Shown here one piece after another: positions 1 through 64,000 of a stretch of DNA of 64,000 bases. The position numbers and the translations under genes were made by a program. The notes below the pieces were generated by a model, which searched no databases, was not told the origin of the DNA, and was given only the letters and a program-made list of their open reading frames with translations. Position 1 is the first letter of the stretch. Every line of letters starts with the position of its first letter. The DNA lies in contig NZ_REFC01000011.1 of NCBI RefSeq assembly GCF_003688405.1, positions 186,001 to 250,000 on the forward strand, read 5' to 3'. This stretch comes from Ulvibacter antarcticus (GTDB lineage Bacteria; Bacteroidota; Bacteroidia; Flavobacteriales; Flavobacteriaceae).

Positions 1-111
1 AAAATCAGGCTATAATTGCTAAAATTCTCACTTTAACGTAAAAATCAGGCACTTAGTCGATTTTATTCGGAAAATTTTGTTATATTTATCCCAACAAAAA
101 ACCCGAATCTT

Positions 112-357
112 ATGAAAACTACTTCCCCACGGACTGCCAATCCAATTATAGGTGTTGTTTGCTCCACCTTCGGTCACAAATATGTGGTCACTCGTAAAAT
201 CACGAATCACATCAATGAATATAGATGTAGTCATTGTAAAAAAGAAGTAACAGAAAATCTTACCGGTTCATTAGAAGCTCTCACATTGAAGACAAAAAAA
301 GTAAACTCGGTAGTATCATCCTTTTTTCAGAAAAGAGCAGAACGAACCTTAGCGTAG
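112..357 (+). CDS. Small zinc-ribbon-like protein, first of a tandem pair
   Basis: An 81-residue protein of unknown function. Cys17, His22, Cys39 and Cys42 form a C-x4-H-x16-C-x2-C pattern that suggests one bound zinc. The next gene, 5 bases downstream, has exactly the same spacing and similar flanking residues (GHK before, a Glu-aromatic-x-Cys step after), so the two are tandem paralogues and probably co-transcribed. There is no signal peptide or membrane segment, so it is probably cytoplasmic. The C-terminal third is basic. A TATATTTA box at 81-88 could be its promoter. I do not recognise a named family; a nucleic-acid or protein-binding role is only a guess from the zinc-ribbon form. Confidence 0.65.
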   Translation: MKTTSPRTANPIIGVVCSTFGHKYVVTRKITNHINEYRCSHCKKEVTENLTGSLEALTLKTKKVNSVVSSFFQKRAERTLA

Positions 358-362
358 AAATT

Positions 363-581
363 ATGATATCATTAAGCTGTAAAATAAAAGGACATAAGTT
401 AAGCTCTATTCAGAAGGAATCCATTTTTATAGAAGAATTTGAATGTGCAAATTGTAACCAAAAATTCACCACAGATGGTTATGGAAAAATGGTTAAGCTA
501 AACCCGTATTGGGAAAAGAACAATAAAATGTTCGAACGCATTCTCCATTCGAATAGCTTAGAAAAAGCACAAGCTTCCTAG
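363..581 (+). CDS. Small zinc-ribbon-like protein, second of a tandem pair
   Basis: A 72-residue paralogue of the preceding gene. Cys6, His11, Cys28 and Cys31 repeat the same C-x4-H-x16-C-x2-C spacing. It lacks the 11-residue N-terminal extension of its neighbour. The tail after the second Cys pair is charged and may be helical. It ends at the base before the convergent thiL gene, so the two stop codons abut. Cytoplasmic by lack of a signal peptide. Function unknown; the shared cysteine/histidine pattern makes both genes credible despite their length. Confidence 0.65.
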   Translation: MISLSCKIKGHKLSSIQKESIFIEEFECANCNQKFTTDGYGKMVKLNPYWEKNNKMFERILHSNSLEKAQAS

Positions 582-1628
582 TTAATCCTTATTCAAAGCA
601 TTCCACCCTCGGGCAACCAAAGGAATTTTTGTGTTAGCTCTGGTGATTAAATGCACCCCTTCATTTTCATTTGTCATATGCCCTATCACGGTTAGATTAG
701 GATTTGCCTTTATTCTAGGAAAATCCTCATTTTTAATGGTAAAGAGAAGTTCATAGTCTTCACCCCCACTTAACGCTATAGTTGTACTATCTAATTTAAA
801 TTCTTCACAGGTATTAATTACCTGAGGATCTAAAGGAATTTTATCCTCATATAAATTACATCCTACTTTCGAATTTTTACAAATGTGTAATACTTCCGAA
901 GATAGACCATCACTAATATCAATCATCGCTGTTGGCTTAACTTCCAGCTCCTTTAATAATTGAATAATATCTTTTCTGGCTTCAGGCTTTAATTGTCTTT
1001 CAATTAAATAAGTATATGCATCCAGATCGGGCTGAGACGCCGGGTTTACTTTAAACACTTGTTTTTCACGTTCTAATACCTGCAATCCTAAATAGGCAGC
1101 ACCCAGATCTCCAGACACTACCAATAAATCGTTTTCTTTAGCGCCGTCACGATACACAATCTCCTTTTCATCTGCCTGTCCTATGGCCGTTATGCTAATC
1201 ATCATTCCGGAGGTAGAAGAAGTGGTGTCCCCTCCTACCACATCGATCTCGTATAATTTTGCCGCAGTGGCGATTCCTGCGTATAATTCCTCAAGTGCCT
1301 CAACCGGAAATCGATTCGAAACCGCTAAGGAAACCGTAATTTGTGTAGGAATTGCATTCATGGCATAGACATCAGAAAGATTTACTATTACCGCTTTATA
1401 TCCTAAATGTTTTAGAGGCATATAACTTAGGTCGAAATGCACACCTTCCACCAATAGATCTGTGGTCACAATCATTTTCCCCTCTGGCGAAATTACGGCA
1501 GCATCATCTCCAATCCCTTTTATGGTGGTTTTGTGTTTGACTTCGAATTGTGAAGTAAGGTGATCGATTAACCCAAATTCACCAAGTTCAGAAATATCGG
1601 TTTTCGCGTTATTTTTATTCTCTAACAT
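582..1628 (-). CDS. thiL: Thiamine-monophosphate kinase
   Basis: Phosphorylates thiamine monophosphate to thiamine diphosphate with ATP, the last step of the cofactor pathway, in the cytoplasm. The 348 residues fit the family. The AIR-synthase-type fold is marked by GDDAAV near residue 40, the VGGDTT metal/ATP-binding loop near 131-136, DISDGL around 240 and SGGEDYELLFT around 290. The ATG start is followed directly by the expected N-terminal helix. The gene stands alone, convergent with the zinc-ribbon pair and divergent from the secreted-protein cluster, with its own -7 box just upstream. No other thiamine genes are in the window. Confidence 0.95.
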   Translation of the reverse strand: MLENKNNAKTDISELGEFGLIDHLTSQFEVKHKTTIKGIGDDAAVISPEGKMIVTTDLLVEGVHFDLSYMPLKHLGYKAVIVNLSDVYAMNAIPTQITVSLAVSNRFPVEALEELYAGIATAAKLYEIDVVGGDTTSSTSGMMISITAIGQADEKEIVYRDGAKENDLLVVSGDLGAAYLGLQVLEREKQVFKVNPASQPDLDAYTYLIERQLKPEARKDIIQLLKELEVKPTAMIDISDGLSSEVLHICKNSKVGCNLYEDKIPLDPQVINTCEEFKLDSTTIALSGGEDYELLFTIKNEDFPRIKANPNLTVIGHMTNENEGVHLITRANTKIPLVARGWNALNKD

Positions 1629-1648
1629 GTGCTTTTTCTTTGAAGCTG

Positions 1649-1656
1649 CAAAAATA
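1649..1656 (-). promoter_or_regulatory. Bacteroidota -7 box upstream of thiL
   Basis: On the minus strand this reads TATTTTTG, an exact TAnnTTTG match, about 20 bases before the thiL start. No clear TTG -33 element sits at the usual spacing, so only the -7 part is claimed. Confidence 0.4.
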
Positions 1657-1844
1657 GGCTAAGTAAAATAATTATAGCCTCTATCGTCTTTCATTTTAAA
1701 AATAATTCCGAAACATATCAAATTATATTATTATCACTTTATTCTACAAAAACGATAGGGTAATTATGCATTTATGTTAAAAACCGCGAAATCATTAAAT
1801 TTTTCATAATTTAACGCTATTATTACCTAACTATAAAAGATTCC

Positions 1845-3281
1845 ATGATGAAAAAATTTCTACATTTACTGTTTTTTATAAGTTGCACAGTATCAATCGG
1901 TCAAACTCCATGTGTTAACAATATGGCCGGACCCTACCCGTGTAGTGGCTATGATTTACTATCTTTTATTCCTTTTACAGATCTTGGAGGAACAAACTCT
2001 AACGACTCTTGGGGATGGACAGACCCAGGAGATGGGACCGAATATGCATTGGTAGGACTTGATAACGGAGTTGCATTCATAGATATTTCCGACCCAATTA
2101 ACCCTGTATATATTGGGAATCTTCCAACGCATACCGGGACTACAATTTGGAGAGATATAAAAACTTACAATAATTTTGCCTTTATTGTTAGTGAAGCCTT
2201 TGGCCATGGAATGCAGGTATTCGACCTTACCCGATTGGGAACTGCGATTAATCTTCCAGTCACATTTACTGAAGATGCTCATTACGATGGTTTCGGAAGT
2301 GCACACAATGTTGTTATTAACGAAGATGCGGGTTATGCATATGCCGTGGGTTCCGACACCTATTTAGGCGGACCTCATTTTGTTAACATTCAAGATCCAT
2401 TAAATCCAGTAGCTGCCGGTGGTTACGATTTAGGAGATTATAGTCATGATGGACAAGTAGTCACTTACAATGGTCCGGATACAGATTATACCGGCCGTGA
2501 AATATATGTAGGGAGCAACGAAGACGAAATCGTTATTGTTGACGTCACAGACAAGGCCAACCCTCAAGAAATTTCAACTATTGGTTATAACAATACAGTA
2601 TATACACATCAAGGATGGTTCACCGATGATCAAGTATACTTTTTCTTAGGTGATGAAATTGATGAAATACAATTTGGTTTTAATACCAGAACCCTAGTCT
2701 TTGATTTTACAGATCTTGATAATCCACAACTTTCGTTCGAACATTTAGGCGAGACTGAAGCCACCGATCACAATGGATATATAAAAGGAGACACTTTCTA
2801 TCTTGCCAACTATACCGCCGGTGTACGAATGATTGATATATCTGATATTGACAATGGAAACATGACCGAAATCGGATACTTCGATGTATATCCCACAAAT
2901 AATGTTGCCGGTTATAACGGTGCATGGAACATCTATCCTTATTTCGATAGTGGTAATTTATTGGTTACTTCACTTCAATACAGTGACCCAAATTACGATG
3001 CCGGATTCTATTTAATTAGACCTTCTAGTCTCGCTATTGAGGATCAAAGTACTGTTAACAATTTCTCAGTGTATCCAAATCCAGCAACAGATATTGTTTT
3101 CATTTCATCCAAAAATGAGCCCTTGAACACAATTCGAGTCTATGATGTTTTAGGTAAGGAGTTGTATTCAGCTATCAATATTAATTCTGAAACAACAACA
3201 TTGGACATCTCTAGTTATGTTAACGGCATGTATTTTATAGCGATTAATGAACAGAGCACTAAAAAGATCATAAAACAATAG
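1845..3281 (+). CDS. Secreted choice-of-anchor B protein with T9SS type A sorting signal (copy 1)
   Basis: A 478-residue secreted protein. An N-terminal signal peptide (about residues 1-19) is followed by the choice-of-anchor B domain, with its cysteine-bearing start (CVNN, then PCSGYDL), the DSWGWTDP motif, and LVIVD-type beta-propeller repeats such as AFIDISDP, MQVFDL and VIVDVTDKANP. The last ~75 residues are a type A C-terminal domain (VYPNPA, then a YDVLGKEL-like strand, ending KKIIKQ) that directs export by T9SS and cell-surface anchoring or release. It heads a row of three homologous genes in the same direction. The ligand or substrate is unknown. The start is chosen because it gives the signal peptide. 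Confidence 0.88.
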   Translation: MMKKFLHLLFFISCTVSIGQTPCVNNMAGPYPCSGYDLLSFIPFTDLGGTNSNDSWGWTDPGDGTEYALVGLDNGVAFIDISDPINPVYIGNLPTHTGTTIWRDIKTYNNFAFIVSEAFGHGMQVFDLTRLGTAINLPVTFTEDAHYDGFGSAHNVVINEDAGYAYAVGSDTYLGGPHFVNIQDPLNPVAAGGYDLGDYSHDGQVVTYNGPDTDYTGREIYVGSNEDEIVIVDVTDKANPQEISTIGYNNTVYTHQGWFTDDQVYFFLGDEIDEIQFGFNTRTLVFDFTDLDNPQLSFEHLGETEATDHNGYIKGDTFYLANYTAGVRMIDISDIDNGNMTEIGYFDVYPTNNVAGYNGAWNIYPYFDSGNLLVTSLQYSDPNYDAGFYLIRPSSLAIEDQSTVNNFSVYPNPATDIVFISSKNEPLNTIRVYDVLGKELYSAININSETTTLDISSYVNGMYFIAINEQSTKKIIKQ

Positions 3282-3310
3282 GCGCTTTTAAAAGGTAACG
3301 AATTCTACAT

Positions 3311-4723
3311 ATGAAACCACTTCTTTCAATTCTATTAGCATGTACAAGCTTTGCGCTGTTCGCGCAAACTCCATGTTCTAATGGGACTGCCGGTGGTTTT
3401 GCTTGTAACGATTACGATTTGCAATCTCAAATTCCATTGTCGACGATGAATTCAACCCGGGCGAATGATTCTTGGGGTTGGACAGACCCTCTAGACGGAA
3501 AAGAATATGCCATTATGTGCCTTATTGAAGGGGTTGCGTTTATCGATATTTCAGATCCTGTAAACCCGGTCTATTTAGGAAAATTACCCAGTCACGGAGG
3601 AAGCAGCACTTGGAGAGACGCGAAAACCTACGGCAACTTTGCTTTCGTAGTGAGTGAAGATAGTGGACACGGTATGCAAATCTTTGATCTTACCAAACTG
3701 AGAGATGTGAACAATCCTCCTGTTATTTTCAACGAGGACGCACATTATAGCGGATTTGGAAGTGCGCATAATATCGTAATTAACGAAGAAACGGCTTATG
3801 CCTATGGCGTGGGAACTACTGCGAACGGCGGCGGCCCTCACTTTGTGAATATTCAAGACCCATTGAATCCGGTAAATGAAGGCGGCTATGCGGCTGCAGG
3901 TTATTGCCACGATGCTTATGTCGTAATATACAACGGCCCGGATACCGATTATAGCGGGCGAGAAATTCTATTTGGCAGTAATGAAACTGAAGTAGTGATT
4001 ATTGATGTTACCGATAAAACGAACCCGCAAACCATTTCAACAATCGATTACAATAATTTAGAATACACCCATCAAGGATGGCTCACTGAAGATCATCGAT
4101 ACTTTTTATTGGGAGACGAACAGGACGAAATAAATCTCGGATTAGACACACGCACACTTGTTTTCGATTTTGAAGATCTTGACAACCCAACATTGAGTTT
4201 CGAACATACCGGCGAGACAGCTGCCACCGATCACAATGGATTTGTGAAAGGGGACACTTTTTATCTTTCCAATAATGCAGCGGGTTTACGTGTTTTGGAT
4301 ATTTCTGAAATTGGCGGCGGAACCATGACAGAGATAGGTTATTTCGATACACATATTGAAAATAATGAGGCTGGTTATAACGGTGCCTGGAGCGTATATC
4401 CCTATTTTGAGAGTGGCAATATTGTAATCAGTGACCGAACTCAAGGTTTTGTATTAGTGAAAAAATCGGAACCTCTTGGAATTTCTGAAGTAAGTGCTTC
4501 GGAAGTGATTGTTTTTCCTAATCCAGCTTCGGAAGAAATTGTGCTCCAATCGGAAGCAGGATTTATCAACAAGGCAGTTATAGTTGATATTCTAGGGAAT
4601 ATTCTCTTTTCTGAAGACGTACTTACTTCCGAAGAAAATCGAATCGATATTTCAAATTTTTCTGAAGGAATTTACTTTTTAATAATCAATAATACAATCA
4701 CGAAGAAAATAATTAAAAAATAA
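3311..4723 (+). CDS. Secreted choice-of-anchor B protein with T9SS type A sorting signal (copy 2)
   Basis: A 470-residue paralogue of the preceding gene, 29 bases downstream and probably in the same transcript. It has a signal peptide ending near FAQTPC, the DSWGWTDP motif, the beta-propeller repeats (AFIDISDP, MQIFDL, VIIDVTDKTNP, LRVLDIS), conserved DHNG and GSAHN segments, and a type A C-terminal domain ending in KKIIKK. Compared with copy 1 it carries Cys in the EYAIMCL strand. The DNA is clearly diverged from its neighbours, so the duplication is not recent. Location is predicted as cell surface or extracellular through T9SS. No catalytic motif is visible. Confidence 0.88.
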   Translation: MKPLLSILLACTSFALFAQTPCSNGTAGGFACNDYDLQSQIPLSTMNSTRANDSWGWTDPLDGKEYAIMCLIEGVAFIDISDPVNPVYLGKLPSHGGSSTWRDAKTYGNFAFVVSEDSGHGMQIFDLTKLRDVNNPPVIFNEDAHYSGFGSAHNIVINEETAYAYGVGTTANGGGPHFVNIQDPLNPVNEGGYAAAGYCHDAYVVIYNGPDTDYSGREILFGSNETEVVIIDVTDKTNPQTISTIDYNNLEYTHQGWLTEDHRYFLLGDEQDEINLGLDTRTLVFDFEDLDNPTLSFEHTGETAATDHNGFVKGDTFYLSNNAAGLRVLDISEIGGGTMTEIGYFDTHIENNEAGYNGAWSVYPYFESGNIVISDRTQGFVLVKKSEPLGISEVSASEVIVFPNPASEEIVLQSEAGFINKAVIVDILGNILFSEDVLTSEENRIDISNFSEGIYFLIINNTITKKIIKK

Positions 4724-4852
4724 AAGTTTTTTGAAATTATAAGTCAACTAAAACGACTTACCTATTTATATATACTAACTTTTAACGTTTTACGTTCTTT
4801 ATAAGCAATTAATATTTTTACTTTTACAAACTTCAAATCTTAAATCTATCAA

Positions 4853-6769
4853 ATGAAAAAATTACTACTACCCATTTTTATGGCATGCTTTTCTGTTATC
4901 ACAGCACAAACACCATGTGCCGGAGGTACAGCAGGACCTTACCCTTGTAATGGAATTGATCTACAATCCCGTATCTCGTTAGCAGATATGAATGCAAATG
5001 ACGGTAACGATTCCTGGGGATGGGAAGATCCAACTACCGGAAAAGAATATGCATTAATGGGCTTAGATAATGGAACTGCATTTATAGACATTTCAGATCC
5101 TATAAACCCAATTTACTTAGGAAAACTTCCAACGCATACCAATAGTAGTACTTGGAGGGATATTAAGACATATAATGATCATGCTTTTATTGTAAGTGAA
5201 GCGAATGGTCACGGTATGCAGGTTTTCGATTTAAATCGTTTACGTGATGTAACAAGTCCGCCGGTAACCTTTACCGAAGATGCACATTTTAATGGTTTTG
5301 GTAGCGCACACAACATTGTGATTAATGAAGCTACCGGATATGCTTTTCCAGTAGGTACAAACTTTTATAATGGAGGTCCTCATTTTATCAATATACAAGA
5401 TCCTTTAAATCCAATTTCTGAAGGTGGATATTCACTTGATGACTACAGTCATGATGCACAAGTTGTAACTTATTGTGGTCCGGATAGCGACTACACAGGT
5501 AGAGAGATTCTAATTGGATCTAATGAAACAGAAATTGCGATTGTCGATATTACTGACAAATCGAATCCAATTCCAATTTCTACTATTTCATATTCTAATG
5601 TTGGATATACACACCAGGGATGGTTCACAGAGGATGAGCGTTATTTTATTCTTGGAGATGAACTAGACGAAATTGATTTTGGCTTCAATACAAGAACACT
5701 TATTTTCGATTTTAATGATCTGGACAACCCACAATTCGGATTTACATATACAGGTCCAACACCTGCTATCGACCATAACGGTTATGTTAAAGGAACAAAA
5801 TACTATATGGCCAACTACAGAGCCGGTCTTCGAATTCTTGATGTGTCTAACATTGGAAACGATGTGATGACAGAAGAAGCCTTCTTTGATACGTATCCTA
5901 ATAACAACAACTCAAGTTTTAGTGGTGCATGGAGTGTTTATCCTTACCTAGAGAGTGGAAATATTATTATTAGTGATATAAATAGAGGGTTTTTCTTGGT
6001 TCGTCCAAGTACGGCTATTGATAATACTGATCCAGTGGCAGTTTGTAAGACTGCTAGTGTTTCTCTAGATTCAAATGGTGTTGCAACTCTTGCAGCTGCA
6101 GATATTAATGATGGTTCTTCAGATAATAGTGGTACCGTTTATCTATTAGTTTGTAACAATACCTTCGATTGCTCAGATTTGGGTGTAAACAATGTAGAAC
6201 TTGAGGTTTATGATGACTTTGGAAACAGAGATTTTTGTACAACACAAGTTACTGTTATTGATGAAATCGCTCCTGTAATTACATGTCCGGCAGATTTTAG
6301 TGTTGGATACGACACAGGAAACAGTTTTTACACAGTCCCTAATTATGCTACTACTTCTGTGGTAACAGCAACCGATAACTGTAGTGATTTTATCTATACT
6401 CAAGATCCTGCACCAACAACTCAGTTAGTTGATGGAGTTTATACTGTTTCTTTTACTGTTGAAGACGCTAGTGGTAATACAGATGATTGTTCGTTTCAAT
6501 TAACAGTTGATTCTGCACTTGCTGTGAATGATATTTCTCTTCAAAATAGTGTGAGTATTTATCCAAATCCTGCGTCTACTAGCATTATTGTAGATTCAAA
6601 GGCTGAGTTGGTAACAGATATCGCAATTTTCGATATGCTTGGTAACAGGTTGTATGTGGATTCGAATTTGAACCAAGAACTTAATACAATTGATATATCT
6701 TCTTATGCCAAAGGAATGTATTTCATATTGCTAAATAACAGTGTAACTAAAAAAATTATTAAAGAATAA
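4853..6769 (+). CDS. Secreted choice-of-anchor B protein with HYR-like domain and T9SS type A sorting signal (copy 3)
   Basis: The longest of the three paralogues at 638 residues. After a signal peptide and the same anchor B beta-propeller (about residues 20-390) it carries an inserted region of about 170 residues. This holds an immunoglobulin-like repeat unit (AVCKTASVSLDSNG style) and a HYR-type domain (DEIAPVITCPADFSV, later DNCSDF and VEDASGNTDDCSF), often found in surface adhesins. A type A sorting domain (IYPNPAS to KKIIKE) closes it. The 129-base gap before it suggests its own promoter. The extra domain implies adhesion or reach from the surface; the ligand is unknown. Confidence 0.88.
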   Translation: MKKLLLPIFMACFSVITAQTPCAGGTAGPYPCNGIDLQSRISLADMNANDGNDSWGWEDPTTGKEYALMGLDNGTAFIDISDPINPIYLGKLPTHTNSSTWRDIKTYNDHAFIVSEANGHGMQVFDLNRLRDVTSPPVTFTEDAHFNGFGSAHNIVINEATGYAFPVGTNFYNGGPHFINIQDPLNPISEGGYSLDDYSHDAQVVTYCGPDSDYTGREILIGSNETEIAIVDITDKSNPIPISTISYSNVGYTHQGWFTEDERYFILGDELDEIDFGFNTRTLIFDFNDLDNPQFGFTYTGPTPAIDHNGYVKGTKYYMANYRAGLRILDVSNIGNDVMTEEAFFDTYPNNNNSSFSGAWSVYPYLESGNIIISDINRGFFLVRPSTAIDNTDPVAVCKTASVSLDSNGVATLAAADINDGSSDNSGTVYLLVCNNTFDCSDLGVNNVELEVYDDFGNRDFCTTQVTVIDEIAPVITCPADFSVGYDTGNSFYTVPNYATTSVVTATDNCSDFIYTQDPAPTTQLVDGVYTVSFTVEDASGNTDDCSFQLTVDSALAVNDISLQNSVSIYPNPASTSIIVDSKAELVTDIAIFDMLGNRLYVDSNLNQELNTIDISSYAKGMYFILLNNSVTKKIIKE

Positions 6770-6848
6770 GTTGTTCTAACCTGCTTTTTTAAGAATTACT
6801 TATTATATATCAGCCCCCAAATCCAAGGGTATTTTTAAAAAATACAAT

Positions 6849-8258
6849 ATGCTAATACCTACATTTAAAATTAGATTTATTCTATTGTTACTTTCTGCAG
6901 GATTATTTTTTTCCTGCGGAAAGGATGATGGACCAGCGCCCATACTTGAAGATGACGATGAAATCATCGTTGATGATGACCCTAATCCAACCGGTTTTCA
7001 AGGAGATATCGATTTTGTAAAAACATTCGGTGGCTCTAATGAAGAAACTGCCACTTCCATAGTACTTGCAAACGATGGCAATTATATGGTTCTTGGTACC
7101 ACCAAAAGTATGGATGGTGATCTCGTAGGCAGAACTGGAGATGATAATGATTACTGGCTACTAAAAATTAGTCCGGAAGGCGTAATTATTTGGAGCAAAA
7201 CCTATGGCGGTAGCGCAGACGATGTTGCCACAAGTATCTCCAAAACATCCGATGGTGGTTATGTGTTAAGTGGCCACAGCCGAAGTAGCGATGGCGGTAT
7301 TGGCAACGAAGGATTTCACGATTATTTGCTATTTAAGATAACTGCAAATGGCACGGAACAATGGCATAAAAATTATGGTTTTTCGGGTAGTGACCAAGCG
7401 ACTAAAATATTTGAAACAGCAGAAGGCAATTTCTTTGCAACTGGTTTTTTCGATGTTTCGGCTAGCGGCGGTGCAGGAAACGACTTTCAAAACACTAATC
7501 AAACCAACCAAAAAGGCGGCCAACATGGCGTTGGCGAGTATTGGGGAATCTTGATGGATGGAAATGGAAATAAAATTTGGAGACGCTATTTTGGAGGTTC
7601 TAACAATGATCGAAGTTATGACGCACTGCAAACAGATGATGGTGGGTTTTTAATGATTGGCGCTTCTGAAAGTACTGATTTCGATATTACAGACGACAAA
7701 GGTTCATACGATTTTTGGGCGGTTCGCCTGTCACCACAAGGTGATTTACTTTGGACCAAGTCTTTTGGAGGATCGGAAATTGATGTAGCATATAGCGTCA
7801 CTAAAACATTAGATGGAAATTACTTAATGGTAGGTGATTCAAGAAGTAGCGATAAGGACGTTACAGGGAATCACGGAAATGCAGATGTGTGGGTAGTTAA
7901 ATTCAATGACCTTGGCAACATGATTTGGCAAAAAACCTATGGTGGAACCGAATTTGAATCTGCCAGAAGTATTAAGCCTTTGGCAAATGGCGGTTATGTC
8001 ATTACAGGATTTACCAGATCTAGTGACGGAGATGTAACTATCAATAAAGGTCAAAATGATCTTTGGGTACTCTTGATTGATGAAAATGGAGGTATTACAC
8101 TTGAAACTACAATTGGTGGATCAGTGCTTGATTTCGGTTTTGATGTTATTCAAACTCCCGATAATAAAATTATTGCCGTTGGAAACACCGAAAGCAATAA
8201 TTTAGACATTCCTCAAAATCGAGGAATCAAAGACCTTCTACTCGTAAAATTAAAATAA
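6849..8258 (+). CDS. Repeat-containing lipoprotein, probable beta-propeller
   Basis: A 469-residue lipoprotein. A signal peptide ends in a lipobox (LFFSC, Cys at about 23), followed by an acidic linker. The rest is seven repeats of about 55-60 residues, each beginning like KT[YF]GGS and continuing through a DGGY-x-x-x-G-x-[ST]-x-SSDGD element with a DYW[LV] strand; this suggests a beta-propeller. No T9SS signal is present, so it is probably held to the membrane by lipid. It precedes the MbnP-like and di-haem genes with a short gap, so it may share their transcript, but nothing in it points to copper or haem. Function unknown. Confidence 0.75.
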   Translation: MLIPTFKIRFILLLLSAGLFFSCGKDDGPAPILEDDDEIIVDDDPNPTGFQGDIDFVKTFGGSNEETATSIVLANDGNYMVLGTTKSMDGDLVGRTGDDNDYWLLKISPEGVIIWSKTYGGSADDVATSISKTSDGGYVLSGHSRSSDGGIGNEGFHDYLLFKITANGTEQWHKNYGFSGSDQATKIFETAEGNFFATGFFDVSASGGAGNDFQNTNQTNQKGGQHGVGEYWGILMDGNGNKIWRRYFGGSNNDRSYDALQTDDGGFLMIGASESTDFDITDDKGSYDFWAVRLSPQGDLLWTKSFGGSEIDVAYSVTKTLDGNYLMVGDSRSSDKDVTGNHGNADVWVVKFNDLGNMIWQKTYGGTEFESARSIKPLANGGYVITGFTRSSDGDVTINKGQNDLWVLLIDENGGITLETTIGGSVLDFGFDVIQTPDNKIIAVGNTESNNLDIPQNRGIKDLLLVKLK

Positions 8259-8289
8259 GTTCAACATTTTAAACCTAATATTTATTAAG

Positions 8290-9060
8290 ATGAAAAAGAT
8301 TGCCCTGTTTTTAGCTGTTGCAATTAGTATTGTAGTAGTAAGTTGTAAAAGTGATGACGACACTACAACTACCCCGCAAAACGTGAATGTCGCTTTTACA
8401 TTCACACAAAATTGGGATGGTAATAATATTACCAATGCCGATTATGAAACAACTGTGTACACAAATGCTCATGGTACAGATCAAACTATTTCAAAATTAG
8501 ATTATCTAATATCCGATATTACCTTTACAAATAGTACCGGCCAATCATTTAGCGCGGAAGATTATAATCTTATAAGCGCAAGAAACGGTACTAACGTTAA
8601 CTTTACTCCAGATGTACAAATCCCAACGGGCGATTATGTAGTATCCTTTACTTTTGGATTCGATGAGGAAGATAACGTGGATGCAGCTTATCCAGATTTG
8701 ACCTCAGCTACATGGGGTGTTCCAACTCCTCTAGGAGGTGGGTACCACTATATGCGATTAGAAGGAAAATTTGACGATGGAACTCCTACTCCTGCGAACT
8801 ACGCATACCACACCATTAGAGCATTTAATACGGCGACATCAACCCCTTTCGACACTTCTTTTGAAGTAACTATTGGGTCGGTTACTGTTTCAGAAAATAC
8901 CAATGTAGAAGTGAAAATGGACGTTTCTGAGTGGTTTATAAATCCAAACGAATGGGATTTAAATGTGTTAAACAGCGCTTTAATGATGAATTATAACGCA
9001 CAACTTATGATGTCTCAAAACGGAACTACTGTTTTTAGCCTAGGTGCGGTAACTCAATAA
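8290..9060 (+). CDS. MbnP-like copper-site lipoprotein
   Basis: A 256-residue lipoprotein (lipobox VVVSC, Cys19) matching the MbnP-like domain. The first strand (VNVAFTF) leads to a YTNAHG loop, the ISKLDYLISDI stretch, an IPTGDYVVSFTFGFD core and a late GGGYHYMRLEGKF segment. In characterised MbnP proteins a partner di-haem enzyme oxidises a tryptophan to kynurenine to make a copper site; Trp142 lies just before the GGYHYMRLEG element and is my best candidate here. The partner gene follows after 18 bases. Periplasmic or outer-membrane location is inferred from the lipobox. The copper role is inference from family and neighbour. Confidence 0.78.
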   Translation: MKKIALFLAVAISIVVVSCKSDDDTTTTPQNVNVAFTFTQNWDGNNITNADYETTVYTNAHGTDQTISKLDYLISDITFTNSTGQSFSAEDYNLISARNGTNVNFTPDVQIPTGDYVVSFTFGFDEEDNVDAAYPDLTSATWGVPTPLGGGYHYMRLEGKFDDGTPTPANYAYHTIRAFNTATSTPFDTSFEVTIGSVTVSENTNVEVKMDVSEWFINPNEWDLNVLNSALMMNYNAQLMMSQNGTTVFSLGAVTQ

Positions 9061-9078
9061 AAATCAAGGATAAGAAAA

Positions 9079-10140
9079 ATGAGGTACGGTGTATTAATAT
9101 GTTTATTGCTTTCAATTGTTTTTACATCTTGTAAGAAGGACGATGAATATATTGCTACACCCATGCCTCTTTCTATTCCTCAACTTTTCGCTGAAAAACT
9201 TTCTCCCCCTATAATTCCTGGAGACAACCCTCAAACGCGGGAAGGTATTGCATTAGGCCGTAAATTATTCTACGACCCCATTTTATCGGGAGACGGAACT
9301 CAAGCATGTGCTAGCTGCCATAACCCTCAAAACGCATTCTCGGACGAAAGAAGATTTAGTATTGGTATAGACGGTCTGGAAGGAAATCGGAATTCTATGC
9401 CGCTTTTTAATATGGCGTGGAATTTTTCAGAAGATTTCTTTTGGGACGGAAGAGCAAAAGGTTTAGAAAATCAGGCGTTAGAGCCGGTTACTAATCCTAT
9501 AGAAATGCACAATACATGGGAACAGGCAACGGTAAGCCTTCAAGCTACAAGCGATTATCCTTTGCTTTTTTCAAATGCCTTCGGAACAGAAAACATTTCC
9601 AAAGAACTGGTAGTAAAAGCAATTTCCCAATTCACACGAACACTTATCTCCAGCAATTCGAAATTTGATAAACACCTTGCAGGAGAAGCCGAACTAACTA
9701 CTTCTGAAGCTAACGGTCTAGCTGTGTTTCTTGATGAATCCCGAGGTGATTGTTTTCACTGTCATGGCGATCCAAATACTCCCATTTGGACCGACAACAC
9801 CTTTCACAACAACGGTCTGGATGAAACCATAACAGATCGCGGACTAGGAGCCTTCACAGGTGACCCTAGAGATTTTGGACTTTTTAAATCTCCCTCTCTT
9901 CGGAATTTAGCATTCACAGCGCCTTATATGCATGATGGAAGGTTTCAGACCTTAGATGAAGTAATTAACCATTATAGCGAAGGTTTGGTGTATTCAGAAA
10001 CCATTGACCCACTAATGAAAACTATAAGCGAGGGTGGCGTGCATCTTTCCGAAAATGATAAGGCAGATTTAAAGGCATTTCTACTCAGTTTGTCTGATCC
10101 GAGTTTTATAAACAATCCCGACTTTCAGGATCCTAATTAA
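9079..10140 (+). CDS. Di-haem cytochrome c peroxidase/MauG family enzyme (MbnH-like)
   Basis: A 353-residue lipoprotein or signal-bearing protein (FTSC, Cys18) with two c-type haem sites, CASCH at 77-81 and CFHCH at 225-229, and the family motifs FFWDGRA and APYMHDGRFQTLDEVI. Members either reduce hydrogen peroxide or, in the MauG/MbnH branch, oxidise aromatic residues of a partner protein. Placement directly after an MbnP-like gene argues for the second role: making kynurenine in that protein. Sequence alone does not separate MbnH from an ordinary peroxidase. Haem attachment places it outside the cytoplasmic membrane. Confidence 0.85.
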   Translation: MRYGVLICLLLSIVFTSCKKDDEYIATPMPLSIPQLFAEKLSPPIIPGDNPQTREGIALGRKLFYDPILSGDGTQACASCHNPQNAFSDERRFSIGIDGLEGNRNSMPLFNMAWNFSEDFFWDGRAKGLENQALEPVTNPIEMHNTWEQATVSLQATSDYPLLFSNAFGTENISKELVVKAISQFTRTLISSNSKFDKHLAGEAELTTSEANGLAVFLDESRGDCFHCHGDPNTPIWTDNTFHNNGLDETITDRGLGAFTGDPRDFGLFKSPSLRNLAFTAPYMHDGRFQTLDEVINHYSEGLVYSETIDPLMKTISEGGVHLSENDKADLKAFLLSLSDPSFINNPDFQDPN

Positions 10141-10277
10141 AAGCATATTACCCCGATATTAATGCTTACAAACGCGTTAATTATCACAGCCAGTTCTGGC
10201 ATTTTCTCCATCAATAAAACCTATTCATACATTAGTTTAATTTCTTTTTACAGTATGGTTTAGAGTACTATTTACCG

Positions 10278-10285
10278 TATATTTG
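10278..10285 (+). promoter_or_regulatory. Probable promoter -7 box of the SUF operon
   Basis: TATATTTG, an exact match to the Bacteroidota TAnnTTTG -7 element, 28 bases before the first SUF gene. A TGG at 10256-10258 is the nearest candidate for a degenerate -33 element at a 19-base spacing. The rest of the 173-base gap shows no other structure I can support. Confidence 0.5.
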
Positions 10286-10313
10286 CATCCTATTTAGAAT
10301 TAATCTATATAAA

Positions 10314-10643
10314 ATGATAAAGGTAAGTGAAACTGCAAAATCGAGAATTGCACAACTTATGTCCGATGATGGATTTAATGTTGCGCAGGATTTTGTGCGT
10401 GTTGGCGTAAAAAGTGGTGGTTGCTCTGGTTTATCTTACGAGCTAAATTTCGATCACAACTTAGGAGAGAATGATAAATTATTTGAAGAATCTGGGGTAA
10501 AAATAGCTGTTGATAAAAAAAGCTTTTTATACCTGGTTGGAACCACTTTGGAATATAGTGGTGGATTGAATGGAAAAGGATTTGTTTTCAATAATCCAAA
10601 TGCCAATAGAACTTGTGGATGTGGTGAAAGTTTTTCACTATAA
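10314..10643 (+). CDS. A-type iron-sulfur carrier, first gene of the SUF operon
   Basis: A 109-residue HesB/IscA-type protein that accepts Fe-S clusters from the SUF scaffold and passes them to apo-enzymes. The three ligand cysteines are present: one in the GGCSGLSYEL motif and two in the C-terminal RTCGCGESF motif. Length is normal for the family. It sits 19 bases before sufB, which fits a SufA-like role. The ATG start gives the usual short N-terminal helix before the beta core. It is cytoplasmic. Confidence 0.9.
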   Translation: MIKVSETAKSRIAQLMSDDGFNVAQDFVRVGVKSGGCSGLSYELNFDHNLGENDKLFEESGVKIAVDKKSFLYLVGTTLEYSGGLNGKGFVFNNPNANRTCGCGESFSL

Positions 10644-10662
10644 AATTGTATACTGAAGACTG

Positions 10663-12111
10663 ATGAGCAAATACACTGAAGACGATTTAAAAAAAGAACT
10701 CGAAACCAAGGAATACGAGTATGGATTTTATACCGATATAGAATCTGATACTTTTCCTGTTGGTTTAAACGAGGATATTGTACGTGCGATTTCCGCAAAA
10801 AAGGAAGAACCCGAATGGATGACCAATTGGCGTTTGGAAGCATTTCGTCACTGGAAAGAAATGGTAGAACCTGAGTGGGCGAACGTGAGATACACAAAAC
10901 CAGATTTTCAAGCAATTTCGTATTATTCGGCACCAAATAAAAAACCAAAATACGACAGCCTCGACGAAGTAGATCCCGAATTGTTGGATACCTTCAAAAG
11001 ACTAGGGATATCACTTGACGAACAGAAAAAATTAGCTGGAGTTGCAGTGGATATCGTAATGGATTCTGTGTCTGTTGCTACAACCTTCAAAAAAACATTA
11101 GCGGAAAAAGGCATCATTTTTTGTTCTATTTCTGAAGCTATTAGAGAACATTCCGAACTGGTTAAAAAGTATATCGGTTCTGTAGTACCGCCGCGAGATA
11201 ATTTCTATGCTGCCTTAAACAGTGCAGTATTTAGTGATGGTTCGTTCTGTTATATTCCGAAAGGAGTTCGTTGTCCGATGGAACTTTCAACTTACTTTAG
11301 AATCAATCAGGCAGGAACCGGACAATTTGAACGTACGCTAGTTATTGCAGATGAAGGAAGTTATGTAAGTTATCTGGAAGGATGTACAGCACCTAGTCGT
11401 GATGAAAATCAGTTGCATGCTGCAGTTGTTGAATTAATTGCACTAGACGATGCCGAGATTAAATACTCTACAGTTCAGAACTGGTATCCGGGAGGAAAAG
11501 ATGGAAAAGGTGGCGTATTCAACTTTGTGACAAAAAGGGGGATTTGTGAGAAAAACGCAAAGATCTCCTGGACACAGGTTGAAACCGGAAGTGCCGTTAC
11601 CTGGAAATATCCAAGTTGTATTCTGAAAGGAGATAATTCGATTGGAGAGTTTTATTCGATTGCCGTAACTAACAATTATCAGCAGGCAGACACCGGAACT
11701 AAAATGATTCATTTGGGTAAAAACACCCGAAGCACAATAATCTCTAAAGGGATATCGGCCGGGAAATCTCAAAACAGTTACCGTGGATTGGTGAAAATTA
11801 GTCCAAATGCAGATAACGCACGTAATTTCTCCCAATGTGATTCGCTGTTAATGGGGAATAGTTGTGGTGCACATACCTTCCCTTATATCGAAGCCAAAAA
11901 CAAAACAGCGCAAGTTGAGCATGAAGCTACCACAAGTAAAATTGGAGAAGACCAAATCTTCTATTGCAATCAGCGTGGTATCGATACTGAAAAGGCAATC
12001 GCTTTAATTGTTAATGGTTTTAGTAAAGAAGTATTGAATAAGCTACCTATGGAGTTTGCTGTAGAAGCACAAAAATTATTGGAGATCAGTCTGGAAGGAT
12101 CGGTAGGATAA
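10663..12111 (+). CDS. sufB: Fe-S cluster scaffold subunit SufB
   Basis: A 482-residue scaffold component of the cytoplasmic SufBCD complex, on which Fe-S clusters are built. Family features include the N-terminal region with [14 protein letters not shown]-like residues, the beta-helix core ([12 protein letters not shown]), and the C-terminal [10 protein letters not shown] and [15 protein letters not shown] segments. Length matches SufB rather than SufD. In most SUF operons sufC follows at once; here two lipoprotein genes intervene before sufC. No frameshift or odd composition is visible. Confidence 0.96.
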
Positions 12112-12125
12112 TTAAAAATGATTAT

Positions 12126-12992
12126 ATGAAAAAAGTACTCTTAATTCTAGTTGCGATTTCATTTATCGCTTGTAACGACTCTAAAAAGGAAGACAAAACT
12201 TCCGAAGGGGTTCAAGAAACGAAGGTTGAAGTAGAACTTTATACTTTTGATGGAGGTTCAGTGGAAGCACATAACCTAAATCTTTTTGCTCAAGGTGAAA
12301 CTTATAAAGGTGAGTCTAAAAAACTAGCTGATGCATTTTATGTGGTTAAGCACCCAAAAGGAATTCTTTTATGGGACAGTGGTTTACCGGAAGGATTAGT
12401 AGGAAATGATCCTTTTACTACGCCAGATGGTGCTTTTACTATTAGCAGGAAAGATTCGATTGTAAATCAGTTGTCACAAATAGGTTTAACGCCTTCAGAT
12501 GTTGACTTTATTGCTTTTTCACATATTCACTTTGATCATACGGGTACCGCGAATAATTTTTCCGATGCCACCTGGTTGGTTCAAACACCAGAATATGACT
12601 TCGCAATGAGTGAAGATATTAAAGGAAATGGCTTTTACGATCCTGCAAGTTTTTCAGAATTAAAAAAAGTAGAAAAACTAAATGGTGATAAAGATGTATT
12701 TGGCGATGGTACAGTTGTAATCAAATCAATGCCAGGACATACTCCAGGGCATCAGGTTCTATATTTAGAGCTTGCTAATGCAGGACCGGTATTATTATCG
12801 GGAGACATGTATCACTTTCAAGAAAACCGAGATAGGGCGATCGTACCACAATTTAATTACGACATCTCACAATCTGAAAAAGCTATTTTAGATTTTGAAG
12901 CTTTCGCAAAAGAGAAAAATGCAACAGTTTATATACAACATGAAATTGTAGATTTTAATAAAATGCCTAAAATTCCAAATTCTTTAAACTAA
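12126..12992 (+). CDS. Metallo-beta-lactamase-fold lipoprotein inside the SUF operon
   Basis: A 288-residue lipoprotein (lipobox FIAC, Cys16) with an MBL hydrolase domain. The metal motif HIHFDH (HxHxDH) is present, followed by the later PGHTPGHQ histidine, a SGDMYH aspartate and a final EHxIVDFN-like His. The pattern resembles the lactonase-like branch (AHL lactonases), but the substrate cannot be set from this. It sits 14 bases after sufB and overlaps the next gene by one base (TAATG), so it is co-transcribed with SUF genes although it should face the periplasm. No link to Fe-S assembly is apparent. Confidence 0.82.
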   Translation: MKKVLLILVAISFIACNDSKKEDKTSEGVQETKVEVELYTFDGGSVEAHNLNLFAQGETYKGESKKLADAFYVVKHPKGILLWDSGLPEGLVGNDPFTTPDGAFTISRKDSIVNQLSQIGLTPSDVDFIAFSHIHFDHTGTANNFSDATWLVQTPEYDFAMSEDIKGNGFYDPASFSELKKVEKLNGDKDVFGDGTVVIKSMPGHTPGHQVLYLELANAGPVLLSGDMYHFQENRDRAIVPQFNYDISQSEKAILDFEAFAKEKNATVYIQHEIVDFNKMPKIPNSLN

Positions 12993-13393
12993 TGAAAAAG
13001 ATCATTTTGCTTGTAGCAGTATCAATTGCTACATTTTCGTGTAAAAACGCTGAAGAAAAAAATAATGAAGTCGAAGCTACAGTAACTGAAGCGACCGCAG
13101 ACCAACAAATGTATCGTGGTGAATTTCTTTATATGGCGGATGCAGCTGTTTTAAAAGGTGACAATTTTATTTATGGAGTTACGCTCGATGACATGTCACA
13201 AGAATTAGCAAATAGAGTAAAGGCGGTAAAAAAAGATGATTTCGATATGGTCCCGGTGATCGTGAACGGAATTGTTAAAAACAAAGAAGCGGGCGTTGAA
13301 GGCTGGGATGAGGTTATTACTATTACCGAAATCCTTCACATAAGCGACAAGCCTTCCGAAGCAGATATAAAAATTGAAGAAAAGAAATCATAA
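12992..13393 (+). CDS. Small lipoprotein of unknown function between sufB and sufC
   Basis: A 133-residue protein with a type II signal peptide (ATFSC, Cys17) and an acidic linker rich in Glu and Thr. The remaining ~95 residues form a compact domain with a [12 protein letters not shown] segment and a [22 protein letters not shown] stretch. Its start overlaps the stop of the MBL lipoprotein gene by one base, and sufC begins 2 bases after it, so it is translated within the SUF operon. I do not recognise the family. It may be a partner of the MBL lipoprotein, judged only by the coupling. Confidence 0.75.
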
Positions 13394-13395
13394 GG

Positions 13396-14145
13396 ATGTT
13401 AGAGATTAAAAATTTGCACGCAAGTGTAGAAGACAAAGATATTTTAAAAGGAGTCACACTTAATGTTAAAGCTGGTGAAGTGCATGCTATCATGGGACCT
13501 AACGGTTCCGGAAAAAGCACACTCGCCTCTGTGATTACGGGTAAGGAAGAATTTGAAGTAACTCAAGGTTCTATCACTTTTCAAGGAAAAGATATTTCAG
13601 AAATGGATCCGGAAGAGAGAGCCCATCAAGGAATTTTTCTTTCATTTCAGTATCCTATAGAGATTCCGGGAGTTAGTGTTACTAATTTCATTAAAACGGC
13701 GATTAACGAAAACCGAAAAGCAAAAGGACAGGAAGATATGCCTGCTTCAGAAATGCTTAAAATGATCAAGGAAAAAGCAGATTTACTGGATATAGACCGT
13801 AAATTCTTATCCCGATCATTGAATGAAGGTTTTTCAGGAGGGGAGAAAAAGAGAAACGAAATCTTCCAAATGGCTATGTTAGAACCAAAATTGGCGATAC
13901 TCGATGAGACCGATTCCGGACTTGATATCGATGCCTTAAAAGTGGTTGCGAATGGTGTGAATAAATTAAAGAGCGCTGATAACGCTGTTGTTTTAATTAC
14001 GCACTACCAACGATTGCTGGATTATATTGTTCCTGACTTTGTACATGTACTTATGGATGGACGTATTGTGAAGTCGGGGACTAAAGAACTAGCCTACGAA
14101 TTGGAAGAAAAAGGATACGACTGGATCAAAGAAGAGTTGGTTTAA
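13396..14145 (+). CDS. sufC: SUF system ATPase SufC
   Basis: A 249-residue ABC-type ATPase that drives the SufBCD scaffold in the cytoplasm. Walker A is GPNGSGKST near residue 35, the signature is the SufC-style [10 protein letters not shown], and Walker B reads [15 protein letters not shown]; a switch His lies in [10 protein letters not shown]. Length is typical. It follows the small lipoprotein gene by 2 bases and precedes sufD by 76 bases, a gap that holds a short perfect hairpin. The ATG start directly precedes the first beta strand. Confidence 0.96.
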
Positions 14146-14158
14146 ATTCCTTTTAAAT

Positions 14159-14174
14159 GTTTCCTGCGGGAAAC
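14159..14174 (+). repeat. Perfect stem-loop between sufC and sufD
   Basis: A 6-bp perfect stem (GTTTCC/GGAAAC) with a TGCG tetraloop. A related but weaker inverted repeat (TTCC...CGGGAA) follows at about 14204-14221, ending at the sufD start. No T-run follows closely, so a strong terminator is unlikely. It could be an RNA-processing or partial attenuation site inside the operon, or a small repeat unit. Confidence 0.4.
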
Positions 14175-14221
14175 GTAGAATTTTTATTATTGAATTAAAA
14201 TGATTCCTGTTTTCACGGGAA

Positions 14222-15541
14222 ATGGATATGAGTTTAAAAGAAAAATTACTTTCCTCTTATATAGCTTTCGAAGATCATCTCGAAGATGACTCGCCTTTGC
14301 ACGATTTAAGAAACAAGGCGATAAAAACCTTCGAAACCAATGGTTTTCCTACTAAAAAGGAGGAAGCATGGAAATATACTTCACTAAATTCCTTATTAAA
14401 AAAGGACTACAGCATTTTTCCTAAACAGGATCAAGCAGTAGAATTTAAAGACGTTAGGAAGTATTTCTTACACGATATTGACACCTATAAAATCGTTTTT
14501 GTCGATGGAGTTTACAGCTCTTTTCTTTCTGAAACTACGCACGATAAATTGGATGTCTGTTTAATGTCTTCGGCCTTAAATAAGCCTAAGTACAAACCAG
14601 TTATTGAAGCATTTTTCAATAAAGTAGCTAAAGAAGATAGTCTAACCTCTTTAAACACGGCTTTTGCCAAAGAGGGTGCATATATCCACATTCCGAAGCA
14701 TAAAGAAGTAGAAAAACCTATCGAGATCATTAATTTTTCTACAGGTAATGAAGCTGCAATATTGCTACAACCCAGAAACTTAATTGTAGTGGGCGAAAAT
14801 GCACATGTGCAGATTATTGAAAGACATCAAAGTCTCTCTAATAATGCAGTGCTCACCAATTCGGTTACAGAAATATTCGCTGAAAAAAGGGCGTATGTAG
14901 ATTACTATAAAATTCAGAATGACGGGCCAACTGCTTCATTAATTGATAATACATACATTTCGCAGGAACGAAATAGTAACTGTAATGTACACACCTTTTC
15001 GTTTGGAGGACAACTTATACGAAACAATCTAAATTTCTATCAAAAAGGTGAAGGATGTGATTCTACTTTAAAGGGAATAACCATACTTGAAGACAAGCAA
15101 CACGTTGACCATAATACGTTGGTGCATCATATCGCTCCTAACTGTGAAAGTCATCAGGATTATAAAGGTTTGTTTGGAGATGCCTCGACCGGCGTTTTTA
15201 ACGGAAAGATTATTGTAGAGAAGGATGCTCAGAAAACTGACGCCTTTCAGCAAAATAACAACATCCTTATTGATGAAAAAGCAACTATTAATGCTAAACC
15301 TCAATTAGAGATTTTTGCGGACGATGTAAAATGTTCTCACGGATGTACTATTGGACAGTTTGATGAAGACGCTTTGTTTTATCTACGTTCACGAGGTATT
15401 GCGAAGAAAGAGGCCAGAGCCCTGCTCATGTATGCTTTTGCGAACACAGTATTAGAAAGTGTAAAAATACCTGAATTAAAAGGGCGAATCAACAAACTGA
15501 TCGCGAAAAAAATTGGAGTTAACTTAGGCTTCAACGTTTAA
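14222..15541 (+). CDS. sufD: Fe-S cluster assembly protein SufD
   Basis: A 439-residue partner of SufB and SufC in the cytoplasmic scaffold complex. The N-terminal KKEEAWKYT segment and the C-terminal run DVKCSHGCTIGQFDEDALFYLRSRG (conserved Cys and His at the SufB-SufD interface) identify it. Length fits SufD. A second ATG six bases inside would give a start two residues later; the first is used here. sufS follows after 24 bases. Confidence 0.95.
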   Translation: MDMSLKEKLLSSYIAFEDHLEDDSPLHDLRNKAIKTFETNGFPTKKEEAWKYTSLNSLLKKDYSIFPKQDQAVEFKDVRKYFLHDIDTYKIVFVDGVYSSFLSETTHDKLDVCLMSSALNKPKYKPVIEAFFNKVAKEDSLTSLNTAFAKEGAYIHIPKHKEVEKPIEIINFSTGNEAAILLQPRNLIVVGENAHVQIIERHQSLSNNAVLTNSVTEIFAEKRAYVDYYKIQNDGPTASLIDNTYISQERNSNCNVHTFSFGGQLIRNNLNFYQKGEGCDSTLKGITILEDKQHVDHNTLVHHIAPNCESHQDYKGLFGDASTGVFNGKIIVEKDAQKTDAFQQNNNILIDEKATINAKPQLEIFADDVKCSHGCTIGQFDEDALFYLRSRGIAKKEARALLMYAFANTVLESVKIPELKGRINKLIAKKIGVNLGFNV

Positions 15542-15565
15542 GAATAACTTTTCAAAATCTCACAT

Positions 15566-16783
15566 ATGCCATTCGATATTGAAAAAATACGAGCCGATTT
15601 CCCTATTCTAAAACGAAAGGTGAACGGATATCCGTTGGTGTATTTAGATAATGCCGCTACTTCACAGAAGCCGCAGATTGTGATCGATAGTATTGTAAAT
15701 TATTACTCTAATTACAACGCCAACATTCACAGAGGTGTTCACAGTCTATCACAGGAAGCAACCGATGCGTATGAAATTGCACGCCAAAAACTTCAGAAGC
15801 ATTTCAATATAAAAAACGCATACGAAGTTATCTTTACATCGGGTACCACTCATGGGATTAATCTTGTGGCCAGTGGTTTTTCAGAAATTCTGAAAAAAGG
15901 CGATGAGATTATTGTTTCCGCTTTAGAGCATCATTCAAACATCGTTCCCTGGCAAATGCTTTGTGAACGTACCGGTGCTATTCTGAAGGTGATACCAATG
16001 AATGACGATGGAGCACTTATCATTTCGGCATACGAAAAGCTGCTTTCAGAAAAGACCAAACTGGTGTTTGTAAATCATGTTTCAAACGCTTTAGGTACGG
16101 TGAATCCTATAAAAGAGATTATTCGTTTAGCACATGACGTTGGCGCTGCGGTGCTTATAGATGGGGCTCAAGCTTGTTCGCACATTAAGCCGGATCTCCA
16201 GGCCTTGGATGTAGATTTTTATGTCACATCAGCTCATAAAATGTGTGGTCCAACGGGAATTGGTATGTTGTTTATGAAGGAAGAATGGGGTGAAAAACTG
16301 CCGCCATATCAAGGTGGAGGAGAAATGATAAAGGAAGTTACTTTCGAAAAAACCACCTATGCCGGACTGCCACATAAATTTGAAGCCGGTACGCCAAATA
16401 TTTCAGGCGGGATTGCATTTGGCACAGCGATTGACTATCTTAACAGTATAAATTTCCGTGAAATTGAGGCCTATGAAACCAAAATTTTAGAGTACGCTAC
16501 CAAAAAATTATTGGAGATTGAAGGCTTAAAGATCTATGGGACGGCTCCTGGTAAAACTTCGGTCGTTTCTTTTAATATTGAAGATATTCATCCCTACGAT
16601 ATTGGAACCATCGTTGACAAATTAGGAATTGCTGTAAGAACTGGTCATCATTGCGCACAACCAATCATGGAATACTATAAAATTCCCGGAACCGTGAGAG
16701 CATCTTTTGCATTTTATAATACAAAAACAGAAGTTGATGCACTGGTTGAAGCGGTAAAAAAAGCAAAATTAATGCTCACTTAA
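15566..16783 (+). CDS. sufS: Cysteine desulfurase SufS
   Basis: A 405-residue PLP enzyme that takes sulfur from cysteine and holds it as a persulfide for Fe-S assembly. The PLP lysine lies in SAHKMCGPTG; the catalytic Cys is in GHHCAQP, followed by the RASFAFYNT motif typical of the SufS (group II) class. The N-terminus (IRADFPIL, then YLDNAATSQKP) is also standard. Its sulfur acceptor SufE is two genes downstream. Cytoplasmic. Confidence 0.96.
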   Translation: MPFDIEKIRADFPILKRKVNGYPLVYLDNAATSQKPQIVIDSIVNYYSNYNANIHRGVHSLSQEATDAYEIARQKLQKHFNIKNAYEVIFTSGTTHGINLVASGFSEILKKGDEIIVSALEHHSNIVPWQMLCERTGAILKVIPMNDDGALIISAYEKLLSEKTKLVFVNHVSNALGTVNPIKEIIRLAHDVGAAVLIDGAQACSHIKPDLQALDVDFYVTSAHKMCGPTGIGMLFMKEEWGEKLPPYQGGGEMIKEVTFEKTTYAGLPHKFEAGTPNISGGIAFGTAIDYLNSINFREIEAYETKILEYATKKLLEIEGLKIYGTAPGKTSVVSFNIEDIHPYDIGTIVDKLGIAVRTGHHCAQPIMEYYKIPGTVRASFAFYNTKTEVDALVEAVKKAKLMLT

Positions 16784-16793
16784 ATATATAAAT

Positions 16794-17234
16794 ATGAAAG
16801 TACTTACCATCTTTAGTTTCCTTATTTCTACCCTTTTATTCGTTTCTTGTGATGAGACGAAAAAAGTAATTGACGTTGCAGGGAGTGTGCAGCTCTCAGG
16901 AACCTACGACATCGCTACTGTTAATGGTAGTGCAGTTAATGCTAATGGAATGAGTTTAACAATGGCTGCTTTAGATAAGTCTATTCGTGGGACAACGGGT
17001 TGTAATTCTTTCTTCGGAAACTATACACTTGATCTATATGCGATTCAATTTGGAGATTTGGCTGTTTCAGAAAAAATGTGCGACAAGGTTGTTATGAGTA
17101 CAGAACGAGCTTTATTAGATGCACTTAAAGAAACCGGTTCATATACGATGCAAGAAGGTGAATTGACATTGTATTCAAAAGCTGATCGTGGGGTACTGCT
17201 AGTTGCTAAGAAACAAAAAACATCAGGGAATTAA
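16794..17234 (+). CDS. META-domain lipoprotein (HslJ-like)
   Basis: A 146-residue lipoprotein (lipobox LFVSC, Cys19) with a META/HslJ domain. The marks are the TTGCNSFFGNY motif and the later LAVSEKMCDKVVM segment, which supply the paired cysteines typical of the domain. It is placed 10 bases after sufS and 2 bases before sufE, so it belongs to the SUF transcript although it is exported. Family members relate loosely to heat-shock or stress roles; the exact function is unknown. Confidence 0.85.
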   Translation: MKVLTIFSFLISTLLFVSCDETKKVIDVAGSVQLSGTYDIATVNGSAVNANGMSLTMAALDKSIRGTTGCNSFFGNYTLDLYAIQFGDLAVSEKMCDKVVMSTERALLDALKETGSYTMQEGELTLYSKADRGVLLVAKKQKTSGN

Positions 17235-17236
17235 CA

Positions 17237-17665
17237 ATGACGATATCGCAAATACAAGAGGAGTTAATTGATGAATTTTCCATGTTCGATGATTGGATGC
17301 AGCGTTATGAATATATGATCGATCTTGGCAAATCGTTACCAATCATAGATGAAAATTTAAAAACAGAAGGTCGATTAATAAAAGGCTGTCAGTCTAAAGT
17401 ATGGCTTAACGCTGAATTAAAGGACGATAAAATAGTATTTACTGCCGATAGTGACGCGATCATTACCAAAGGGATCATTGCGATTCTTATTAGAACATTT
17501 TCAAATCAAAAACCGGAAGATATCCTAAATGCCAATACCAAGTTTATTGACGAAATTGGATTAAAGGAACATCTTTCACCAACTCGTGCAAACGGATTGG
17601 TTTCAATGATAAAACAGCTTAAATTATATGCTGTTGCTTATCAGGCACAATTAAATAATTCATAA
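17237..17665 (+). CDS. sufE: Sulfur acceptor protein SufE
   Basis: A 142-residue protein that accepts the persulfide sulfur from SufS and passes it to SufBCD. The catalytic Cys lies in LIKGCQSKVW, preceded by the expected MFDDWMQRYEYMIDLG helix. Length is normal. It overlaps neither neighbour: META gene 2 bases before, sufT 1 base after. Cytoplasmic. Confidence 0.94.
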   Translation: MTISQIQEELIDEFSMFDDWMQRYEYMIDLGKSLPIIDENLKTEGRLIKGCQSKVWLNAELKDDKIVFTADSDAIITKGIIAILIRTFSNQKPEDILNANTKFIDEIGLKEHLSPTRANGLVSMIKQLKLYAVAYQAQLNNS

Positions 17666-17666
17666 A

Positions 17667-17993
17667 ATGACAACGACAGAAATAGACACTACCGAATTAG
17701 GAGAAAAGATCGTAAAGGTTTTAAAAACCATTTTTGATCCGGAAATCCCTGTTGATATTTACGAACTTGGCCTTATTTACGACGTATTTGTAAATGAAGA
17801 CTACGAAGTCAAAATTTTAATGACCCTTACCACTCCCAATTGCCCGGTCGCTGAAACTTTACCTGTAGAAGTAGAAGACAAAGTAAAAACAATCAAGTTT
17901 GTAAAAGACGCAGAGGTTGAAATCACTTTCGACCCACCATGGACGCAGGACCTAATGAGTGAAGAAGCAAAGTTGGAACTGGGAATGCTGTAA
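17667..17993 (+). CDS. sufT: SUF-associated protein SufT (DUF59)
   Basis: A 108-residue MIP18/DUF59 protein thought to help with late Fe-S cluster maturation or transfer. Motifs are FDPEIPVDIYELGLIYDV and TTPNCPVAETLP, which holds the conserved Cys, followed by a DPPWTQDLMSEEA end typical of the family. It is the last recognised Fe-S gene of the operon; DUF2480 follows. Confidence 0.92.
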   Translation: MTTTEIDTTELGEKIVKVLKTIFDPEIPVDIYELGLIYDVFVNEDYEVKILMTLTTPNCPVAETLPVEVEDKVKTIKFVKDAEVEITFDPPWTQDLMSEEAKLELGML

Positions 17994-18023
17994 TGTTGCT
18001 GAAAGCTGTGAGCTAAAAATAAT

Positions 18024-18530
18024 ATGGAAAACGAAATTGTAAATAGAGTTGCTAACAGTAAATTAGTTACCATTGATCTGGAAGACTTCTATCCAATTGG
18101 TGAGCGTAAGGAGATTGACATTTCCCAATGGTTATATGAAGGAATCGTGCTTCGAGAAAAAGAGTTTAGAAGTGCGATAAAAGAACAAGATTGGAGCGAA
18201 TACGCTAATTGTTATGTTGCCCTCAATTGCACAACTGATGCTATTATTCCGGGGTGGGCATATATGCTTGTCGCGTTAGAACTCAGTGCTATTGCAAAAA
18301 AAGTAGTAGTAGGTTCGTTAGATAATCTTGAAAGTATAATATTTGCCGAAATCCTTCAGAATTTAAACCCATCACCGTTTGCAGATAAGTCAGTAATTAT
18401 TAAGGGTTGCGCATACAAACCCATTCCGCAGAACGCCTATGTACTATTAGCACAACGTCTTCAGCCAGTTGTAAAGAGCATTATGTACGGAGAAGCTTGT
18501 TCTTCTGTGCCTCTTTTCAGAAAAAAATAA
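18024..18530 (+). CDS. DUF2480 family protein at the end of the SUF operon
   Basis: A 168-residue cytoplasmic protein of the DUF2480 family, which is common in Bacteroidota and often near SUF genes. Visible features are an N-terminal VTIDLEDFYP segment, the WSEYANCYVALNCTTDAIIPGWAYMLV core with two cysteines, and a C-terminal KGCAYKPIPQNAYVLL element with another Cys. The conserved cysteines would fit metal or cluster binding, but this is inference. It lies 30 bases after sufT. Confidence 0.85.
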   Translation: MENEIVNRVANSKLVTIDLEDFYPIGERKEIDISQWLYEGIVLREKEFRSAIKEQDWSEYANCYVALNCTTDAIIPGWAYMLVALELSAIAKKVVVGSLDNLESIIFAEILQNLNPSPFADKSVIIKGCAYKPIPQNAYVLLAQRLQPVVKSIMYGEACSSVPLFRKK

Positions 18531-18593
18531 CCCTTTAATCGAAAAAAGTCCGATGTTAATCGAAAGCATTCTTTCTAGAGGAAAGAAGCTTTA

Positions 18594-18621
18594 TTATTCC
18601 GTTAGGAATCATTTATTTTTG
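18594..18621 (+). promoter_or_regulatory. Promoter of the DUF3078 gene
   Basis: A TTA (18594-18596), a 17-base spacer and TATTTTTG (18614-18621) match the Bacteroidota TTG-N17-TAnnTTTG form with one change in the -33 box. The start codon lies 23 bases after the -7 box. Confidence 0.5.
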
Positions 18622-18644
18622 CTTAATATTTAATAAACCTAGTC

Positions 18645-19562
18645 ATGAAAAAAAACCTTTTACTCATATTAATTTTTACCCTTCCATTAGCAATATTCGC
18701 TCAGGATGCCGATGAAAAAGAAGCACCAAAAGATGGATGGCATAAAGCAGGAAATATTTCTTTATTATTTAGTCAAGCGGCCTTTAATCACGAATGGACC
18801 GGAGGCGGAACTAACAACTACGCTGCTAATCTTGCACTCACCTACGACTTTAATTACCGACAAGGTAAATTGGTTTGGGATAACCGAATCATCGCCGATT
18901 ATGGAATTACCAAGACCGGTGATCAAGAATTTATGCGTAAGACAAACGATAGATTAGAATTAAATTCAATCTTAGGAAAACAAATAAAAGAAAGCAACTG
19001 GTACTATTCGTACTTCTTAAATTTCAAAACACAGTTTACTTCTGGTTACGAATATTTCGAAAATGTAATGGGAGAAGAGGATAGAGTTGAAGCAACCAAA
19101 TTCCTATCTCCTGGTTATATTCAAACAGGTCCGGGTGTATTGTGGAAGAAAAATGATAATTTATATGTAAACATTTCTCCAGCCACGGCAAAGCTAATCC
19201 TTGTTTCCAGTGAATTCACTGATGTTGGCAACGATCCAATTGCAATCGCCGCTTTTAACGAAAGCCCTTATTTTGGAGTAAAAGCTAATGAAACGTCTCG
19301 TTTCGAATTTGGTGCTTCTGTGTCTGCGTATGCAAAGATCAAACTTATGGAGAACATTAGTGCTGAAAATATTTTGAATTTATACTCAAACTATCTTGAT
19401 AACCCACAAAACGTTGATATCGACTACACACTTAATGTAGTGATGACAGTAAATAAGTGGATCAATGCTAATGCAACTTTTCAGGCAATTTATGACGATA
19501 ATGCCGTACAAGGCTTCCAAATACGAGAAGCCCTAGGAATAGGTGTAACCTACGGATTCTAA
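18645..19562 (+). CDS. DUF3078 family outer-membrane-like protein
   Basis: A 305-residue exported protein. A signal peptide ends near IFAQDA; the mature part begins with WHKAGNISLLFSQAAFNHEWTGGG, the hallmark of DUF3078, and continues as alternating beta strands suggesting a barrel ending in an aromatic residue (GVTYGF). An outer-membrane place is therefore likely. It has its own promoter and a strong terminator, so it is a single transcription unit. Function is not known. Confidence 0.85.
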   Translation: MKKNLLLILIFTLPLAIFAQDADEKEAPKDGWHKAGNISLLFSQAAFNHEWTGGGTNNYAANLALTYDFNYRQGKLVWDNRIIADYGITKTGDQEFMRKTNDRLELNSILGKQIKESNWYYSYFLNFKTQFTSGYEYFENVMGEEDRVEATKFLSPGYIQTGPGVLWKKNDNLYVNISPATAKLILVSSEFTDVGNDPIAIAAFNESPYFGVKANETSRFEFGASVSAYAKIKLMENISAENILNLYSNYLDNPQNVDIDYTLNVVMTVNKWINANATFQAIYDDNAVQGFQIREALGIGVTYGF

Positions 19563-19585
19563 GAATCTAATACCTTTCCGATTCT

Positions 19586-19624
19586 AAACCCGTTTCCTTC
19601 GTAGCAAAGGAAGCGGGTTTTTTC
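19586..19624. terminator. Bidirectional terminator between DUF3078 and hflX
   Basis: A long hairpin (AAACCCG-T-TTCCTT arm, AAGGAA-G-CGGGTTT arm) followed by a T-run on the plus strand. The A-rich side also allows it to serve the convergent hflX gene. Confidence 0.8.
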
Positions 19625-19625
19625 T

Positions 19626-20843
19626 TTATGAATCATCCTCGGGATAATACTCAGTGTAGAGTAAATTATTATATGGAAAACGAGCCACGTGAATTTCCTT
19701 TACCTTATCGTAAACGACCTTTCGGAATTCCTCAAAATTCTCTTTGTTTAATGCCGAAATAAATACCGCATCTCCATCCATCCTGCTCATCCAGGTTTTC
19801 TTCCAATCGGTTAAGGAATAATGTGCCTTGGTTTTTTCAGTGACTAAATCATCATCATCGATGGTTTCTGGCACATAAGCGTCAATTTTGTTGAATACCA
19901 TTAACATGGGTTTATCAACTCCGTCGATTTCATCCAGGATTTTATTCACTGAAGCGATATGATCTTCAAAAGATGGATGTGAAATATCCACCACGTGTAA
20001 TAATAGATCAGATTCTCTTACTTCGTCTAAGGTTCCTTTGAAAGACTCAACCAGTTGTGTGGGTAATTTGCGAATAAACCCAACCGTATCTGTAAGCAGA
20101 AACGGAAGGTTCCCAATTACGACTTTTCTAACAGTAGTGTCCAGAGTTGCAAACAATTTGTTCTCTGCAAAAACCTCACTCTTACTAATCACATTCATCA
20201 ATGTTGATTTCCCAACATTTGTATATCCAACTAATGCAACACGTACGAGAGAACCTCGATTTCCACGCTGCACCTCCATCTGTCTATCGATCTTCGTAAG
20301 TTTCTTTTTAAGTAAAGCTATTCGATCGCGAACGATTCGACGGTCAGTTTCAATTTCTGTTTCCCCGGGTCCACGCATTCCAATACCTCCTCTTTGTCGT
20401 TCAAGGTGGGTCCACATTCCTGCCAATCTAGGTAGCAGATACTCATATTGCGCCAACTCTACCTGAGTCCTAGCATTACTCGTTTGTGCTCTTTGCGCGA
20501 ATATATCTAAAATTAGGTTTGTACGATCTATGATTTTACAATCCAGAATTTTTTGAATGTTTTTTTGTTGTCCCGGAGATAGTTCATCATCAAACACAAC
20601 GGTATCGATATTATTGGCTTCCACAAACTGTTGAACTTCTTCCATCTTTCCCTTTCCAATAAAGGTTTTAGGATTTGGGATATTCATTTTTTGTACAAAA
20701 CGTTTCAACACTTCCCCTCCAGCAGTATATGCCAAAAACTCCAGTTCATCCAAATACTCCTTGGATTTTTCTTCATCCTGAAGCTGAGTGATTACTCCTA
20801 TAAGAATTACCTTTTCATATTCAATTTTCGATTCTTCTAGCAT
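19626..20843 (-). CDS. hflX: Ribosome-associated GTPase HflX
   Basis: A 405-residue GTPase that binds the large ribosomal subunit and can split stalled ribosomes. The N-terminal HflX domain (residues ~1-190) includes the FDDELSPGQQKNI and ARTQVELAQYEYLLPRL motifs. The G domain has G1 GYTNVGKST, G3 DTVGFI with the RKLPTQLVESF switch region, and G4 NKID. It is divergent from an EEP gene and has its own -7 box. The ATG start is the first in frame. Confidence 0.95.
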   Translation of the reverse strand: MLEESKIEYEKVILIGVITQLQDEEKSKEYLDELEFLAYTAGGEVLKRFVQKMNIPNPKTFIGKGKMEEVQQFVEANNIDTVVFDDELSPGQQKNIQKILDCKIIDRTNLILDIFAQRAQTSNARTQVELAQYEYLLPRLAGMWTHLERQRGGIGMRGPGETEIETDRRIVRDRIALLKKKLTKIDRQMEVQRGNRGSLVRVALVGYTNVGKSTLMNVISKSEVFAENKLFATLDTTVRKVVIGNLPFLLTDTVGFIRKLPTQLVESFKGTLDEVRESDLLLHVVDISHPSFEDHIASVNKILDEIDGVDKPMLMVFNKIDAYVPETIDDDDLVTEKTKAHYSLTDWKKTWMSRMDGDAVFISALNKENFEEFRKVVYDKVKEIHVARFPYNNLLYTEYYPEDDS

Positions 20844-20859
20844 AGTTTTAATTATTGCT

Positions 20860-20867
20860 CAAAGGTA
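20860..20867 (-). promoter_or_regulatory. -7 box of hflX
   Basis: TACCTTTG on the minus strand matches TAnnTTTG, 16 bases before the hflX start. No TTG at 17-19 bases upstream was found. Confidence 0.45.
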
Positions 20868-21001
20868 CAAAACAGTTTGCAAGCGTTTTTTGTATTTTAG
20901 TCAATCTTAACAGCTCACTATATATAAATCGGTTTTTCATAATATAGATAATCGATTGGTTGTTTTCTTCGGAAACTATTGCAACCACAAACAATTTCTC
21001 T

Positions 21002-21970
21002 ATGTCGGAATCTTCAGAAGAAAATATCAATAACTTCTCCATCGCATTTTACAATCTCGAAAACCTATTCGACACTCTCGACGATCCAAAAACAATGGAT
21101 GATGATTTTACAAGTACAGCAAAACGAAAATGGAACGAAAAACGCTTCAGAAAAAAAATTAGAAACCTTGGATTTGTAATAAAGCAAATAGGTTATAGCG
21201 AGCTCCAACATCCTCCGGTTTTAATAGGCGTCGCTGAAGTTGAAAATGCCTTTGTACTTCAGGAATTGGTAAATTCAAAATTTTTAAAAAAGAAAGAGTA
21301 CGATTTCATTCATTTCGATTCGCCAGATGAAAGAGGGATCGATACTGCTTTAATTTATCGAAAAGAATATTTTAAAGTCATACACAAGGAAGCCGTTTAT
21401 ATTTATGTCGAAAATAATAAAGGTGTACAAGATTTTACACGGGATATTTTATATGTGAAAGGCCTTTTGGATAATGAAGAAGTGCATATTTTAGTAAATC
21501 ATTGGCCTTCCCGACGTGCAGGGGTCGAAAAGACAAATCATAGACGACTTGCCGTTTCTGCCAAAAACAAAGAGTTAACAAAGCAAATATTATCTGATGA
21601 TCCCAATGCTAGAATAATAATCATGGGAGATTTTAACGATGACCCACAAAGCGAGAGTGTAAAAAATCTAACCGAGTCGGAATTATATAATCCAATGGAA
21701 TTATTACTTACCAGATACGATGGCAGTACTATCTATAGAGGGGCATGGAATTTGTTCGATCAAATAATCATAACGAATAACTTTTTACAACTTCACGGAA
21801 ATGATTTTCGATTTAAGGAAGCTAAAATTTTTAACCCAGAATCTCTAAGAGAATTTAAAGGAAGAAACAAAGGCAATCCATTTCGAACATTCATGGGTAG
21901 AAAATACATTGGCGGATTTAGCGACCACTTTCCCGTTTATGGCATCTTCTCTATTCGAAATAAAATTTAA
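21002..21970 (+). CDS. Endonuclease/exonuclease/phosphatase (EEP) family protein, no signal peptide
   Basis: A 322-residue metal-dependent phosphodiesterase-fold protein. The family marks are the AFYNLENLFDTLDD start, NHWPSRRAG, MGDFNDDP and the final SDHFPVYG. The reading frame stays open upstream to a TTG at 20960, but the ATG at 21002 lies close before the first conserved strand and is preferred. It lacks a signal peptide, unlike its paralogue at 32814 which is exported. Substrate (DNA, phospholipid or sugar phosphate) is unknown. Confidence 0.85.
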   Translation: MSESSEENINNFSIAFYNLENLFDTLDDPKTMDDDFTSTAKRKWNEKRFRKKIRNLGFVIKQIGYSELQHPPVLIGVAEVENAFVLQELVNSKFLKKKEYDFIHFDSPDERGIDTALIYRKEYFKVIHKEAVYIYVENNKGVQDFTRDILYVKGLLDNEEVHILVNHWPSRRAGVEKTNHRRLAVSAKNKELTKQILSDDPNARIIIMGDFNDDPQSESVKNLTESELYNPMELLLTRYDGSTIYRGAWNLFDQIIITNNFLQLHGNDFRFKEAKIFNPESLREFKGRNKGNPFRTFMGRKYIGGFSDHFPVYGIFSIRNKI

Positions 21971-22079
21971 CAAGTAATTAATCGGAATTTTCCTGCATTA
22001 CAGCTAATAAATACGGATTGTAATTAGAATTTTGAAAAAATATATAAATTAGGCGAGAAATTTTATCAACATCAACCTC

Positions 22080-25000
22080 ATGAATATAAAATTACCTCGA
22101 TTTGTTCGAATTGAAATTTCTTCTCAACGAACCAAATCATCAAAAAATCGATACCAAAGTTTACTCTTTTTTGCCTTGTTATTTTTTGCGGCCAGTTCAG
22201 CATTTTCTCAAGGAGGAACCTGCTCGGACATTGAACCTTTTTGTGCAGGCCAAGACGGACTTATATTTCCAAATTGTTACCCAAGTGGCTCCGGATGTGT
22301 AGCAAGCGCAGAGACGGGACCAGAATATGCATGTTTGGGGACTCAACCTTATCCTGCGTGGTTCTATCTTCAAATAGAACAAGGCGGAGATTTGGATTTT
22401 GAGATCGTACAAAACACTCAGTTTGACGCCAATGGAAACCCAATCGGAGCCGAACTCGATGTAGATTTTATTGCCTGGGGTCCTTTTGCCCCTGGAGATG
22501 ATCTTTGCGATTATTCTCAACTTCAACCGTTTAATGAAGTTGGTTGTAGTTACTCTGCCGCTCCCGTTGAAAACTTTAGTCTTCTCAACGCGCAAAACGG
22601 CGAGATTTATGTACTTCTTATTACGAACTATTCAGAAGATCAAGGTTTTATTAGTTTAGGACAAATTGGAGGAAATGGAACCACAAACTGTGATATCGTA
22701 CTCTTATGCGATGTAACTATTGATGGCGGAGACCAAACCTATTGCGGTGTTGATGAAGTTACTTTAACCACTTCCACTACTGGCCCTCTTGAAACTTATG
22801 CCTGGTATATGGACAACGTTTTAATCCCAGGTGAAACTTCAGAAACTTTAACTGTTTCCGAAACAGCCGACTACAAAGTAATTATAGATGGCACCGACTG
22901 TGATGTGCCAGCAGAAGATGAGGTAACAATAACATTTATGAGTTCGCCATGTGCTACAGCTACCTGTACTACCATAGATTTTGAAGATAACTTTGGCACA
23001 GGAACGGAACGAGTATGTTTGGATCCAAATGTATCATCATCTACTTATATATGTAATGACACAACTCAAATTGAAGATGGGCAATACTGTATTTATCATA
23101 CTTCGAACACCTTAAATACCGGATGGCACCCAGACATGGAAGATCATACCGATGGTGATGTTAACGGCAGAATGTTATTCGTTAATGCCGCTTTCGAACC
23201 GGGAGAATTCTATAGGCGAACCATAACTTTAACTCCAAACGAAAATTTCGCTCTCAATGCCTGGATCACTACAGTTTACGACACCGATTCAGGAATATGT
23301 GGTGGAAACTCCATCCCTTCTAATGTGATATTCAGAATTGAAGATACTTCAGGAACCTTGATTGCAGAAACTAATACTGGTGATATACCAAATGGCTCTG
23401 AACCCAACTGGCAAGAGTTTACCATAGCATTTAACACAGGTGCTAACACAGATATACAATTAGTTTTAATTAATAATTCTATTGGTGGCTGCGGAAATGA
23501 CCTGGCTATTGATGATATAACTCTTACTAAAGAAGGTAATCCGCCAGTGGTAGTAGCCCCTCCTGATTTAACAGAATGTCCGCCAAGTGGTGGAAGTACT
23601 GCCTTTTTTGATCTTACAGCCCAAATTCCAATCATTCTGGATGGACAAGATCCAACCGATTTTAATGTGTCTTTTCACTTAAATCAAGGTGCTGCCGAAC
23701 TAAATATAAATCCCATCGTAACTCCCACAGCTTACGAAAACACTAGTAATCCACAGTCTATTTATGTTCGTGTTGAGAAAGTAACAGAGCCTGATTGTTT
23801 TAATACTACAGACTTTGATCTTATTATTTCTTCGGAAGTGGTATTAACTACAAATCTTCCTGCAAGTACAGAACAATGCTCAACAGATCCTTTCATTACG
23901 CTGGACGCAACTCCAACTAATACTGGTATTGACCTTAGTTTAGTGACGTATTTATGGATGGATTCGAACAGTAATACGGTTTCGACCACTGCGACTTACA
24001 CTCCTACATTTGCTGACACCTTCACGGTGCAAGTAATTTATGACCTTACTTGTAGTGATGACACATTTACTATAGAAGTAATTGTTTACGATCCGGCAAT
24101 CTTGGATTTAGGACCAGACGAAACTCTGTTATGCGACGGTACACCATTCGAAATAGTGCCGACGATTACCGGAAGCACTGGTAGTATAAGTTATTTATGG
24201 AGTCCCGGAGGAGAAACTACTCCTACTATTACTGTTGGAGCAAGTGGGACTTATAGCCTTCAGATAACAACAAATAATCTATGTGAAAGCACAGATGAAA
24301 TTGTACTTACCTTTGCGGACCTTCCAGCTATTGATTTAGGGGACGATTTAGAATCTTGCTTCGATGCTGCTGAAATTTTAGACGCAACACCATCAAATTA
24401 CGATCCGACACTGGCAACATATGTTTGGAGTCTTGATGGAACTGTATTAGCTTCGGAAACATCCGCAACAATAAATGCATCTAGTTACGGCTATGGAGTT
24501 TATACGGTCACAGTAACGGTAGGCGCTTGTTCTTCCGAAGATAATGTAACAATTGTTCCAAGATCGGACCTTGTCGTTTTACTTGGAGATGATTTTAACA
24601 GCTGTCCAACCGAAGTTCAAACGCTTTCTGCAACAACAGAAGAAACCGGAATTACCTATCAATGGTATTTGAATGGAACATCTTTGAATCTCGACACAAG
24701 TAGTATTGAAGTTGTATTAGGGCAGGATGTCACTTCCACTCAATTTTATAGTGTGGTAATCACCAGAGGTCAATGTACAGGTACCGACGAGATTGAAGTG
24801 TCTCCTTATGAAATTGACAATTGTACTATCACACAAGGAATCACTCCTAACAATGATGGATACAATGATTCACTAGATCTAACTTTCTTACAAGATCGAA
24901 CCGGAATTGAAAACATTCAAATTTTTAATAGATACGGTACTAAGGTGTTTGAGAAAAGTAATTACGTAAACGAATGGTTTGGACAGGAAGATGATGGCGA

Positions 25001-25109
25001 TGAATTGCCAACCGGAACTTATTTCTACGTTATAAATTTTTCAGGCAGTGACACCGTTTATGGTGAACAAGCTACAGGTTGGGTATACATTAACAGAGAA
25101 ACAAAATAA
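22080..25109 (+). CDS. Large secreted protein with T9SS type B (gliding-motility) C-terminal domain
   Basis: A 1009-residue surface protein. A long basic N-region precedes a signal peptide hydrophobic core (LLFFALLFFAASSAFS). Then come a region with many Cys (TCSDIEPFCAG), a CXXC-bearing middle with carbohydrate-binding-like features, and four or more Ig/PKD-like repeats such as LDLGPDETLLCDGTPF and IDLGDDLESCFDA. The end is a type B sorting domain (ITPNNDGYND, IFNRYGTKVFEK, TYFYVI). Type B cargo usually needs a PorP/SprF partner, and one is encoded right after it. Likely an adhesin; ligand unknown. Confidence 0.9.
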   Translation: MNIKLPRFVRIEISSQRTKSSKNRYQSLLFFALLFFAASSAFSQGGTCSDIEPFCAGQDGLIFPNCYPSGSGCVASAETGPEYACLGTQPYPAWFYLQIEQGGDLDFEIVQNTQFDANGNPIGAELDVDFIAWGPFAPGDDLCDYSQLQPFNEVGCSYSAAPVENFSLLNAQNGEIYVLLITNYSEDQGFISLGQIGGNGTTNCDIVLLCDVTIDGGDQTYCGVDEVTLTTSTTGPLETYAWYMDNVLIPGETSETLTVSETADYKVIIDGTDCDVPAEDEVTITFMSSPCATATCTTIDFEDNFGTGTERVCLDPNVSSSTYICNDTTQIEDGQYCIYHTSNTLNTGWHPDMEDHTDGDVNGRMLFVNAAFEPGEFYRRTITLTPNENFALNAWITTVYDTDSGICGGNSIPSNVIFRIEDTSGTLIAETNTGDIPNGSEPNWQEFTIAFNTGANTDIQLVLINNSIGGCGNDLAIDDITLTKEGNPPVVVAPPDLTECPPSGGSTAFFDLTAQIPIILDGQDPTDFNVSFHLNQGAAELNINPIVTPTAYENTSNPQSIYVRVEKVTEPDCFNTTDFDLIISSEVVLTTNLPASTEQCSTDPFITLDATPTNTGIDLSLVTYLWMDSNSNTVSTTATYTPTFADTFTVQVIYDLTCSDDTFTIEVIVYDPAILDLGPDETLLCDGTPFEIVPTITGSTGSISYLWSPGGETTPTITVGASGTYSLQITTNNLCESTDEIVLTFADLPAIDLGDDLESCFDAAEILDATPSNYDPTLATYVWSLDGTVLASETSATINASSYGYGVYTVTVTVGACSSEDNVTIVPRSDLVVLLGDDFNSCPTEVQTLSATTEETGITYQWYLNGTSLNLDTSSIEVVLGQDVTSTQFYSVVITRGQCTGTDEIEVSPYEIDNCTITQGITPNNDGYNDSLDLTFLQDRTGIENIQIFNRYGTKVFEKSNYVNEWFGQEDDGDELPTGTYFYVINFSGSDTVYGEQATGWVYINRETK

Positions 25110-25147
25110 TGAGAACTTTTAGCTTTTCAAACTCCAAAAAGACAGAA

Positions 25148-26062
25148 ATGAAACACATATATATCATAACTTTTTTTCTCGGAATGTTTTTTTCCCAGGA
25201 TATACAAGCACAACAGGATCCGCAGTATACACAGTATATGTATAATATGAATGTAGTGAACCCGGCCTATGCAGGATCGAAAGAAAGTCTATCGGCAACG
25301 GCGCTTTATCGCAATCAGTGGTCTGGCTTCGACGATGCTCCGGTCACCTTTACTTTTTCGGTACATTCACCAATTGGAGATAAGGTTGGATTAGGACTTT
25401 CGGCTATAAAAGATGAATTAGGTCCAATTAGTGAAACCAATGTATATGCAGATTTCTCGTATACACTACAAATGGGGGCAACAACAAAGCTTGCATTTGG
25501 ATTAAAAGCGGGAGCAACTTTTCACGATGTAGGTTTGGTAGATCTTGATTTACAAGATGAAAACGATCCTTTCTTTAGTCAGAATATAAATAATACCTAT
25601 CCGAATGCAGGAGCGGGTGCTTTCTTGTATGGTGACAAGTTTTACATAGGATTGTCGGTTCCTAATTTTTTGAAATCTGTTCATTTAGATGAGAACGGTA
25701 CAAAATTCGGATCAGAAACAAATCACTTTTTTGCAACAGCGGGTTATGTGTTTCAAGTGTCTGAAAACTTTAAATTAAAGCCTTCGGTAATGGTTAAATC
25801 GGCTTTTGATGCACCTTTATCTTATGACACAAATCTTAACGGCTTATTCTATGATAAGTTTGAGCTTGGAGCTTCCTATCGCGTGGATGATTCTTTTAGT
25901 GGTATGGTTGGATTTCAGGTAGCGCCATTCCTTCGAATAGGATACGCCTATGACAGCGTTACTTCTGAAATTAAATCGGTTGCCAGCTCTTCTCACGAAG
26001 TGATTCTAACCTTTGATCTTTTATTTAAGGAGAAAACATTGAAATCTCCGAGATACTTCTAA
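25148..26062 (+). CDS. PorP/SprF family type IX secretion outer-membrane protein
   Basis: A 304-residue outer-membrane protein. The mature start QQDPQYTQYMYNMNVVNPAYAGS and LYRNQWSGFDDAPVTF are the PorP/SprF signature, and a beta-barrel follows. Such proteins help export or anchor type B T9SS cargo. A frame-compatible ATG at 25109 overlaps the stop of the cargo gene; the ATG at 25148 is preferred because a normal signal peptide (MKHIYIITFFLGMFFSQ) begins there. The cargo gene lies just upstream and an OmpA protein just downstream. Confidence 0.9.
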   Translation: MKHIYIITFFLGMFFSQDIQAQQDPQYTQYMYNMNVVNPAYAGSKESLSATALYRNQWSGFDDAPVTFTFSVHSPIGDKVGLGLSAIKDELGPISETNVYADFSYTLQMGATTKLAFGLKAGATFHDVGLVDLDLQDENDPFFSQNINNTYPNAGAGAFLYGDKFYIGLSVPNFLKSVHLDENGTKFGSETNHFFATAGYVFQVSENFKLKPSVMVKSAFDAPLSYDTNLNGLFYDKFELGASYRVDDSFSGMVGFQVAPFLRIGYAYDSVTSEIKSVASSSHEVILTFDLLFKEKTLKSPRYF

Positions 26063-26085
26063 TTAATAATTCAATTTCATTGATA

Positions 26086-27978
26086 ATGAAAAACATATAT
26101 ACTATCCTTCTTTTTATAGCGCTCGGAACTCAGGTTCTTAGTGCCCAAAATAGTCAAACTAAAAAAGCAGATGAGTTGTACGACCGACTTGCTTATGTAG
26201 ATGCAGCAGAAGCCTATCAAAAATTATTAAAAAAAGGAGATGGAAGCAGTCACGTTTATGAGCGACTAGCAAACAGTTATTACTTTGTAAATGACACCAA
26301 GAAGGCAGAACCTTTTTATAAGCGTGTGGTACAAGATGAAAAGGCAGATTCCGAAACGGTTTACAATTACGCTCAGTCTTTGAAGGCCAACGGGAAATTT
26401 AGCGAATACAATACCTGGATGAAGAAATTCGCAACCAAGAGCCCTAGCGATTCGAGAGCGATTGAATTTATGAAGAACCCAGACTATGTGCCTCAAATAG
26501 TGGAAAGCCTTCCGAAGTACGACGCTAAAAATCTTAAGGATATTAATACAAAGTTTTCAGAATTCGGTGGTATTACAAATGGTAAAGATTTCTATTTCTC
26601 TTCTGCCAGAAATACCAGTAGAAAGAAATATGCATGGAATGAACAGCCTTTTCTAGATATTTATAAGGCATCGATAGTAGGTGGAACGGTAAAAAATGCC
26701 AATCTTTTAACTGGTGATGTGAATACAAAATATCACGAAGGTAATATGGCTATCACCGCAGACGGTAAACGCATGTACTTCGACCGAAATGATTATTTTA
26801 ATGGAAAGTATAAAAAGAGCGAAGAAGGTGTTAATCAAATAAACTTGTATTACACTGAAAAGGTAGATGGCAACTGGAAAGGTGTATTTTCGGTGCCCTT
26901 CAACACCAGTGAATACTCTGTTGGACATCCTGCACTTAGCCCTGATGGAAACACACTTTATTTTGTAAGCGATATGCCTGGCGGTAAAGGAAGTTCAGAT
27001 ATATACAAAGTCAGTTTGGATAAAAATGGTGTGTTTGGCACGCCAGTACGCTTAGGTGATAATATTAACACTGAAGGAAAGGAAGTGTTCCCATTTATTG
27101 ATGCAAACGGAAATTTATTATTCTCCAGTGATGGTCATATGGGCCTTGGTGGTTTAGATGGCTTCTATGCTGAGGCAAATGGTTTTGGTTTTAGTGATCC
27201 TGTGAATTTAGGTAATGGAGCAAATAGTCCGGATGATGATTTCGCATTTAACTATGATCCAAATACAAAGACAGGATATTTGTCGTCCAACCGAAAAGGT
27301 GGAAAAGGAAGTGATGATATTTATGGCTTTGCTGAAATTGAACGCCCTTGTAGTGTAGCAATTACAGCAAGAGTCGTTACAGAGGAAAAGAGAACTCCTA
27401 TTGCCGGTGCTCGTGTAGATCTTTACGACTCTGTTGAGAATAAATTGAGCACTAAAACAACCGATGCCAACGGTGTGGTTGTCTTTGATGCAGCATGTGA
27501 TCAGGCACATGTTTTACAGGCCTCTGCGGAATACTTTGAAAGCAATGCAACCGATGTGGATGCTACCTCAGCATCTAAAGTGAGTAGTACTATAGTGCTT
27601 CGACCTATTGACGCGATTATCGTTGACGATAAAATTGCATTGAGTCCGATATATTTCGACTTTGATAAGCACAACATCCGACCTAAAGCAGCATTCGAAT
27701 TAGATAATTTGATACAGGTATTGAACAAATATCCTCAAATGATTATTCGTATTGAAAGTCATACAGACAACAGAGGAACTGATGCTTATAATATGAATTT
27801 ATCTGAAAGAAGGGCTAAGGCAACGACTCAATATTTAATTTCAAAAGGAATTGATCGCAGTAGATTAACTGCCAAGTGGTTTGGTGAAAGTAATCTAAAA
27901 GTGTCTTGTGGTGGAAATTGTACAGAGCAGGAACATCAACAAAATAGAAGATCCGATTTTATCATTGAAAAGTGGTAA
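26086..27978 (+). CDS. OmpA-family protein with TPR, PD40 propeller and carboxypeptidase-regulatory domain (PorE-like)
   Basis: A 630-residue protein with this order: signal peptide (to about 20); a TPR-like helical part (YDRLAYVDAAEAYQKLLK) to ~125; a WD40-like PD40 propeller to ~410 (GHPALSPDGNTLYFVSD); a carboxypeptidase-regulatory-like Ig domain to ~500; and an OmpA peptidoglycan-binding domain (YFDFDKHNIRP, ESHTDNRG, NLSERRA). The same order occurs in PorE, which ties the T9SS to the cell wall. A TTG six bases before the ATG was not preferred. Following SprF-like and cargo genes, it completes a T9SS accessory set. Confidence 0.9.
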   Translation: MKNIYTILLFIALGTQVLSAQNSQTKKADELYDRLAYVDAAEAYQKLLKKGDGSSHVYERLANSYYFVNDTKKAEPFYKRVVQDEKADSETVYNYAQSLKANGKFSEYNTWMKKFATKSPSDSRAIEFMKNPDYVPQIVESLPKYDAKNLKDINTKFSEFGGITNGKDFYFSSARNTSRKKYAWNEQPFLDIYKASIVGGTVKNANLLTGDVNTKYHEGNMAITADGKRMYFDRNDYFNGKYKKSEEGVNQINLYYTEKVDGNWKGVFSVPFNTSEYSVGHPALSPDGNTLYFVSDMPGGKGSSDIYKVSLDKNGVFGTPVRLGDNINTEGKEVFPFIDANGNLLFSSDGHMGLGGLDGFYAEANGFGFSDPVNLGNGANSPDDDFAFNYDPNTKTGYLSSNRKGGKGSDDIYGFAEIERPCSVAITARVVTEEKRTPIAGARVDLYDSVENKLSTKTTDANGVVVFDAACDQAHVLQASAEYFESNATDVDATSASKVSSTIVLRPIDAIIVDDKIALSPIYFDFDKHNIRPKAAFELDNLIQVLNKYPQMIIRIESHTDNRGTDAYNMNLSERRAKATTQYLISKGIDRSRLTAKWFGESNLKVSCGGNCTEQEHQQNRRSDFIIEKW

Positions 27979-28174
27979 ATTAGGGTTTTCAGAATGAACT
28001 AAAGGGAGTTTTAGAGGTTAGATTTTATTTGTCATTTTTATTAAAGAGTAATAGTAATCCAGCAGATGCTAAACTCAAAAATGAGATGATATTATAAAAT
28101 TAATATGACTTTTTAAACTCCTTTTTTATTGTAAAGTTTTTCTTTGTTTTACTGTATTTTGTCAATTCGAGTGG

Positions 28175-28201
28175 ATTTTACTCATTTTTATTGAGTGAAA
28201 T
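28175..28201. repeat. Hairpin within the only long gene-free stretch (27979-28447)
   Basis: A 10-bp stem (ATTTTACTCA/TGAGTGAAAT with one G-T pair) and a 7-base loop. It is flanked by TTCGAG (28167-28172) and CGAGAA (28208-28213), a layout like decayed intergenic repeats in flavobacterial genomes. Apart from this hairpin and the terminator at 28404, I see no gene or RNA in the 469-base gap. Confidence 0.35.
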
Positions 28202-28403
28202 TTGTATCGAGAATAGCTTTTATCTCTTCTGAAGTTATGACGACTCGCTTATAATATACATCTCAAGTTGCTAATTCTTTTGAAGCTTCAGAAGAAACGA
28301 GAACATAAAGAATTTCCATTCACTCTCGAATAAGATTAGAAACTACCTATTTGAAACTTCCGAAATCCCTTCCGAAGAAAAACTAATAACATTAAAGCAT
28401 AAA

Positions 28404-28429
28404 AAAAGGCCCCGAAAACGGAGCCTTTT
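28404..28429. terminator. Terminator of the DUF5689 gene
   Basis: AAAAGGC-CCG / CGG-A-GCCTTTT hairpin with A- and T-rich flanks. It lies just after the stop of the minus-strand DUF5689 gene and could also stop plus-strand transcripts from the OmpA operon. Confidence 0.75.
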
Positions 28430-28447
28430 ATACTTTAAATCGTGTTA

Positions 28448-29863
28448 CTAGTTTCCTGTAACTTCGATATTGTTGATATGGTATCTAGTAGTTGCACTAG
28501 GATCTGATCCTTCGTACAAGAACGCGATGTTTATATTTCCATCAAGGCAAGAAATGTTTACCGGTCCGATATCCTGGAAACCACCAAAGCCACCAGAAGG
28601 TCCTGAAGGCACCGTGATGTCTAATAAACTCCATTCGGCAGTAGTAACATCACCTGTAAAGTTGGTAGAAACCAAAACGCTAAGGATAGTTCCGTTGTCG
28701 TAAGCAGCTTCTATTTGCAGGCTCAATTCTTCACCAGTAGTCTGATCCATATTGATCGCTGGAGTAACTAACCAAGCATCGATATCTGTTTCTCCACTAT
28801 TAAATCCAGAGATTTGAGCGTAGTTATTATTACTGAAGTTTCCTATTTCCCATACTTCGTTACCTCCGGTTATATTTACATTGGTCCACCCAATAGCTTC
28901 GTAATCTTCGATAGCATTGAACTGCTCAAAGTTTTCAGAATAGAAAACTGCACCTCCACCACTAGCAGTAGTACAAGTAAGTACGTTCGGGTCGCAACGT
29001 TCAGTTTGATCAAAGTTAATAGTTGAAGGATCGTTGATCACAACATTAAACGCCTCTCCGAAAAAGTTTTTCGTTAGAATTGCATCTAGTGTACCTCTAC
29101 CTGCAGGAAGCTCTAGGCCTTTAAAATCTGCAAATGTACTTGTACTAAAGATCGTAGATCCACCTGTAGCACAACTCTCTAATGAACGCTCACCGTCGAA
29201 CTCATCTGAAGGCTCTGCTGCAAAAGTTTTCGGTTCTGGACCCAATACATCATTTCTATTGAACTGAACATCGTTGAGTCGGATATAAGTATTTGTTAAG
29301 ATATCTGAGAATTCTGCCATTGTAATTTCCTTGGGAGTAATTTCAGCAACTTCATCATCTCTTAATAAAAAGTCTCTCTGATTAGCTTCAGCAATCTGAC
29401 CTAATTCACTTCCGTCACGCACACCGATAGTTAATACTCCGCTATCGTAGCCAGCAGACAAGCCAGTAACTTTAATAAATACCTTTCTACCAAATTCGTA
29501 AGTAGCTGAAAGTGGATTCGCATTAATTAGTACTTTAATACCCGTCGTAGGATTTGAAGGGTCGTTTTGAAGGATTAATTCTTCAAAAAAGTTTCCTGCA
29601 ATATCCTTAGAGATTACATAACCCAAAACATATTGTTCTACGTCTGCTGGGAAGGTGTATAAGGCATTTGCATCTCCAGTATCATCGATAGCAGAATCTA
29701 ACAAATTTCTCACGCCATTCATGGTTAGCAATTGATCTGAAGGGATATCTACCGATACGATTTGCTGTTCAGGAAGGTCATACTCATCATCCTGCACACA
29801 AGATACCACTACCATCATCGCGAATAGTAGTGTAAAGAATTTATAAATATTAATAGTTTTCAT
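28448..29863 (-). CDS. DUF5689 lipoprotein with choice-of-anchor J C-terminus
   Basis: A 471-residue lipoprotein (lipobox MVVVSC, Cys about 22). Residues ~40-280 match DUF5689, a domain common in Bacteroidota next to TonB receptors. The C-terminal part from about 310 (YSENFEQFNAIEDYEAIGWTNVN style, then AWLVTPAINMDQ) is a choice-of-anchor J, jelly-roll-like unit. The gene follows a TonB receptor gene by 23 bases on the same strand, so the pair is an operon. It likely acts as the surface-exposed binding partner of the receptor; the ligand is unknown. Confidence 0.85.
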   Translation of the reverse strand: MKTINIYKFFTLLFAMMVVVSCVQDDEYDLPEQQIVSVDIPSDQLLTMNGVRNLLDSAIDDTGDANALYTFPADVEQYVLGYVISKDIAGNFFEELILQNDPSNPTTGIKVLINANPLSATYEFGRKVFIKVTGLSAGYDSGVLTIGVRDGSELGQIAEANQRDFLLRDDEVAEITPKEITMAEFSDILTNTYIRLNDVQFNRNDVLGPEPKTFAAEPSDEFDGERSLESCATGGSTIFSTSTFADFKGLELPAGRGTLDAILTKNFFGEAFNVVINDPSTINFDQTERCDPNVLTCTTASGGGAVFYSENFEQFNAIEDYEAIGWTNVNITGGNEVWEIGNFSNNNYAQISGFNSGETDIDAWLVTPAINMDQTTGEELSLQIEAAYDNGTILSVLVSTNFTGDVTTAEWSLLDITVPSGPSGGFGGFQDIGPVNISCLDGNINIAFLYEGSDPSATTRYHINNIEVTGN

Positions 29864-29886
29864 AGTATGTAATTTAATTTCTTAAT

Positions 29887-32682
29887 TTAAAATCTGACGT
29901 AAATATTTGTGTAATAAGTGGTCCCGTTTCCGAAGAAATAGCGAGTTCCAAAAATTGGAGTGTCTCTGTTTTGTTCTTCCACCTGCTGTCTGTAACTCGC
30001 ACGACGGGAGTCTTCAAACCCTCCTGTTTTATAATCCTGATTTAGCACATTACTAATACTTGCAAAGAAGCCAACATAATAATCTTTAACTTTCCATGAT
30101 TTACCTCCGATAAGGTTCACTAAAAAGTAATCATCAATTTCTTCTTGTTTTAAAAGTTCTTTAGCAACTTCCTCGTCATAATCATTAAAGATCACTCCGT
30201 CGAAGTCGGTGTAAAAATCTGAAGCTCTTCTAAGATTACTCACATCTACATATGCATTGGAGTAATAGTTTCCGGTAACTCCTACAAACCAAAATTCAGG
30301 GTCACGGTATTCGAATCCTAATTGAAAAGCTCTTTCCGGACCACCGGCTACGTGATAATTCTTTAAGGCTACTTCACGAATACCCTGTGTTGAAATATCG
30401 TTTCCATCTAGAAATATAGTGCTTTCATCATTAAAATCATCTCCTGCTAGATACAACAATGGATTGTTAGTATAAATATTTTGCCCCAAAGCAGCAGCGG
30501 CTTTTACTTTAAAAGTAGGTAATACCTGTGCTTCGATTCCAAGCTCAACTCCCATATTACGTTTATCCATCCCTGTGACAACCTCTTGAACAAAAGCGTT
30601 ATTATCATCACCTGCAAGTGCATTTTGTGTAAAGAAGAAACCGATATCTGTTTGATCTTTAAATCCTACGTAATACCCGGTTAAACGAGCTTTAACGATA
30701 GGTGTTCTAAAAATATAACTTAGATCTACCGATTGTATTTTTTCATCTTCAAGACCTACTACGATATCGTTGGTTTGTCTCGCATTAGCGAATGTGTTTC
30801 TTATGGTAGGTGCTTTTGTTAGATAACCAGCATTTACATCAATTAGGTGACGTCCGGTAATTTTGTAGGTTGCACCTGCCTTCACACCATAATTTGTGAA
30901 ATCCATTTTTTCGCTTTCTCCTAAAGATCTGTTTTCTTCAGGAAAGTATCCGTTTTGATACAATCCTGTTCTCATATAAGATGTTTGAGATGCTGAAAGT
31001 CCGGCATAGAAATCTACTTGGCTATACTTAAACTGTGCCTGTGCAAAACCAGAAATTACTGTCGCATCTACGTCGTAATTATATTTGTATCGCTCTCCTT
31101 GTTGTACAATTCTATTAGGATTTTGAAGGTCACTATTTGATTGATCACCACCTTCACCAAAATTATCTATATCAAGATATCCGGTTCCTCCCAATAAGTC
31201 CTTTAACTCGGCAAAGTTTTCACTTTTTAAGCTTCTGTAATTCAAACTTCCGTTAAACAGAATATTCTCTGAGATCTTAGAATTTAATATAGTATTTAAG
31301 GTAAGTTGAGTATCGTCTACTCTGTCTTCTTGGATAGAATACGTAGACGGACCATTACTTATATTAGCTGCATATAAAGACGCCCAATCTATCTGTCCGT
31401 TATTTACAAAATCCTGTTCTGCAACATACGCCTGTTGGTAATCGTACGTTGTAGGGAATTCATCTTGCAAAAAATAACTAGGTAGTCGTTGGTAGTAATT
31501 TCCGGCAGGGTTACGGTTTCCACCATAATCCAGTCTTGTATTTCCAATTTTTCCAAATTGGTAGGCAACATTTGTATTAAGAGTGGTGTTCTCACTGATG
31601 TTCCAATAGTGGTTTAACATTACCACAGGTTCTTCAATATTACGGACACGACTACTTCTTTTATCATCGTCCTGATATCCCCAATTTGGATTGTACCTAA
31701 TTCCTTTAAGATCACGAACCTCTTGTGTAATAGCGGTAGATCGCGCTCTTCTGTTTGGAGTATAAAAAGCAGAAAAGTTTAAGCTGTGTGTGTCGTTTAT
31801 TTTTTTCTCTACGGAAGCAAAAAAAGAATTGGCATCGTATAAAGTTGCTTCCTGATAGCCTTCGTTCCCATATCTTCTGGCAACCAAAACAGAATAAGCC
31901 CATCCTTCCTTAGTAAGACCACTATTATACGATCCCATAATACGCCCTCGGTAGCTTCGGTTCGCAGCAGCATAAGAAACTCTACCTCCTTGTCTGTATT
32001 GTGAAGCACGCATCATAATATTGGTAGTACCCGCAACGTCACCAAAAGAATAATCACTGGCTTTTAATCCCATTGAAAACTCACGATTTCGCTGTACATC
32101 ATTTAATCCACCCCAGTCACCCCATTGTGGTCGACCGTTGTATTGTTTATTCATTTCAATACCGTTGATAAGTACTTTTCCGTTGGCGTTATCAAGACCT
32201 CTTGGACGGAAAAAAGTAGCGCTAAAATCGTAGGCAGCTGCATTGAGAAAAACATCTTTTGAAGCAGAAAGTAATCCGGAGACATTAAAAGAAGTTCCAT
32301 CGTCTTCATCTAATTCACTGTCGGTTAGGCTTATGATTCCTATTTGCTCTTCAATAGCAGTTAAATCGATTTCTAAAAGTATAGGGTCCAAATTAATGGT
32401 GTTCCCATTTTGAATTGTTATGGGAATTCTTTGCGCCATATAACCGATTTTTGAAACTAGTAGGACTTGCTCACCCTGTGGCAGATCCTCGTTTACAATA
32501 TTGAAGAGTCCTTCAGCATCAGTTGTTGTGGCAAATATGCTCCCTTGTATATTTACTTCTACATTAGGTACAACTTCACTCGAATTCGTATCTACTATTC
32601 TTCCCTTAACAATTGCATTTTGTGCGAAAAGTGAAAAGCTTCCGAACAGTGTAACTAACAAAGGATACATGAATTTTCTCAT
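29887..32682 (-). CDS. TonB-dependent receptor with carboxypeptidase-regulatory N-domain
   Basis: A 931-residue outer-membrane receptor. A signal peptide is followed by a carboxypeptidase-regulatory-like domain (VKGRIVDTNSSEVVPNVEVNI), a plug-like region (residues ~115-240) and a 22-stranded barrel ending in an aromatic residue (YVRF). It probably moves a nutrient across the outer membrane using TonB energy. It is co-transcribed with the DUF5689 lipoprotein and divergent from an exported EEP-type enzyme, a grouping that suggests uptake of a phosphorylated or nucleic-acid-derived compound. Confidence 0.88.
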   Translation of the reverse strand: MRKFMYPLLVTLFGSFSLFAQNAIVKGRIVDTNSSEVVPNVEVNIQGSIFATTTDAEGLFNIVNEDLPQGEQVLLVSKIGYMAQRIPITIQNGNTINLDPILLEIDLTAIEEQIGIISLTDSELDEDDGTSFNVSGLLSASKDVFLNAAAYDFSATFFRPRGLDNANGKVLINGIEMNKQYNGRPQWGDWGGLNDVQRNREFSMGLKASDYSFGDVAGTTNIMMRASQYRQGGRVSYAAANRSYRGRIMGSYNSGLTKEGWAYSVLVARRYGNEGYQEATLYDANSFFASVEKKINDTHSLNFSAFYTPNRRARSTAITQEVRDLKGIRYNPNWGYQDDDKRSSRVRNIEEPVVMLNHYWNISENTTLNTNVAYQFGKIGNTRLDYGGNRNPAGNYYQRLPSYFLQDEFPTTYDYQQAYVAEQDFVNNGQIDWASLYAANISNGPSTYSIQEDRVDDTQLTLNTILNSKISENILFNGSLNYRSLKSENFAELKDLLGGTGYLDIDNFGEGGDQSNSDLQNPNRIVQQGERYKYNYDVDATVISGFAQAQFKYSQVDFYAGLSASQTSYMRTGLYQNGYFPEENRSLGESEKMDFTNYGVKAGATYKITGRHLIDVNAGYLTKAPTIRNTFANARQTNDIVVGLEDEKIQSVDLSYIFRTPIVKARLTGYYVGFKDQTDIGFFFTQNALAGDDNNAFVQEVVTGMDKRNMGVELGIEAQVLPTFKVKAAAALGQNIYTNNPLLYLAGDDFNDESTIFLDGNDISTQGIREVALKNYHVAGGPERAFQLGFEYRDPEFWFVGVTGNYYSNAYVDVSNLRRASDFYTDFDGVIFNDYDEEVAKELLKQEEIDDYFLVNLIGGKSWKVKDYYVGFFASISNVLNQDYKTGGFEDSRRASYRQQVEEQNRDTPIFGTRYFFGNGTTYYTNIYVRF

Positions 32683-32729
32683 TCTGTAATACGTTGTTTA
32701 TTAGATTAAAAAATGTTATAAATCGGTTG

Positions 32730-32737
32730 CAAAACTA
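32730..32737 (-). promoter_or_regulatory. -7 box of the TonB receptor-DUF5689 operon
   Basis: TAGTTTTG on the minus strand matches TAnnTTTG, 47 bases before the receptor start. The -33 element is unclear. Confidence 0.4.
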
Positions 32738-32813
32738 CATTATTTAAATGAAATACCTACTTTTGGCGCAACAATTGTAATGAAGTTTACATAATCATAA
32801 TATCATCTATATA

Positions 32814-33872
32814 ATGAAATTAAAACATTGTTTGTTATCCCTTTTTGCCTTTTCAATATGTCTAGTTTCGGCCCAGGAAAAGAAGAATTACAAAGTAAAT
32901 ACCATTGCATTTTATAATGTCGAAAACCTCTTCGATTACGAGAATGACCCTATCACATTTGATGATGACAGAACTCCGGATGGGAAAGATCATTGGACCT
33001 CTGAAATATATAACGCCAAGTTAAAGAATATGGCGAAGGTGATCGCTGAAATTGGTAGTGATGTTACAGGCACATCTCCTGCTATCGTTGGTGTTTGTGA
33101 GATTGAAAATAGAAGAGTTCTCGAAGATCTTGTAAATCAAGAGGCATTACTTCAAAAAGACTACGGAATTATACAATTTGATTCTCCCGACAGGAGGGGA
33201 ATAGATGTTGGTTTGTTATATCAGAAAAAACTCTTTACGCCAACTGCCTACAAAGCACACGAACTGCTTATATATGACGATAATGATGTTTCCAAGCGCA
33301 TTTATACCAGAGATCAACTTTTGGTAAGTGGAATGCTGGACGGAGAAAAGATCCACATTATTGTGAATCATTGGCCTTCGAGAAGTGGTGGTGAAGCGAG
33401 AAGTCGCCCCAAGAGAATAAAGGCGGCCAAACTTAATAAAAAATTGATCGACTCACTTTTTAGCGATGATCCTTATGCTAAAATTATTACGATGGGTGAC
33501 CTCAACGATGACCCTACCAGTCCAAGTGTAAAGGATATTTTGAAAACTAAATCTGAAAGAGAGGATCTTCAAATAAAAGAACTTTACAATCCGATGGAAG
33601 AGATGTACAAAAAAGGACTTGGTACCTTGGCATGGAGAGACGGATGGAATTTATTTGATCAAACCATAGTTTCTTCCGAATTGATGAAAAAGGATTATTC
33701 ATCGTATCGCTTTTATAAAGCCGGAATATACAATAAGACATATTTAGCAAATGCTCAGGGGCAGTATAAAGGGTATCCTTATAGAAGCTTCGGAAATGGT
33801 TCCTTTACTGGAGGATATAGCGATCATTTTCCGGTGTATTTGTATCTTATAAAAGAAATCCCTTCAAACTAA
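32814..33872 (+). CDS. Secreted endonuclease/exonuclease/phosphatase (EEP) family protein
   Basis: A 352-residue exported paralogue of the EEP protein at 21002. A signal peptide ends near LVSAQEKK. The catalytic frame is complete: AFYNVENLFDYENDP at the start, NHWPSRSGGE, MGDLNDDP and SDHFPVYL at the end. The conserved Asn, Glu, Asp and His residues suggest active phosphodiesterase or phosphatase chemistry in the periplasm or outside the cell. It is divergent from the TonB receptor/DUF5689 pair and ends at a bidirectional terminator. Substrate is not known; extracellular DNA is one option. Confidence 0.87.
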   Translation: MKLKHCLLSLFAFSICLVSAQEKKNYKVNTIAFYNVENLFDYENDPITFDDDRTPDGKDHWTSEIYNAKLKNMAKVIAEIGSDVTGTSPAIVGVCEIENRRVLEDLVNQEALLQKDYGIIQFDSPDRRGIDVGLLYQKKLFTPTAYKAHELLIYDDNDVSKRIYTRDQLLVSGMLDGEKIHIIVNHWPSRSGGEARSRPKRIKAAKLNKKLIDSLFSDDPYAKIITMGDLNDDPTSPSVKDILKTKSEREDLQIKELYNPMEEMYKKGLGTLAWRDGWNLFDQTIVSSELMKKDYSSYRFYKAGIYNKTYLANAQGQYKGYPYRSFGNGSFTGGYSDHFPVYLYLIKEIPSN

Positions 33873-33892
33873 TTTCTGAAGTATTTCACAAT

Positions 33893-33927
33893 AAAAAAGG
33901 CGCTCATAAATTGTGAGCGCCTTTTTT
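33893..33927. terminator. Bidirectional terminator after the secreted EEP gene
   Basis: A 14-bp hairpin (AAAAAAGGCGCTCA / TGAGCGCCTTTTTT) with a 7-base loop, between convergent genes; strong on both strands. Confidence 0.85.
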
Positions 33928-33945
33928 AATTTCCGAAGAAAACCA

Positions 33946-34386
33946 CTAAAACCATTGATTCCACGGAATTCTACTTAACATTAGCAGTAATGCAATCGTG
34001 TAAAATATCGCCAACATTTTAAACTTTGGAGTTGACACCAATTTCTTTTTGTGTTTTGAATAGCCTATTGTGATAAAAACTACCATTAGAATCATAACCA
34101 ATGGATGTTCTATGGCGTTTAATCGCATCACTGAATCCTTCATCACAGCTCCCATTCCGTTATTTGTTATTGACTGAAGCCCTAATGGTGAAACAAAAAA
34201 TAAGATTAGACCCAGTAGCAACTGAAGGTGGGTAACGATTAGAGCAAATAAAGAAATTCTAAAATCCTTTGGTCCATATTCTTTTTTACTGAAAAATCCG
34301 ATCAAAGCATTGAGCGTTGCTAGAGTGACAATCAAGAGCACTAAATATGCCCAATATGAGTGTAAAAACTGAAGGGTTGTATACAT
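33946..34386 (-). CDS. Small four-helix membrane protein (cytochrome b-like)
   Basis: A 146-residue inner-membrane protein with four predicted transmembrane helices (about 7-28, 45-67, 92-112, 122-140). Histidines occur in or near helices (FLHSYW, THLQLLLG, EHPLVM) and could bind haem, as in the small cytochrome-b-like family often named in flavobacteria. The gap to the next minus-strand receptor gene contains no shared signal. The haem role is inferred from position of histidines only. Confidence 0.7.
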   Translation of the reverse strand: MYTTLQFLHSYWAYLVLLIVTLATLNALIGFFSKKEYGPKDFRISLFALIVTHLQLLLGLILFFVSPLGLQSITNNGMGAVMKDSVMRLNAIEHPLVMILMVVFITIGYSKHKKKLVSTPKFKMLAIFYTIALLLMLSRIPWNQWF

Positions 34387-34456
34387 ATAATTTTATTTTT
34401 CTAAAGCTTTATAGAAGCTTGCGTTGGTATTGACAAAGGTAGGGATAATTGCATAA

Positions 34457-34487
34457 AAAAACCGCCTGTTAAAAACGGGCGGTTTTA
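34457..34487 (-). terminator. Terminator of the second TonB receptor gene
   Basis: AAAACCGCC / GGCGGTTTT hairpin, with a T-run on the minus strand (plus-strand A-run 34455-34461), 23 bases after the receptor stop. Confidence 0.8.
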
Positions 34488-34509
34488 AAAAAGCTATGTT
34501 ATTTATACC

Positions 34510-37098
34510 TTAGAAGATATACTTTAAACTTGCGTTGTAAGTTCTACCATTTTCCGAATAGTAACCAAAAGCATCCGTATTTTGAAGACCTATGTAATCA
34601 AATGCATTAAATACATTTCCTCTGAAAGATAAATCATTACTTCCACCAAGGTTAAACTCATAAGATAAACCAAAATCAGAAATTGAATAAGGGTGTAATT
34701 TAGTTGGTACGTAGCTAGATGCTGGAGTTAAAGGGTCCGTAAACTCATAGTGACCTGCACGATAGTTAATGTTACCGTCTACACTTAATCCATCCATAAT
34801 TCTCGCTTTAGCTCTAAATCCTGTAGTAAACTGTGGCGCTGAAGAAACTTTCACTCCATCTCTGTTTACACCTTCTTCTGAAGAAAGCAATTCAGAAGTA
34901 TCTACATTGTAAATATCTACATTAGACTCTCCTTTATAAGCCCAGCTACCACCAGAAATATAAGTGTTAAGTGTTAACCAATCTGTAGCTCTCCATCCTA
35001 AATCAAATTCAGCTCCAGAGTGGAATTGACGAATCCCTCTTTGCAATATAGACTGATCAAAATCGTCTGTATCATCACCGGGAGTACCATTGTCATTTGA
35101 ATTTATATTAGTGATTGTTCTGTTAGCCCAATCGGTAACATATGCGTTAAAATTAGCTGAAAAACGATTCACTCTATAGTGGTATCCAGCTTCAAAAGAA
35201 CGAATAATTTCATTATCAACTTCCGGGCTTATTAAATCAGCATTAGACCCATTAAAAGCGAATATGTTATCTAAATAAGGTTGTCTAGAGTAGTATCCCC
35301 CATTTAAGAATATAGTACTTGCTTCTTCAATTGTATAAGAAACACCTCCTTTAAGATTATATCCACTTCTGCTTACTTTTTCTGAAGTTAAGTTTTCAAA
35401 TCTATCTTCTCTTTGGTACGATTGGCTAGAAAGAGATCCTTGGAAAAATACAGAGAAATTATCCAAAGCGTACTCTAATTGTCCAAAACCACCAATATAA
35501 TTGATATCTTCAGAATAATCATAAGCAATACGCTCACCTTCATCAGCAAAACTAGTAAGCGATGCCCATGGAGTAGCGTCGAAAGTTGCCGTAACTATTG
35601 CATCGTCAGGTCTGTCATTAGACCACCCTGTTAAACCGTAAAGATCTGTAACCTGTCTAAAGTGATCTCCAGTATACATTCTACCATCTATACCAACATT
35701 AAAAGACAAGTTTTCCGTAAAATCGTGGTTAAAGTTAGATACAACTCCATACCATTGGTGATTGTTTACAGAAGATCTTCTTATATAACCTGCTCCGTTG
35801 TCTCCTCCATAATCTCCTCCAACACCAACAAGTGCATTATTCGCGGCGATAGCTGCATAATCAATTTGACCTCCTAAAGGACCGTCTCCATCAGGATCTT
35901 CTGTTCTTTTTCTACCATTTCCTCTATCTCCAGTTCCACCACCGCGGCCCCAAGATGCATACAACACAGTAGAAAGCTCAGATTTTTCACTCATTGTCCA
36001 GTCCCAGTTAAGGTTTGCAACTGGCTTATGGTAATAGTTTTGTCTTTCAGACTCGATACCATCATCGGTATATCCCCAATGTTGGTTAAACTTAGGATCA
36101 GCTTCAATATTTTCTTTAGATTGAGACCATTTTTGTCCGTGTAATTGCGGTGCGCCAGTTAACAAAACATTAAATGAATGCGTTTCGTTTGGCTCATATC
36201 CAACAGCAAAGAAATAATTTTGTCCTTGTCCGTAAGTTCCTTTTGACCATTTTCTATGTGCTTGCCAGTAATCGACAAGAGCAGAAAATGCCCATCCTTT
36301 TTCGTTTCTACCAGTATTGTAAGCCATAGTTCCTTTAGCGTAGCTATCATTAGCTCCTAAAAAACGTACAAAACCACCTTCTTTTCTGTCTGCAGCTTTC
36401 ATAACAATATTGGTAGTACCACCAACAGATGAAATAGCTAATTTAGACGCTCCTAAACCTCTCTGTACTTGTATTGCACTTGCAATATCTGCAATACCGG
36501 CCCAGTTAGACCAGTATACTCTACCATCTTCCATTCCATTTATAGGTTGACCATTTAATAAAACAGCGATGTTTGTTTGGTCAAAACCTCTTAAGTAAAA
36601 TTGAGAATCTCCAAAACCAGATTGTCCGGAAACGTGTACAGAAGGAGTATTTTTTAATGCTTCAGTAATCTCAACATTACCAACTACTCTTTCTTGAATT
36701 TCAGTTGCTGTAATCGTAGAAACTGCTACTGGTGTTCTTCTACCTTCAGCAAGGTCAATTACACCTGTTCCAACAATAATAATCTCGTCTAAAGAATTAG
36801 CATCTGGAGAAAGTCTTATGGTACCAATATTGGCTGTCCCGTTTTTAAGGGTAAATGGCACTTTAGTTTGTGTATAACCAACATAAGAAATGGTTACAGA
36901 TCCAGAATTAGAATCTACATTTAAAGTAAAATTACCATCAAAATCGGTAATTGTACCGTTCGAAGTGCCCGATAACATGACGTTGGCTCCATTCAAGGGT
37001 CCGCCAAGTTCAGAATCCATAACGTTCCCCGTTACGTTTCCTTGTGAAAAAGCAGCAAAACTGCCTAGAAATAATAATAAGAGTAGTAGTTTGTTCAT
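34510..37098 (-). CDS. TonB-dependent receptor with carboxypeptidase-regulatory N-domain
   Basis: An 862-residue outer-membrane receptor. The signal peptide ends near AAFSQ; a carboxypeptidase-regulatory-like domain (GNVMDSELGGPLNGANVML) follows, then a plug with NTPSVHVSGQSGFGDSQFYLRGFDQTNIAVLLNGQPINGMEDG-type sequence split over residues ~120-230, and a barrel ending in LKYIF. It stands alone with its own promoter and terminator and has no SusD-like partner, so it is likely a small-ligand or metal-complex importer; the ligand is unknown. Confidence 0.87.
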   Translation of the reverse strand: MNKLLLLLLFLGSFAAFSQGNVTGNVMDSELGGPLNGANVMLSGTSNGTITDFDGNFTLNVDSNSGSVTISYVGYTQTKVPFTLKNGTANIGTIRLSPDANSLDEIIIVGTGVIDLAEGRRTPVAVSTITATEIQERVVGNVEITEALKNTPSVHVSGQSGFGDSQFYLRGFDQTNIAVLLNGQPINGMEDGRVYWSNWAGIADIASAIQVQRGLGASKLAISSVGGTTNIVMKAADRKEGGFVRFLGANDSYAKGTMAYNTGRNEKGWAFSALVDYWQAHRKWSKGTYGQGQNYFFAVGYEPNETHSFNVLLTGAPQLHGQKWSQSKENIEADPKFNQHWGYTDDGIESERQNYYHKPVANLNWDWTMSEKSELSTVLYASWGRGGGTGDRGNGRKRTEDPDGDGPLGGQIDYAAIAANNALVGVGGDYGGDNGAGYIRRSSVNNHQWYGVVSNFNHDFTENLSFNVGIDGRMYTGDHFRQVTDLYGLTGWSNDRPDDAIVTATFDATPWASLTSFADEGERIAYDYSEDINYIGGFGQLEYALDNFSVFFQGSLSSQSYQREDRFENLTSEKVSRSGYNLKGGVSYTIEEASTIFLNGGYYSRQPYLDNIFAFNGSNADLISPEVDNEIIRSFEAGYHYRVNRFSANFNAYVTDWANRTITNINSNDNGTPGDDTDDFDQSILQRGIRQFHSGAEFDLGWRATDWLTLNTYISGGSWAYKGESNVDIYNVDTSELLSSEEGVNRDGVKVSSAPQFTTGFRAKARIMDGLSVDGNINYRAGHYEFTDPLTPASSYVPTKLHPYSISDFGLSYEFNLGGSNDLSFRGNVFNAFDYIGLQNTDAFGYYSENGRTYNASLKYIF

Positions 37099-37126
37099 AG
37101 TTGTGAATGTTTGTTAAAAATTTTTG

Positions 37127-37134
37127 CAAAGATA
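37127..37134 (-). promoter_or_regulatory. -7 box of the 34510-37098 TonB receptor gene
   Basis: TATCTTTG on the minus strand matches TAnnTTTG, 28 bases before the start codon. The -33 region is T-rich (TTTTTGGG) without an exact element at 17 bases. Confidence 0.5.
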
Positions 37135-37272
37135 AATGCTTGCATCCCAAAAACATCACTGGTATGTTAAAAAAATGCTAACAAAATTGTTTTATAAATT
37201 TACTAGGAATTTTTAACGAAATGGATTTGAACTATTCTATTTGTTAACAGATTCATTAACAAATGCTTATCA

Positions 37273-38505
37273 TTAATCGAAGCTAATGCAGTCTAATTCC
37301 TCCTGAAGTGGAAGTATAAATGCAAAATAGTCTGAATGAAATTCTTCAGGTAGTGGTTTTGATAGTGGAAGGTCTTCTTTAAATGGATCTACTTGCTTTC
37401 CGTTTTTCCAGAATCGATAGCATACATGAGGACCTCCCGAGTTTCCGGTCATTCCTATCCATCCAATCACCTCTCCCTGACGCACATAATCCCCTACTTT
37501 GACATTTCTTTTTTTCATATGGAGATACTGAGTATCATAAGTTCCATTATGTCTTATTTTAACGTAGTTTCCATTTCCTCCTCTTCGTTCCGATTTGGAA
37601 ACAACTCCATCGGCGGTCGCGAGGATAGGTGTTCCCATTGGAGCTGCGAAGTCAGTACCTTTATGAGGGCGTAGCTTATACCCATAATACTTTATCCTTC
37701 TCGATAAATTGTATTTGGAAGATACTCTACTAAATTTTACAGGAGCTTTCAGAAATGCTCTCCTTAAGTTGTCTGCCTTTTCATCGAAAAAATCCGGGAC
37801 GGCATTTAAAGTATCAATCTTGTAATTAAATGCATAAAGAGATTTGCCTCTATGTTCAAAATACGATGCTTTAATAGATTCTAAGCCTGCAGGTATAGTG
37901 TCATTAATAAATTTTTCAGTATACACGACTTTAAAACGATCTCCTGGTTGTAGATGGAAAAAATTCACTGTCCAAGCGTAAATTTGAGCTAATTGGTCTG
38001 TCATTATCGGACTTAAATTCTGCTCTTCCATTGTTTGGGAAAGGGAACTGGTAATAATACCAGATGCAATTTTTTCTACATAACTTACCGGCTTACTTCT
38101 TGTATAACAATTAAGACTGTCCCTAAGATCCACGACAGCATAATCCACCTTGTTCTTCTCATAGATAAATACCTGCGTTGTATTTAATGAATCTTTCGAA
38201 TTGAGCAATACATATGGACGTCCAACTCGAATTCTTCGAACATCGAAACTATCTCTAAATTTACTAGCAACCTCAAGAATTTTCTGATTTGAAACTCCGT
38301 AGACATCTAAAATATCTCCGAAAGTGTCACCTGAACGAATAGTATCTCTAACAATATTGAAATCCCCAATATTGTATCCGTATTCTTCAACAACAATTGG
38401 AATCTCTTCTATTACAGAAAGTTCTTCATCTTTAATTTCTTTAGTACACGCAAAAAGCAGGCAAAAAATGGGGAGTAAAAAAGCTAATTTCTTCAATTTG
38501 GTCAT
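37273..38505 (-). CDS. M23-family peptidoglycan endopeptidase lipoprotein with His-x-Cys motif
   Basis: A 410-residue lipoprotein (lipobox LFAC, Cys20). A LysM/opacity-like region (~50-240) precedes a LytM/M23 domain at ~260-385. Zinc-site residues are His281 and Asp285 (HKGTD) and the catalytic-type His329 (QYLHMK). The usual HxH end of the site reads GPHVCYRF, so the second histidine is Cys362; Cys could still bind zinc. It trims peptidoglycan in the periplasm if active. It is last in an operon with DUF3108 and a TDO-family gene (16-base gap). Confidence 0.88.
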   Translation of the reverse strand: MTKLKKLAFLLPIFCLLFACTKEIKDEELSVIEEIPIVVEEYGYNIGDFNIVRDTIRSGDTFGDILDVYGVSNQKILEVASKFRDSFDVRRIRVGRPYVLLNSKDSLNTTQVFIYEKNKVDYAVVDLRDSLNCYTRSKPVSYVEKIASGIITSSLSQTMEEQNLSPIMTDQLAQIYAWTVNFFHLQPGDRFKVVYTEKFINDTIPAGLESIKASYFEHRGKSLYAFNYKIDTLNAVPDFFDEKADNLRRAFLKAPVKFSRVSSKYNLSRRIKYYGYKLRPHKGTDFAAPMGTPILATADGVVSKSERRGGNGNYVKIRHNGTYDTQYLHMKKRNVKVGDYVRQGEVIGWIGMTGNSGGPHVCYRFWKNGKQVDPFKEDLPLSKPLPEEFHSDYFAFILPLQEELDCISFD

Positions 38506-38521
38506 TTAATTTATTAGGGCA

Positions 38522-39454
38522 CTATACATTCTTTCCCCAATCTCTGAGTTCCTCTTTCGTCCAAACATCAGGAAAGAATATTCTGCGTTGATATTTTGGG
38601 TGCATGTATTTTGTCCACTCACTTCCGCCTGTAGCTTCCACGGCTTCACCACCAATATTCAAATACTTATTTGCGGCATGATAATGTGCCATTACCCAGG
38701 TAACATTTACAGTATAGTCGTAATGTCGCATGGCATTTAGCAACTTAGGATCCTCCTGCACCTCTTTAGGAAGTTCCTTAAACTTGGCGTACAAATTTAT
38801 GGTATTATACTCTTGTGTAAAGGCAATAAACTCATTTTTATATTGTTCTTCGAAAGATTTTAATAAAAATGACTTCTTTCCGGTCTCGTAATTTTTCCCT
38901 GCTGCCTGCCAATATAAATGCTCTAAGGCGTGCTCATAAGGTGTATTTCGATCGATATTTTCTCGAAATCTCGCATCGATTAGATTAATAAGGTCTGTTG
39001 ATGCAAATTCAATTTTACGATATTGGGCGCTTTGAAATCCACTTGCCGGAGTTAAAGTAGTTCGAAATTTCATATACTGCTCTACCTCCATTCCATCTCC
39101 CATAATAGTAAATGAGGAAGCAAGCATATCGAAATATCTACTTATACGCATTAGTTTTTCTGAAAAAAACGCAACTGTTATTTCTTTCTTGTGTGCGACC
39201 TGAGAAATTTCCCATAAAATCATCTTAAACAGAAGTTCATTGATTTGATGGTACATGATGAACACCATTTCATCTGGTAGATTGGTGCGTTGAACCTGAA
39301 GATTTAATAAAGCGTCGGTCTGAATGTAATCCCAATAGGTGATAGGCTCACTGTGCAGTAAACCTTCTAAATGTGTATCCAAATCCTGATCGATTGCACT
39401 GAACTTCTTTTCAAGTTGTTCCAGTAGTTTTTTGGTTTCGTCAGTTATTTTCAT
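38522..39454 (-). CDS. Tryptophan 2,3-dioxygenase family protein
   Basis: A 310-residue haem-dioxygenase-family protein. The FIMYHQINELLFKMILWE segment (with the haem-pocket-type His69) and the later FRTTLTPASGFQSAQYRKIEF segment are TDO hallmarks; WVMAHYHAANKYLNIGG and ATGGSEW match the distal haem-ligand and substrate region. TDO opens the indole ring of tryptophan to N-formylkynurenine. Other kynurenine-pathway genes are absent here, so substrate is not certain. It lies 2 bases after DUF3108 and 16 before the M23 gene. Confidence 0.88.
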   Translation of the reverse strand: MKITDETKKLLEQLEKKFSAIDQDLDTHLEGLLHSEPITYWDYIQTDALLNLQVQRTNLPDEMVFIMYHQINELLFKMILWEISQVAHKKEITVAFFSEKLMRISRYFDMLASSFTIMGDGMEVEQYMKFRTTLTPASGFQSAQYRKIEFASTDLINLIDARFRENIDRNTPYEHALEHLYWQAAGKNYETGKKSFLLKSFEEQYKNEFIAFTQEYNTINLYAKFKELPKEVQEDPKLLNAMRHYDYTVNVTWVMAHYHAANKYLNIGGEAVEATGGSEWTKYMHPKYQRRIFFPDVWTKEELRDWGKNV

Positions 39455-39456
39455 GG

Positions 39457-40227
39457 CTAATCCGGGATAATCTTAAATTGATGTTTTAATCCTCTGTATT
39501 CTGTCAATGTTGCCTTTAGCGAACCTACGGCCAAGTCGGCTTGAATGAGTAACGGCATTTTATTCTCGTCGTCTGTAACCCATACAGTAAGGCTTTCTTT
39601 CTCTTTAAAAACCCTACCTGCTTCCACGTAAGGTCTAAAAATTAAACAGGGAACTTTGCCAAAGTTAGTTTTTAAGGTTTCTCTACCCAAAAATTTTAGT
39701 CTGAATTTATGTGTACCCCGATCAAAAAACATATTCATATCGACTACATCTCCCTCTTTTATGGTCTTGATGTCGATATGATTTCGCAAATAGTAAAAGG
39801 CTGAAACCATATCTTGAGGGTCCATTGGTAAGCTAATATCTTCAACAGTGTTGTGTTTCTTATTATTTACTACTGCAACATTTCGATTGTAGTCGAAATC
39901 GATCTGAATATCTTTGGTATATCCTCCCTCATCGATTTTTCGAATAAAACGATACGGCACATCTGTCTTTTTATCAACATACGATTGGTAATTATCTTCT
40001 ACTTTGAAGAAAAATTTTGATATTCCTGTGGTCTCACCAAAGCCCTTAATGTGAAAGACTTCTTCACCTTTTAATGATGCATTTTTCACTTCTAATGTTG
40101 CGTATCCAGCCGTTACCAGCCCATAATGTACTCTAAACTTGAACTTTTCACCATCACCGAATGCGCGATTCTGTGCCGATAGTACCGTCATATTAAGAAG
40201 TAGGATTATTATTATTAATTTTTTCAT
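39457..40227 (-). CDS. DUF3108 family exported protein
   Basis: A 256-residue protein with a signal peptide ending near VLSAQN and a DUF3108 body. The features are GEKFKFRVHYGLVTAGYATLEV, VDKKTDVPYRFIRKIDEGGYTKDI, MDPQDMVSAFYYLR and FRPYVEAGRVFKEKESLTVWVTDDENKMPLLI, spread along a likely beta-sandwich. The frame runs 22 codons further upstream, but the ATG at 40227 gives the proper signal peptide. First gene of a three-gene unit with the TDO-family and M23 genes. Periplasmic; function unknown. Confidence 0.85.
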   Translation of the reverse strand: MKKLIIIILLLNMTVLSAQNRAFGDGEKFKFRVHYGLVTAGYATLEVKNASLKGEEVFHIKGFGETTGISKFFFKVEDNYQSYVDKKTDVPYRFIRKIDEGGYTKDIQIDFDYNRNVAVVNNKKHNTVEDISLPMDPQDMVSAFYYLRNHIDIKTIKEGDVVDMNMFFDRGTHKFRLKFLGRETLKTNFGKVPCLIFRPYVEAGRVFKEKESLTVWVTDDENKMPLLIQADLAVGSLKATLTEYRGLKHQFKIIPD

Positions 40228-40283
40228 TGTTTGGGGTTTTCTAAATCTACTTAAGGAATTACAACTTCCGTTCCAAAAAAGTA

Positions 40284-40313
40284 AAAACTCCATCTTATAA
40301 ACGATGGAGTTTT
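40284..40313 (-). terminator. Terminator of hppD
   Basis: An 11-bp perfect hairpin (AAAACTCCATC / GATGGAGTTTT, 8-base loop) just after the hppD stop on the minus strand. It also separates hppD from the DUF3108 operon. Confidence 0.8.
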
Positions 40314-40330
40314 ACATTTGTTACAAATTG

Positions 40331-41491
40331 TTATAAGGTTCCTCTAGCAGCTTGTTCCCTTTCGATCGACTCGAACAACGCTTTAAAATTTCCTGCTCCA
40401 AATCCTTTGGCTCCCATACGTTGAATGATCTCAAAGAAAAGTGTAGGTCTATCTTCAAGTGGCTTGGTGAATATCTGTAATAAATAACCCTCTTCGTCTG
40501 CATCTACTAGAATGGAAAGTTTTTGAAGTTCTTTAATGTCTTCTTTCATTACCTCCATGTGTACTCCTAACCTTCTTGGAATATCGTCGTAATAATCTTG
40601 TGGTGGAGGTGGTAAAAATTCTACTCCTCTAGCTTTTAGCTGTGAGATAGTTTTAATAATATCATCGGTTGCCAAAGCGAGATGCTGTACTCCGGAGTCT
40701 TCATAAAAATCCAGGTACTCTTCAATCTGCGATTTTTTAATTCCTTTTGCAGGTTCGTTGATTGGAAATTTAATACGGCCATTTCCATTACTCATTACCT
40801 TACTCATAAGGGCAGAATATTCGGTGTGAATTTGCTTGTCATCGAAAGATAAGAAGTTAACAAAACCCATAACGTCTTCGTACCATTTTACCCAGGTATT
40901 CATCTGTCCCCAACCTACATTTCCAACCATATGGTCAATATATTTTAGACCGGTAGCTTCAGGATTATAATCTGATTCCCATTTTCGGAATCCTGGTAAG
41001 AAAGTTCCTTTGTAATTTTTACGCTCTACAAACATATGCACTGTCTCACCGTAAGTATAGACCCCTGCGCGAATTACTTCTCCGTGTTCATCTTTTTCCA
41101 CCACAGGTTCCATATACGATTTCGCACCGCGTTTTGTAGTTTCTTCATAGGCACTTCTGGCATCATCTACCCATAGTGCAATAACCTTTACGCCATCTCC
41201 ATGTTTTACTATATGATCATTTATTGGAGAAGAACTATTTAGAGGAGTGGTAAGTACAAGTCTTATTTTATCTTGTTTCAACACATAACTTACAGATTCT
41301 CTGGATCCCGTCTCCAAACCTTTATAGGCATACGATTGAAATCCGAATGCTGTTTTATAAAAATGTGCCGATTGTTTTGCGTTTCCGACATAGAATTCTA
41401 CATAATCGGTTCCCAAAAGTGGTAAGAAGTCTTTTGCTCCTTCAAATATTTTTTCCAAACCGTAATCGACTGATTTTACATCCTTACTCAT
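40331..41491 (-). CDS. hppD: 4-hydroxyphenylpyruvate dioxygenase
   Basis: A 386-residue non-haem iron enzyme that converts 4-hydroxyphenylpyruvate to homogentisate in tyrosine breakdown. Two vicinal-oxygen-chelate domains are visible. The iron ligands are His in YIDHMVGNV, His in VQHLALATDD and Glu in FFEIIQRMGAKGFGAGNFKALFESIEREQ, all in place. The frame extends 22 codons upstream of the chosen ATG at 41491, but that part overlaps the structured RNA element and lacks family similarity. hmgA lies upstream on the same strand. Confidence 0.95.
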   Translation of the reverse strand: MSKDVKSVDYGLEKIFEGAKDFLPLLGTDYVEFYVGNAKQSAHFYKTAFGFQSYAYKGLETGSRESVSYVLKQDKIRLVLTTPLNSSSPINDHIVKHGDGVKVIALWVDDARSAYEETTKRGAKSYMEPVVEKDEHGEVIRAGVYTYGETVHMFVERKNYKGTFLPGFRKWESDYNPEATGLKYIDHMVGNVGWGQMNTWVKWYEDVMGFVNFLSFDDKQIHTEYSALMSKVMSNGNGRIKFPINEPAKGIKKSQIEEYLDFYEDSGVQHLALATDDIIKTISQLKARGVEFLPPPPQDYYDDIPRRLGVHMEVMKEDIKELQKLSILVDADEEGYLLQIFTKPLEDRPTLFFEIIQRMGAKGFGAGNFKALFESIEREQAARGTL

Positions 41492-41520
41492 AACATAATT
41501 ATTTAATTTCTTAATTATTT

Positions 41521-41623
41521 TTAGCCCTGATGGCAGCGGCATCCCACGTAGTGCCAAGAAGTAGAGCGTATCTCAATTCATGACTACTACGTGGATATAG
41601 CGTACAGCAGGAAATAGCTCCTT
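41521..41623. ncRNA. Structured RNA element between hmgA and hppD (Flavo-1-like)
   Basis: About 100 bases with a nested fold. AGC (41523-41525) and CCTG (41526-41529) face CAGG (41608-41611) and GCT (41617-41619). Inside them a 9-bp perfect stem pairs CCACGTAGT (41544-41552) with ACTACGTGG (41586-41594), extended by two pairs after a bulge. The outer blocks (AGCCCTGAT...AGCGGCATCC and GGATATAGCG...AGCAGGAAATAGCTCC) look to me like the Flavo-1 RNA motif known from Flavobacteria, named from memory. The strand of transcription is not decided by the sequence. Confidence 0.5.
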
Positions 41624-41630
41624 ATAAAAA

Positions 41631-42788
41631 TTATTCCAACCAAGATTGGTAATAGGTATCGTCTGCTATTTTTAATGCTTCTTCTGTAACCTTTAAAGGT
41701 TTAAATGTGTCGACCATAACGGCCAATTCATCTGTTTTTGTCTTTCCAATAGATCGCTCTGTGGCTCCCGGGTGGGGCCCATGAGGGATTCCAGCCGGAT
41801 GTAATGAAATGTGTCCTGCATCTACATCATTACGACTCATAAAGTCCCCATCGACATAATACAACACCTCATCACTATCGATATTACTGTGATTGTAAGG
41901 CGCGGGAATGCTCAAAGGGTGGTAATCGTACAATCTGGGCACAAAACTACACACCACGAAGGCGTCCGTCTCGAAGGTTTGGTGAACCGGCGGCGGTTGA
42001 TGAATTCGACCTGTAATAGGTTCAAAATCATGTATTGAAAAGGCATAAGGATAATTATAACCGTCGTAACCCACCACATCAAAAGGATGACTGGCGTAGA
42101 CCATTTCAATTATTTCACCTTGCTTTTTTACTTTTATAAGAAAATCCCCATTTTCATTATAGGTTTCTAATTCTGTTGGCTTTCGAAGATCTCGTTCACA
42201 AAAAGGAGAATGCTCGAGTAGCTGTCCGAACCAATTACGATAGCGTTTTGGCGTGTAAATAGGTCGATAAGATTCTACAATAAACAATCGATTGTCCTCG
42301 GTGTCAAAATCCATTTTATAAATAATTCCTCTTGGTACTAAGAGGTAATCCCCGTATTTGAAATCGAGATTCCCCATATGGGTTCTTAGTTTTCCGGTTC
42401 CTTTATGAATAAAAATCAATTCGTCGGCATCGGTATTTTTATAGAAATAATCTATCTGCGACTCTTTTGGAGCTGCTAAAATGATGTTGCAATCACTGTT
42501 TGTGAGAATTACTTTTCGGCTATCTAAGTAGTCATTCTCGGGCGGCACCTGAAATCCTCTAAAACGATAGGATTGCATATTATTTGCTTTAGCAATCTTT
42601 GGGGCAACACTATACTGCTTTTTTATTTCCTTTACTTGAGTAGGGCGCTGTTCGTGGTATAAATTACTATACATCCCATCAAAGCCAATAGTCCCGAAAA
42701 GTTGTTCGGAATAAAGACTTCCGTCTGGTTTTCGAAATTGTGTATGTCTTTTAGGCGGTATTTTTCCTAAGCTGTGATAAAAAGGCAT
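41631..42788 (-). CDS. hmgA: Homogentisate 1,2-dioxygenase
   Basis: A 385-residue iron enzyme that opens the ring of homogentisate to maleylacetoacetate, the step after HppD. The cupin-type iron region is recognisable: HQTFETDAFVVCSFVPRLYDYHPLSIPAPYNHSNIDSDE split by the HPAGIPHGPHPG motif, with the conserved histidines. Shorter than fungal or human enzymes but normal for Bacteroidota. hppD follows on the same strand after 139 bases that hold the structured RNA. A fumarylacetoacetase gene is not in the window. Confidence 0.93.
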   Translation of the reverse strand: MPFYHSLGKIPPKRHTQFRKPDGSLYSEQLFGTIGFDGMYSNLYHEQRPTQVKEIKKQYSVAPKIAKANNMQSYRFRGFQVPPENDYLDSRKVILTNSDCNIILAAPKESQIDYFYKNTDADELIFIHKGTGKLRTHMGNLDFKYGDYLLVPRGIIYKMDFDTEDNRLFIVESYRPIYTPKRYRNWFGQLLEHSPFCERDLRKPTELETYNENGDFLIKVKKQGEIIEMVYASHPFDVVGYDGYNYPYAFSIHDFEPITGRIHQPPPVHQTFETDAFVVCSFVPRLYDYHPLSIPAPYNHSNIDSDEVLYYVDGDFMSRNDVDAGHISLHPAGIPHGPHPGATERSIGKTKTDELAVMVDTFKPLKVTEEALKIADDTYYQSWLE

Positions 42789-42848
42789 GCGTTACGTATT
42801 TATAACACAAATATCGGAAATTTTCGGATGTTCTTTGATAAGATTCTC

Positions 42849-45083
42849 TTAAAACCTGAAGCCAGCGGTTACATGCCACTCACCGGCTTCTCTTTCGGGA
42901 GAAAAAGAATATTTCACCTCTATGGGACCAAAAAATGTTTCCATTCCATAACCGGCAGCAAAGCCAGTATAATTGATACGATCGATCCATTTTCCATCAC
43001 TAAATAAATCGTCTCCAATATTAGAAATATTGGCTGCTAAATTAAAGTGATTGTTTTTGAGGAATTCGTAATCAAATGTAATACTCGTTTTAAGATAAGT
43101 GTTTCCTCTTAAACTTAGGGATTCATAACCATAAAGTGGAATAATATTGTTAATCTCCTTAAAACCATAGCCTCCAGCAAAAAAGTCAAATGAGCGGGTT
43201 TCATCTCCTCCAAGCTTAAATCCTCCTTCGGTGGTTAATAGCGCCGAAAAATTGGTTAGGAAAGACCTAGCATATCCCAGTTTCGCTTTGGCAATGGAAA
43301 ATTGTTTAAAATCGTTGTTTCTTCCCGAAGCAAACAAATAGAGATGAAAATCCCCGTTAAAATATAACCCATCTTTAGGAAAAAAGCTGTTGTCGTATGT
43401 ATCGTATTTTAAAAAGCCATAGGTACTGTAATAATTAGTGCTTTCAAAAACAGTTCTCGGGTTATTATCTTCGTCTATCCCAATAGTTTCAGACAAATAC
43501 CTAAGATATTTATGCTCTAAGCCACCTCCCAATAAGAAACTTCGTCTAAAAAGTGTTTCTACATACAATTGATTGGTGAAATCCTGATATTGAAGGTTTA
43601 ATTTATTTATCTGAGGGTTATCTTCGGAAGGCAGTTCGGGTGACACAAAACCTACTTGTACATTTTTATCGAAGGAATTGTACGCTGAATTGAATCCAAT
43701 GCTCCAGTAAAAACCTTTATCAATATAATAATTGAAATTATATCGCAAATTATCTCCAATAATGAAATCCAAAGAAGCGATGTCATTGTTTGTTAAGGTT
43801 CTTTTACGGGTTATGTTTATAAGACCTGCTGTTCGATATAAATCATCGTAATGAACTCCAAGACGTAGGAGCATATTCGAAGGATTTTCTCTCAAACTAA
43901 AAATCACGGTATATTCTCCTTCTTCATTGCGAATAGATCTATAATTAATATCCTGAAAATTTCCGGTAGCAGATAAATTATTTACCCCTTCGTTAAAAGC
44001 GTCAAAGGAAACAACAGAGGGTACTTTTAACTTTAGTTTACCTAACACATATGAACGAGTATACTTTTCAAGACCTTCAATTTGCACTTCCGTTATATAG
44101 GCAGAAGTTTCCTGAATTAGATCAATGGTTGGGCGATCAATCTTTTTTTGTTGCGCAGCAATAGCCTCTAATTTACTTTTTTGAAGTTCGGCAGCAACTT
44201 CTCCTGATGTTATAATCTTATGTCCTTCACTGAAAGAGACTACTGTAAAATCGTCAATCTTCGGCTGAATATAAATGTCGGTTTTACTCCGTTTTACTTC
44301 CATATCCCTGATTGTTCGGTAATTGTTTATCTGAACTAAGACATCGAAAGCCGATTTTAATTTTGACCTGCTCTTTAATGAATCCTGAACATCCACACCA
44401 ATAATAATATCCATGCCTTTTGCCTTCGTTTCATCTATAGGGTAATTATTTACTACGCCTCCATCAATAAGCACCCTATCATCAATAACCACCGGACTAA
44501 AGAGTGTTGGTAGAGCACCACTTGCAGATACGGCTCTTGGCAAATATCCCTTGTCTAAAATTACCTGTTTACCTCGTTCAACATCAGTGGCCACACAGAA
44601 AAAAGGAATAGGCAACTTACCAAAGTCCTGTACCGTATTCACATGTCCAGTGAGTTTTGAAAGAAGATTATACACATTTTGCCCTTTGGATAAACCAGAT
44701 GGAAAAGAGACTTGAAATTTATCGAAAGGTAATGTAAGCGCATATTTTTCGGACTCTTCTTTCTCATAAAAAGTCTTTGCGCTACGCGGAATATTATCCT
44801 GTATCAAAGTATTGAAATCCACTATATTAAAAATAGAATCTAATTGCTTTGCTGAGTAACCCGACGCATATAAGGCACCAATAATTGCTCCCATACTGGT
44901 TCCACCAATATAATCGATCCTCACTCCTGCATCTTCAATTGCCTTTAATGCACCAATATGAGCCAATCCCTTAGCTCCACCTCCACTTAACACTAATCCC
45001 ACCTTTAGGTCTGTGGTATCTTTAGTTTGTGAAAATGCAACAAGACTGCTGCAAAACAATAGCAAAAACAGGTATTTCTTCAA
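42849..45083 (-). CDS. Patatin-like phospholipase fused to a BamA-type outer-membrane barrel
   Basis: A 744-residue protein. After a signal peptide (to AFSQTK) the patatin domain has the oxyanion motif GGGAKGLAHIGAL, the nucleophile GTSMG and the DGG of the Ser-Asp dyad (LIDGGVVNNYP). A POTRA-like region at ~310-395 and a BamA-type barrel ending in aromatic Phe (TAGFRF) follow, as in PlpD-like autotransporters. The barrel likely exports or displays the lipase. The start is a TTG that gives the signal peptide; no ATG fits. It lies 49 bases after uvrC on the same strand. Confidence 0.9.
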   Translation of the reverse strand: MKKYLFLLLFCSSLVAFSQTKDTTDLKVGLVLSGGGAKGLAHIGALKAIEDAGVRIDYIGGTSMGAIIGALYASGYSAKQLDSIFNIVDFNTLIQDNIPRSAKTFYEKEESEKYALTLPFDKFQVSFPSGLSKGQNVYNLLSKLTGHVNTVQDFGKLPIPFFCVATDVERGKQVILDKGYLPRAVSASGALPTLFSPVVIDDRVLIDGGVVNNYPIDETKAKGMDIIIGVDVQDSLKSRSKLKSAFDVLVQINNYRTIRDMEVKRSKTDIYIQPKIDDFTVVSFSEGHKIITSGEVAAELQKSKLEAIAAQQKKIDRPTIDLIQETSAYITEVQIEGLEKYTRSYVLGKLKLKVPSVVSFDAFNEGVNNLSATGNFQDINYRSIRNEEGEYTVIFSLRENPSNMLLRLGVHYDDLYRTAGLINITRKRTLTNNDIASLDFIIGDNLRYNFNYYIDKGFYWSIGFNSAYNSFDKNVQVGFVSPELPSEDNPQINKLNLQYQDFTNQLYVETLFRRSFLLGGGLEHKYLRYLSETIGIDEDNNPRTVFESTNYYSTYGFLKYDTYDNSFFPKDGLYFNGDFHLYLFASGRNNDFKQFSIAKAKLGYARSFLTNFSALLTTEGGFKLGGDETRSFDFFAGGYGFKEINNIIPLYGYESLSLRGNTYLKTSITFDYEFLKNNHFNLAANISNIGDDLFSDGKWIDRINYTGFAAGYGMETFFGPIEVKYSFSPEREAGEWHVTAGFRF

Positions 45084-45132
45084 TTTTTCTTTTCCTTACA
45101 AATTAGCGATTTTTCGTTGATAATACAGCACT

Positions 45133-46935
45133 TTACTCGGTTTTAGTGCTATTAAAATAAGTGACAATTTTTTTTGCACGACTACTTCCTACCACTTTGG
45201 CAATCTCATCAAATTCGGCTGCGGCTATTCTTTTACTACTTTTAAAATGACTCAACAATTCTACCACGGTTTTTTCTCCAATACCCGGGATCGATTCCAA
45301 TTCAGTGTTTAATGCCTCCTTGCTTCGTTTCAGTCGATGAAAGCTTATACCAAAACGATGTGCTTCGTTTCTTAATTGTTGAATAATTTTTAAAGTTTCA
45401 GATTTCTTATCCAAATACAATGGAATGGGATCATCGGGATAAAATAGTTCTTCCAGTCGTTTTGCGATACCTATAATAGCTATCTTTCCTCTTAAACCTA
45501 ATTTATCCAGACTCTTTAAGGAAGATGAAAGCTGTCCCTTTCCCCCATCAATGATGATCAATTGCGGCAAAGGTTGCTCTTCTTCCTTTAATCTTTTATA
45601 GCGTCTATAGACTACCTCTTCCATAGAGGCGAAATCATCCGGTCCAACTACCGTCTTAATGTTGAACTTACGATAATCCTTCTTACTTGGTTTTCCGTTT
45701 TTAAAGACTACGCAAGCCGCAACTGCATTTGTACCCTGTATATTACTGTTATCGAAACATTCAATATGTCGCGGTTCTTCGGTAAGTCGGAGATCTTTCT
45801 TCATTTGAGCCATGATTCTCTTTTCATGACGGTCGGGATCTACGATCTTCGCTTGTTTAAAGCGTTCCATCCTAAAATATTTGGCGTTTCTAATAGAGAG
45901 ATCGAGAATATGTTTTTTATCTCCCGCTTTGGGAATATACACCTTAACTCCCTCTTCCACGGTTATAGAAAAAGGCACATAAATTTCCTTGCAGATAGAT
46001 TGAAATCGTTGACGCAGTTCAATCACGGCCAACTGCAACAATTCCTTGTCGCTTTCATCCAATTTTTTCTTAATTTCCATGGTATGAGATCGAATGATAG
46101 AACCATAAGAAATCTGTAAATAATTAATATAACCAAAACTCTCGTCGGTTACTACCGAAAATACATCCACATTGTTGATTTTCGGATTTATAATAGTCGA
46201 TTTCGCCTGATAATTCTCCAGGATCACAATTTTTTCTTTCACCCGTTGTGCTTCTTCAAACTCCATATTCGAGGCATATTGGGTCATTTGCTTTTTAAAA
46301 TCCACCAAAGATTCTTTAAAATTCCCTTTCAATATATTTCGAATTGCCTCTATTGACTCATTGTAAGATTTTTCAGATTGATGTCCCTCACATGGCCCCA
46401 AACAATTTCCTAAATGATACTCGAGGCAAACCTTATATTTTCCTGTCCTTATTTTTTCTTCGGAAAGGTCATAATTACATGTTCGTAAGGGGTATAAGCC
46501 TTTAATAAGGTCTAATAGAATATGTACGGTTCGCATACTGGTATAAGGACCGAAATACTCGGAGCCGTCACGTATCATTTTTCTGGTTGGGAAGACTCGG
46601 GAAAATCGCTCATTTTTGATGCAAATCCAAGGATAGGTTTTATCATCCTTTAGTAAAACATTATATCGAGGTTGGTATTTCTTAATTAGGTTATTTTCCA
46701 GTAATAGTGCATCGGTTTCCGTGTCGACGACTATATGCCGGATTGTTCTAATTTTTTTTACTAATAATCGAGTACGCGCATTATCGTGCTCTTTATTAAA
46801 ATAGGAAGCCACTCTTTTTTTAAGATTGATCGCCTTTCCTACATAAAGTAATTTATCATCCTTATCGTAATATTGATAAACCCCTGGCGAGGACGGAAGT
46901 GTAGAAATTTGAAGTTTAACCGAACTGTCTTCCAT
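45133..46935 (-). CDS. uvrC: Excinuclease ABC subunit C
   Basis: A 600-residue nuclease that makes both DNA cuts in nucleotide excision repair after UvrA/UvrB damage search. The order is complete: GIY-YIG domain (PGVYQYYDKDDKLLYVGKA), a Cys cluster (CNYDLSEEKIRTGKYKVCLEYHLGNCLGPC, split), a UVR helix pair, the RNase H-like domain with ECFDNSNIQGTNAV, and a helix-hairpin-helix end (ESIPGIGEKTVVELL). The ATG sits only a few bases after a consensus promoter, so the mRNA may be leaderless. Confidence 0.96.
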   Translation of the reverse strand: MEDSSVKLQISTLPSSPGVYQYYDKDDKLLYVGKAINLKKRVASYFNKEHDNARTRLLVKKIRTIRHIVVDTETDALLLENNLIKKYQPRYNVLLKDDKTYPWICIKNERFSRVFPTRKMIRDGSEYFGPYTSMRTVHILLDLIKGLYPLRTCNYDLSEEKIRTGKYKVCLEYHLGNCLGPCEGHQSEKSYNESIEAIRNILKGNFKESLVDFKKQMTQYASNMEFEEAQRVKEKIVILENYQAKSTIINPKINNVDVFSVVTDESFGYINYLQISYGSIIRSHTMEIKKKLDESDKELLQLAVIELRQRFQSICKEIYVPFSITVEEGVKVYIPKAGDKKHILDLSIRNAKYFRMERFKQAKIVDPDRHEKRIMAQMKKDLRLTEEPRHIECFDNSNIQGTNAVAACVVFKNGKPSKKDYRKFNIKTVVGPDDFASMEEVVYRRYKRLKEEEQPLPQLIIIDGGKGQLSSSLKSLDKLGLRGKIAIIGIAKRLEELFYPDDPIPLYLDKKSETLKIIQQLRNEAHRFGISFHRLKRSKEALNTELESIPGIGEKTVVELLSHFKSSKRIAAAEFDEIAKVVGSSRAKKIVTYFNSTKTE

Positions 46936-46939
46936 AACT

Positions 46940-46967
46940 CAAAGATACTAGCATTTTTATTTTTCAA
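46940..46967 (-). promoter_or_regulatory. Consensus Bacteroidota promoter of uvrC
   Basis: On the minus strand TTG (46965-46967), a 17-base spacer and TATCTTTG (46940-46947) match the TTG-N17-TAnnTTTG consensus exactly. The -7 box ends 4 bases before the ATG, so transcription would start at or very near the start codon. Confidence 0.7.
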
Positions 46968-47070
46968 TCTTTTTATTCCGGTCAATTATTGTTAAATCCG
47001 GGTTAAACCAATATCGATAAAAAACCATAGAGCTAAGTTCGTCGTATATTTTATATACACATCCAACCAG

Positions 47071-47487
47071 ATGCAGAATAATGTCGAAATATCATCTTTT
47101 AAAAGGATTCTCATAATCCTTCTGGCATTTATGTATATTATGGCGCCTTTAAAAAACACCTTCCTTGGCCTTGCTCATGACGTTTCTCACGCCTTTGAAA
47201 AAATTCAAAATAGTACTCATTCACATTCTCACAATCACGAGATCGCAAACCATCATGAGCATAAATTAATTTCTTTCTTTTCTATAGTATTTTCTTCGGA
47301 AAAGGACGCTACCTCGTCTCATGATTTGCAAGCTCTTCAACATTTCGACAAACATCTTATGCAGCAGGATTTTGCTCTAAAAATCCTTCCGAAGCAAAAC
47401 AAAAAACAAATCTTTCATTTCGCCTTAGACAGCTATACCGCCTTTCTAAAAAACACTTCACCGCCTCCACAGGCAACTATTTCATAA
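47071..47487 (+). CDS. Histidine-rich small membrane protein upstream of a TonB receptor
   Basis: A 138-residue protein with one hydrophobic segment (about 12-35) and then a histidine-rich stretch. Nine histidines fall between 36 and 64, in HSHSHNHE and HHEHK patterns, a typical flexible metal-binding arm, with more His near 95-110. The hydrophobic part may be an uncleaved anchor or signal. The TonB receptor gene follows after 62 bases. Together this suggests uptake or sensing of zinc, nickel or another soft metal. No family name is recognised; function is inferred from composition and neighbour. Confidence 0.7.
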   Translation: MQNNVEISSFKRILIILLAFMYIMAPLKNTFLGLAHDVSHAFEKIQNSTHSHSHNHEIANHHEHKLISFFSIVFSSEKDATSSHDLQALQHFDKHLMQQDFALKILPKQNKKQIFHFALDSYTAFLKNTSPPPQATIS

Positions 47488-47549
47488 CATTTTTTTAAGG
47501 CCTACTGTTCGCCAACGGTTAGGCTATCTATCAATTTATAATCACCATT

Positions 47550-49772
47550 ATGAAATATAAACTATTATGGTGTTTACTAATCGGCTACTCCTATATGCAA
47601 TCGCAGACATTGGAGGGAACGGTAGTGAACATCGACAACACCATTATTGAAGACGTTGCAGTATTTAACAAAACCAGTGGTACTCACTCACATACAAACG
47701 CTTCGGGAACCTTTGTTCTGGAAGGAATAAATATTAACGACCAACTGTTCATTTCGCATTTGGGATATGAGAATTATCTTTATGTTATTCAACCAGATGA
47801 CCTGAATTCTAAGATAAAAATAGTCTTGAAAGAAGCTCCTATTTCATTGAGCCAGATTATGCTTACTCCAGAAATTAATTCACTTAACGAGATAACACAA
47901 ATAGATTTGAAAACAAATCCCGTAAAATCTTCACAAGAGATATTGCGCAAGGTTCCGGGACTAGTTATAGGGCAGCATGCAGGAGGTGGAAAAGCAGAAC
48001 AAATTTTCCTTCGTGGATTTGATATTGACCATGGAACCGACATTAGTTTATCGGTAGATGGGCTTCCTGTAAATATGGTTTCTCATGCTCACGGACAGGG
48101 ATATAGCGATCTTCATTTTTTAATTCCGGAAACAATCGAAAAAATTGATTTTGGGAAAGGACCATATTATGCCGAACGAGGTGATTTTGCCACTGCCGGC
48201 TATGTCGCATTTAAAACAAAAGAAAAGCTCGATCAAAGTTCGGTTTCTGTCGAGTATGGAGATTTCGGATCTTTCCGAACGGTTGGACTATTTGATTTAT
48301 TGAATACCAAGAAAAGTGACGCTTATATCGCAACATCCTTAAATACATTTAACGGTCCATATGTTTCTCCGCAAAATTTTAATCGTTTCAACGTCATGGG
48401 TAAATACACCTACAAAATGGATTCGGATCAAAAACTGTCTTTTACAGCTTCTCACTTTCAGAGTAAGTGGGATGCTTCAGGGCAAATACCGCAGCGGGCT
48501 TTAGATGCCGGGTTGATAGGTCGTTTTGGCGCAATAGACGACACTGAAGGCGGCAATACAAGTAGAACAAACTTACTCGTGACTCACAGCAAAAAACTTT
48601 CAGAAGCTAAAAAACTACAAACCGAAGTCTACTATTCTCACTACGATTTTGAGTTGTTTTCAAATTTCACTTTCTTTCTCGAAGATCCTGTAAATGGAGA
48701 TCAGATTGCACAACGAGAAGATAGAAATCTATATGGTTTTAAAACTACACTTACTGAGAAAACGGAGCTCTCAAATTTTGATTTTGAATACACCGGAGGA
48801 ATTGGACTTCGTTATGACGATGTAAACGAAATTGAATTGTCGCACACCAAGAATAGGCAAGAAATAATAGATCGGCTCGCTTATGGAAATGTAGATCAAA
48901 TTAATGCTTTCGGGTTTTTGAATACAGAATTTGATTTTGGCAATTTTAAAGTAAATCCATCTGTGAGATTGGATTATTTTAAATTCGATTATGAAAATTT
49001 TCTAAGTGAAACCTACGATAACAGAAGTGAAACAAAAACATTTGTGAGTCCGAAGCTCAATTTTATCTTTAGTCCAAATCGAAAATCGCAGTATTATTTA
49101 AAATCAGGAATCGGATTTCATTCTAACGATGCCCGAGTGGTTGTAGCAAATGAAGGAAAAGAAGTATTGCCAGCTGCCTACGGACTCGATCTGGGAACAA
49201 TTTATAAACTAACAGAAAAATTTGTCGTCAATACCGGTGTTTGGGCGTTGTTCCTAGATCAGGAATTTGTTTATGTTGGAGACGCGGCGATTGTGGAACC
49301 AAGTGGGAAAACGCGACGCTTGGGTGCTGATTTCGGATTTCGATATGAAGCATTAGACTGGCTTTATTTCTTTGGTGACCTTAACTATACTTACGCTCGT
49401 AGTACTCAAGAAGCGAAAGGCATGGACTATATCCCTTTGGCTCCGGACCTCACATCTTCCGGCGGATTTTCTATTGAAAATTTTCATGATTTTTCAGGAA
49501 GTCTTAACTACAGGTATATTAAGGATAGAGCGGCCAATGAAGATAATAGCATCATAGCCGAAGGTTATTTTATAACAGATTTCAACCTAAATTATACTTA
49601 TAAAAATTGGGCCTTCGGACTAGTAATTGAAAATCTATTTGATACGAAGTGGAATGAAACACAGTTCGCTACCACAAGTCGCTTGTTCGATGAAGTCGAT
49701 CCGGTAGAGGAAATACATTTTACACCAGGGACACCTTTATTTGCTCGTGCTAAAGTTACCGTTAAATTTTAA
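47550..49772 (+). CDS. TonB-dependent receptor, probable metal importer
   Basis: A 740-residue outer-membrane receptor. A signal peptide (to about 19) leads to a carboxypeptidase-regulatory-like domain (EGTVVNIDNTIIEDVAVF), a plug (~115-230) and a barrel ending RAKVTVKF. The plug contains unusual histidine pairs (DIDHGTD, VSHAHGQGYSDLHF), and the N-domain has SGTHSHTNAS. With the His-rich protein encoded before it, this points to transition-metal import. No metal regulator or ABC importer is nearby, so the metal is not defined. Confidence 0.87.
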   Translation: MKYKLLWCLLIGYSYMQSQTLEGTVVNIDNTIIEDVAVFNKTSGTHSHTNASGTFVLEGININDQLFISHLGYENYLYVIQPDDLNSKIKIVLKEAPISLSQIMLTPEINSLNEITQIDLKTNPVKSSQEILRKVPGLVIGQHAGGGKAEQIFLRGFDIDHGTDISLSVDGLPVNMVSHAHGQGYSDLHFLIPETIEKIDFGKGPYYAERGDFATAGYVAFKTKEKLDQSSVSVEYGDFGSFRTVGLFDLLNTKKSDAYIATSLNTFNGPYVSPQNFNRFNVMGKYTYKMDSDQKLSFTASHFQSKWDASGQIPQRALDAGLIGRFGAIDDTEGGNTSRTNLLVTHSKKLSEAKKLQTEVYYSHYDFELFSNFTFFLEDPVNGDQIAQREDRNLYGFKTTLTEKTELSNFDFEYTGGIGLRYDDVNEIELSHTKNRQEIIDRLAYGNVDQINAFGFLNTEFDFGNFKVNPSVRLDYFKFDYENFLSETYDNRSETKTFVSPKLNFIFSPNRKSQYYLKSGIGFHSNDARVVVANEGKEVLPAAYGLDLGTIYKLTEKFVVNTGVWALFLDQEFVYVGDAAIVEPSGKTRRLGADFGFRYEALDWLYFFGDLNYTYARSTQEAKGMDYIPLAPDLTSSGGFSIENFHDFSGSLNYRYIKDRAANEDNSIIAEGYFITDFNLNYTYKNWAFGLVIENLFDTKWNETQFATTSRLFDEVDPVEEIHFTPGTPLFARAKVTVKF

Positions 49773-49828
49773 CTGATATGAAGGGGCACGTTCTTTTTTT
49801 ATTACATTAGCATTGCTAATTACAATCG

Positions 49829-50701
49829 ATGAACATTGCCATCTTATCACGTGGAGAATCACTCTATTCTACTCAAAGTTTATTAAAAGCCGGGGAATTT
49901 AGGAACCATGCTGTGGAAGTTTTAGATCCGTTCTTTTTTTCGATGGAGATAGAAAATGGAAAACCCTTATTATATTATGGAGAAGAACCAGTGGATGATG
50001 TTCATGCTATCATTCCGAGAATTGGAGCTTCGCATACTGCAGAAGGGGTAACTTTGGTGCGGCAATTTGAGGCCATGGGAATTTTTACTGCAGTTTCTTC
50101 GGAAGGAATACTGAATTCAAGAAATAAATGGACCTGTTTTCAGCTCCTGTCTATAATTCAAGTTCCTATGCCCAGAACTATTTTAGGAAACTTATATCAT
50201 ATGGAAGCGGCTCTAAAAAAATTCGAAAAAAACCCTGTAATTATCAAGGTTTTAGAAGGCACGCATGGCACTGGTGTTATCTTGGCCGAATCTTATCAGA
50301 CCGCTTTATCAACCGTTGAAACTTTAAGTGCTTCAAATATTGATTTTGTTATTCAAGAATATATTGCAGAATCCAAGGGATCTGATATTAGGGCAATTGT
50401 AGTGGATGGCGTTGTTGTAGCTGCAATGAAACGATATTCCCGCGAGGGTGATTTTAGGTCCAATTTACATCGTGGAGGGACTTCAGAAAAAATAAATCTA
50501 AGCAATGAAGAAGAACGCCTCGCAATTCGAACTGCGAAAGCACTTCGCTTAGGTGTTTGTGGGGTGGATATTTTACAATCTAACAGAGGGCCGTTGGTGT
50601 TGGAAGTGAATTCAACGCCTGGGCTTGAAGGAATAGAAAATACCACCGGTATAAATATATCTAAAAGTATAATTGGTTATATTGAACGAAACAAGCGATA
50701 A
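49829..50701 (+). CDS. RimK family ATP-grasp amino-acid ligase (copy 1)
   Basis: A 290-residue ATP-grasp ligase that joins amino acids, usually glutamate, to a protein or peptide carboxyl end. Motifs: SHTAEGVTLVRQFEAMG, the ATP-binding [42 protein letters not shown] and the metal-binding VLEVNSTPGLEG. RimK in other bacteria adds glutamates to ribosomal protein S6. It starts a four-gene cluster with a RimB-like protease, a second RimK homologue and an aspartoacylase-type hydrolase. The pairing of two different RimK copies suggests two targets or a heteromer. Confidence 0.9.
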   Translation: MNIAILSRGESLYSTQSLLKAGEFRNHAVEVLDPFFFSMEIENGKPLLYYGEEPVDDVHAIIPRIGASHTAEGVTLVRQFEAMGIFTAVSSEGILNSRNKWTCFQLLSIIQVPMPRTILGNLYHMEAALKKFEKNPVIIKVLEGTHGTGVILAESYQTALSTVETLSASNIDFVIQEYIAESKGSDIRAIVVDGVVVAAMKRYSREGDFRSNLHRGGTSEKINLSNEEERLAIRTAKALRLGVCGVDILQSNRGPLVLEVNSTPGLEGIENTTGINISKSIIGYIERNKR

Positions 50702-50788
50702 CAGTAGGTTTATAAAATTCAATTAGCCACATTTTGAATTAGTATTAGAAAGGCTTTTTATTATCTTGCAATTTCAAAAAAACACCCC

Positions 50789-51214
50789 TTGAAAAGAAAC
50801 ATTGGTCGAATAGACAAAGCAGACTTTCCATTATTGAAACTCATCGACGTTGAAGTGAAAATAGACACAGGTGCTTATACTTCTTCAATTCACTGTAAAA
50901 ATGTAATAATTGAAGACAATTATTTAAAATGTAATTTCCTGGATGAAGAACATCCCGATTATAACGAAATGGAAATCATTTTCGACAAATATGATGTGAA
51001 GGTAGTAAAGAGTAGTAATGGGCAAGCAGAAGCCCGTTACCGTATAGAAACTGAAGTCCTTTTATTTGGAAAAATCCATACCATCCATTTAACTTTAAGT
51101 GACAGGGATGATATGAGATATCCTGTCCTAATAGGCAGGAAGTTTCTAACTCAAAAATACAATGTCGACATCAATAAAACCAATTTATCATTTAAGTTAA
51201 AAAACAAGAAATGA
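50789..51214 (+). CDS. RimB-like retropepsin-type protease (DUF785)
   Basis: A 141-residue protein with the retropepsin-like DTGA motif (Asp26-Thr27-Gly28) and a closing IGRKFL segment; these mark the family often annotated as ATP-dependent zinc protease and known as RimB in Pseudomonas, where it works with RimK. One active-site Asp per chain implies a dimer. The start is a TTG, the only codon that fits before the motif. Its stop overlaps the ATG of the second rimK-like gene by four bases (ATGA), so the two are translationally coupled. Likely trims what RimK adds. Confidence 0.85.
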
Positions 51215-52086
51215 ACATAAAGATCCTATCAGCGAACCCGGGATTGTATTCTACACAACGACTGGTTGAAGCTGCAAAAAAACGCAAACACAATATTGAG
51301 ATAATAAATCACACCAAATGTGATATTGTTATCGAAAAAAAGAACCCGGTTATTTTTTATAAAGGAAAAAAACTGGAGCATGCTGATGCAGTGATTCCAA
51401 GAATTGGGGCCTCAGTTACATTTTATGGTACTGCGGTGGTTAGACAATTTGAGATGATGCGAACTTTTACTACTACCGAATCGCAAGCCTTGGTTCGTTC
51501 TAGAGATAAATTGCGAAGCTTACAAGTACTTTCAAGGGCTGGTTTAGGATTACCAAAAACGATTTTCACCAACTATTCACGAAACGTAAAAGAGATTGTA
51601 GAACAAGCAGGTGGAGCACCTGTGATCATAAAATTACTGGAAGGAACGCAAGGAATAGGAGTTATTCTGGCAGAAACCAAGAAAGCAGCCGAATCGGTAA
51701 TCGAAGCTTTTAATAATCTACAAGCTAGAGTGATTGTTCAGGAATATATTAAAGAAGCGGGAGGAGCAGATATTAGAGCATTCATTATTGACGGGCAAGT
51801 CGTTGGTGCCATGAAACGACAAGGAAAAGAAGGAGAGTTTAGAAGCAATCTTCATAGAGGTGGAACAGCGTCTGTTATAAAATTAACGGATGAAGAAGAA
51901 ATAGCTGCATTAAAAGCTGCTAGAGCAATGGGTCTTGGTATAGCAGGGGTAGATATGCTTCAATCCGCCAGAGGACCACTAATTTTGGAAGTGAATTCTT
52001 CTCCGGGACTTGAAGGCATAGAAGCTGCGACGGGTAAGGATATTGCAAATGAAATCATCAAATACATTGAACGTAACGTCGATTAA
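51211..52086 (+). CDS. RimK family ATP-grasp amino-acid ligase (copy 2)
   Basis: A 291-residue paralogue of the ligase at 49829, with [23 protein letters not shown] and [13 protein letters not shown] motifs. The two copies differ over the N-terminal (substrate-side) third more than in the ATP-grasp core, so specificity may differ. Its ATG lies inside the stop of the RimB-like gene, and the hydrolase gene begins 11 bases after it. In known systems the ligase modifies S6; here the target is open. Confidence 0.9.
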
Positions 52087-52097
52087 ACCTATTGTTT

Positions 52098-53090
52098 ATG
52101 AATTCCAATGATCTTATCATTCTAGGTGAAAAAATCGCATTAGGCGAAAGCAGAGTTATTAATTGGAGTATTGCCAAATTGTACACTTCCACCAAGATCG
52201 ACATCCCAATTATCATTGAAAGAGCAAAGGAGCCTGGACCAACCTTATTAATGACAGCGGGAATCCATGGTGATGAAATTAATGGCGTTGAAATAGTTCG
52301 TCAAACAATTGCCAGAAAAATTAACCGCCCTAAGAAGGGAACTATTATCTGTATTCCTATTTTAAATATTTTTGGTTTTCTGAATGCCGATCGAGTTTTC
52401 CCTGATGGACGTGACCTTAACAGAGTTTTTCCTGGCACTAAAACCGGATCATTAGCTAGTAGAGTTGCCTATCATTTTACTCAGGAAATATTACCACATG
52501 CCAATTACTGTCTCGACTTTCATACGGGTGGCGCCAGTAGGTTCAATGCGCCACAAATTCGGGTAAATCCAAATGATGAGCCTTTAATGCACCTCGCCAA
52601 AGTCTTTAAAGCTCCATTTATTGTTATGTCGAATAATATCGACAAGTCTTTCCGAAGCACTTGTGCTAAAATGGGAATACCGGTATTGCTATTTGAAGGA
52701 GGCAAATCTCTCGATAGTAATAAATACATCGTGAAACACGGGGTAGACGGCACCATGAATATCTTAAATGAGTTGGGAATGTTGGGAGATAATTTTTCAC
52801 GACATGCATCACCAACGAAGACTATAATAATTGATAAAAGTAAGTGGATACGCGCCCAGCGAAGTGGCCTTTTACACGTAAAAATAGAGTGCAATAAGCA
52901 TGTTCAAAAAGATGAATTTTTAGCGACTATTACCGATCCGTTTGGTCAAATGCGATTTAAGGTAAAAGCACCAAACGAAGGTTATATTATCAATGTAAAT
53001 CATGCCCCCATTGTACATCAAGGGGATGCCATTTTTCATATTTCTACTAATGATTCTGTTGCTGATGCTTCGGAAGATGAACTACATTAA
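52098..53090 (+). CDS. Succinylglutamate desuccinylase/aspartoacylase-family zinc hydrolase
   Basis: A 330-residue M14-type zinc hydrolase. Ligands His57 and Glu60 lie in AGIHGDEINGVE; the third His is in LDFHTGG; NRVFPG matches the family core. The C-terminal part has a short barrel-sandwich-like domain. Members remove acyl groups from amino acids or cleave amino-acid tails. After two RimK ligases and a RimB-like protease, its likely job is hydrolysis of the same modification. The ATG at 52098 is used; a TTG two codons earlier also fits. Confidence 0.85.
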   Translation: MNSNDLIILGEKIALGESRVINWSIAKLYTSTKIDIPIIIERAKEPGPTLLMTAGIHGDEINGVEIVRQTIARKINRPKKGTIICIPILNIFGFLNADRVFPDGRDLNRVFPGTKTGSLASRVAYHFTQEILPHANYCLDFHTGGASRFNAPQIRVNPNDEPLMHLAKVFKAPFIVMSNNIDKSFRSTCAKMGIPVLLFEGGKSLDSNKYIVKHGVDGTMNILNELGMLGDNFSRHASPTKTIIIDKSKWIRAQRSGLLHVKIECNKHVQKDEFLATITDPFGQMRFKVKAPNEGYIINVNHAPIVHQGDAIFHISTNDSVADASEDELH

Positions 53091-53651
53091 ATGAACAAAT
53101 CTCTCTTGCGAAAAAAGTATAGCGATTTAAGAGCGGCAATGACTTCCGAAGAGATAGAAGAAAAAAGCATTATGATTGCCAATATGGCTTTATCACTTCC
53201 CATTTGGAACTATACCTACTACCATATTTTCATGCCAATTGAAGGTAAAAATGAAGTGAATACCGAAAACTTACTTCACATATTGCAAGGGAAAGATAAG
53301 AGCATTGTGATTCCCAAAGCAAATTTTAAAACAGGGGAAATGAGCCACATATTGCTTCAGGAAAATACTGCTTTGTACATTTCTGATTATGGCATTCCCG
53401 AACCAGTTTCAGGTATCGAATTATCTCCTACTCAAATAGAGGTTGTTTTTGTACCGCTTTTAGCTTACGATCAAGATGGAAATCGAATTGGATATGGGAA
53501 AGGATTCTATGACCGATTTCTTTCGCAATGCAAAGAAACTACCGTTTTTGTTGGGCTATCCTTCTTTGAACCCGAATCTGAGATTGCATCAGAATTGAAT
53601 GATATACCTTTGCATTTTTGTGTTACACCCAAAAAAACATATCAGTTTTAA
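53091..53651 (+). CDS. 5-formyltetrahydrofolate cyclo-ligase
   Basis: A 186-residue enzyme that turns 5-formyl-THF into 5,10-methenyl-THF with ATP, in the cytoplasm. The N-terminal LRKKYSDLRAAMTSEE segment, IPKANFKTGEMSHI and the signature GYGKGFYDRFL are present. It begins on the base after the stop of the hydrolase gene, so it shares the transcript with the RimK cluster; the metabolic link is unclear, and this may be a simple operon join. Confidence 0.92.
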   Translation: MNKSLLRKKYSDLRAAMTSEEIEEKSIMIANMALSLPIWNYTYYHIFMPIEGKNEVNTENLLHILQGKDKSIVIPKANFKTGEMSHILLQENTALYISDYGIPEPVSGIELSPTQIEVVFVPLLAYDQDGNRIGYGKGFYDRFLSQCKETTVFVGLSFFEPESEIASELNDIPLHFCVTPKKTYQF

Positions 53652-53701
53652 AAAATTCGTAGTATATTTAATATCTAATTAATACTTTAACCAATCAAAC
53701 T

Positions 53702-53983
53702 ATGGAAACTACCAATAATCCTGCTGGAACTCCTCCAGACAACAATCTCGTTTGGGCAATTCTTTGTACTGTTTTATGCTGCCTTCCCTTAGGAATTGTG
53801 GCAATTATTAAATCTACCAAAGTAAAAGAGCTTTGGGCTCAAGGTGATCACGCCGGAGCACAGAAAGCTGCCGACGACGCTAAAAAATTCTCCATGTGGG
53901 GAGCCGGCGTTGGACTAATTTTTGTTGTTTTATATATTATTTTAGTCGTTGTTATGGGAGTTGGTGGTGCTTTTGCAGGATAA
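53702..53983 (+). CDS. CD225/dispanin family membrane protein
   Basis: A 93-residue protein with the CD225 pattern: PDNNLVWAILCTVLCCLPLGIVAII as the first membrane segment with its Cys pair, a short amphipathic KVKELWAQGDHAGAQKAADDAKK part, and a second membrane segment at about 65-90. Eukaryotic members (IFITM, dispanins) affect membranes; bacterial members have no fixed role. Followed directly by a DUF2752 gene, a pair often seen in Bacteroidota. Confidence 0.85.
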   Translation: METTNNPAGTPPDNNLVWAILCTVLCCLPLGIVAIIKSTKVKELWAQGDHAGAQKAADDAKKFSMWGAGVGLIFVVLYIILVVVMGVGGAFAG

Positions 53984-54389
53984 TAAAAAAATTCTAAAAA
54001 TCTCCCTTATGGCACTTTTCCTTGGGGGAGGTTTTTTACTCTTTTTCTTCTTTAATCCAGCAGAACACTCATTTTTTCTTCCTTGTCCATTTAAACTAAT
54101 TACGGGCTATCATTGTCCAGGTTGTGGTTCGCAAAGGGCGTTACATCAATTGTTTCATGGCGACATTTCTGGTGCCTTTGGCTATAATCCGCTAATGGTG
54201 CTTTCGCTACCCTTAATTGTCGGTGGATTTGGAATAATGGCCTATAACTTCTTATTCGATACCAGCCACCGATTACAATTATTTTATAGTAACACCTTTA
54301 TTTACTTATATTTTGGGGTTGCCGTTTTATACTGGATTGTCAGAAATATTCCGTTTCCTCCCTTTTCATATTTAGCACCCAGTGGCTGA
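53973..54389 (+). CDS. DUF2752 family membrane protein
   Basis: A protein of about 138 residues with three hydrophobic segments and the DUF2752 signature (CPFKLITGYHCPGCGSQRALHQLFHGD), whose cysteines suggest a metal or disulfide site. The start is uncertain: TTG at 53973 overlaps the end of the CD225 gene; ATG at 54009 would begin inside the first membrane helix. The first is preferred because it leaves a basic N-tail before the helix. Function unknown; coupling to the CD225 gene is likely. Confidence 0.78.
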   Translation: MQDNKKILKISLMALFLGGGFLLFFFFNPAEHSFFLPCPFKLITGYHCPGCGSQRALHQLFHGDISGAFGYNPLMVLSLPLIVGGFGIMAYNFLFDTSHRLQLFYSNTFIYLYFGVAVLYWIVRNIPFPPFSYLAPSG

Positions 54390-54503
54390 AATAAATAGGT
54401 GATGTATAATATATTTTTATTATCTATATTTAGTCACCCTTTAGACTGATTTTAAATCAGTTTACGACAAGCTTAACTGAAACCTATAATCACCTAACTA
54501 TAA

Positions 54504-55589
54504 ATGGAGGAAAGTAACAAAAATCCATTTGATTATTTTTACTATCAGGAAGTAGCCGACCTCACAGCTGCAGGAGGTTGGAGTGTCAATTTTGATATGA
54601 AGACTAGTTATTTAGATCCCCAGGCTAGAAAAATCTTAAATGTTCCGGAAAATTTTCAGCCTTCTTTGAGAACAGCTCTTGATTTTTATCCTGTTATTGA
54701 AAAAGTACGAGTGACTGAATTTTTTGAAGGATGTGCTAATGGAATTCCGTTTAACGCAACTCTGAAAATGCTTACATTCGACAATAAAGAGTTTTGGGTT
54801 CGGGCCGTTGGCAAGCCATTATATGATGATGGAACCATTGTGGGTGCACAAGGAGTATTTCAAGATATTGATTTTGAAAAACTAAAAGAATTGAGCCTCG
54901 AAAAATCTTTGAAAGTCATTGAATCTCAGAACTCAAGACTTTTAAATTTTGCACATATAGTCTCGCATAATCTTCGATCTCATTCAAGTAACTTACAACT
55001 AACTATCGAATTACTGAATGCTGTAAATTCAAAAAATGAAGAAGAAGAGTTGAAAGAAAGTTTAGTACACATTTCGAATAGTCTTAATGACACTATTAGT
55101 CATCTCAACGAAATAGTTTCTGTACAATCTAAAGCGCATGATCAAAAAAAAGAATTACTTTTCGAGGATGTTTTATATAACATCAAAAACTCAATTAACC
55201 GATTAATAATAGACACTGATACAAAAATCATTTCAGATTTTTCTGAATTACCCGGAATGACATATATCCATGCTTATATGGAAAGTATTTTTTTAAATTT
55301 AATTTCAAATGCTATAAAATATAAACACCCGGAAAGAGCAGCTTTAATTCATATCTATTCTTATCTTGAAAACGGAGAATCATATCTAATGTTTCAAGAT
55401 AACGGAATAGGAATTGACCTCGACACATATGGCAGTAAAGTGTTCAATATGTATCAAACATTTCACCAAAACGAGGATGCCGTGGGAATTGGACTATTTA
55501 TTACAAAAAATCAAGTGGAAGCACTTCAGGGCACTATTAGTATTGAAAGTGTTGTGAACCAAGGCACTATTATAAAGATAAAATTTTAA
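54504..55589 (+). CDS. Soluble PAS-domain sensor histidine kinase
   Basis: A 361-residue kinase without membrane segments, so a cytoplasmic signal is sensed. The N-terminal PAS-like domain covers ~10-130. A phosphoacceptor helix with His155 in HIVSHNLRSHSSN follows, then an HATPase region with NAIKYKHPE (N box), DNGIGID (G1) and AVGIGLFITKNQVEALQG (G2). The H-box resembles kinases of the bacteriophytochrome group, but no chromophore domain is present. The receiver gene lies 15 bases downstream. Confidence 0.9.
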   Translation: MEESNKNPFDYFYYQEVADLTAAGGWSVNFDMKTSYLDPQARKILNVPENFQPSLRTALDFYPVIEKVRVTEFFEGCANGIPFNATLKMLTFDNKEFWVRAVGKPLYDDGTIVGAQGVFQDIDFEKLKELSLEKSLKVIESQNSRLLNFAHIVSHNLRSHSSNLQLTIELLNAVNSKNEEEELKESLVHISNSLNDTISHLNEIVSVQSKAHDQKKELLFEDVLYNIKNSINRLIIDTDTKIISDFSELPGMTYIHAYMESIFLNLISNAIKYKHPERAALIHIYSYLENGESYLMFQDNGIGIDLDTYGSKVFNMYQTFHQNEDAVGIGLFITKNQVEALQGTISIESVVNQGTIIKIKF

Positions 55590-55604
55590 AAAACTAACCC
55601 AACT

Positions 55605-56030
55605 TTGACAACATCAACTCCCCCTATTAAACTTTCATGTATTATCGATGATGATGAAGTCTACATTCGCCTCATCAAGAAAATCATTGATATAAAAAAG
55701 TTATCCGAAAATTTACTTATTTTCAATAATGGCAAAGAAGCTTTAGATTATTTCACGGCTATTATACAAAATGTTTCTAAGAACGCCTTTCCGGAAATAA
55801 TTCTATTGGACTTAAATATGCCCGTTATGGATGGGTGGGATTTCCTTAAAAAATTTACTCAAATAAAGCCGCCAAACAATGGGTTTAAAACCACTTTGTA
55901 CATCGTGAGCTCCTCTATTGATCCTTACGAAATTGAAAGAGCGAAGTCTTTTAATTATGTTAAAGATTACCTTGTAAAACCTGTTAGTATGGATGAATTT
56001 GAAGCAATTTTTAAATCAAAGACTGCCTAA
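55605..56030 (+). CDS. Single-domain response regulator
   Basis: A 141-residue receiver without an output domain. The acidic patch is IDDDEV (near 14-19), the phosphoacceptor Asp69 is in LLDLNMP, the switch Ser/Thr is in IVSSS, and the Lys is in YLVKPVS. Such stand-alone receivers of the Rcp1 type pass phosphate to other proteins or act by binding partners. The start is a TTG, needed to keep the first strand. Paired with the histidine kinase immediately upstream. Confidence 0.9.
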   Translation: MTTSTPPIKLSCIIDDDEVYIRLIKKIIDIKKLSENLLIFNNGKEALDYFTAIIQNVSKNAFPEIILLDLNMPVMDGWDFLKKFTQIKPPNNGFKTTLYIVSSSIDPYEIERAKSFNYVKDYLVKPVSMDEFEAIFKSKTA

Positions 56031-56062
56031 GCAATTACATTTCGCATTAAGCTAAATCAAGT

Positions 56063-56680
56063 CTATTCTTCTTCTTCTGTTTTTTTCTTCGGAAAAGCTC
56101 TCTTATTGAATGCTATTAATAATCCAACACCTGTGCTTATCGACATATCGGCGATGTTAAAGACTGGATCGAAAAATGTGAAAAATTTGCCCCCCCAAAA
56201 AGGAATCCATTCGGGTAAGTACCCTTTCCATAATGGAAAATACAGCATATCTACCACCTTGCCATGAAACAATGTGCCATATCCACCTTCTGGCGGAAAC
56301 ATCGATGCAACCTGATGATGACTGTCATTGAATATCAATCCGTAAAAAACTGAATCGATAATATTTCCAAAAGCTCCAGCGAAGATTAAAGCAATTGCAA
56401 CAATTAATACTTTAGACCCCCCTTTTCTAACCGAATCCCAAAGCCAGTAAGCTATTCCTACAATGGCAAACAACCGGAAAGTCGTTAGTATCAATTTTCC
56501 GTATTCCCCTGGAATTTTTGCTCCCCAAGCCATTCCTTCATTTTCAACAAAAAGAAACTGAAACCAATCGAACACTTTAACACCATCACCTAGTGAAAAA
56601 TGAGTCTTTACATAGATCTTTGAGATTTGATCTACCAATAAGATCAGTATTATAATAAGAATCGGCTTTTTAAGCGACAT
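56063..56680 (-). CDS. lspA: Lipoprotein signal peptidase
   Basis: A 205-residue inner-membrane aspartic protease that cuts lipoprotein signal peptides. The catalytic aspartates lie in KVVDMLYFP and FNIADMSIS; NEGMAWG and GNIIDSVFYG are further family motifs. It is longer than E. coli LspA because of an insertion between these, as in other Bacteroidota. The frame begins 14 codons earlier, but the ATG at 56680 (MSLKKPILI) is the better start. ileS and a DksA-like gene lie upstream, a usual order in this phylum. The window holds many lipoprotein substrates. Confidence 0.95.
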   Translation of the reverse strand: MSLKKPILIIILILLVDQISKIYVKTHFSLGDGVKVFDWFQFLFVENEGMAWGAKIPGEYGKLILTTFRLFAIVGIAYWLWDSVRKGGSKVLIVAIALIFAGAFGNIIDSVFYGLIFNDSHHQVASMFPPEGGYGTLFHGKVVDMLYFPLWKGYLPEWIPFWGGKFFTFFDPVFNIADMSISTGVGLLIAFNKRAFPKKKTEEEE

Positions 56681-56724
56681 ATATGAAGTTATTTCTTGCT
56701 TAGGAAGCTGTAAAAATAGCAATA

Positions 56725-57354
56725 TTATTTGGTTTGAAGCAGCCTAATGTTACCATAGATGCTTTCTGCTTCAATAAGTAAGCTTCCGTTAAAATCTAAG
56801 TGGTTTTCAACTGTTCCATTTGTAGATAAACCGGTACCGGATACATCAGTTCTGGCAAAAACAATGATATCTCCTTTTTTTGTTTGCAAACTGGCATCAC
56901 CCTTAAAATTTTGTAGCTCGCAATTTCCTTCTTCAAGAGCAACTGAAAGAAACCGATAAGACCCTTCCACTTCAACTGAAGCTAACTTAGATTCGATGCT
57001 TACTTGCAAGCCTTCAGGAATTACTAGTCTCATTTCAATTGCCATTATCTTATGTGCTGCCAGCTTATCATTTTCCGGCTTAAAAAAGGGAGCGTACGAC
57101 GTCTCAATTGTAAGTTTATCATTTTTAAGCTCGGTGGCCAGTAACAACTGTTCGTAATTTTCTCCGGCGACTTCAGTATGCACTAAAATTTTGTCTGTCT
57201 TTTCTGAAGTGATTGATATTTGATAAACCGAATTACAACGCAGAAAGAGTTTCTCTACTCCTTCAGCATCCCATTCCCTTTCAAGAATCTTTTGTGCAAA
57301 TCCTTCCGAAGCAAAAGCACTTATAAGCAATATGAAAACAAATTTTTTCAGCAT
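56725..57354 (-). CDS. DUF4097-like exported beta-helix protein
   Basis: A 209-residue protein with a signal peptide (ending EGFAQ) and a beta-rich body like the DUF4097 adhesin-like group, with repeating short strands (VEVEGSYRFLSVALEEGNCELQNFKGDASLQTKKGDI, split) that suggest a beta-helix. Between the DksA-like gene and lspA, 44 bases from lspA, it has no known link to either. Periplasmic or surface; function unknown. Confidence 0.75.
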   Translation of the reverse strand: MLKKFVFILLISAFASEGFAQKILEREWDAEGVEKLFLRCNSVYQISITSEKTDKILVHTEVAGENYEQLLLATELKNDKLTIETSYAPFFKPENDKLAAHKIMAIEMRLVIPEGLQVSIESKLASVEVEGSYRFLSVALEEGNCELQNFKGDASLQTKKGDIIVFARTDVSGTGLSTNGTVENHLDFNGSLLIEAESIYGNIRLLQTK

Positions 57355-57386
57355 AAAAAAAGCCCCGACAAAAAGTTGAAAGGGCT
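57355..57386 (-). terminator. Terminator after the ileS/DksA-like operon
   Basis: On the minus strand an AGCCC / GGGCT stem with a 16-base loop is followed by seven T. It lies between the DksA-like gene and the DUF4097-like gene. Confidence 0.6.
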
Positions 57387-57435
57387 ATTGATTTTATTCC
57401 CCTCTTACATTAAAAGGGAGGTATGTTAATTAGGA

Positions 57436-57816
57436 CTATTGCATATTTTTAGCCTCGATACTCAAAGTAGCATGCGGCACCAACTTTAAGCGTTCCGGAT
57501 TGATCAATTTCCCCGTTACACGACAAATGCCATAGGTCTTATTCTCAATTCGAATCAATGCGTTTTTAAGATCACGAATAAATTTTTCCTGACGAATTGC
57601 TAGCTGTGAAGCCGTTTCCTTACTCATTACTTCACTACCTTCATCGAAAGCTTTAAAAGTAGGAGACGTATCGTCGGTTCCATTGTCACTATCATTTCTG
57701 TATGCGCTTTCAATAAGCTCTAATTGCTCTTTAGCTTTTACAATCTTCTCCTGAATTAGTGTCCTAAAGGATGCTAATTCTGAATCAGAGAATCTACTTT
57801 TAGTTTCTTCAGACAT
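57436..57816 (-). CDS. TraR/DksA family regulator with degenerate zinc finger
   Basis: A 126-residue coiled-coil regulator of RNA polymerase. Residues ~10-90 form the helical hairpin with acidic tip residues (NDSDNGTDD). The C-terminal zinc finger keeps the family frame (YGICRVTGKLINPERLKLVPHATLSIEAK, split) but has only one cysteine, Cys98, instead of four, so it cannot bind zinc as in E. coli DksA. It starts 3 bases after the ileS stop, so the two are an operon. Likely acts in the stringent response. Confidence 0.9.
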   Translation of the reverse strand: MSEETKSRFSDSELASFRTLIQEKIVKAKEQLELIESAYRNDSDNGTDDTSPTFKAFDEGSEVMSKETASQLAIRQEKFIRDLKNALIRIENKTYGICRVTGKLINPERLKLVPHATLSIEAKNMQ

Positions 57817-57819
57817 ATT

Positions 57820-60800
57820 TTAATGTTTTTTTATACTTATCGTGGTCGTGATGTCGTCAAATGCAATTTCTATACCATTCGCTACTTCGCGTTCAAATTG
57901 CAATACCTCGGTAAGTGTTTCTTCTTTTATATAATCCAGATTTTCTTGTATAGCATTTAGTAGTGTGTCATGCTCCTTTATGCTTACTTCAACTCTATCT
58001 GTAACTTCAAATCCTGAGTCTTTTCGTAAGTTCTGAATTCTATTAACCAATTCTCTGGCGATACCTTCATTTTTAAGCTTCGGACTTATCGTAACATCCA
58101 ATGCAACGGTTACTCCATCGGCGTTTGCAACTAGCCATCCTTCAATATCCTGTGAACTTATAACTACATCATCGAGGCTCAATGTAGTATTTTTTTCGTT
58201 AACTAAAACGCTTATTTCACCTTCTTTTTCCAATATGTTAATTTCTTCCTGACCAAAGGTTGTAACTACCTGTGCTACAGCTTTCATTTCTTTCCCAAAT
58301 CGAGGTCCTAATTTTTTAAAATCCGGTTTGATCTGCTTTACAAGTATCCCCGAACCTTCATCAATAAGCTCAATTTCCTTAACGTTTACTTCAGATTTAA
58401 TTAAGTCGGAAACAGCAAGTATTTCCATTCTGGAAGCCTCATCAAGCACCGGAATCATTATTTTCTGAAGTGGTTGTCTAACCTTTATCTTTTCCTTCTG
58501 TCGTAACGACAATACCAAAGAAGATATTGTTTGAGCCTGTTGCATTTTGTGCTCTAGAGATTTGTCGATAAATGCTTTATTTGATACCGGAAAATCACTT
58601 AAATGGACAGATTCTATTTGTGGTCTTTGCACCCCTTTTAGCAAATCTCTAAATAAGCGATCCATGAAAAATGGAGCTATTGGCGCCCCTAATTGAGCTA
58701 CAGTTATGAGACATGTATGCAGGGTCTGGTAAGCCGAAAGTTTATCGTTGCCGTCACTTGCACCTCCAGATTGATCTTTTTTGGCTGGTTTCCAATATCT
58801 TCTTCGACTTAATCGCACAAACCAATTGCTTAAATTCTCTTGTACAAATTCAGAAATAGCACGCGCTGCTTTCGTAGGTTCATATTCTCCGTATGCACTA
58901 TCTACATTAGCAATAAGCGTATGTAATTCGGAAAGAATCCAACGATCGATTTCCGGTCTTCTTTCTAATGGCATATCAGCTTCAGAATAATTGAAATTAT
59001 CCAAATTGGCATACATACTAAAGAAGCTATAGGTATTATAAAGTGTTCCGAAGAACTTATTACGAACCTCGCTAATTCCGTCCACATCAAACTTTAAATT
59101 ATCCCAGGGATTGGCATTACTTATCATATACCATCTCGTAGCGTCAGGACCGTAGGTGTCAAGAATATCGAAAGGATCGGCAGCGTTTCCAAGACGTTTG
59201 GACATTTTTTGTCCGTTTTTGTCTAAAACCAGGCCGTTTGAAACCACATTTTTATAAGCTACATCATCAAAGATCATCGTTGCAATTGCATGTAAAGTAT
59301 AAAACCAACCTCTCGTCTGATCGACACCTTCAGCAATAAAATCGGCTTTACGCCATGTTTTTTCTACCTTCTCCTTATTTTCGAAAGGATAATGCCACTG
59401 CGCATACGGCATGCTTCCGCTATCGAACCAAACATCAATTAGATCGGCTTCACGCTTCATAGGTTCACCACTTTCAGAAACCAAAACAATTCCATCTACT
59501 ATATTTTTATGCAGATCGACTTTGTTGTAATTCTCTTCGGAAAAATCGCCGGCAACAAAATCTTCAAAAATATCTTTGGCCATTACTCCTGCCAAAACAG
59601 CTTTTTGCATCTCAGCTTTTAGTTCTTCAATCGAGCCAATTACTATTTCTTTGGTCCCATCTTCGGTTCGCCATAGCGGTAAAGGAATTCCCCAATATCT
59701 GGAACGTGAAAGATTCCAGTCGTTCGCATTTGCCAACCAATTTCCAAAACGTCCTTCTCCGGTAGCTTTCGGCTTCCAGTTAATCGTCTCGTTTAGTTCG
59801 AACATGCGATCTCTAAAGTCGGTTACCTTGATAAACCATGAGTCTAATGGATAGTATAAAATAGGCTTATCGGTACGCCAGCAATTTGGATAACTGTGAA
59901 CATACTTTTCAACTTTGAAAGCTTTATTCTCTATTTTTAATTTGATGGCAAGCTCTACATCAACAGATTTATCTGGTGCTTCACCATCTTCATAATATTC
60001 ATTTTTAACGTATTTTCCAGCATACTCCCCCATCTCCGGGCGAAACTTACCTTGAAGATCCACAAGTGGAACTAAGTTTCCATTTTCGTCTTTTACAAGT
60101 AAAGGCGGTATTTCAGGAACAGCTTCTTTTGCAACTTTTGCATCATCTGCTCCAAAAGTTGGTGCTGTATGCACAATCCCGGTACCATCTTCAGTGGTTA
60201 CAAAATCTCCGGTAATTATTCTGAAAGCATTTTCAGGATTATCATTTGGCAATGCATATGGCAATAATTGCTCATATTTAATTCCAACTAAATCCTTTCC
60301 TTTGAATTCATTAACTATAAAATATGGAATTAACTTATCTCCCTGTTTGTATGCTTCAAGTGATTCTTCGTTTGGTTTTTCTTCAAATTTTGAAGCAAAT
60401 TGCTTCCCAATTAAGTTTTTAGCCAGCACTACATTTATAGGCTGAAACGTATATTGATTGAAGGTTTTAACCAATACATAATCGATTTTCGAACCAACAG
60501 TTAAAGCTGTATTACTAGGTAGCGTCCATGGGGTGGTTGTCCATGCTAAGAACGAAATATTGTTAGATTCCTGAGCTAGAAAGTCCGGTAAAGTTTCCAC
60601 AATGGCTTTAAACTGTGCAACAACTGTGGTATCGGTTACATCCTGATAAGTCCCCGGCTGATTCAATTCGTGCGAACTCAATCCGGTTCCTGCCTTTGGT
60701 GAGTATGGCTGAATAGTGTATCCCTTGTACAAGAGATCCTTGTTATAAATCTGCTTCAGCAACCACCAAACCGTCTCCATATATTTGGATTGGTAGGTGA

Positions 60801-61251
60801 TGTACGGATCTTCCATATCAACCCAATATCCGTAGCCTTCAGTCACTTTATTCCAAACATCGGTATATCGCATAACTGCCTTTCGACAGGCATCGTTATA
60901 GGCTTCAACAGATATTTTCTTACCGATATCTTCTTTGGTAATTCCCAACTCCTTTTCAACGCCCAATTCAATTGGCAGTCCATGCGTATCCCAGCCTGCC
61001 TTTCGATCTACCTTAAATCCTTTTTGAGTTTTGTAACGACAAAAGATATCTTTAATGGCACGTGCCATAACGTGATGAATTCCCGGTAATCCGTTTGCAG
61101 AAGGAGGGCCTTCAAAAAACACAAATGGTTCATTTCCTTCGCGAATAGAAATACTTTTCTCGAAGATGTTTTCTTTCTTCCAAAAATCGAGTGTGTCTTC
61201 CGCTAACTTCGGAAGGTCTAATCCCTTGTATTCCTTAAATTTTGTGCTCAT
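57820..61251 (-). CDS. ileS: Isoleucyl-tRNA synthetase with GXHH signature
   Basis: A 1143-residue class I synthetase that charges tRNA-Ile. The length, the YWVDMEDPYITY segment and the lack of a C-terminal zinc domain place it in the type 2 (eukaryote-like) group. The HIGH motif reads GIHH at 57-60 rather than HXGH, with its first and third positions swapped; the KMSKR loop (GQKMSKRLG) is normal. A reported group of IleRS2 enzymes with GXHH shows extreme mupirocin resistance. The frame begins 15 codons earlier, but the ATG at 61251 matches the family start. Confidence 0.96.
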   Translation of the reverse strand: MSTKFKEYKGLDLPKLAEDTLDFWKKENIFEKSISIREGNEPFVFFEGPPSANGLPGIHHVMARAIKDIFCRYKTQKGFKVDRKAGWDTHGLPIELGVEKELGITKEDIGKKISVEAYNDACRKAVMRYTDVWNKVTEGYGYWVDMEDPYITYQSKYMETVWWLLKQIYNKDLLYKGYTIQPYSPKAGTGLSSHELNQPGTYQDVTDTTVVAQFKAIVETLPDFLAQESNNISFLAWTTTPWTLPSNTALTVGSKIDYVLVKTFNQYTFQPINVVLAKNLIGKQFASKFEEKPNEESLEAYKQGDKLIPYFIVNEFKGKDLVGIKYEQLLPYALPNDNPENAFRIITGDFVTTEDGTGIVHTAPTFGADDAKVAKEAVPEIPPLLVKDENGNLVPLVDLQGKFRPEMGEYAGKYVKNEYYEDGEAPDKSVDVELAIKLKIENKAFKVEKYVHSYPNCWRTDKPILYYPLDSWFIKVTDFRDRMFELNETINWKPKATGEGRFGNWLANANDWNLSRSRYWGIPLPLWRTEDGTKEIVIGSIEELKAEMQKAVLAGVMAKDIFEDFVAGDFSEENYNKVDLHKNIVDGIVLVSESGEPMKREADLIDVWFDSGSMPYAQWHYPFENKEKVEKTWRKADFIAEGVDQTRGWFYTLHAIATMIFDDVAYKNVVSNGLVLDKNGQKMSKRLGNAADPFDILDTYGPDATRWYMISNANPWDNLKFDVDGISEVRNKFFGTLYNTYSFFSMYANLDNFNYSEADMPLERRPEIDRWILSELHTLIANVDSAYGEYEPTKAARAISEFVQENLSNWFVRLSRRRYWKPAKKDQSGGASDGNDKLSAYQTLHTCLITVAQLGAPIAPFFMDRLFRDLLKGVQRPQIESVHLSDFPVSNKAFIDKSLEHKMQQAQTISSLVLSLRQKEKIKVRQPLQKIMIPVLDEASRMEILAVSDLIKSEVNVKEIELIDEGSGILVKQIKPDFKKLGPRFGKEMKAVAQVVTTFGQEEINILEKEGEISVLVNEKNTTLSLDDVVISSQDIEGWLVANADGVTVALDVTISPKLKNEGIARELVNRIQNLRKDSGFEVTDRVEVSIKEHDTLLNAIQENLDYIKEETLTEVLQFEREVANGIEIAFDDITTTISIKKH

Positions 61252-61276
61252 GAATTTGCGCCTTTTTATAAGCTTG

Positions 61277-61284
61277 CAAAAGTA
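61277..61284 (-). promoter_or_regulatory. -7 box of ileS
   Basis: TACTTTTG on the minus strand matches TAnnTTTG, 25 bases before the ileS start. No exact -33 element was found at 17-19 bases. Confidence 0.45.
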
Positions 61285-61488
61285 ATGAATTTTCAAGAAC
61301 TAGGCTACTTTAAACATTGATGTAAACGCCTAAACTTCATTAGGTAATTTTTTTAAGCTTTGCTGCTCTTTGTGCCTACTTTGTGAGCTTCTTGGTATTA
61401 GAATGATTTAATAGTGAAAGTTGAGCTTTGGATGTGATTTTTGTTCTGAACGAATTTTATATCTTTAACCGAACCAACACTTTTTCAA

Positions 61489-62397
61489 TTGAGAAAAATA
61501 CTTATTGTCTTATTCGTATTACCTTGTTTGTTAACTTCCCAGAACTATGTAGACATCATACGAATTGGATATGGTGAGACTTTCAACAATACTTATGTTG
61601 ATACCACGGGGAATACCAATGTAAGTTCTCTGGAAGCCGACATTACCTTTCCGGTAGTTTTAAATAAAAAACATGCGCTTATCACTGGTTTTAATTTCAG
61701 CCGCAATGAGCTTCAACTTATTCCCAATGGTGAGCATACAAGTTTAAGCAGTACTGTTTTAAAACTTGGACTTGCTTCTACTTTTAATGAAAAATGGAGC
61801 AGTACATTAGTTTTACTTCCTAAAATTGCTTCCGACTATGAAAAAATTACTTCCGACGATTTTTACTTTGGTGGATTAGCACTTCTTAAACTTCAGAAAA
61901 CAGAGCAATTAAAATATCGTTTTGGAATTTATGCTACTTCCGAAGCCTACGGTTTATTTACAACCCCGATTATTGGATGGTATTATTTAAGTAAGAACTC
62001 AAAATTTGAAATGGACGTTTCATTACCAATTGTTGCTGACATTAGTTATCACTTCGGAAAGACTTCGGTTGGTATTGATTATTACGGTATTGGACGAAGT
62101 TTTAGGTTATACGGTGATTCTCAAGATTCGGAAGCTTATGTCGATTTAAGTTCTCTAGAGTTTGCGGCTTACTTTGAATATGGATTGCTTCAGAAAAGTG
62201 TCTTATTACGAGCTAAAATAGGGTATTCTAGTAATAATTTTGAAGTATATACGACCGATGATACTATTGATTTGGGACTTTCAGCATTTAGCTTCGGAGA
62301 CGATCGAACTCAATTGAATCCTGACCTTAACGGAGGAGCTTACTTTAAATTTGAAGCCATTTATCGCTTCCATATTTCTTCAGAAAAAGAAAAGTAA
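61489..62397 (+). CDS. DUF6268-like outer-membrane beta-barrel protein
   Basis: A 302-residue exported protein. A short signal peptide (RKILIVLFVLPCLLTSQ) precedes alternating strands rich in aromatic residues, ending in a FEAIYRFHIS strand, as for outer-membrane barrels; it resembles the DUF6268 group. The start is a TTG, the only codon that gives the signal peptide. A TATCTTTA box at 61460-61467 with TTG at 61441-61443 may be its promoter (16-base spacing). Function unknown. Confidence 0.75.
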   Translation: MRKILIVLFVLPCLLTSQNYVDIIRIGYGETFNNTYVDTTGNTNVSSLEADITFPVVLNKKHALITGFNFSRNELQLIPNGEHTSLSSTVLKLGLASTFNEKWSSTLVLLPKIASDYEKITSDDFYFGGLALLKLQKTEQLKYRFGIYATSEAYGLFTTPIIGWYYLSKNSKFEMDVSLPIVADISYHFGKTSVGIDYYGIGRSFRLYGDSQDSEAYVDLSSLEFAAYFEYGLLQKSVLLRAKIGYSSNNFEVYTTDDTIDLGLSAFSFGDDRTQLNPDLNGGAYFKFEAIYRFHISSEKEK

Positions 62398-62409
62398 ACA
62401 AGCTGTTTT

Positions 62410-62437
62410 TTAAAGTTTTAGATATTTCCTATATTTG
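62410..62437 (+). promoter_or_regulatory. Promoter of the NUMOD4/HNH gene
   Basis: TTA (62410-62412), a 17-base spacer and TATATTTG (62430-62437) form a near-consensus Bacteroidota promoter, with the ATG 16 bases after the -7 box. It probably also serves the zinc-ribbon gene downstream. Confidence 0.6.
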
Positions 62438-62453
62438 AATAAACTCCCCAGTT

Positions 62454-63014
62454 ATGATAAACAGTTTTAGAAATGAAGTCTGGAAAGATTTCACAAAGCC
62501 AATTTGGCATACACCGAAAAATTATAAAATTTCAAATTTTGGCCGTGTGATCAGTTATGATAAAGATCCGGACGGCCAGTTAAAGAAATTATATCTGTTA
62601 AGTGGATATCCCACTTTTTCGTGTAAAAAGAAAGATGGTAAAACCGACTTGCTCTATGTACATCGAGTGGTAGCCGAATTGTTCCTTGATCCGGATGAAG
62701 AACGCTCTTATGTAATTCATAAGAATTTTGATAAGGCCGACAATCATGTCGATAATCTTAAGAAGGTTAACAAAAAGGAATTGTTTGCTCACAATATGGA
62801 CAATCCTGCCGTTATCAAGGCGAAGAAAGCGGCGAAGTTAAACCCGAAATATTCAAAATTATCTGCACCTAAGGTTCGGATGATAAAAAGAAAAATATTT
62901 GATCCCAACCGAAAAACCCGCATGCGTATAATAGCAAAGCAATTTGGAATTTCGGAAATGCAACTCTACCGAATTAAATCGGGAGAAAATTGGGGGCATA
63001 TTGTAGATTATTAG
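62454..63014 (+). CDS. NUMOD4/HNH-type nuclease-like protein with C-terminal HTH
   Basis: A 186-residue protein built like a free-standing homing endonuclease. An N-terminal NUMOD4-like part (WKDFTKPIWHTPKNYKISNFGRVIS, split) leads to an HNH part (VHRVVAELF, then VIHKNFDKADNHVDNL with the His and Asn sites) and a C-terminal helix-turn-helix (RIIAKQFGISEMQLYRIKSG) for DNA binding. No intron, intein or phage genes surround it. It has its own promoter, and a zinc-ribbon gene follows after 3 bases, so it may be a host-adopted regulator or nuclease. Confidence 0.8.
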   Translation: MINSFRNEVWKDFTKPIWHTPKNYKISNFGRVISYDKDPDGQLKKLYLLSGYPTFSCKKKDGKTDLLYVHRVVAELFLDPDEERSYVIHKNFDKADNHVDNLKKVNKKELFAHNMDNPAVIKAKKAAKLNPKYSKLSAPKVRMIKRKIFDPNRKTRMRIIAKQFGISEMQLYRIKSGENWGHIVDY

Positions 63015-63017
63015 CGA

Positions 63018-63368
63018 ATGGAAAAAAAATGTCCTGAGTGTGGTGATAAAATAATTGGACGTGCGGATAAGAAATTTTGCAGCGATGCCTGCCGCAACGC
63101 ACACAATAACACACTCAACAAGGACAATAAGAACCTAATTCGAAATGTCAATAATCGGCTTCGTAAAAACTACCGGATTCTTGAAACGCTAAATTCCAAA
63201 GACAAAACAAAAACCACCAAAGAGAAATTACTCCGATTGGGGTTTAGCTTTGATTACTTCACGAGTTTGTACACCACCAAAACAGGTTCAATATATTATT
63301 ACCTCTATGATCAAGGGTATTTACCCTTAGATAACGACTATTATTTGTTGGTGAAAAGAGAAATGTAA
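63018..63368 (+). CDS. Zinc-ribbon protein (DUF2116-like) coupled to the HNH gene
   Basis: A 116-residue protein with an N-terminal zinc ribbon, Cys5, Cys8, Cys21 and Cys25 (C-x2-C-x12-C-x3-C), then a basic helical part (NNTLNKDNKNLIRNVNNRLRKNYRILE, split) and a short folded end rich in Tyr. It begins 3 bases after the HNH gene and is probably co-expressed with it. Cytoplasmic. It could be a nucleic-acid-binding partner of the HNH protein, but this is inference. Confidence 0.8.
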   Translation: MEKKCPECGDKIIGRADKKFCSDACRNAHNNTLNKDNKNLIRNVNNRLRKNYRILETLNSKDKTKTTKEKLLRLGFSFDYFTSLYTTKTGSIYYYLYDQGYLPLDNDYYLLVKREM

Positions 63369-63382
63369 GGCTGTGATTTAAA

Positions 63383-63847
63383 TTATTTCCAGGTTTGCCC
63401 TTTCAACTTTAAAGCCGCAATTAAAACATCTTTCTGACTAATTTGCCCTACAAGTTTTCCATCTTCTACAATTGGAAATCTACGATGTTTTGATTCTAAA
63501 AATTTATTGGCGGCATCAAATACATTCATATTTCCATCGATGGTATCCACATTCTTAGCCATGTGTTTTTCAACGGTTACATCTTCCATTGGCTGATTGT
63601 AATACCGGCTTTCGCTTATCTGTTTCATACAATCTCCTTCAGAAATTATACCCACCAATTCATATTTATCATTGACCACCGGGCCTCCGGAAATCTTTTT
63701 ATTAATTAAAATTGTCATTACTTCCATCACAGTTTGATCTGCTCTGAAAGTGATAAGATTTCTAGTCATATAATCGGCAACAGTAATGTTTTCTGCATTT
63801 CCTTTTGTAGGCTTTGCCCTTTTACCCATAAAACTTTTAATTCCCAT
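63383..63847 (-). CDS. CBS-domain pair protein
   Basis: A 154-residue cytoplasmic protein made of two CBS domains: one at about 28-80 (MTRNLITFRADQTVMEVM, ISEGD) and one at about 92-145 (MAKNVDTIDGNMNVFDAANKF, ISQKDVL). CBS pairs bind adenine nucleotides and sense energy state. There is no attached enzyme. It converges with the zinc-ribbon gene 14 bases away. The N-terminal basic tail (MGKRAKPTKG) is short. Function unknown. Confidence 0.88.
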   Translation of the reverse strand: MGIKSFMGKRAKPTKGNAENITVADYMTRNLITFRADQTVMEVMTILINKKISGGPVVNDKYELVGIISEGDCMKQISESRYYNQPMEDVTVEKHMAKNVDTIDGNMNVFDAANKFLESKHRRFPIVEDGKLVGQISQKDVLIAALKLKGQTWK

Positions 63848-64000
63848 AACTGCTAAATTTTATCTCTCTAATATAGTCAATTTTAAAATAGCTCCTTTCC
63901 CTTTATCCTTAAAGAATTACAAATGCTGTTTCAAATCGTGCAATACTAATTTTTATTTAATTGACCTTAATCGCATTTATAAGGCATTTTTAATCTTAAT

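Follow-up and report, generated by a model that had tools for sequence, protein, structure and literature searches.

The window, by which we mean the whole 64,000-nucleotide stretch of Ulvibacter antarcticus DNA analysed here, carries hppD (4-hydroxyphenylpyruvate dioxygenase) on the minus strand at 40331-41491 (TIGR01263, 455 bits, cut-off 277) and, on the same strand at 41631-42788, a gene for an hmgA-like homogentisate dioxygenase. Because the latter scored 74 bits against TIGR01015, under the curated cut-off of 510.75, "hmgA" is used as the nearest name and not as one that passed a test; of the neighbours named in the original prediction, the shared minus strand and the hppD name were thus upheld, while the hmgA name fell below its cut-off. 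The same pattern, a score far under the NCBIfam cut-off, was seen for a tryptophan 2,3-dioxygenase-like protein at 38522-39454 (94 bits, cut-off 390.7). The window hppD is 93% identical to that of Altibacter (Flavobacteriaceae) and others, which fits the occurrence of Flavo-1 in Bacteroidetes.

Between the two genes, the Rfam covariance model for Flavo-1 (RF01705) matched the plus strand at 41519-41618 over its full span (model positions 1-76), with 57.3 bits against a gathering score of 42 (E = 7.7e-10 in the window), and this was the sole gathering-level match in the 64 kb among 4227 Rfam families scanned. R1, our own model built from 47 Flavo-1 copies, re-found the element at 41517-41618 with 53.2 bits. 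The proposed Flavo-1 identity was therefore confirmed by the covariance-model check, and the element agrees with the RF01705 family in sequence, fold and taxon and passes its curated score. The family was described by Weinberg et al. 2010 (PMC2864571), has been an Rfam family with no assigned function since about 2010, and a further report (PMC9029176) counts it among abundant small RNAs. The expected order of transcription on the minus strand is hmgA, element, hppD, and the plus strand that matches Flavo-1 is antisense to both genes.

The element belongs to the first of two forms distinguished by eye, class A (the window's) and class B. Its outer stem has AGC and CCTG on the 5' side (41523-41529), with predicted pairing to GCT at 41617-41619 and CAGG at 41608-41611, and the 3' side (41608-41619) is split in the model alignment by a 5-nt AAATA bulge; the three CUG/CAG pairs of this stem form part of the covarying core. 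Position 41530 makes an A.G mismatch with 41607, conserved in 46 of 47 aligned copies and reversed to G.A in the remaining one, and further in lies a 3x3 internal loop in which GCA (41533-41535) faces GTA (41602-41604), GNA standing opposite GNA in 33 of the same 47 copies. The apical stem is a perfect 9-bp helix found by inverted-repeat search (arms 41544-41552 and 41586-41594, 100% complementary, 33 nt between them), so that both this stem with its 33-base loop and the outer AGC/CCTG stem with CAGG/GCT were recovered as the original prediction had described them, the former with exactly the lengths given. An A+T-rich outer arm at 41513-41523 is predicted by inverted-repeat search to pair with 41625-41635 (91%). 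Folding free-energy z-scores were moderate (-2.2 for RNA of the plus strand, -2.5 for RNA of the minus strand, about -2.8 for DNA of either strand), and the case for a more-than-chance fold therefore rests on comparison.

That comparison was made on two alignments, one of 47 copies made with MAFFT without a model and one of 100 copies fitted to the covariance model. In the former, the 7 core pairs were paired in 97.0% of cells versus 72.6% after shuffling, with 74 double changes versus 22.4; in the latter, 15 pairs were paired in 97.3% versus 75.1%, with 297 double changes versus 78.8. The predicted Flavo-1 fold thus covaries. Within the core, G-U combinations outnumbered A-C by 18:2 (137 rows, including one duplicate and many related copies; 13:2 in an earlier count), which indicates that the Rfam strand, here the plus strand, is the folding strand; tolerance of G-U cannot by itself tell RNA from single-stranded DNA.

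Class A copies read TAGCCC on the 5' side and, on the 3' side, GG followed after about five bases by GCTCC. Class B copies carry GCGTTAGGG and, outside the Rfam model, an extra hairpin and a closing strand AACGCC. Of the 73 class B copies parsed, 62 could form a closing helix of at least 5 bp, versus 31 when the downstream parts were dealt among copies, which suggests that class B is most likely a three-way junction; the helix is mostly 5-7 bp long, and among the 62 closing copies GCGTTA occurs in 40 and other complementary sequences in 22, some of them maybe by chance. The next internal loop also comes in two forms whose lengths shift on both sides together: 188 of 214 copies were parsed (26 unparsed), giving 141 of one form, 44 of the other and 3 mixed, of which, by eye, two were parsing artefacts and one a real insertion. 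The 76-position Rfam model, in comparison, reaches neither the third hairpin nor the closing helix that most parsed class B copies possess, and it has a single form of the internal loop where the copies here alternate between two. Further variants were seen. Five copies in different genomes (L089, L217, L283, L306 and L412) differ in the core (GGCATTTGTTGAAGCTC..AGCGACTGCC or a like sequence) or carry an added arm of 40-70 nt after GATT, and several copies of genome G144 (for example L248, L352, L364 and L368, and further L370, L374, L388 and L389) have an apparent insertion in the 3' bulge, of 25-30 nt before CTGCTCC. In G144 and G258, 28 copies (L241-L269) share a semi-conserved stretch around CTTTTGAAAACGAGTG directly upstream of CCCTAGCCC; no such stretch was seen ahead of the hppD-site copies inspected.

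Close hppD homologues (E <= 1e-60) were present in 121 of 149 genomes of the family, and the best-ranked 70, the window's own included, were inspected together with the upstream region. In all 70, hmgA and hppD share a strand, with hmgA upstream, and R1 found Flavo-1 between them in 19 (16 strong matches and 3 weak ones at E 0.02-0.15), in every case antisense as in the window. In 16 of the 19, the gap between the element and the last codon of hmgA, as estimated, is 11-17 nt (23, 50 and 77 nt in the others), while the distance of the element from hppD ranges from 6 to 625 nt. The remaining 51 genomes were without Flavo-1 at this place by the model, and two of these loci (L089 and L095) held rearranged remnants by eye. 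Among 80 named loci, 78 of them with hmgA, ten site matches were found in the same orientation (nine with E < 1e-6, the tenth weak), including Leeuwenhoekiella blandensis and Altibacter lentus; at least L271, L286 and L344 among them are genomes counted before. The proposed check of whether relatives keep the element at this site thus returned a partial yes, in some Leeuwenhoekiella and Altibacter loci as elsewhere. On a quick and weakly supported hppD tree, presence in 21 of 70 genomes (the two by-eye remnants included) required 13 changes versus 18.4 after shuffling, with 2 of 500 shuffles as low; presence is scattered yet clustered, with many losses. In two genomes (L229:177-250 in G020 and L214:162-242 in G062) a Flavo-1 copy was also seen flanking hppD on the opposite side, close to the 3' end of the gene.

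Among the copies detected (L233 being unparsed), the core arms of 14 orthologues were 76-88% identical to the window copy, the 30-nt flank was about 45% identical at the best of 11 shifts, and fourfold sites of hppD at the other 18 loci were 25-46% identical to the window's own gene (chance 33%). Core arms that stay alike beside unalignable flanks and near-chance fourfold sites suggest that the hmgA-hppD element has most likely been passed on by descent, with frequent losses, and has stayed intact wherever it was retained. A U-A signature (CCCTGAT..GCAGG) occurs in 16 of 17 hppD-site copies versus 4 of the 34 class A copies from elsewhere (the duplicate L002 excluded), which argues for one origin at hppD; since genus g142 often shows the same pair at sites other than hppD, the signature is supporting evidence only.

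Long retention and a spacing to the hmgA end that is fixed in 16 of 19 copies are what would be expected of a cis element acting in the hmgA-hppD transcript, whether by tuning hppD or by protecting hmgA mRNA, and intra-operon repeats such as REP elements can tune or protect mRNA. Other class A copies of the family likewise lie 11 nt from stop codons in the -- context. Against this explanation, it is the antisense strand whose fold is conserved, 51 of 70 genomes do without the element by the model, the distance to hppD varies from copy to copy, and orientation is opposite at a second site described below; we regard a cis role as decidedly unlikely. The suggestion that the element, acting from the minus strand, might control hppD fares poorly in view of the antisense fold indicated by both G-U to A-C counts, the contrast between a near-fixed hmgA-end spacing and a variable hppD distance, and the 51 of 70 genomes in which the model finds no element here, and direct control of hppD by the element is unsupported.

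The second old site was found with one G144 copy as query, which gave matches in 79 of 81 genomes of its genus. Of 30 loci inspected, 16 had a model match between a glycosyltransferase-like and a pgi-like gene (gene names assigned by eye), and all 16 were sense to the pgi-like gene; at one further pgi-site locus (L412) an interrupted copy was recognised by eye. Between species matching the query at 71-89%, the apical stem at this site is wholly swapped for another self-complementary sequence, and four loci (L406, L407, L409 and L415) have the other internal-loop type. A sense orientation at pgi and an antisense one at hmgA-hppD argue against action via the mRNA of the gene pair.

The 33-base loop of the window element contains, on the minus strand at 41559-41577, the palindrome AGTGAGCNNNGCTCTACTT with two mismatches. 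The window's own genome has 18 such modules at up to 2 mismatches (control, 1), of which 13 are associated with R1 matches, 7 inside and 6 beside them (one of these R1 matches, at E 0.02, being weak). By eye, another two belong to truncated Flavo-1 copies, and the remaining three (L422, L423 and L432) cluster within 200 bp at G000:C1:268233-268433, outside any Flavo-1 match. The modules occupy both the apex and the third hairpin, in both directions. Judged by its sequence, this loop represents a palindromic module, now decayed, that other Flavo-1 copies in this genome also carry. A related module is present in the hppD-site orthologue of G095 (L076) and missing from that of G003 in the same genus (L075), so that either G003 inherited the module and later had it replaced, or the module was gained more than once; on either history, a fixed site has seen an exchange of apices.

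Beyond these two sites, Flavo-1 is a dispersed family. The own genome had 14 matches (worst E 3.8e-5, 4 over the cut-off), with further degenerate ones besides. At E <= 0.001, 25 of 40 genomes (own included) were positive, with 0-34 matches per genome, and at E <= 1e-5 a search across the class, in which scoring was confined to 18 candidates in each genome, found 83 of 247 positive. Two genomes of genus g142 differed widely, with at least 109 copies in G144 (5.4 Mb) versus 22 in a congener (150 candidates scored in each), so that copy number spans 0 to at least 109 across the genomes searched. Gene context, taken with a crude ORF caller that placed the window copy (L002) inside an ORF, was spread over all arrangements both for 82 class B copies (23 ++, 24 --, 21 +-, 9 -+ and 5 unassigned) and for 54 G144 copies examined (17 --, 14 ++, 12 +-, 6 -+ and 5 unassigned); class A copies of the own family stand mostly in the -- context, i.e. 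their orientation is not free. The regular expression used for class assignment put L025 in class A, although it is class B by eye. GC skew along the element strand gave a mean of 0.009 ± 0.009 in 119 copies, i.e. no replication-strand bias. Taken as a family, Flavo-1 comprises structured elements, each about 65-150 nt long, dispersed between the genes of Flavobacteriia and their relatives.

A free small RNA from the plus strand, the other proposal of the original prediction, would in its general form make Flavo-1 a multi-copy sRNA gene whose copies are each expressed from the Rfam strand as a folded RNA that binds a protein in trans. Rfam types the family as sRNA, the 18:2 excess of G-U over A-C is as an RNA would have it, the conserved A.G mismatch, the GNA/GNA loop and the two-sided covarying loop types resemble a protein-binding RNA, and action in trans would be indifferent to gene orientation. 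The Bacteroidetes -7 promoter box, TAnnTTTG, was however not enriched upstream of the copies, either for 16 hppD-site copies (1 versus 1.5 shuffled) or for 119 copies in all (7 versus 6.2). At the window element the plus strand has one weak sigma-70-like promoter match (chance mean 1.2), and no terminator-like site was found at the window element in a search for intrinsic terminators. In 4 of 19 genomes the gap between element and hppD is only 6-9 nt, and the 0-109 range of copy number also speaks against a gene of this kind. In the passages on Flavo-1 of the published F. psychrophilum transcriptome (PMC9723704), matches lie indifferently sense or antisense to transcribed regions, without strand consistency, and many lie outside them; several 5' transcribed regions overlap Flavo-1 matches. 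With sequence support for it thus absent, we consider the small-RNA explanation possible and, on the whole, unlikely.

A mobile REP element of the RAYT type, moved by an IS200/IS605-type tyrosine transposase, would account for a dispersed palindromic intergenic repeat with a single-strand-specific fold and a very unequal copy number, and the transposase domain Y1_Tnp does occur in some copy-rich genomes (14 matches in G009, 3 in G028 and 3 in G036). It was nevertheless absent from the own genome and from five other copy-rich ones (G003, G006, G008, G020 and G025), none of 30 loci tested, out of 44 Y1_Tnp matches, had Flavo-1 within 1.5 kb, and no GTAG/CGTC tetranucleotide ends were seen by eye on the copies inspected. 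Flavo-1 is also longer than the 20-40 bp given for REPs in a published account (PMC3733652). The RAYT/IS200 link was dropped, on the absence of Y1_Tnp from the own genome and the 0 of 30 loci, and we hold it to be very improbable. The likeness that stays is that of an extragenic palindrome with single-strand-specific structure; the differences from REP and RAYT as presented there (PMC3733652) are the end tetranucleotides, the linked transposase and the length. Compared with bcr1, other stem-loop repeats and MITEs, as outlined in parts of two reports (PMC2267715, PMC3733652), Flavo-1 is likewise dispersed, intergenic and foldable, but it has no terminal inverted repeats of 15-30 bp that could be seen, the 11-nt A+T-rich arm here and the short class B closing helix being the nearest features, and its upper hairpin varies by species while the site stays. 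One copy (L250) had no match in plasmid and phage records, and neither at hppD nor at pgi was there an alignable empty site on which a target-site duplication could be judged, the absent-site regions inspected being too diverged or decayed.

One genome, G036, showed an unusual arrangement (L183-L189). Six of its seven Flavo-1 copies lie behind gene 3' ends (by eye acs, DPP4, fah, rplT, a POT transporter and valS) and are followed by a leader of 250-300 nt and then by accessory genes (a STAND-like NTPase, HNH and others by eye; e.g. L184:640-1300). The leader has 30 matches in the genome, some of them pieces of one place and several about 1 kb apart, and an 85-aa integrase-like fragment adjoins one of them (C34:97532); the whole resembles cassette arrays anchored at Flavo-1. 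Integron attC sites have conserved ends and a variable but self-complementary middle. Flavo-1 is built likewise, and an integron-like explanation, in which it serves as an anchor for the insertion of gene cassettes, would take G036 as its example. By eye, the attC boxes are absent in their usual arrangement, none of 18 genomes had an integron integrase (TIGR02249) over the cut-off, and sub-cut-off integrase matches occurred in all 18 but in 14 of 14 control genomes too. At hppD, gaps of at least 350 nt occurred in 2 of 16 strong-copy loci versus 7 of 51 copy-less loci, so the arrangement is not general, and we judge an anchoring role extremely improbable.

Collectively, and within the scope of each search, the negative results for promoters, terminators, strand bias, transposases and plasmid or phage records, together with the F. 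psychrophilum transcriptome, favour a dispersed structured repeat. In the reading we prefer, to which we give about an even chance, the window element is a vertically inherited member of a presumably non-autonomous, REP- or bcr1-like family of such repeats whose copies exchange modules, and at hmgA-hppD it would serve as a spacer after the hmgA stop that is tolerated or of slight use. A putative factor would bind the folded Rfam strand, as single-stranded DNA or as its transcript; binding would let copies spread rarely and trade their upper hairpin with other copies, and such exchange may refresh the fold. While the fold itself and the differences in apex between copies at a fixed site were seen directly in the alignments and loci above, both the recognising factor and the exchange mechanism are inferred. 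The donors of swapped modules are presumed, from shared apex types, to be other copies, no exchange event having been seen, and no mobilising enzyme, clean empty site or target duplication was found at the sites and in the genomes searched. The persistence of intact copies could equally fit selection for a local function. A bolder version, which we put forward tentatively as clearly less likely than not, is that Flavo-1 is no RNA gene at all and is a strand-specific folding DNA repeat with a putative partner enzyme, old sites being kept while matched two-sided upper hairpins, internal loop included, are replaced from copies of the same genome.

To the known Flavo-1 family the present analysis adds its dispersal, the age of the hmgA-hppD site, the predicted covarying fold on the Rfam strand, the two-sided loop types and closing helix, and the palindromic module of the loop. 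If Flavo-1 is a dispersed, module-swapping repeat that stands in opposite orientation at two old sites, the annotation of Flavo-1 matches would change.
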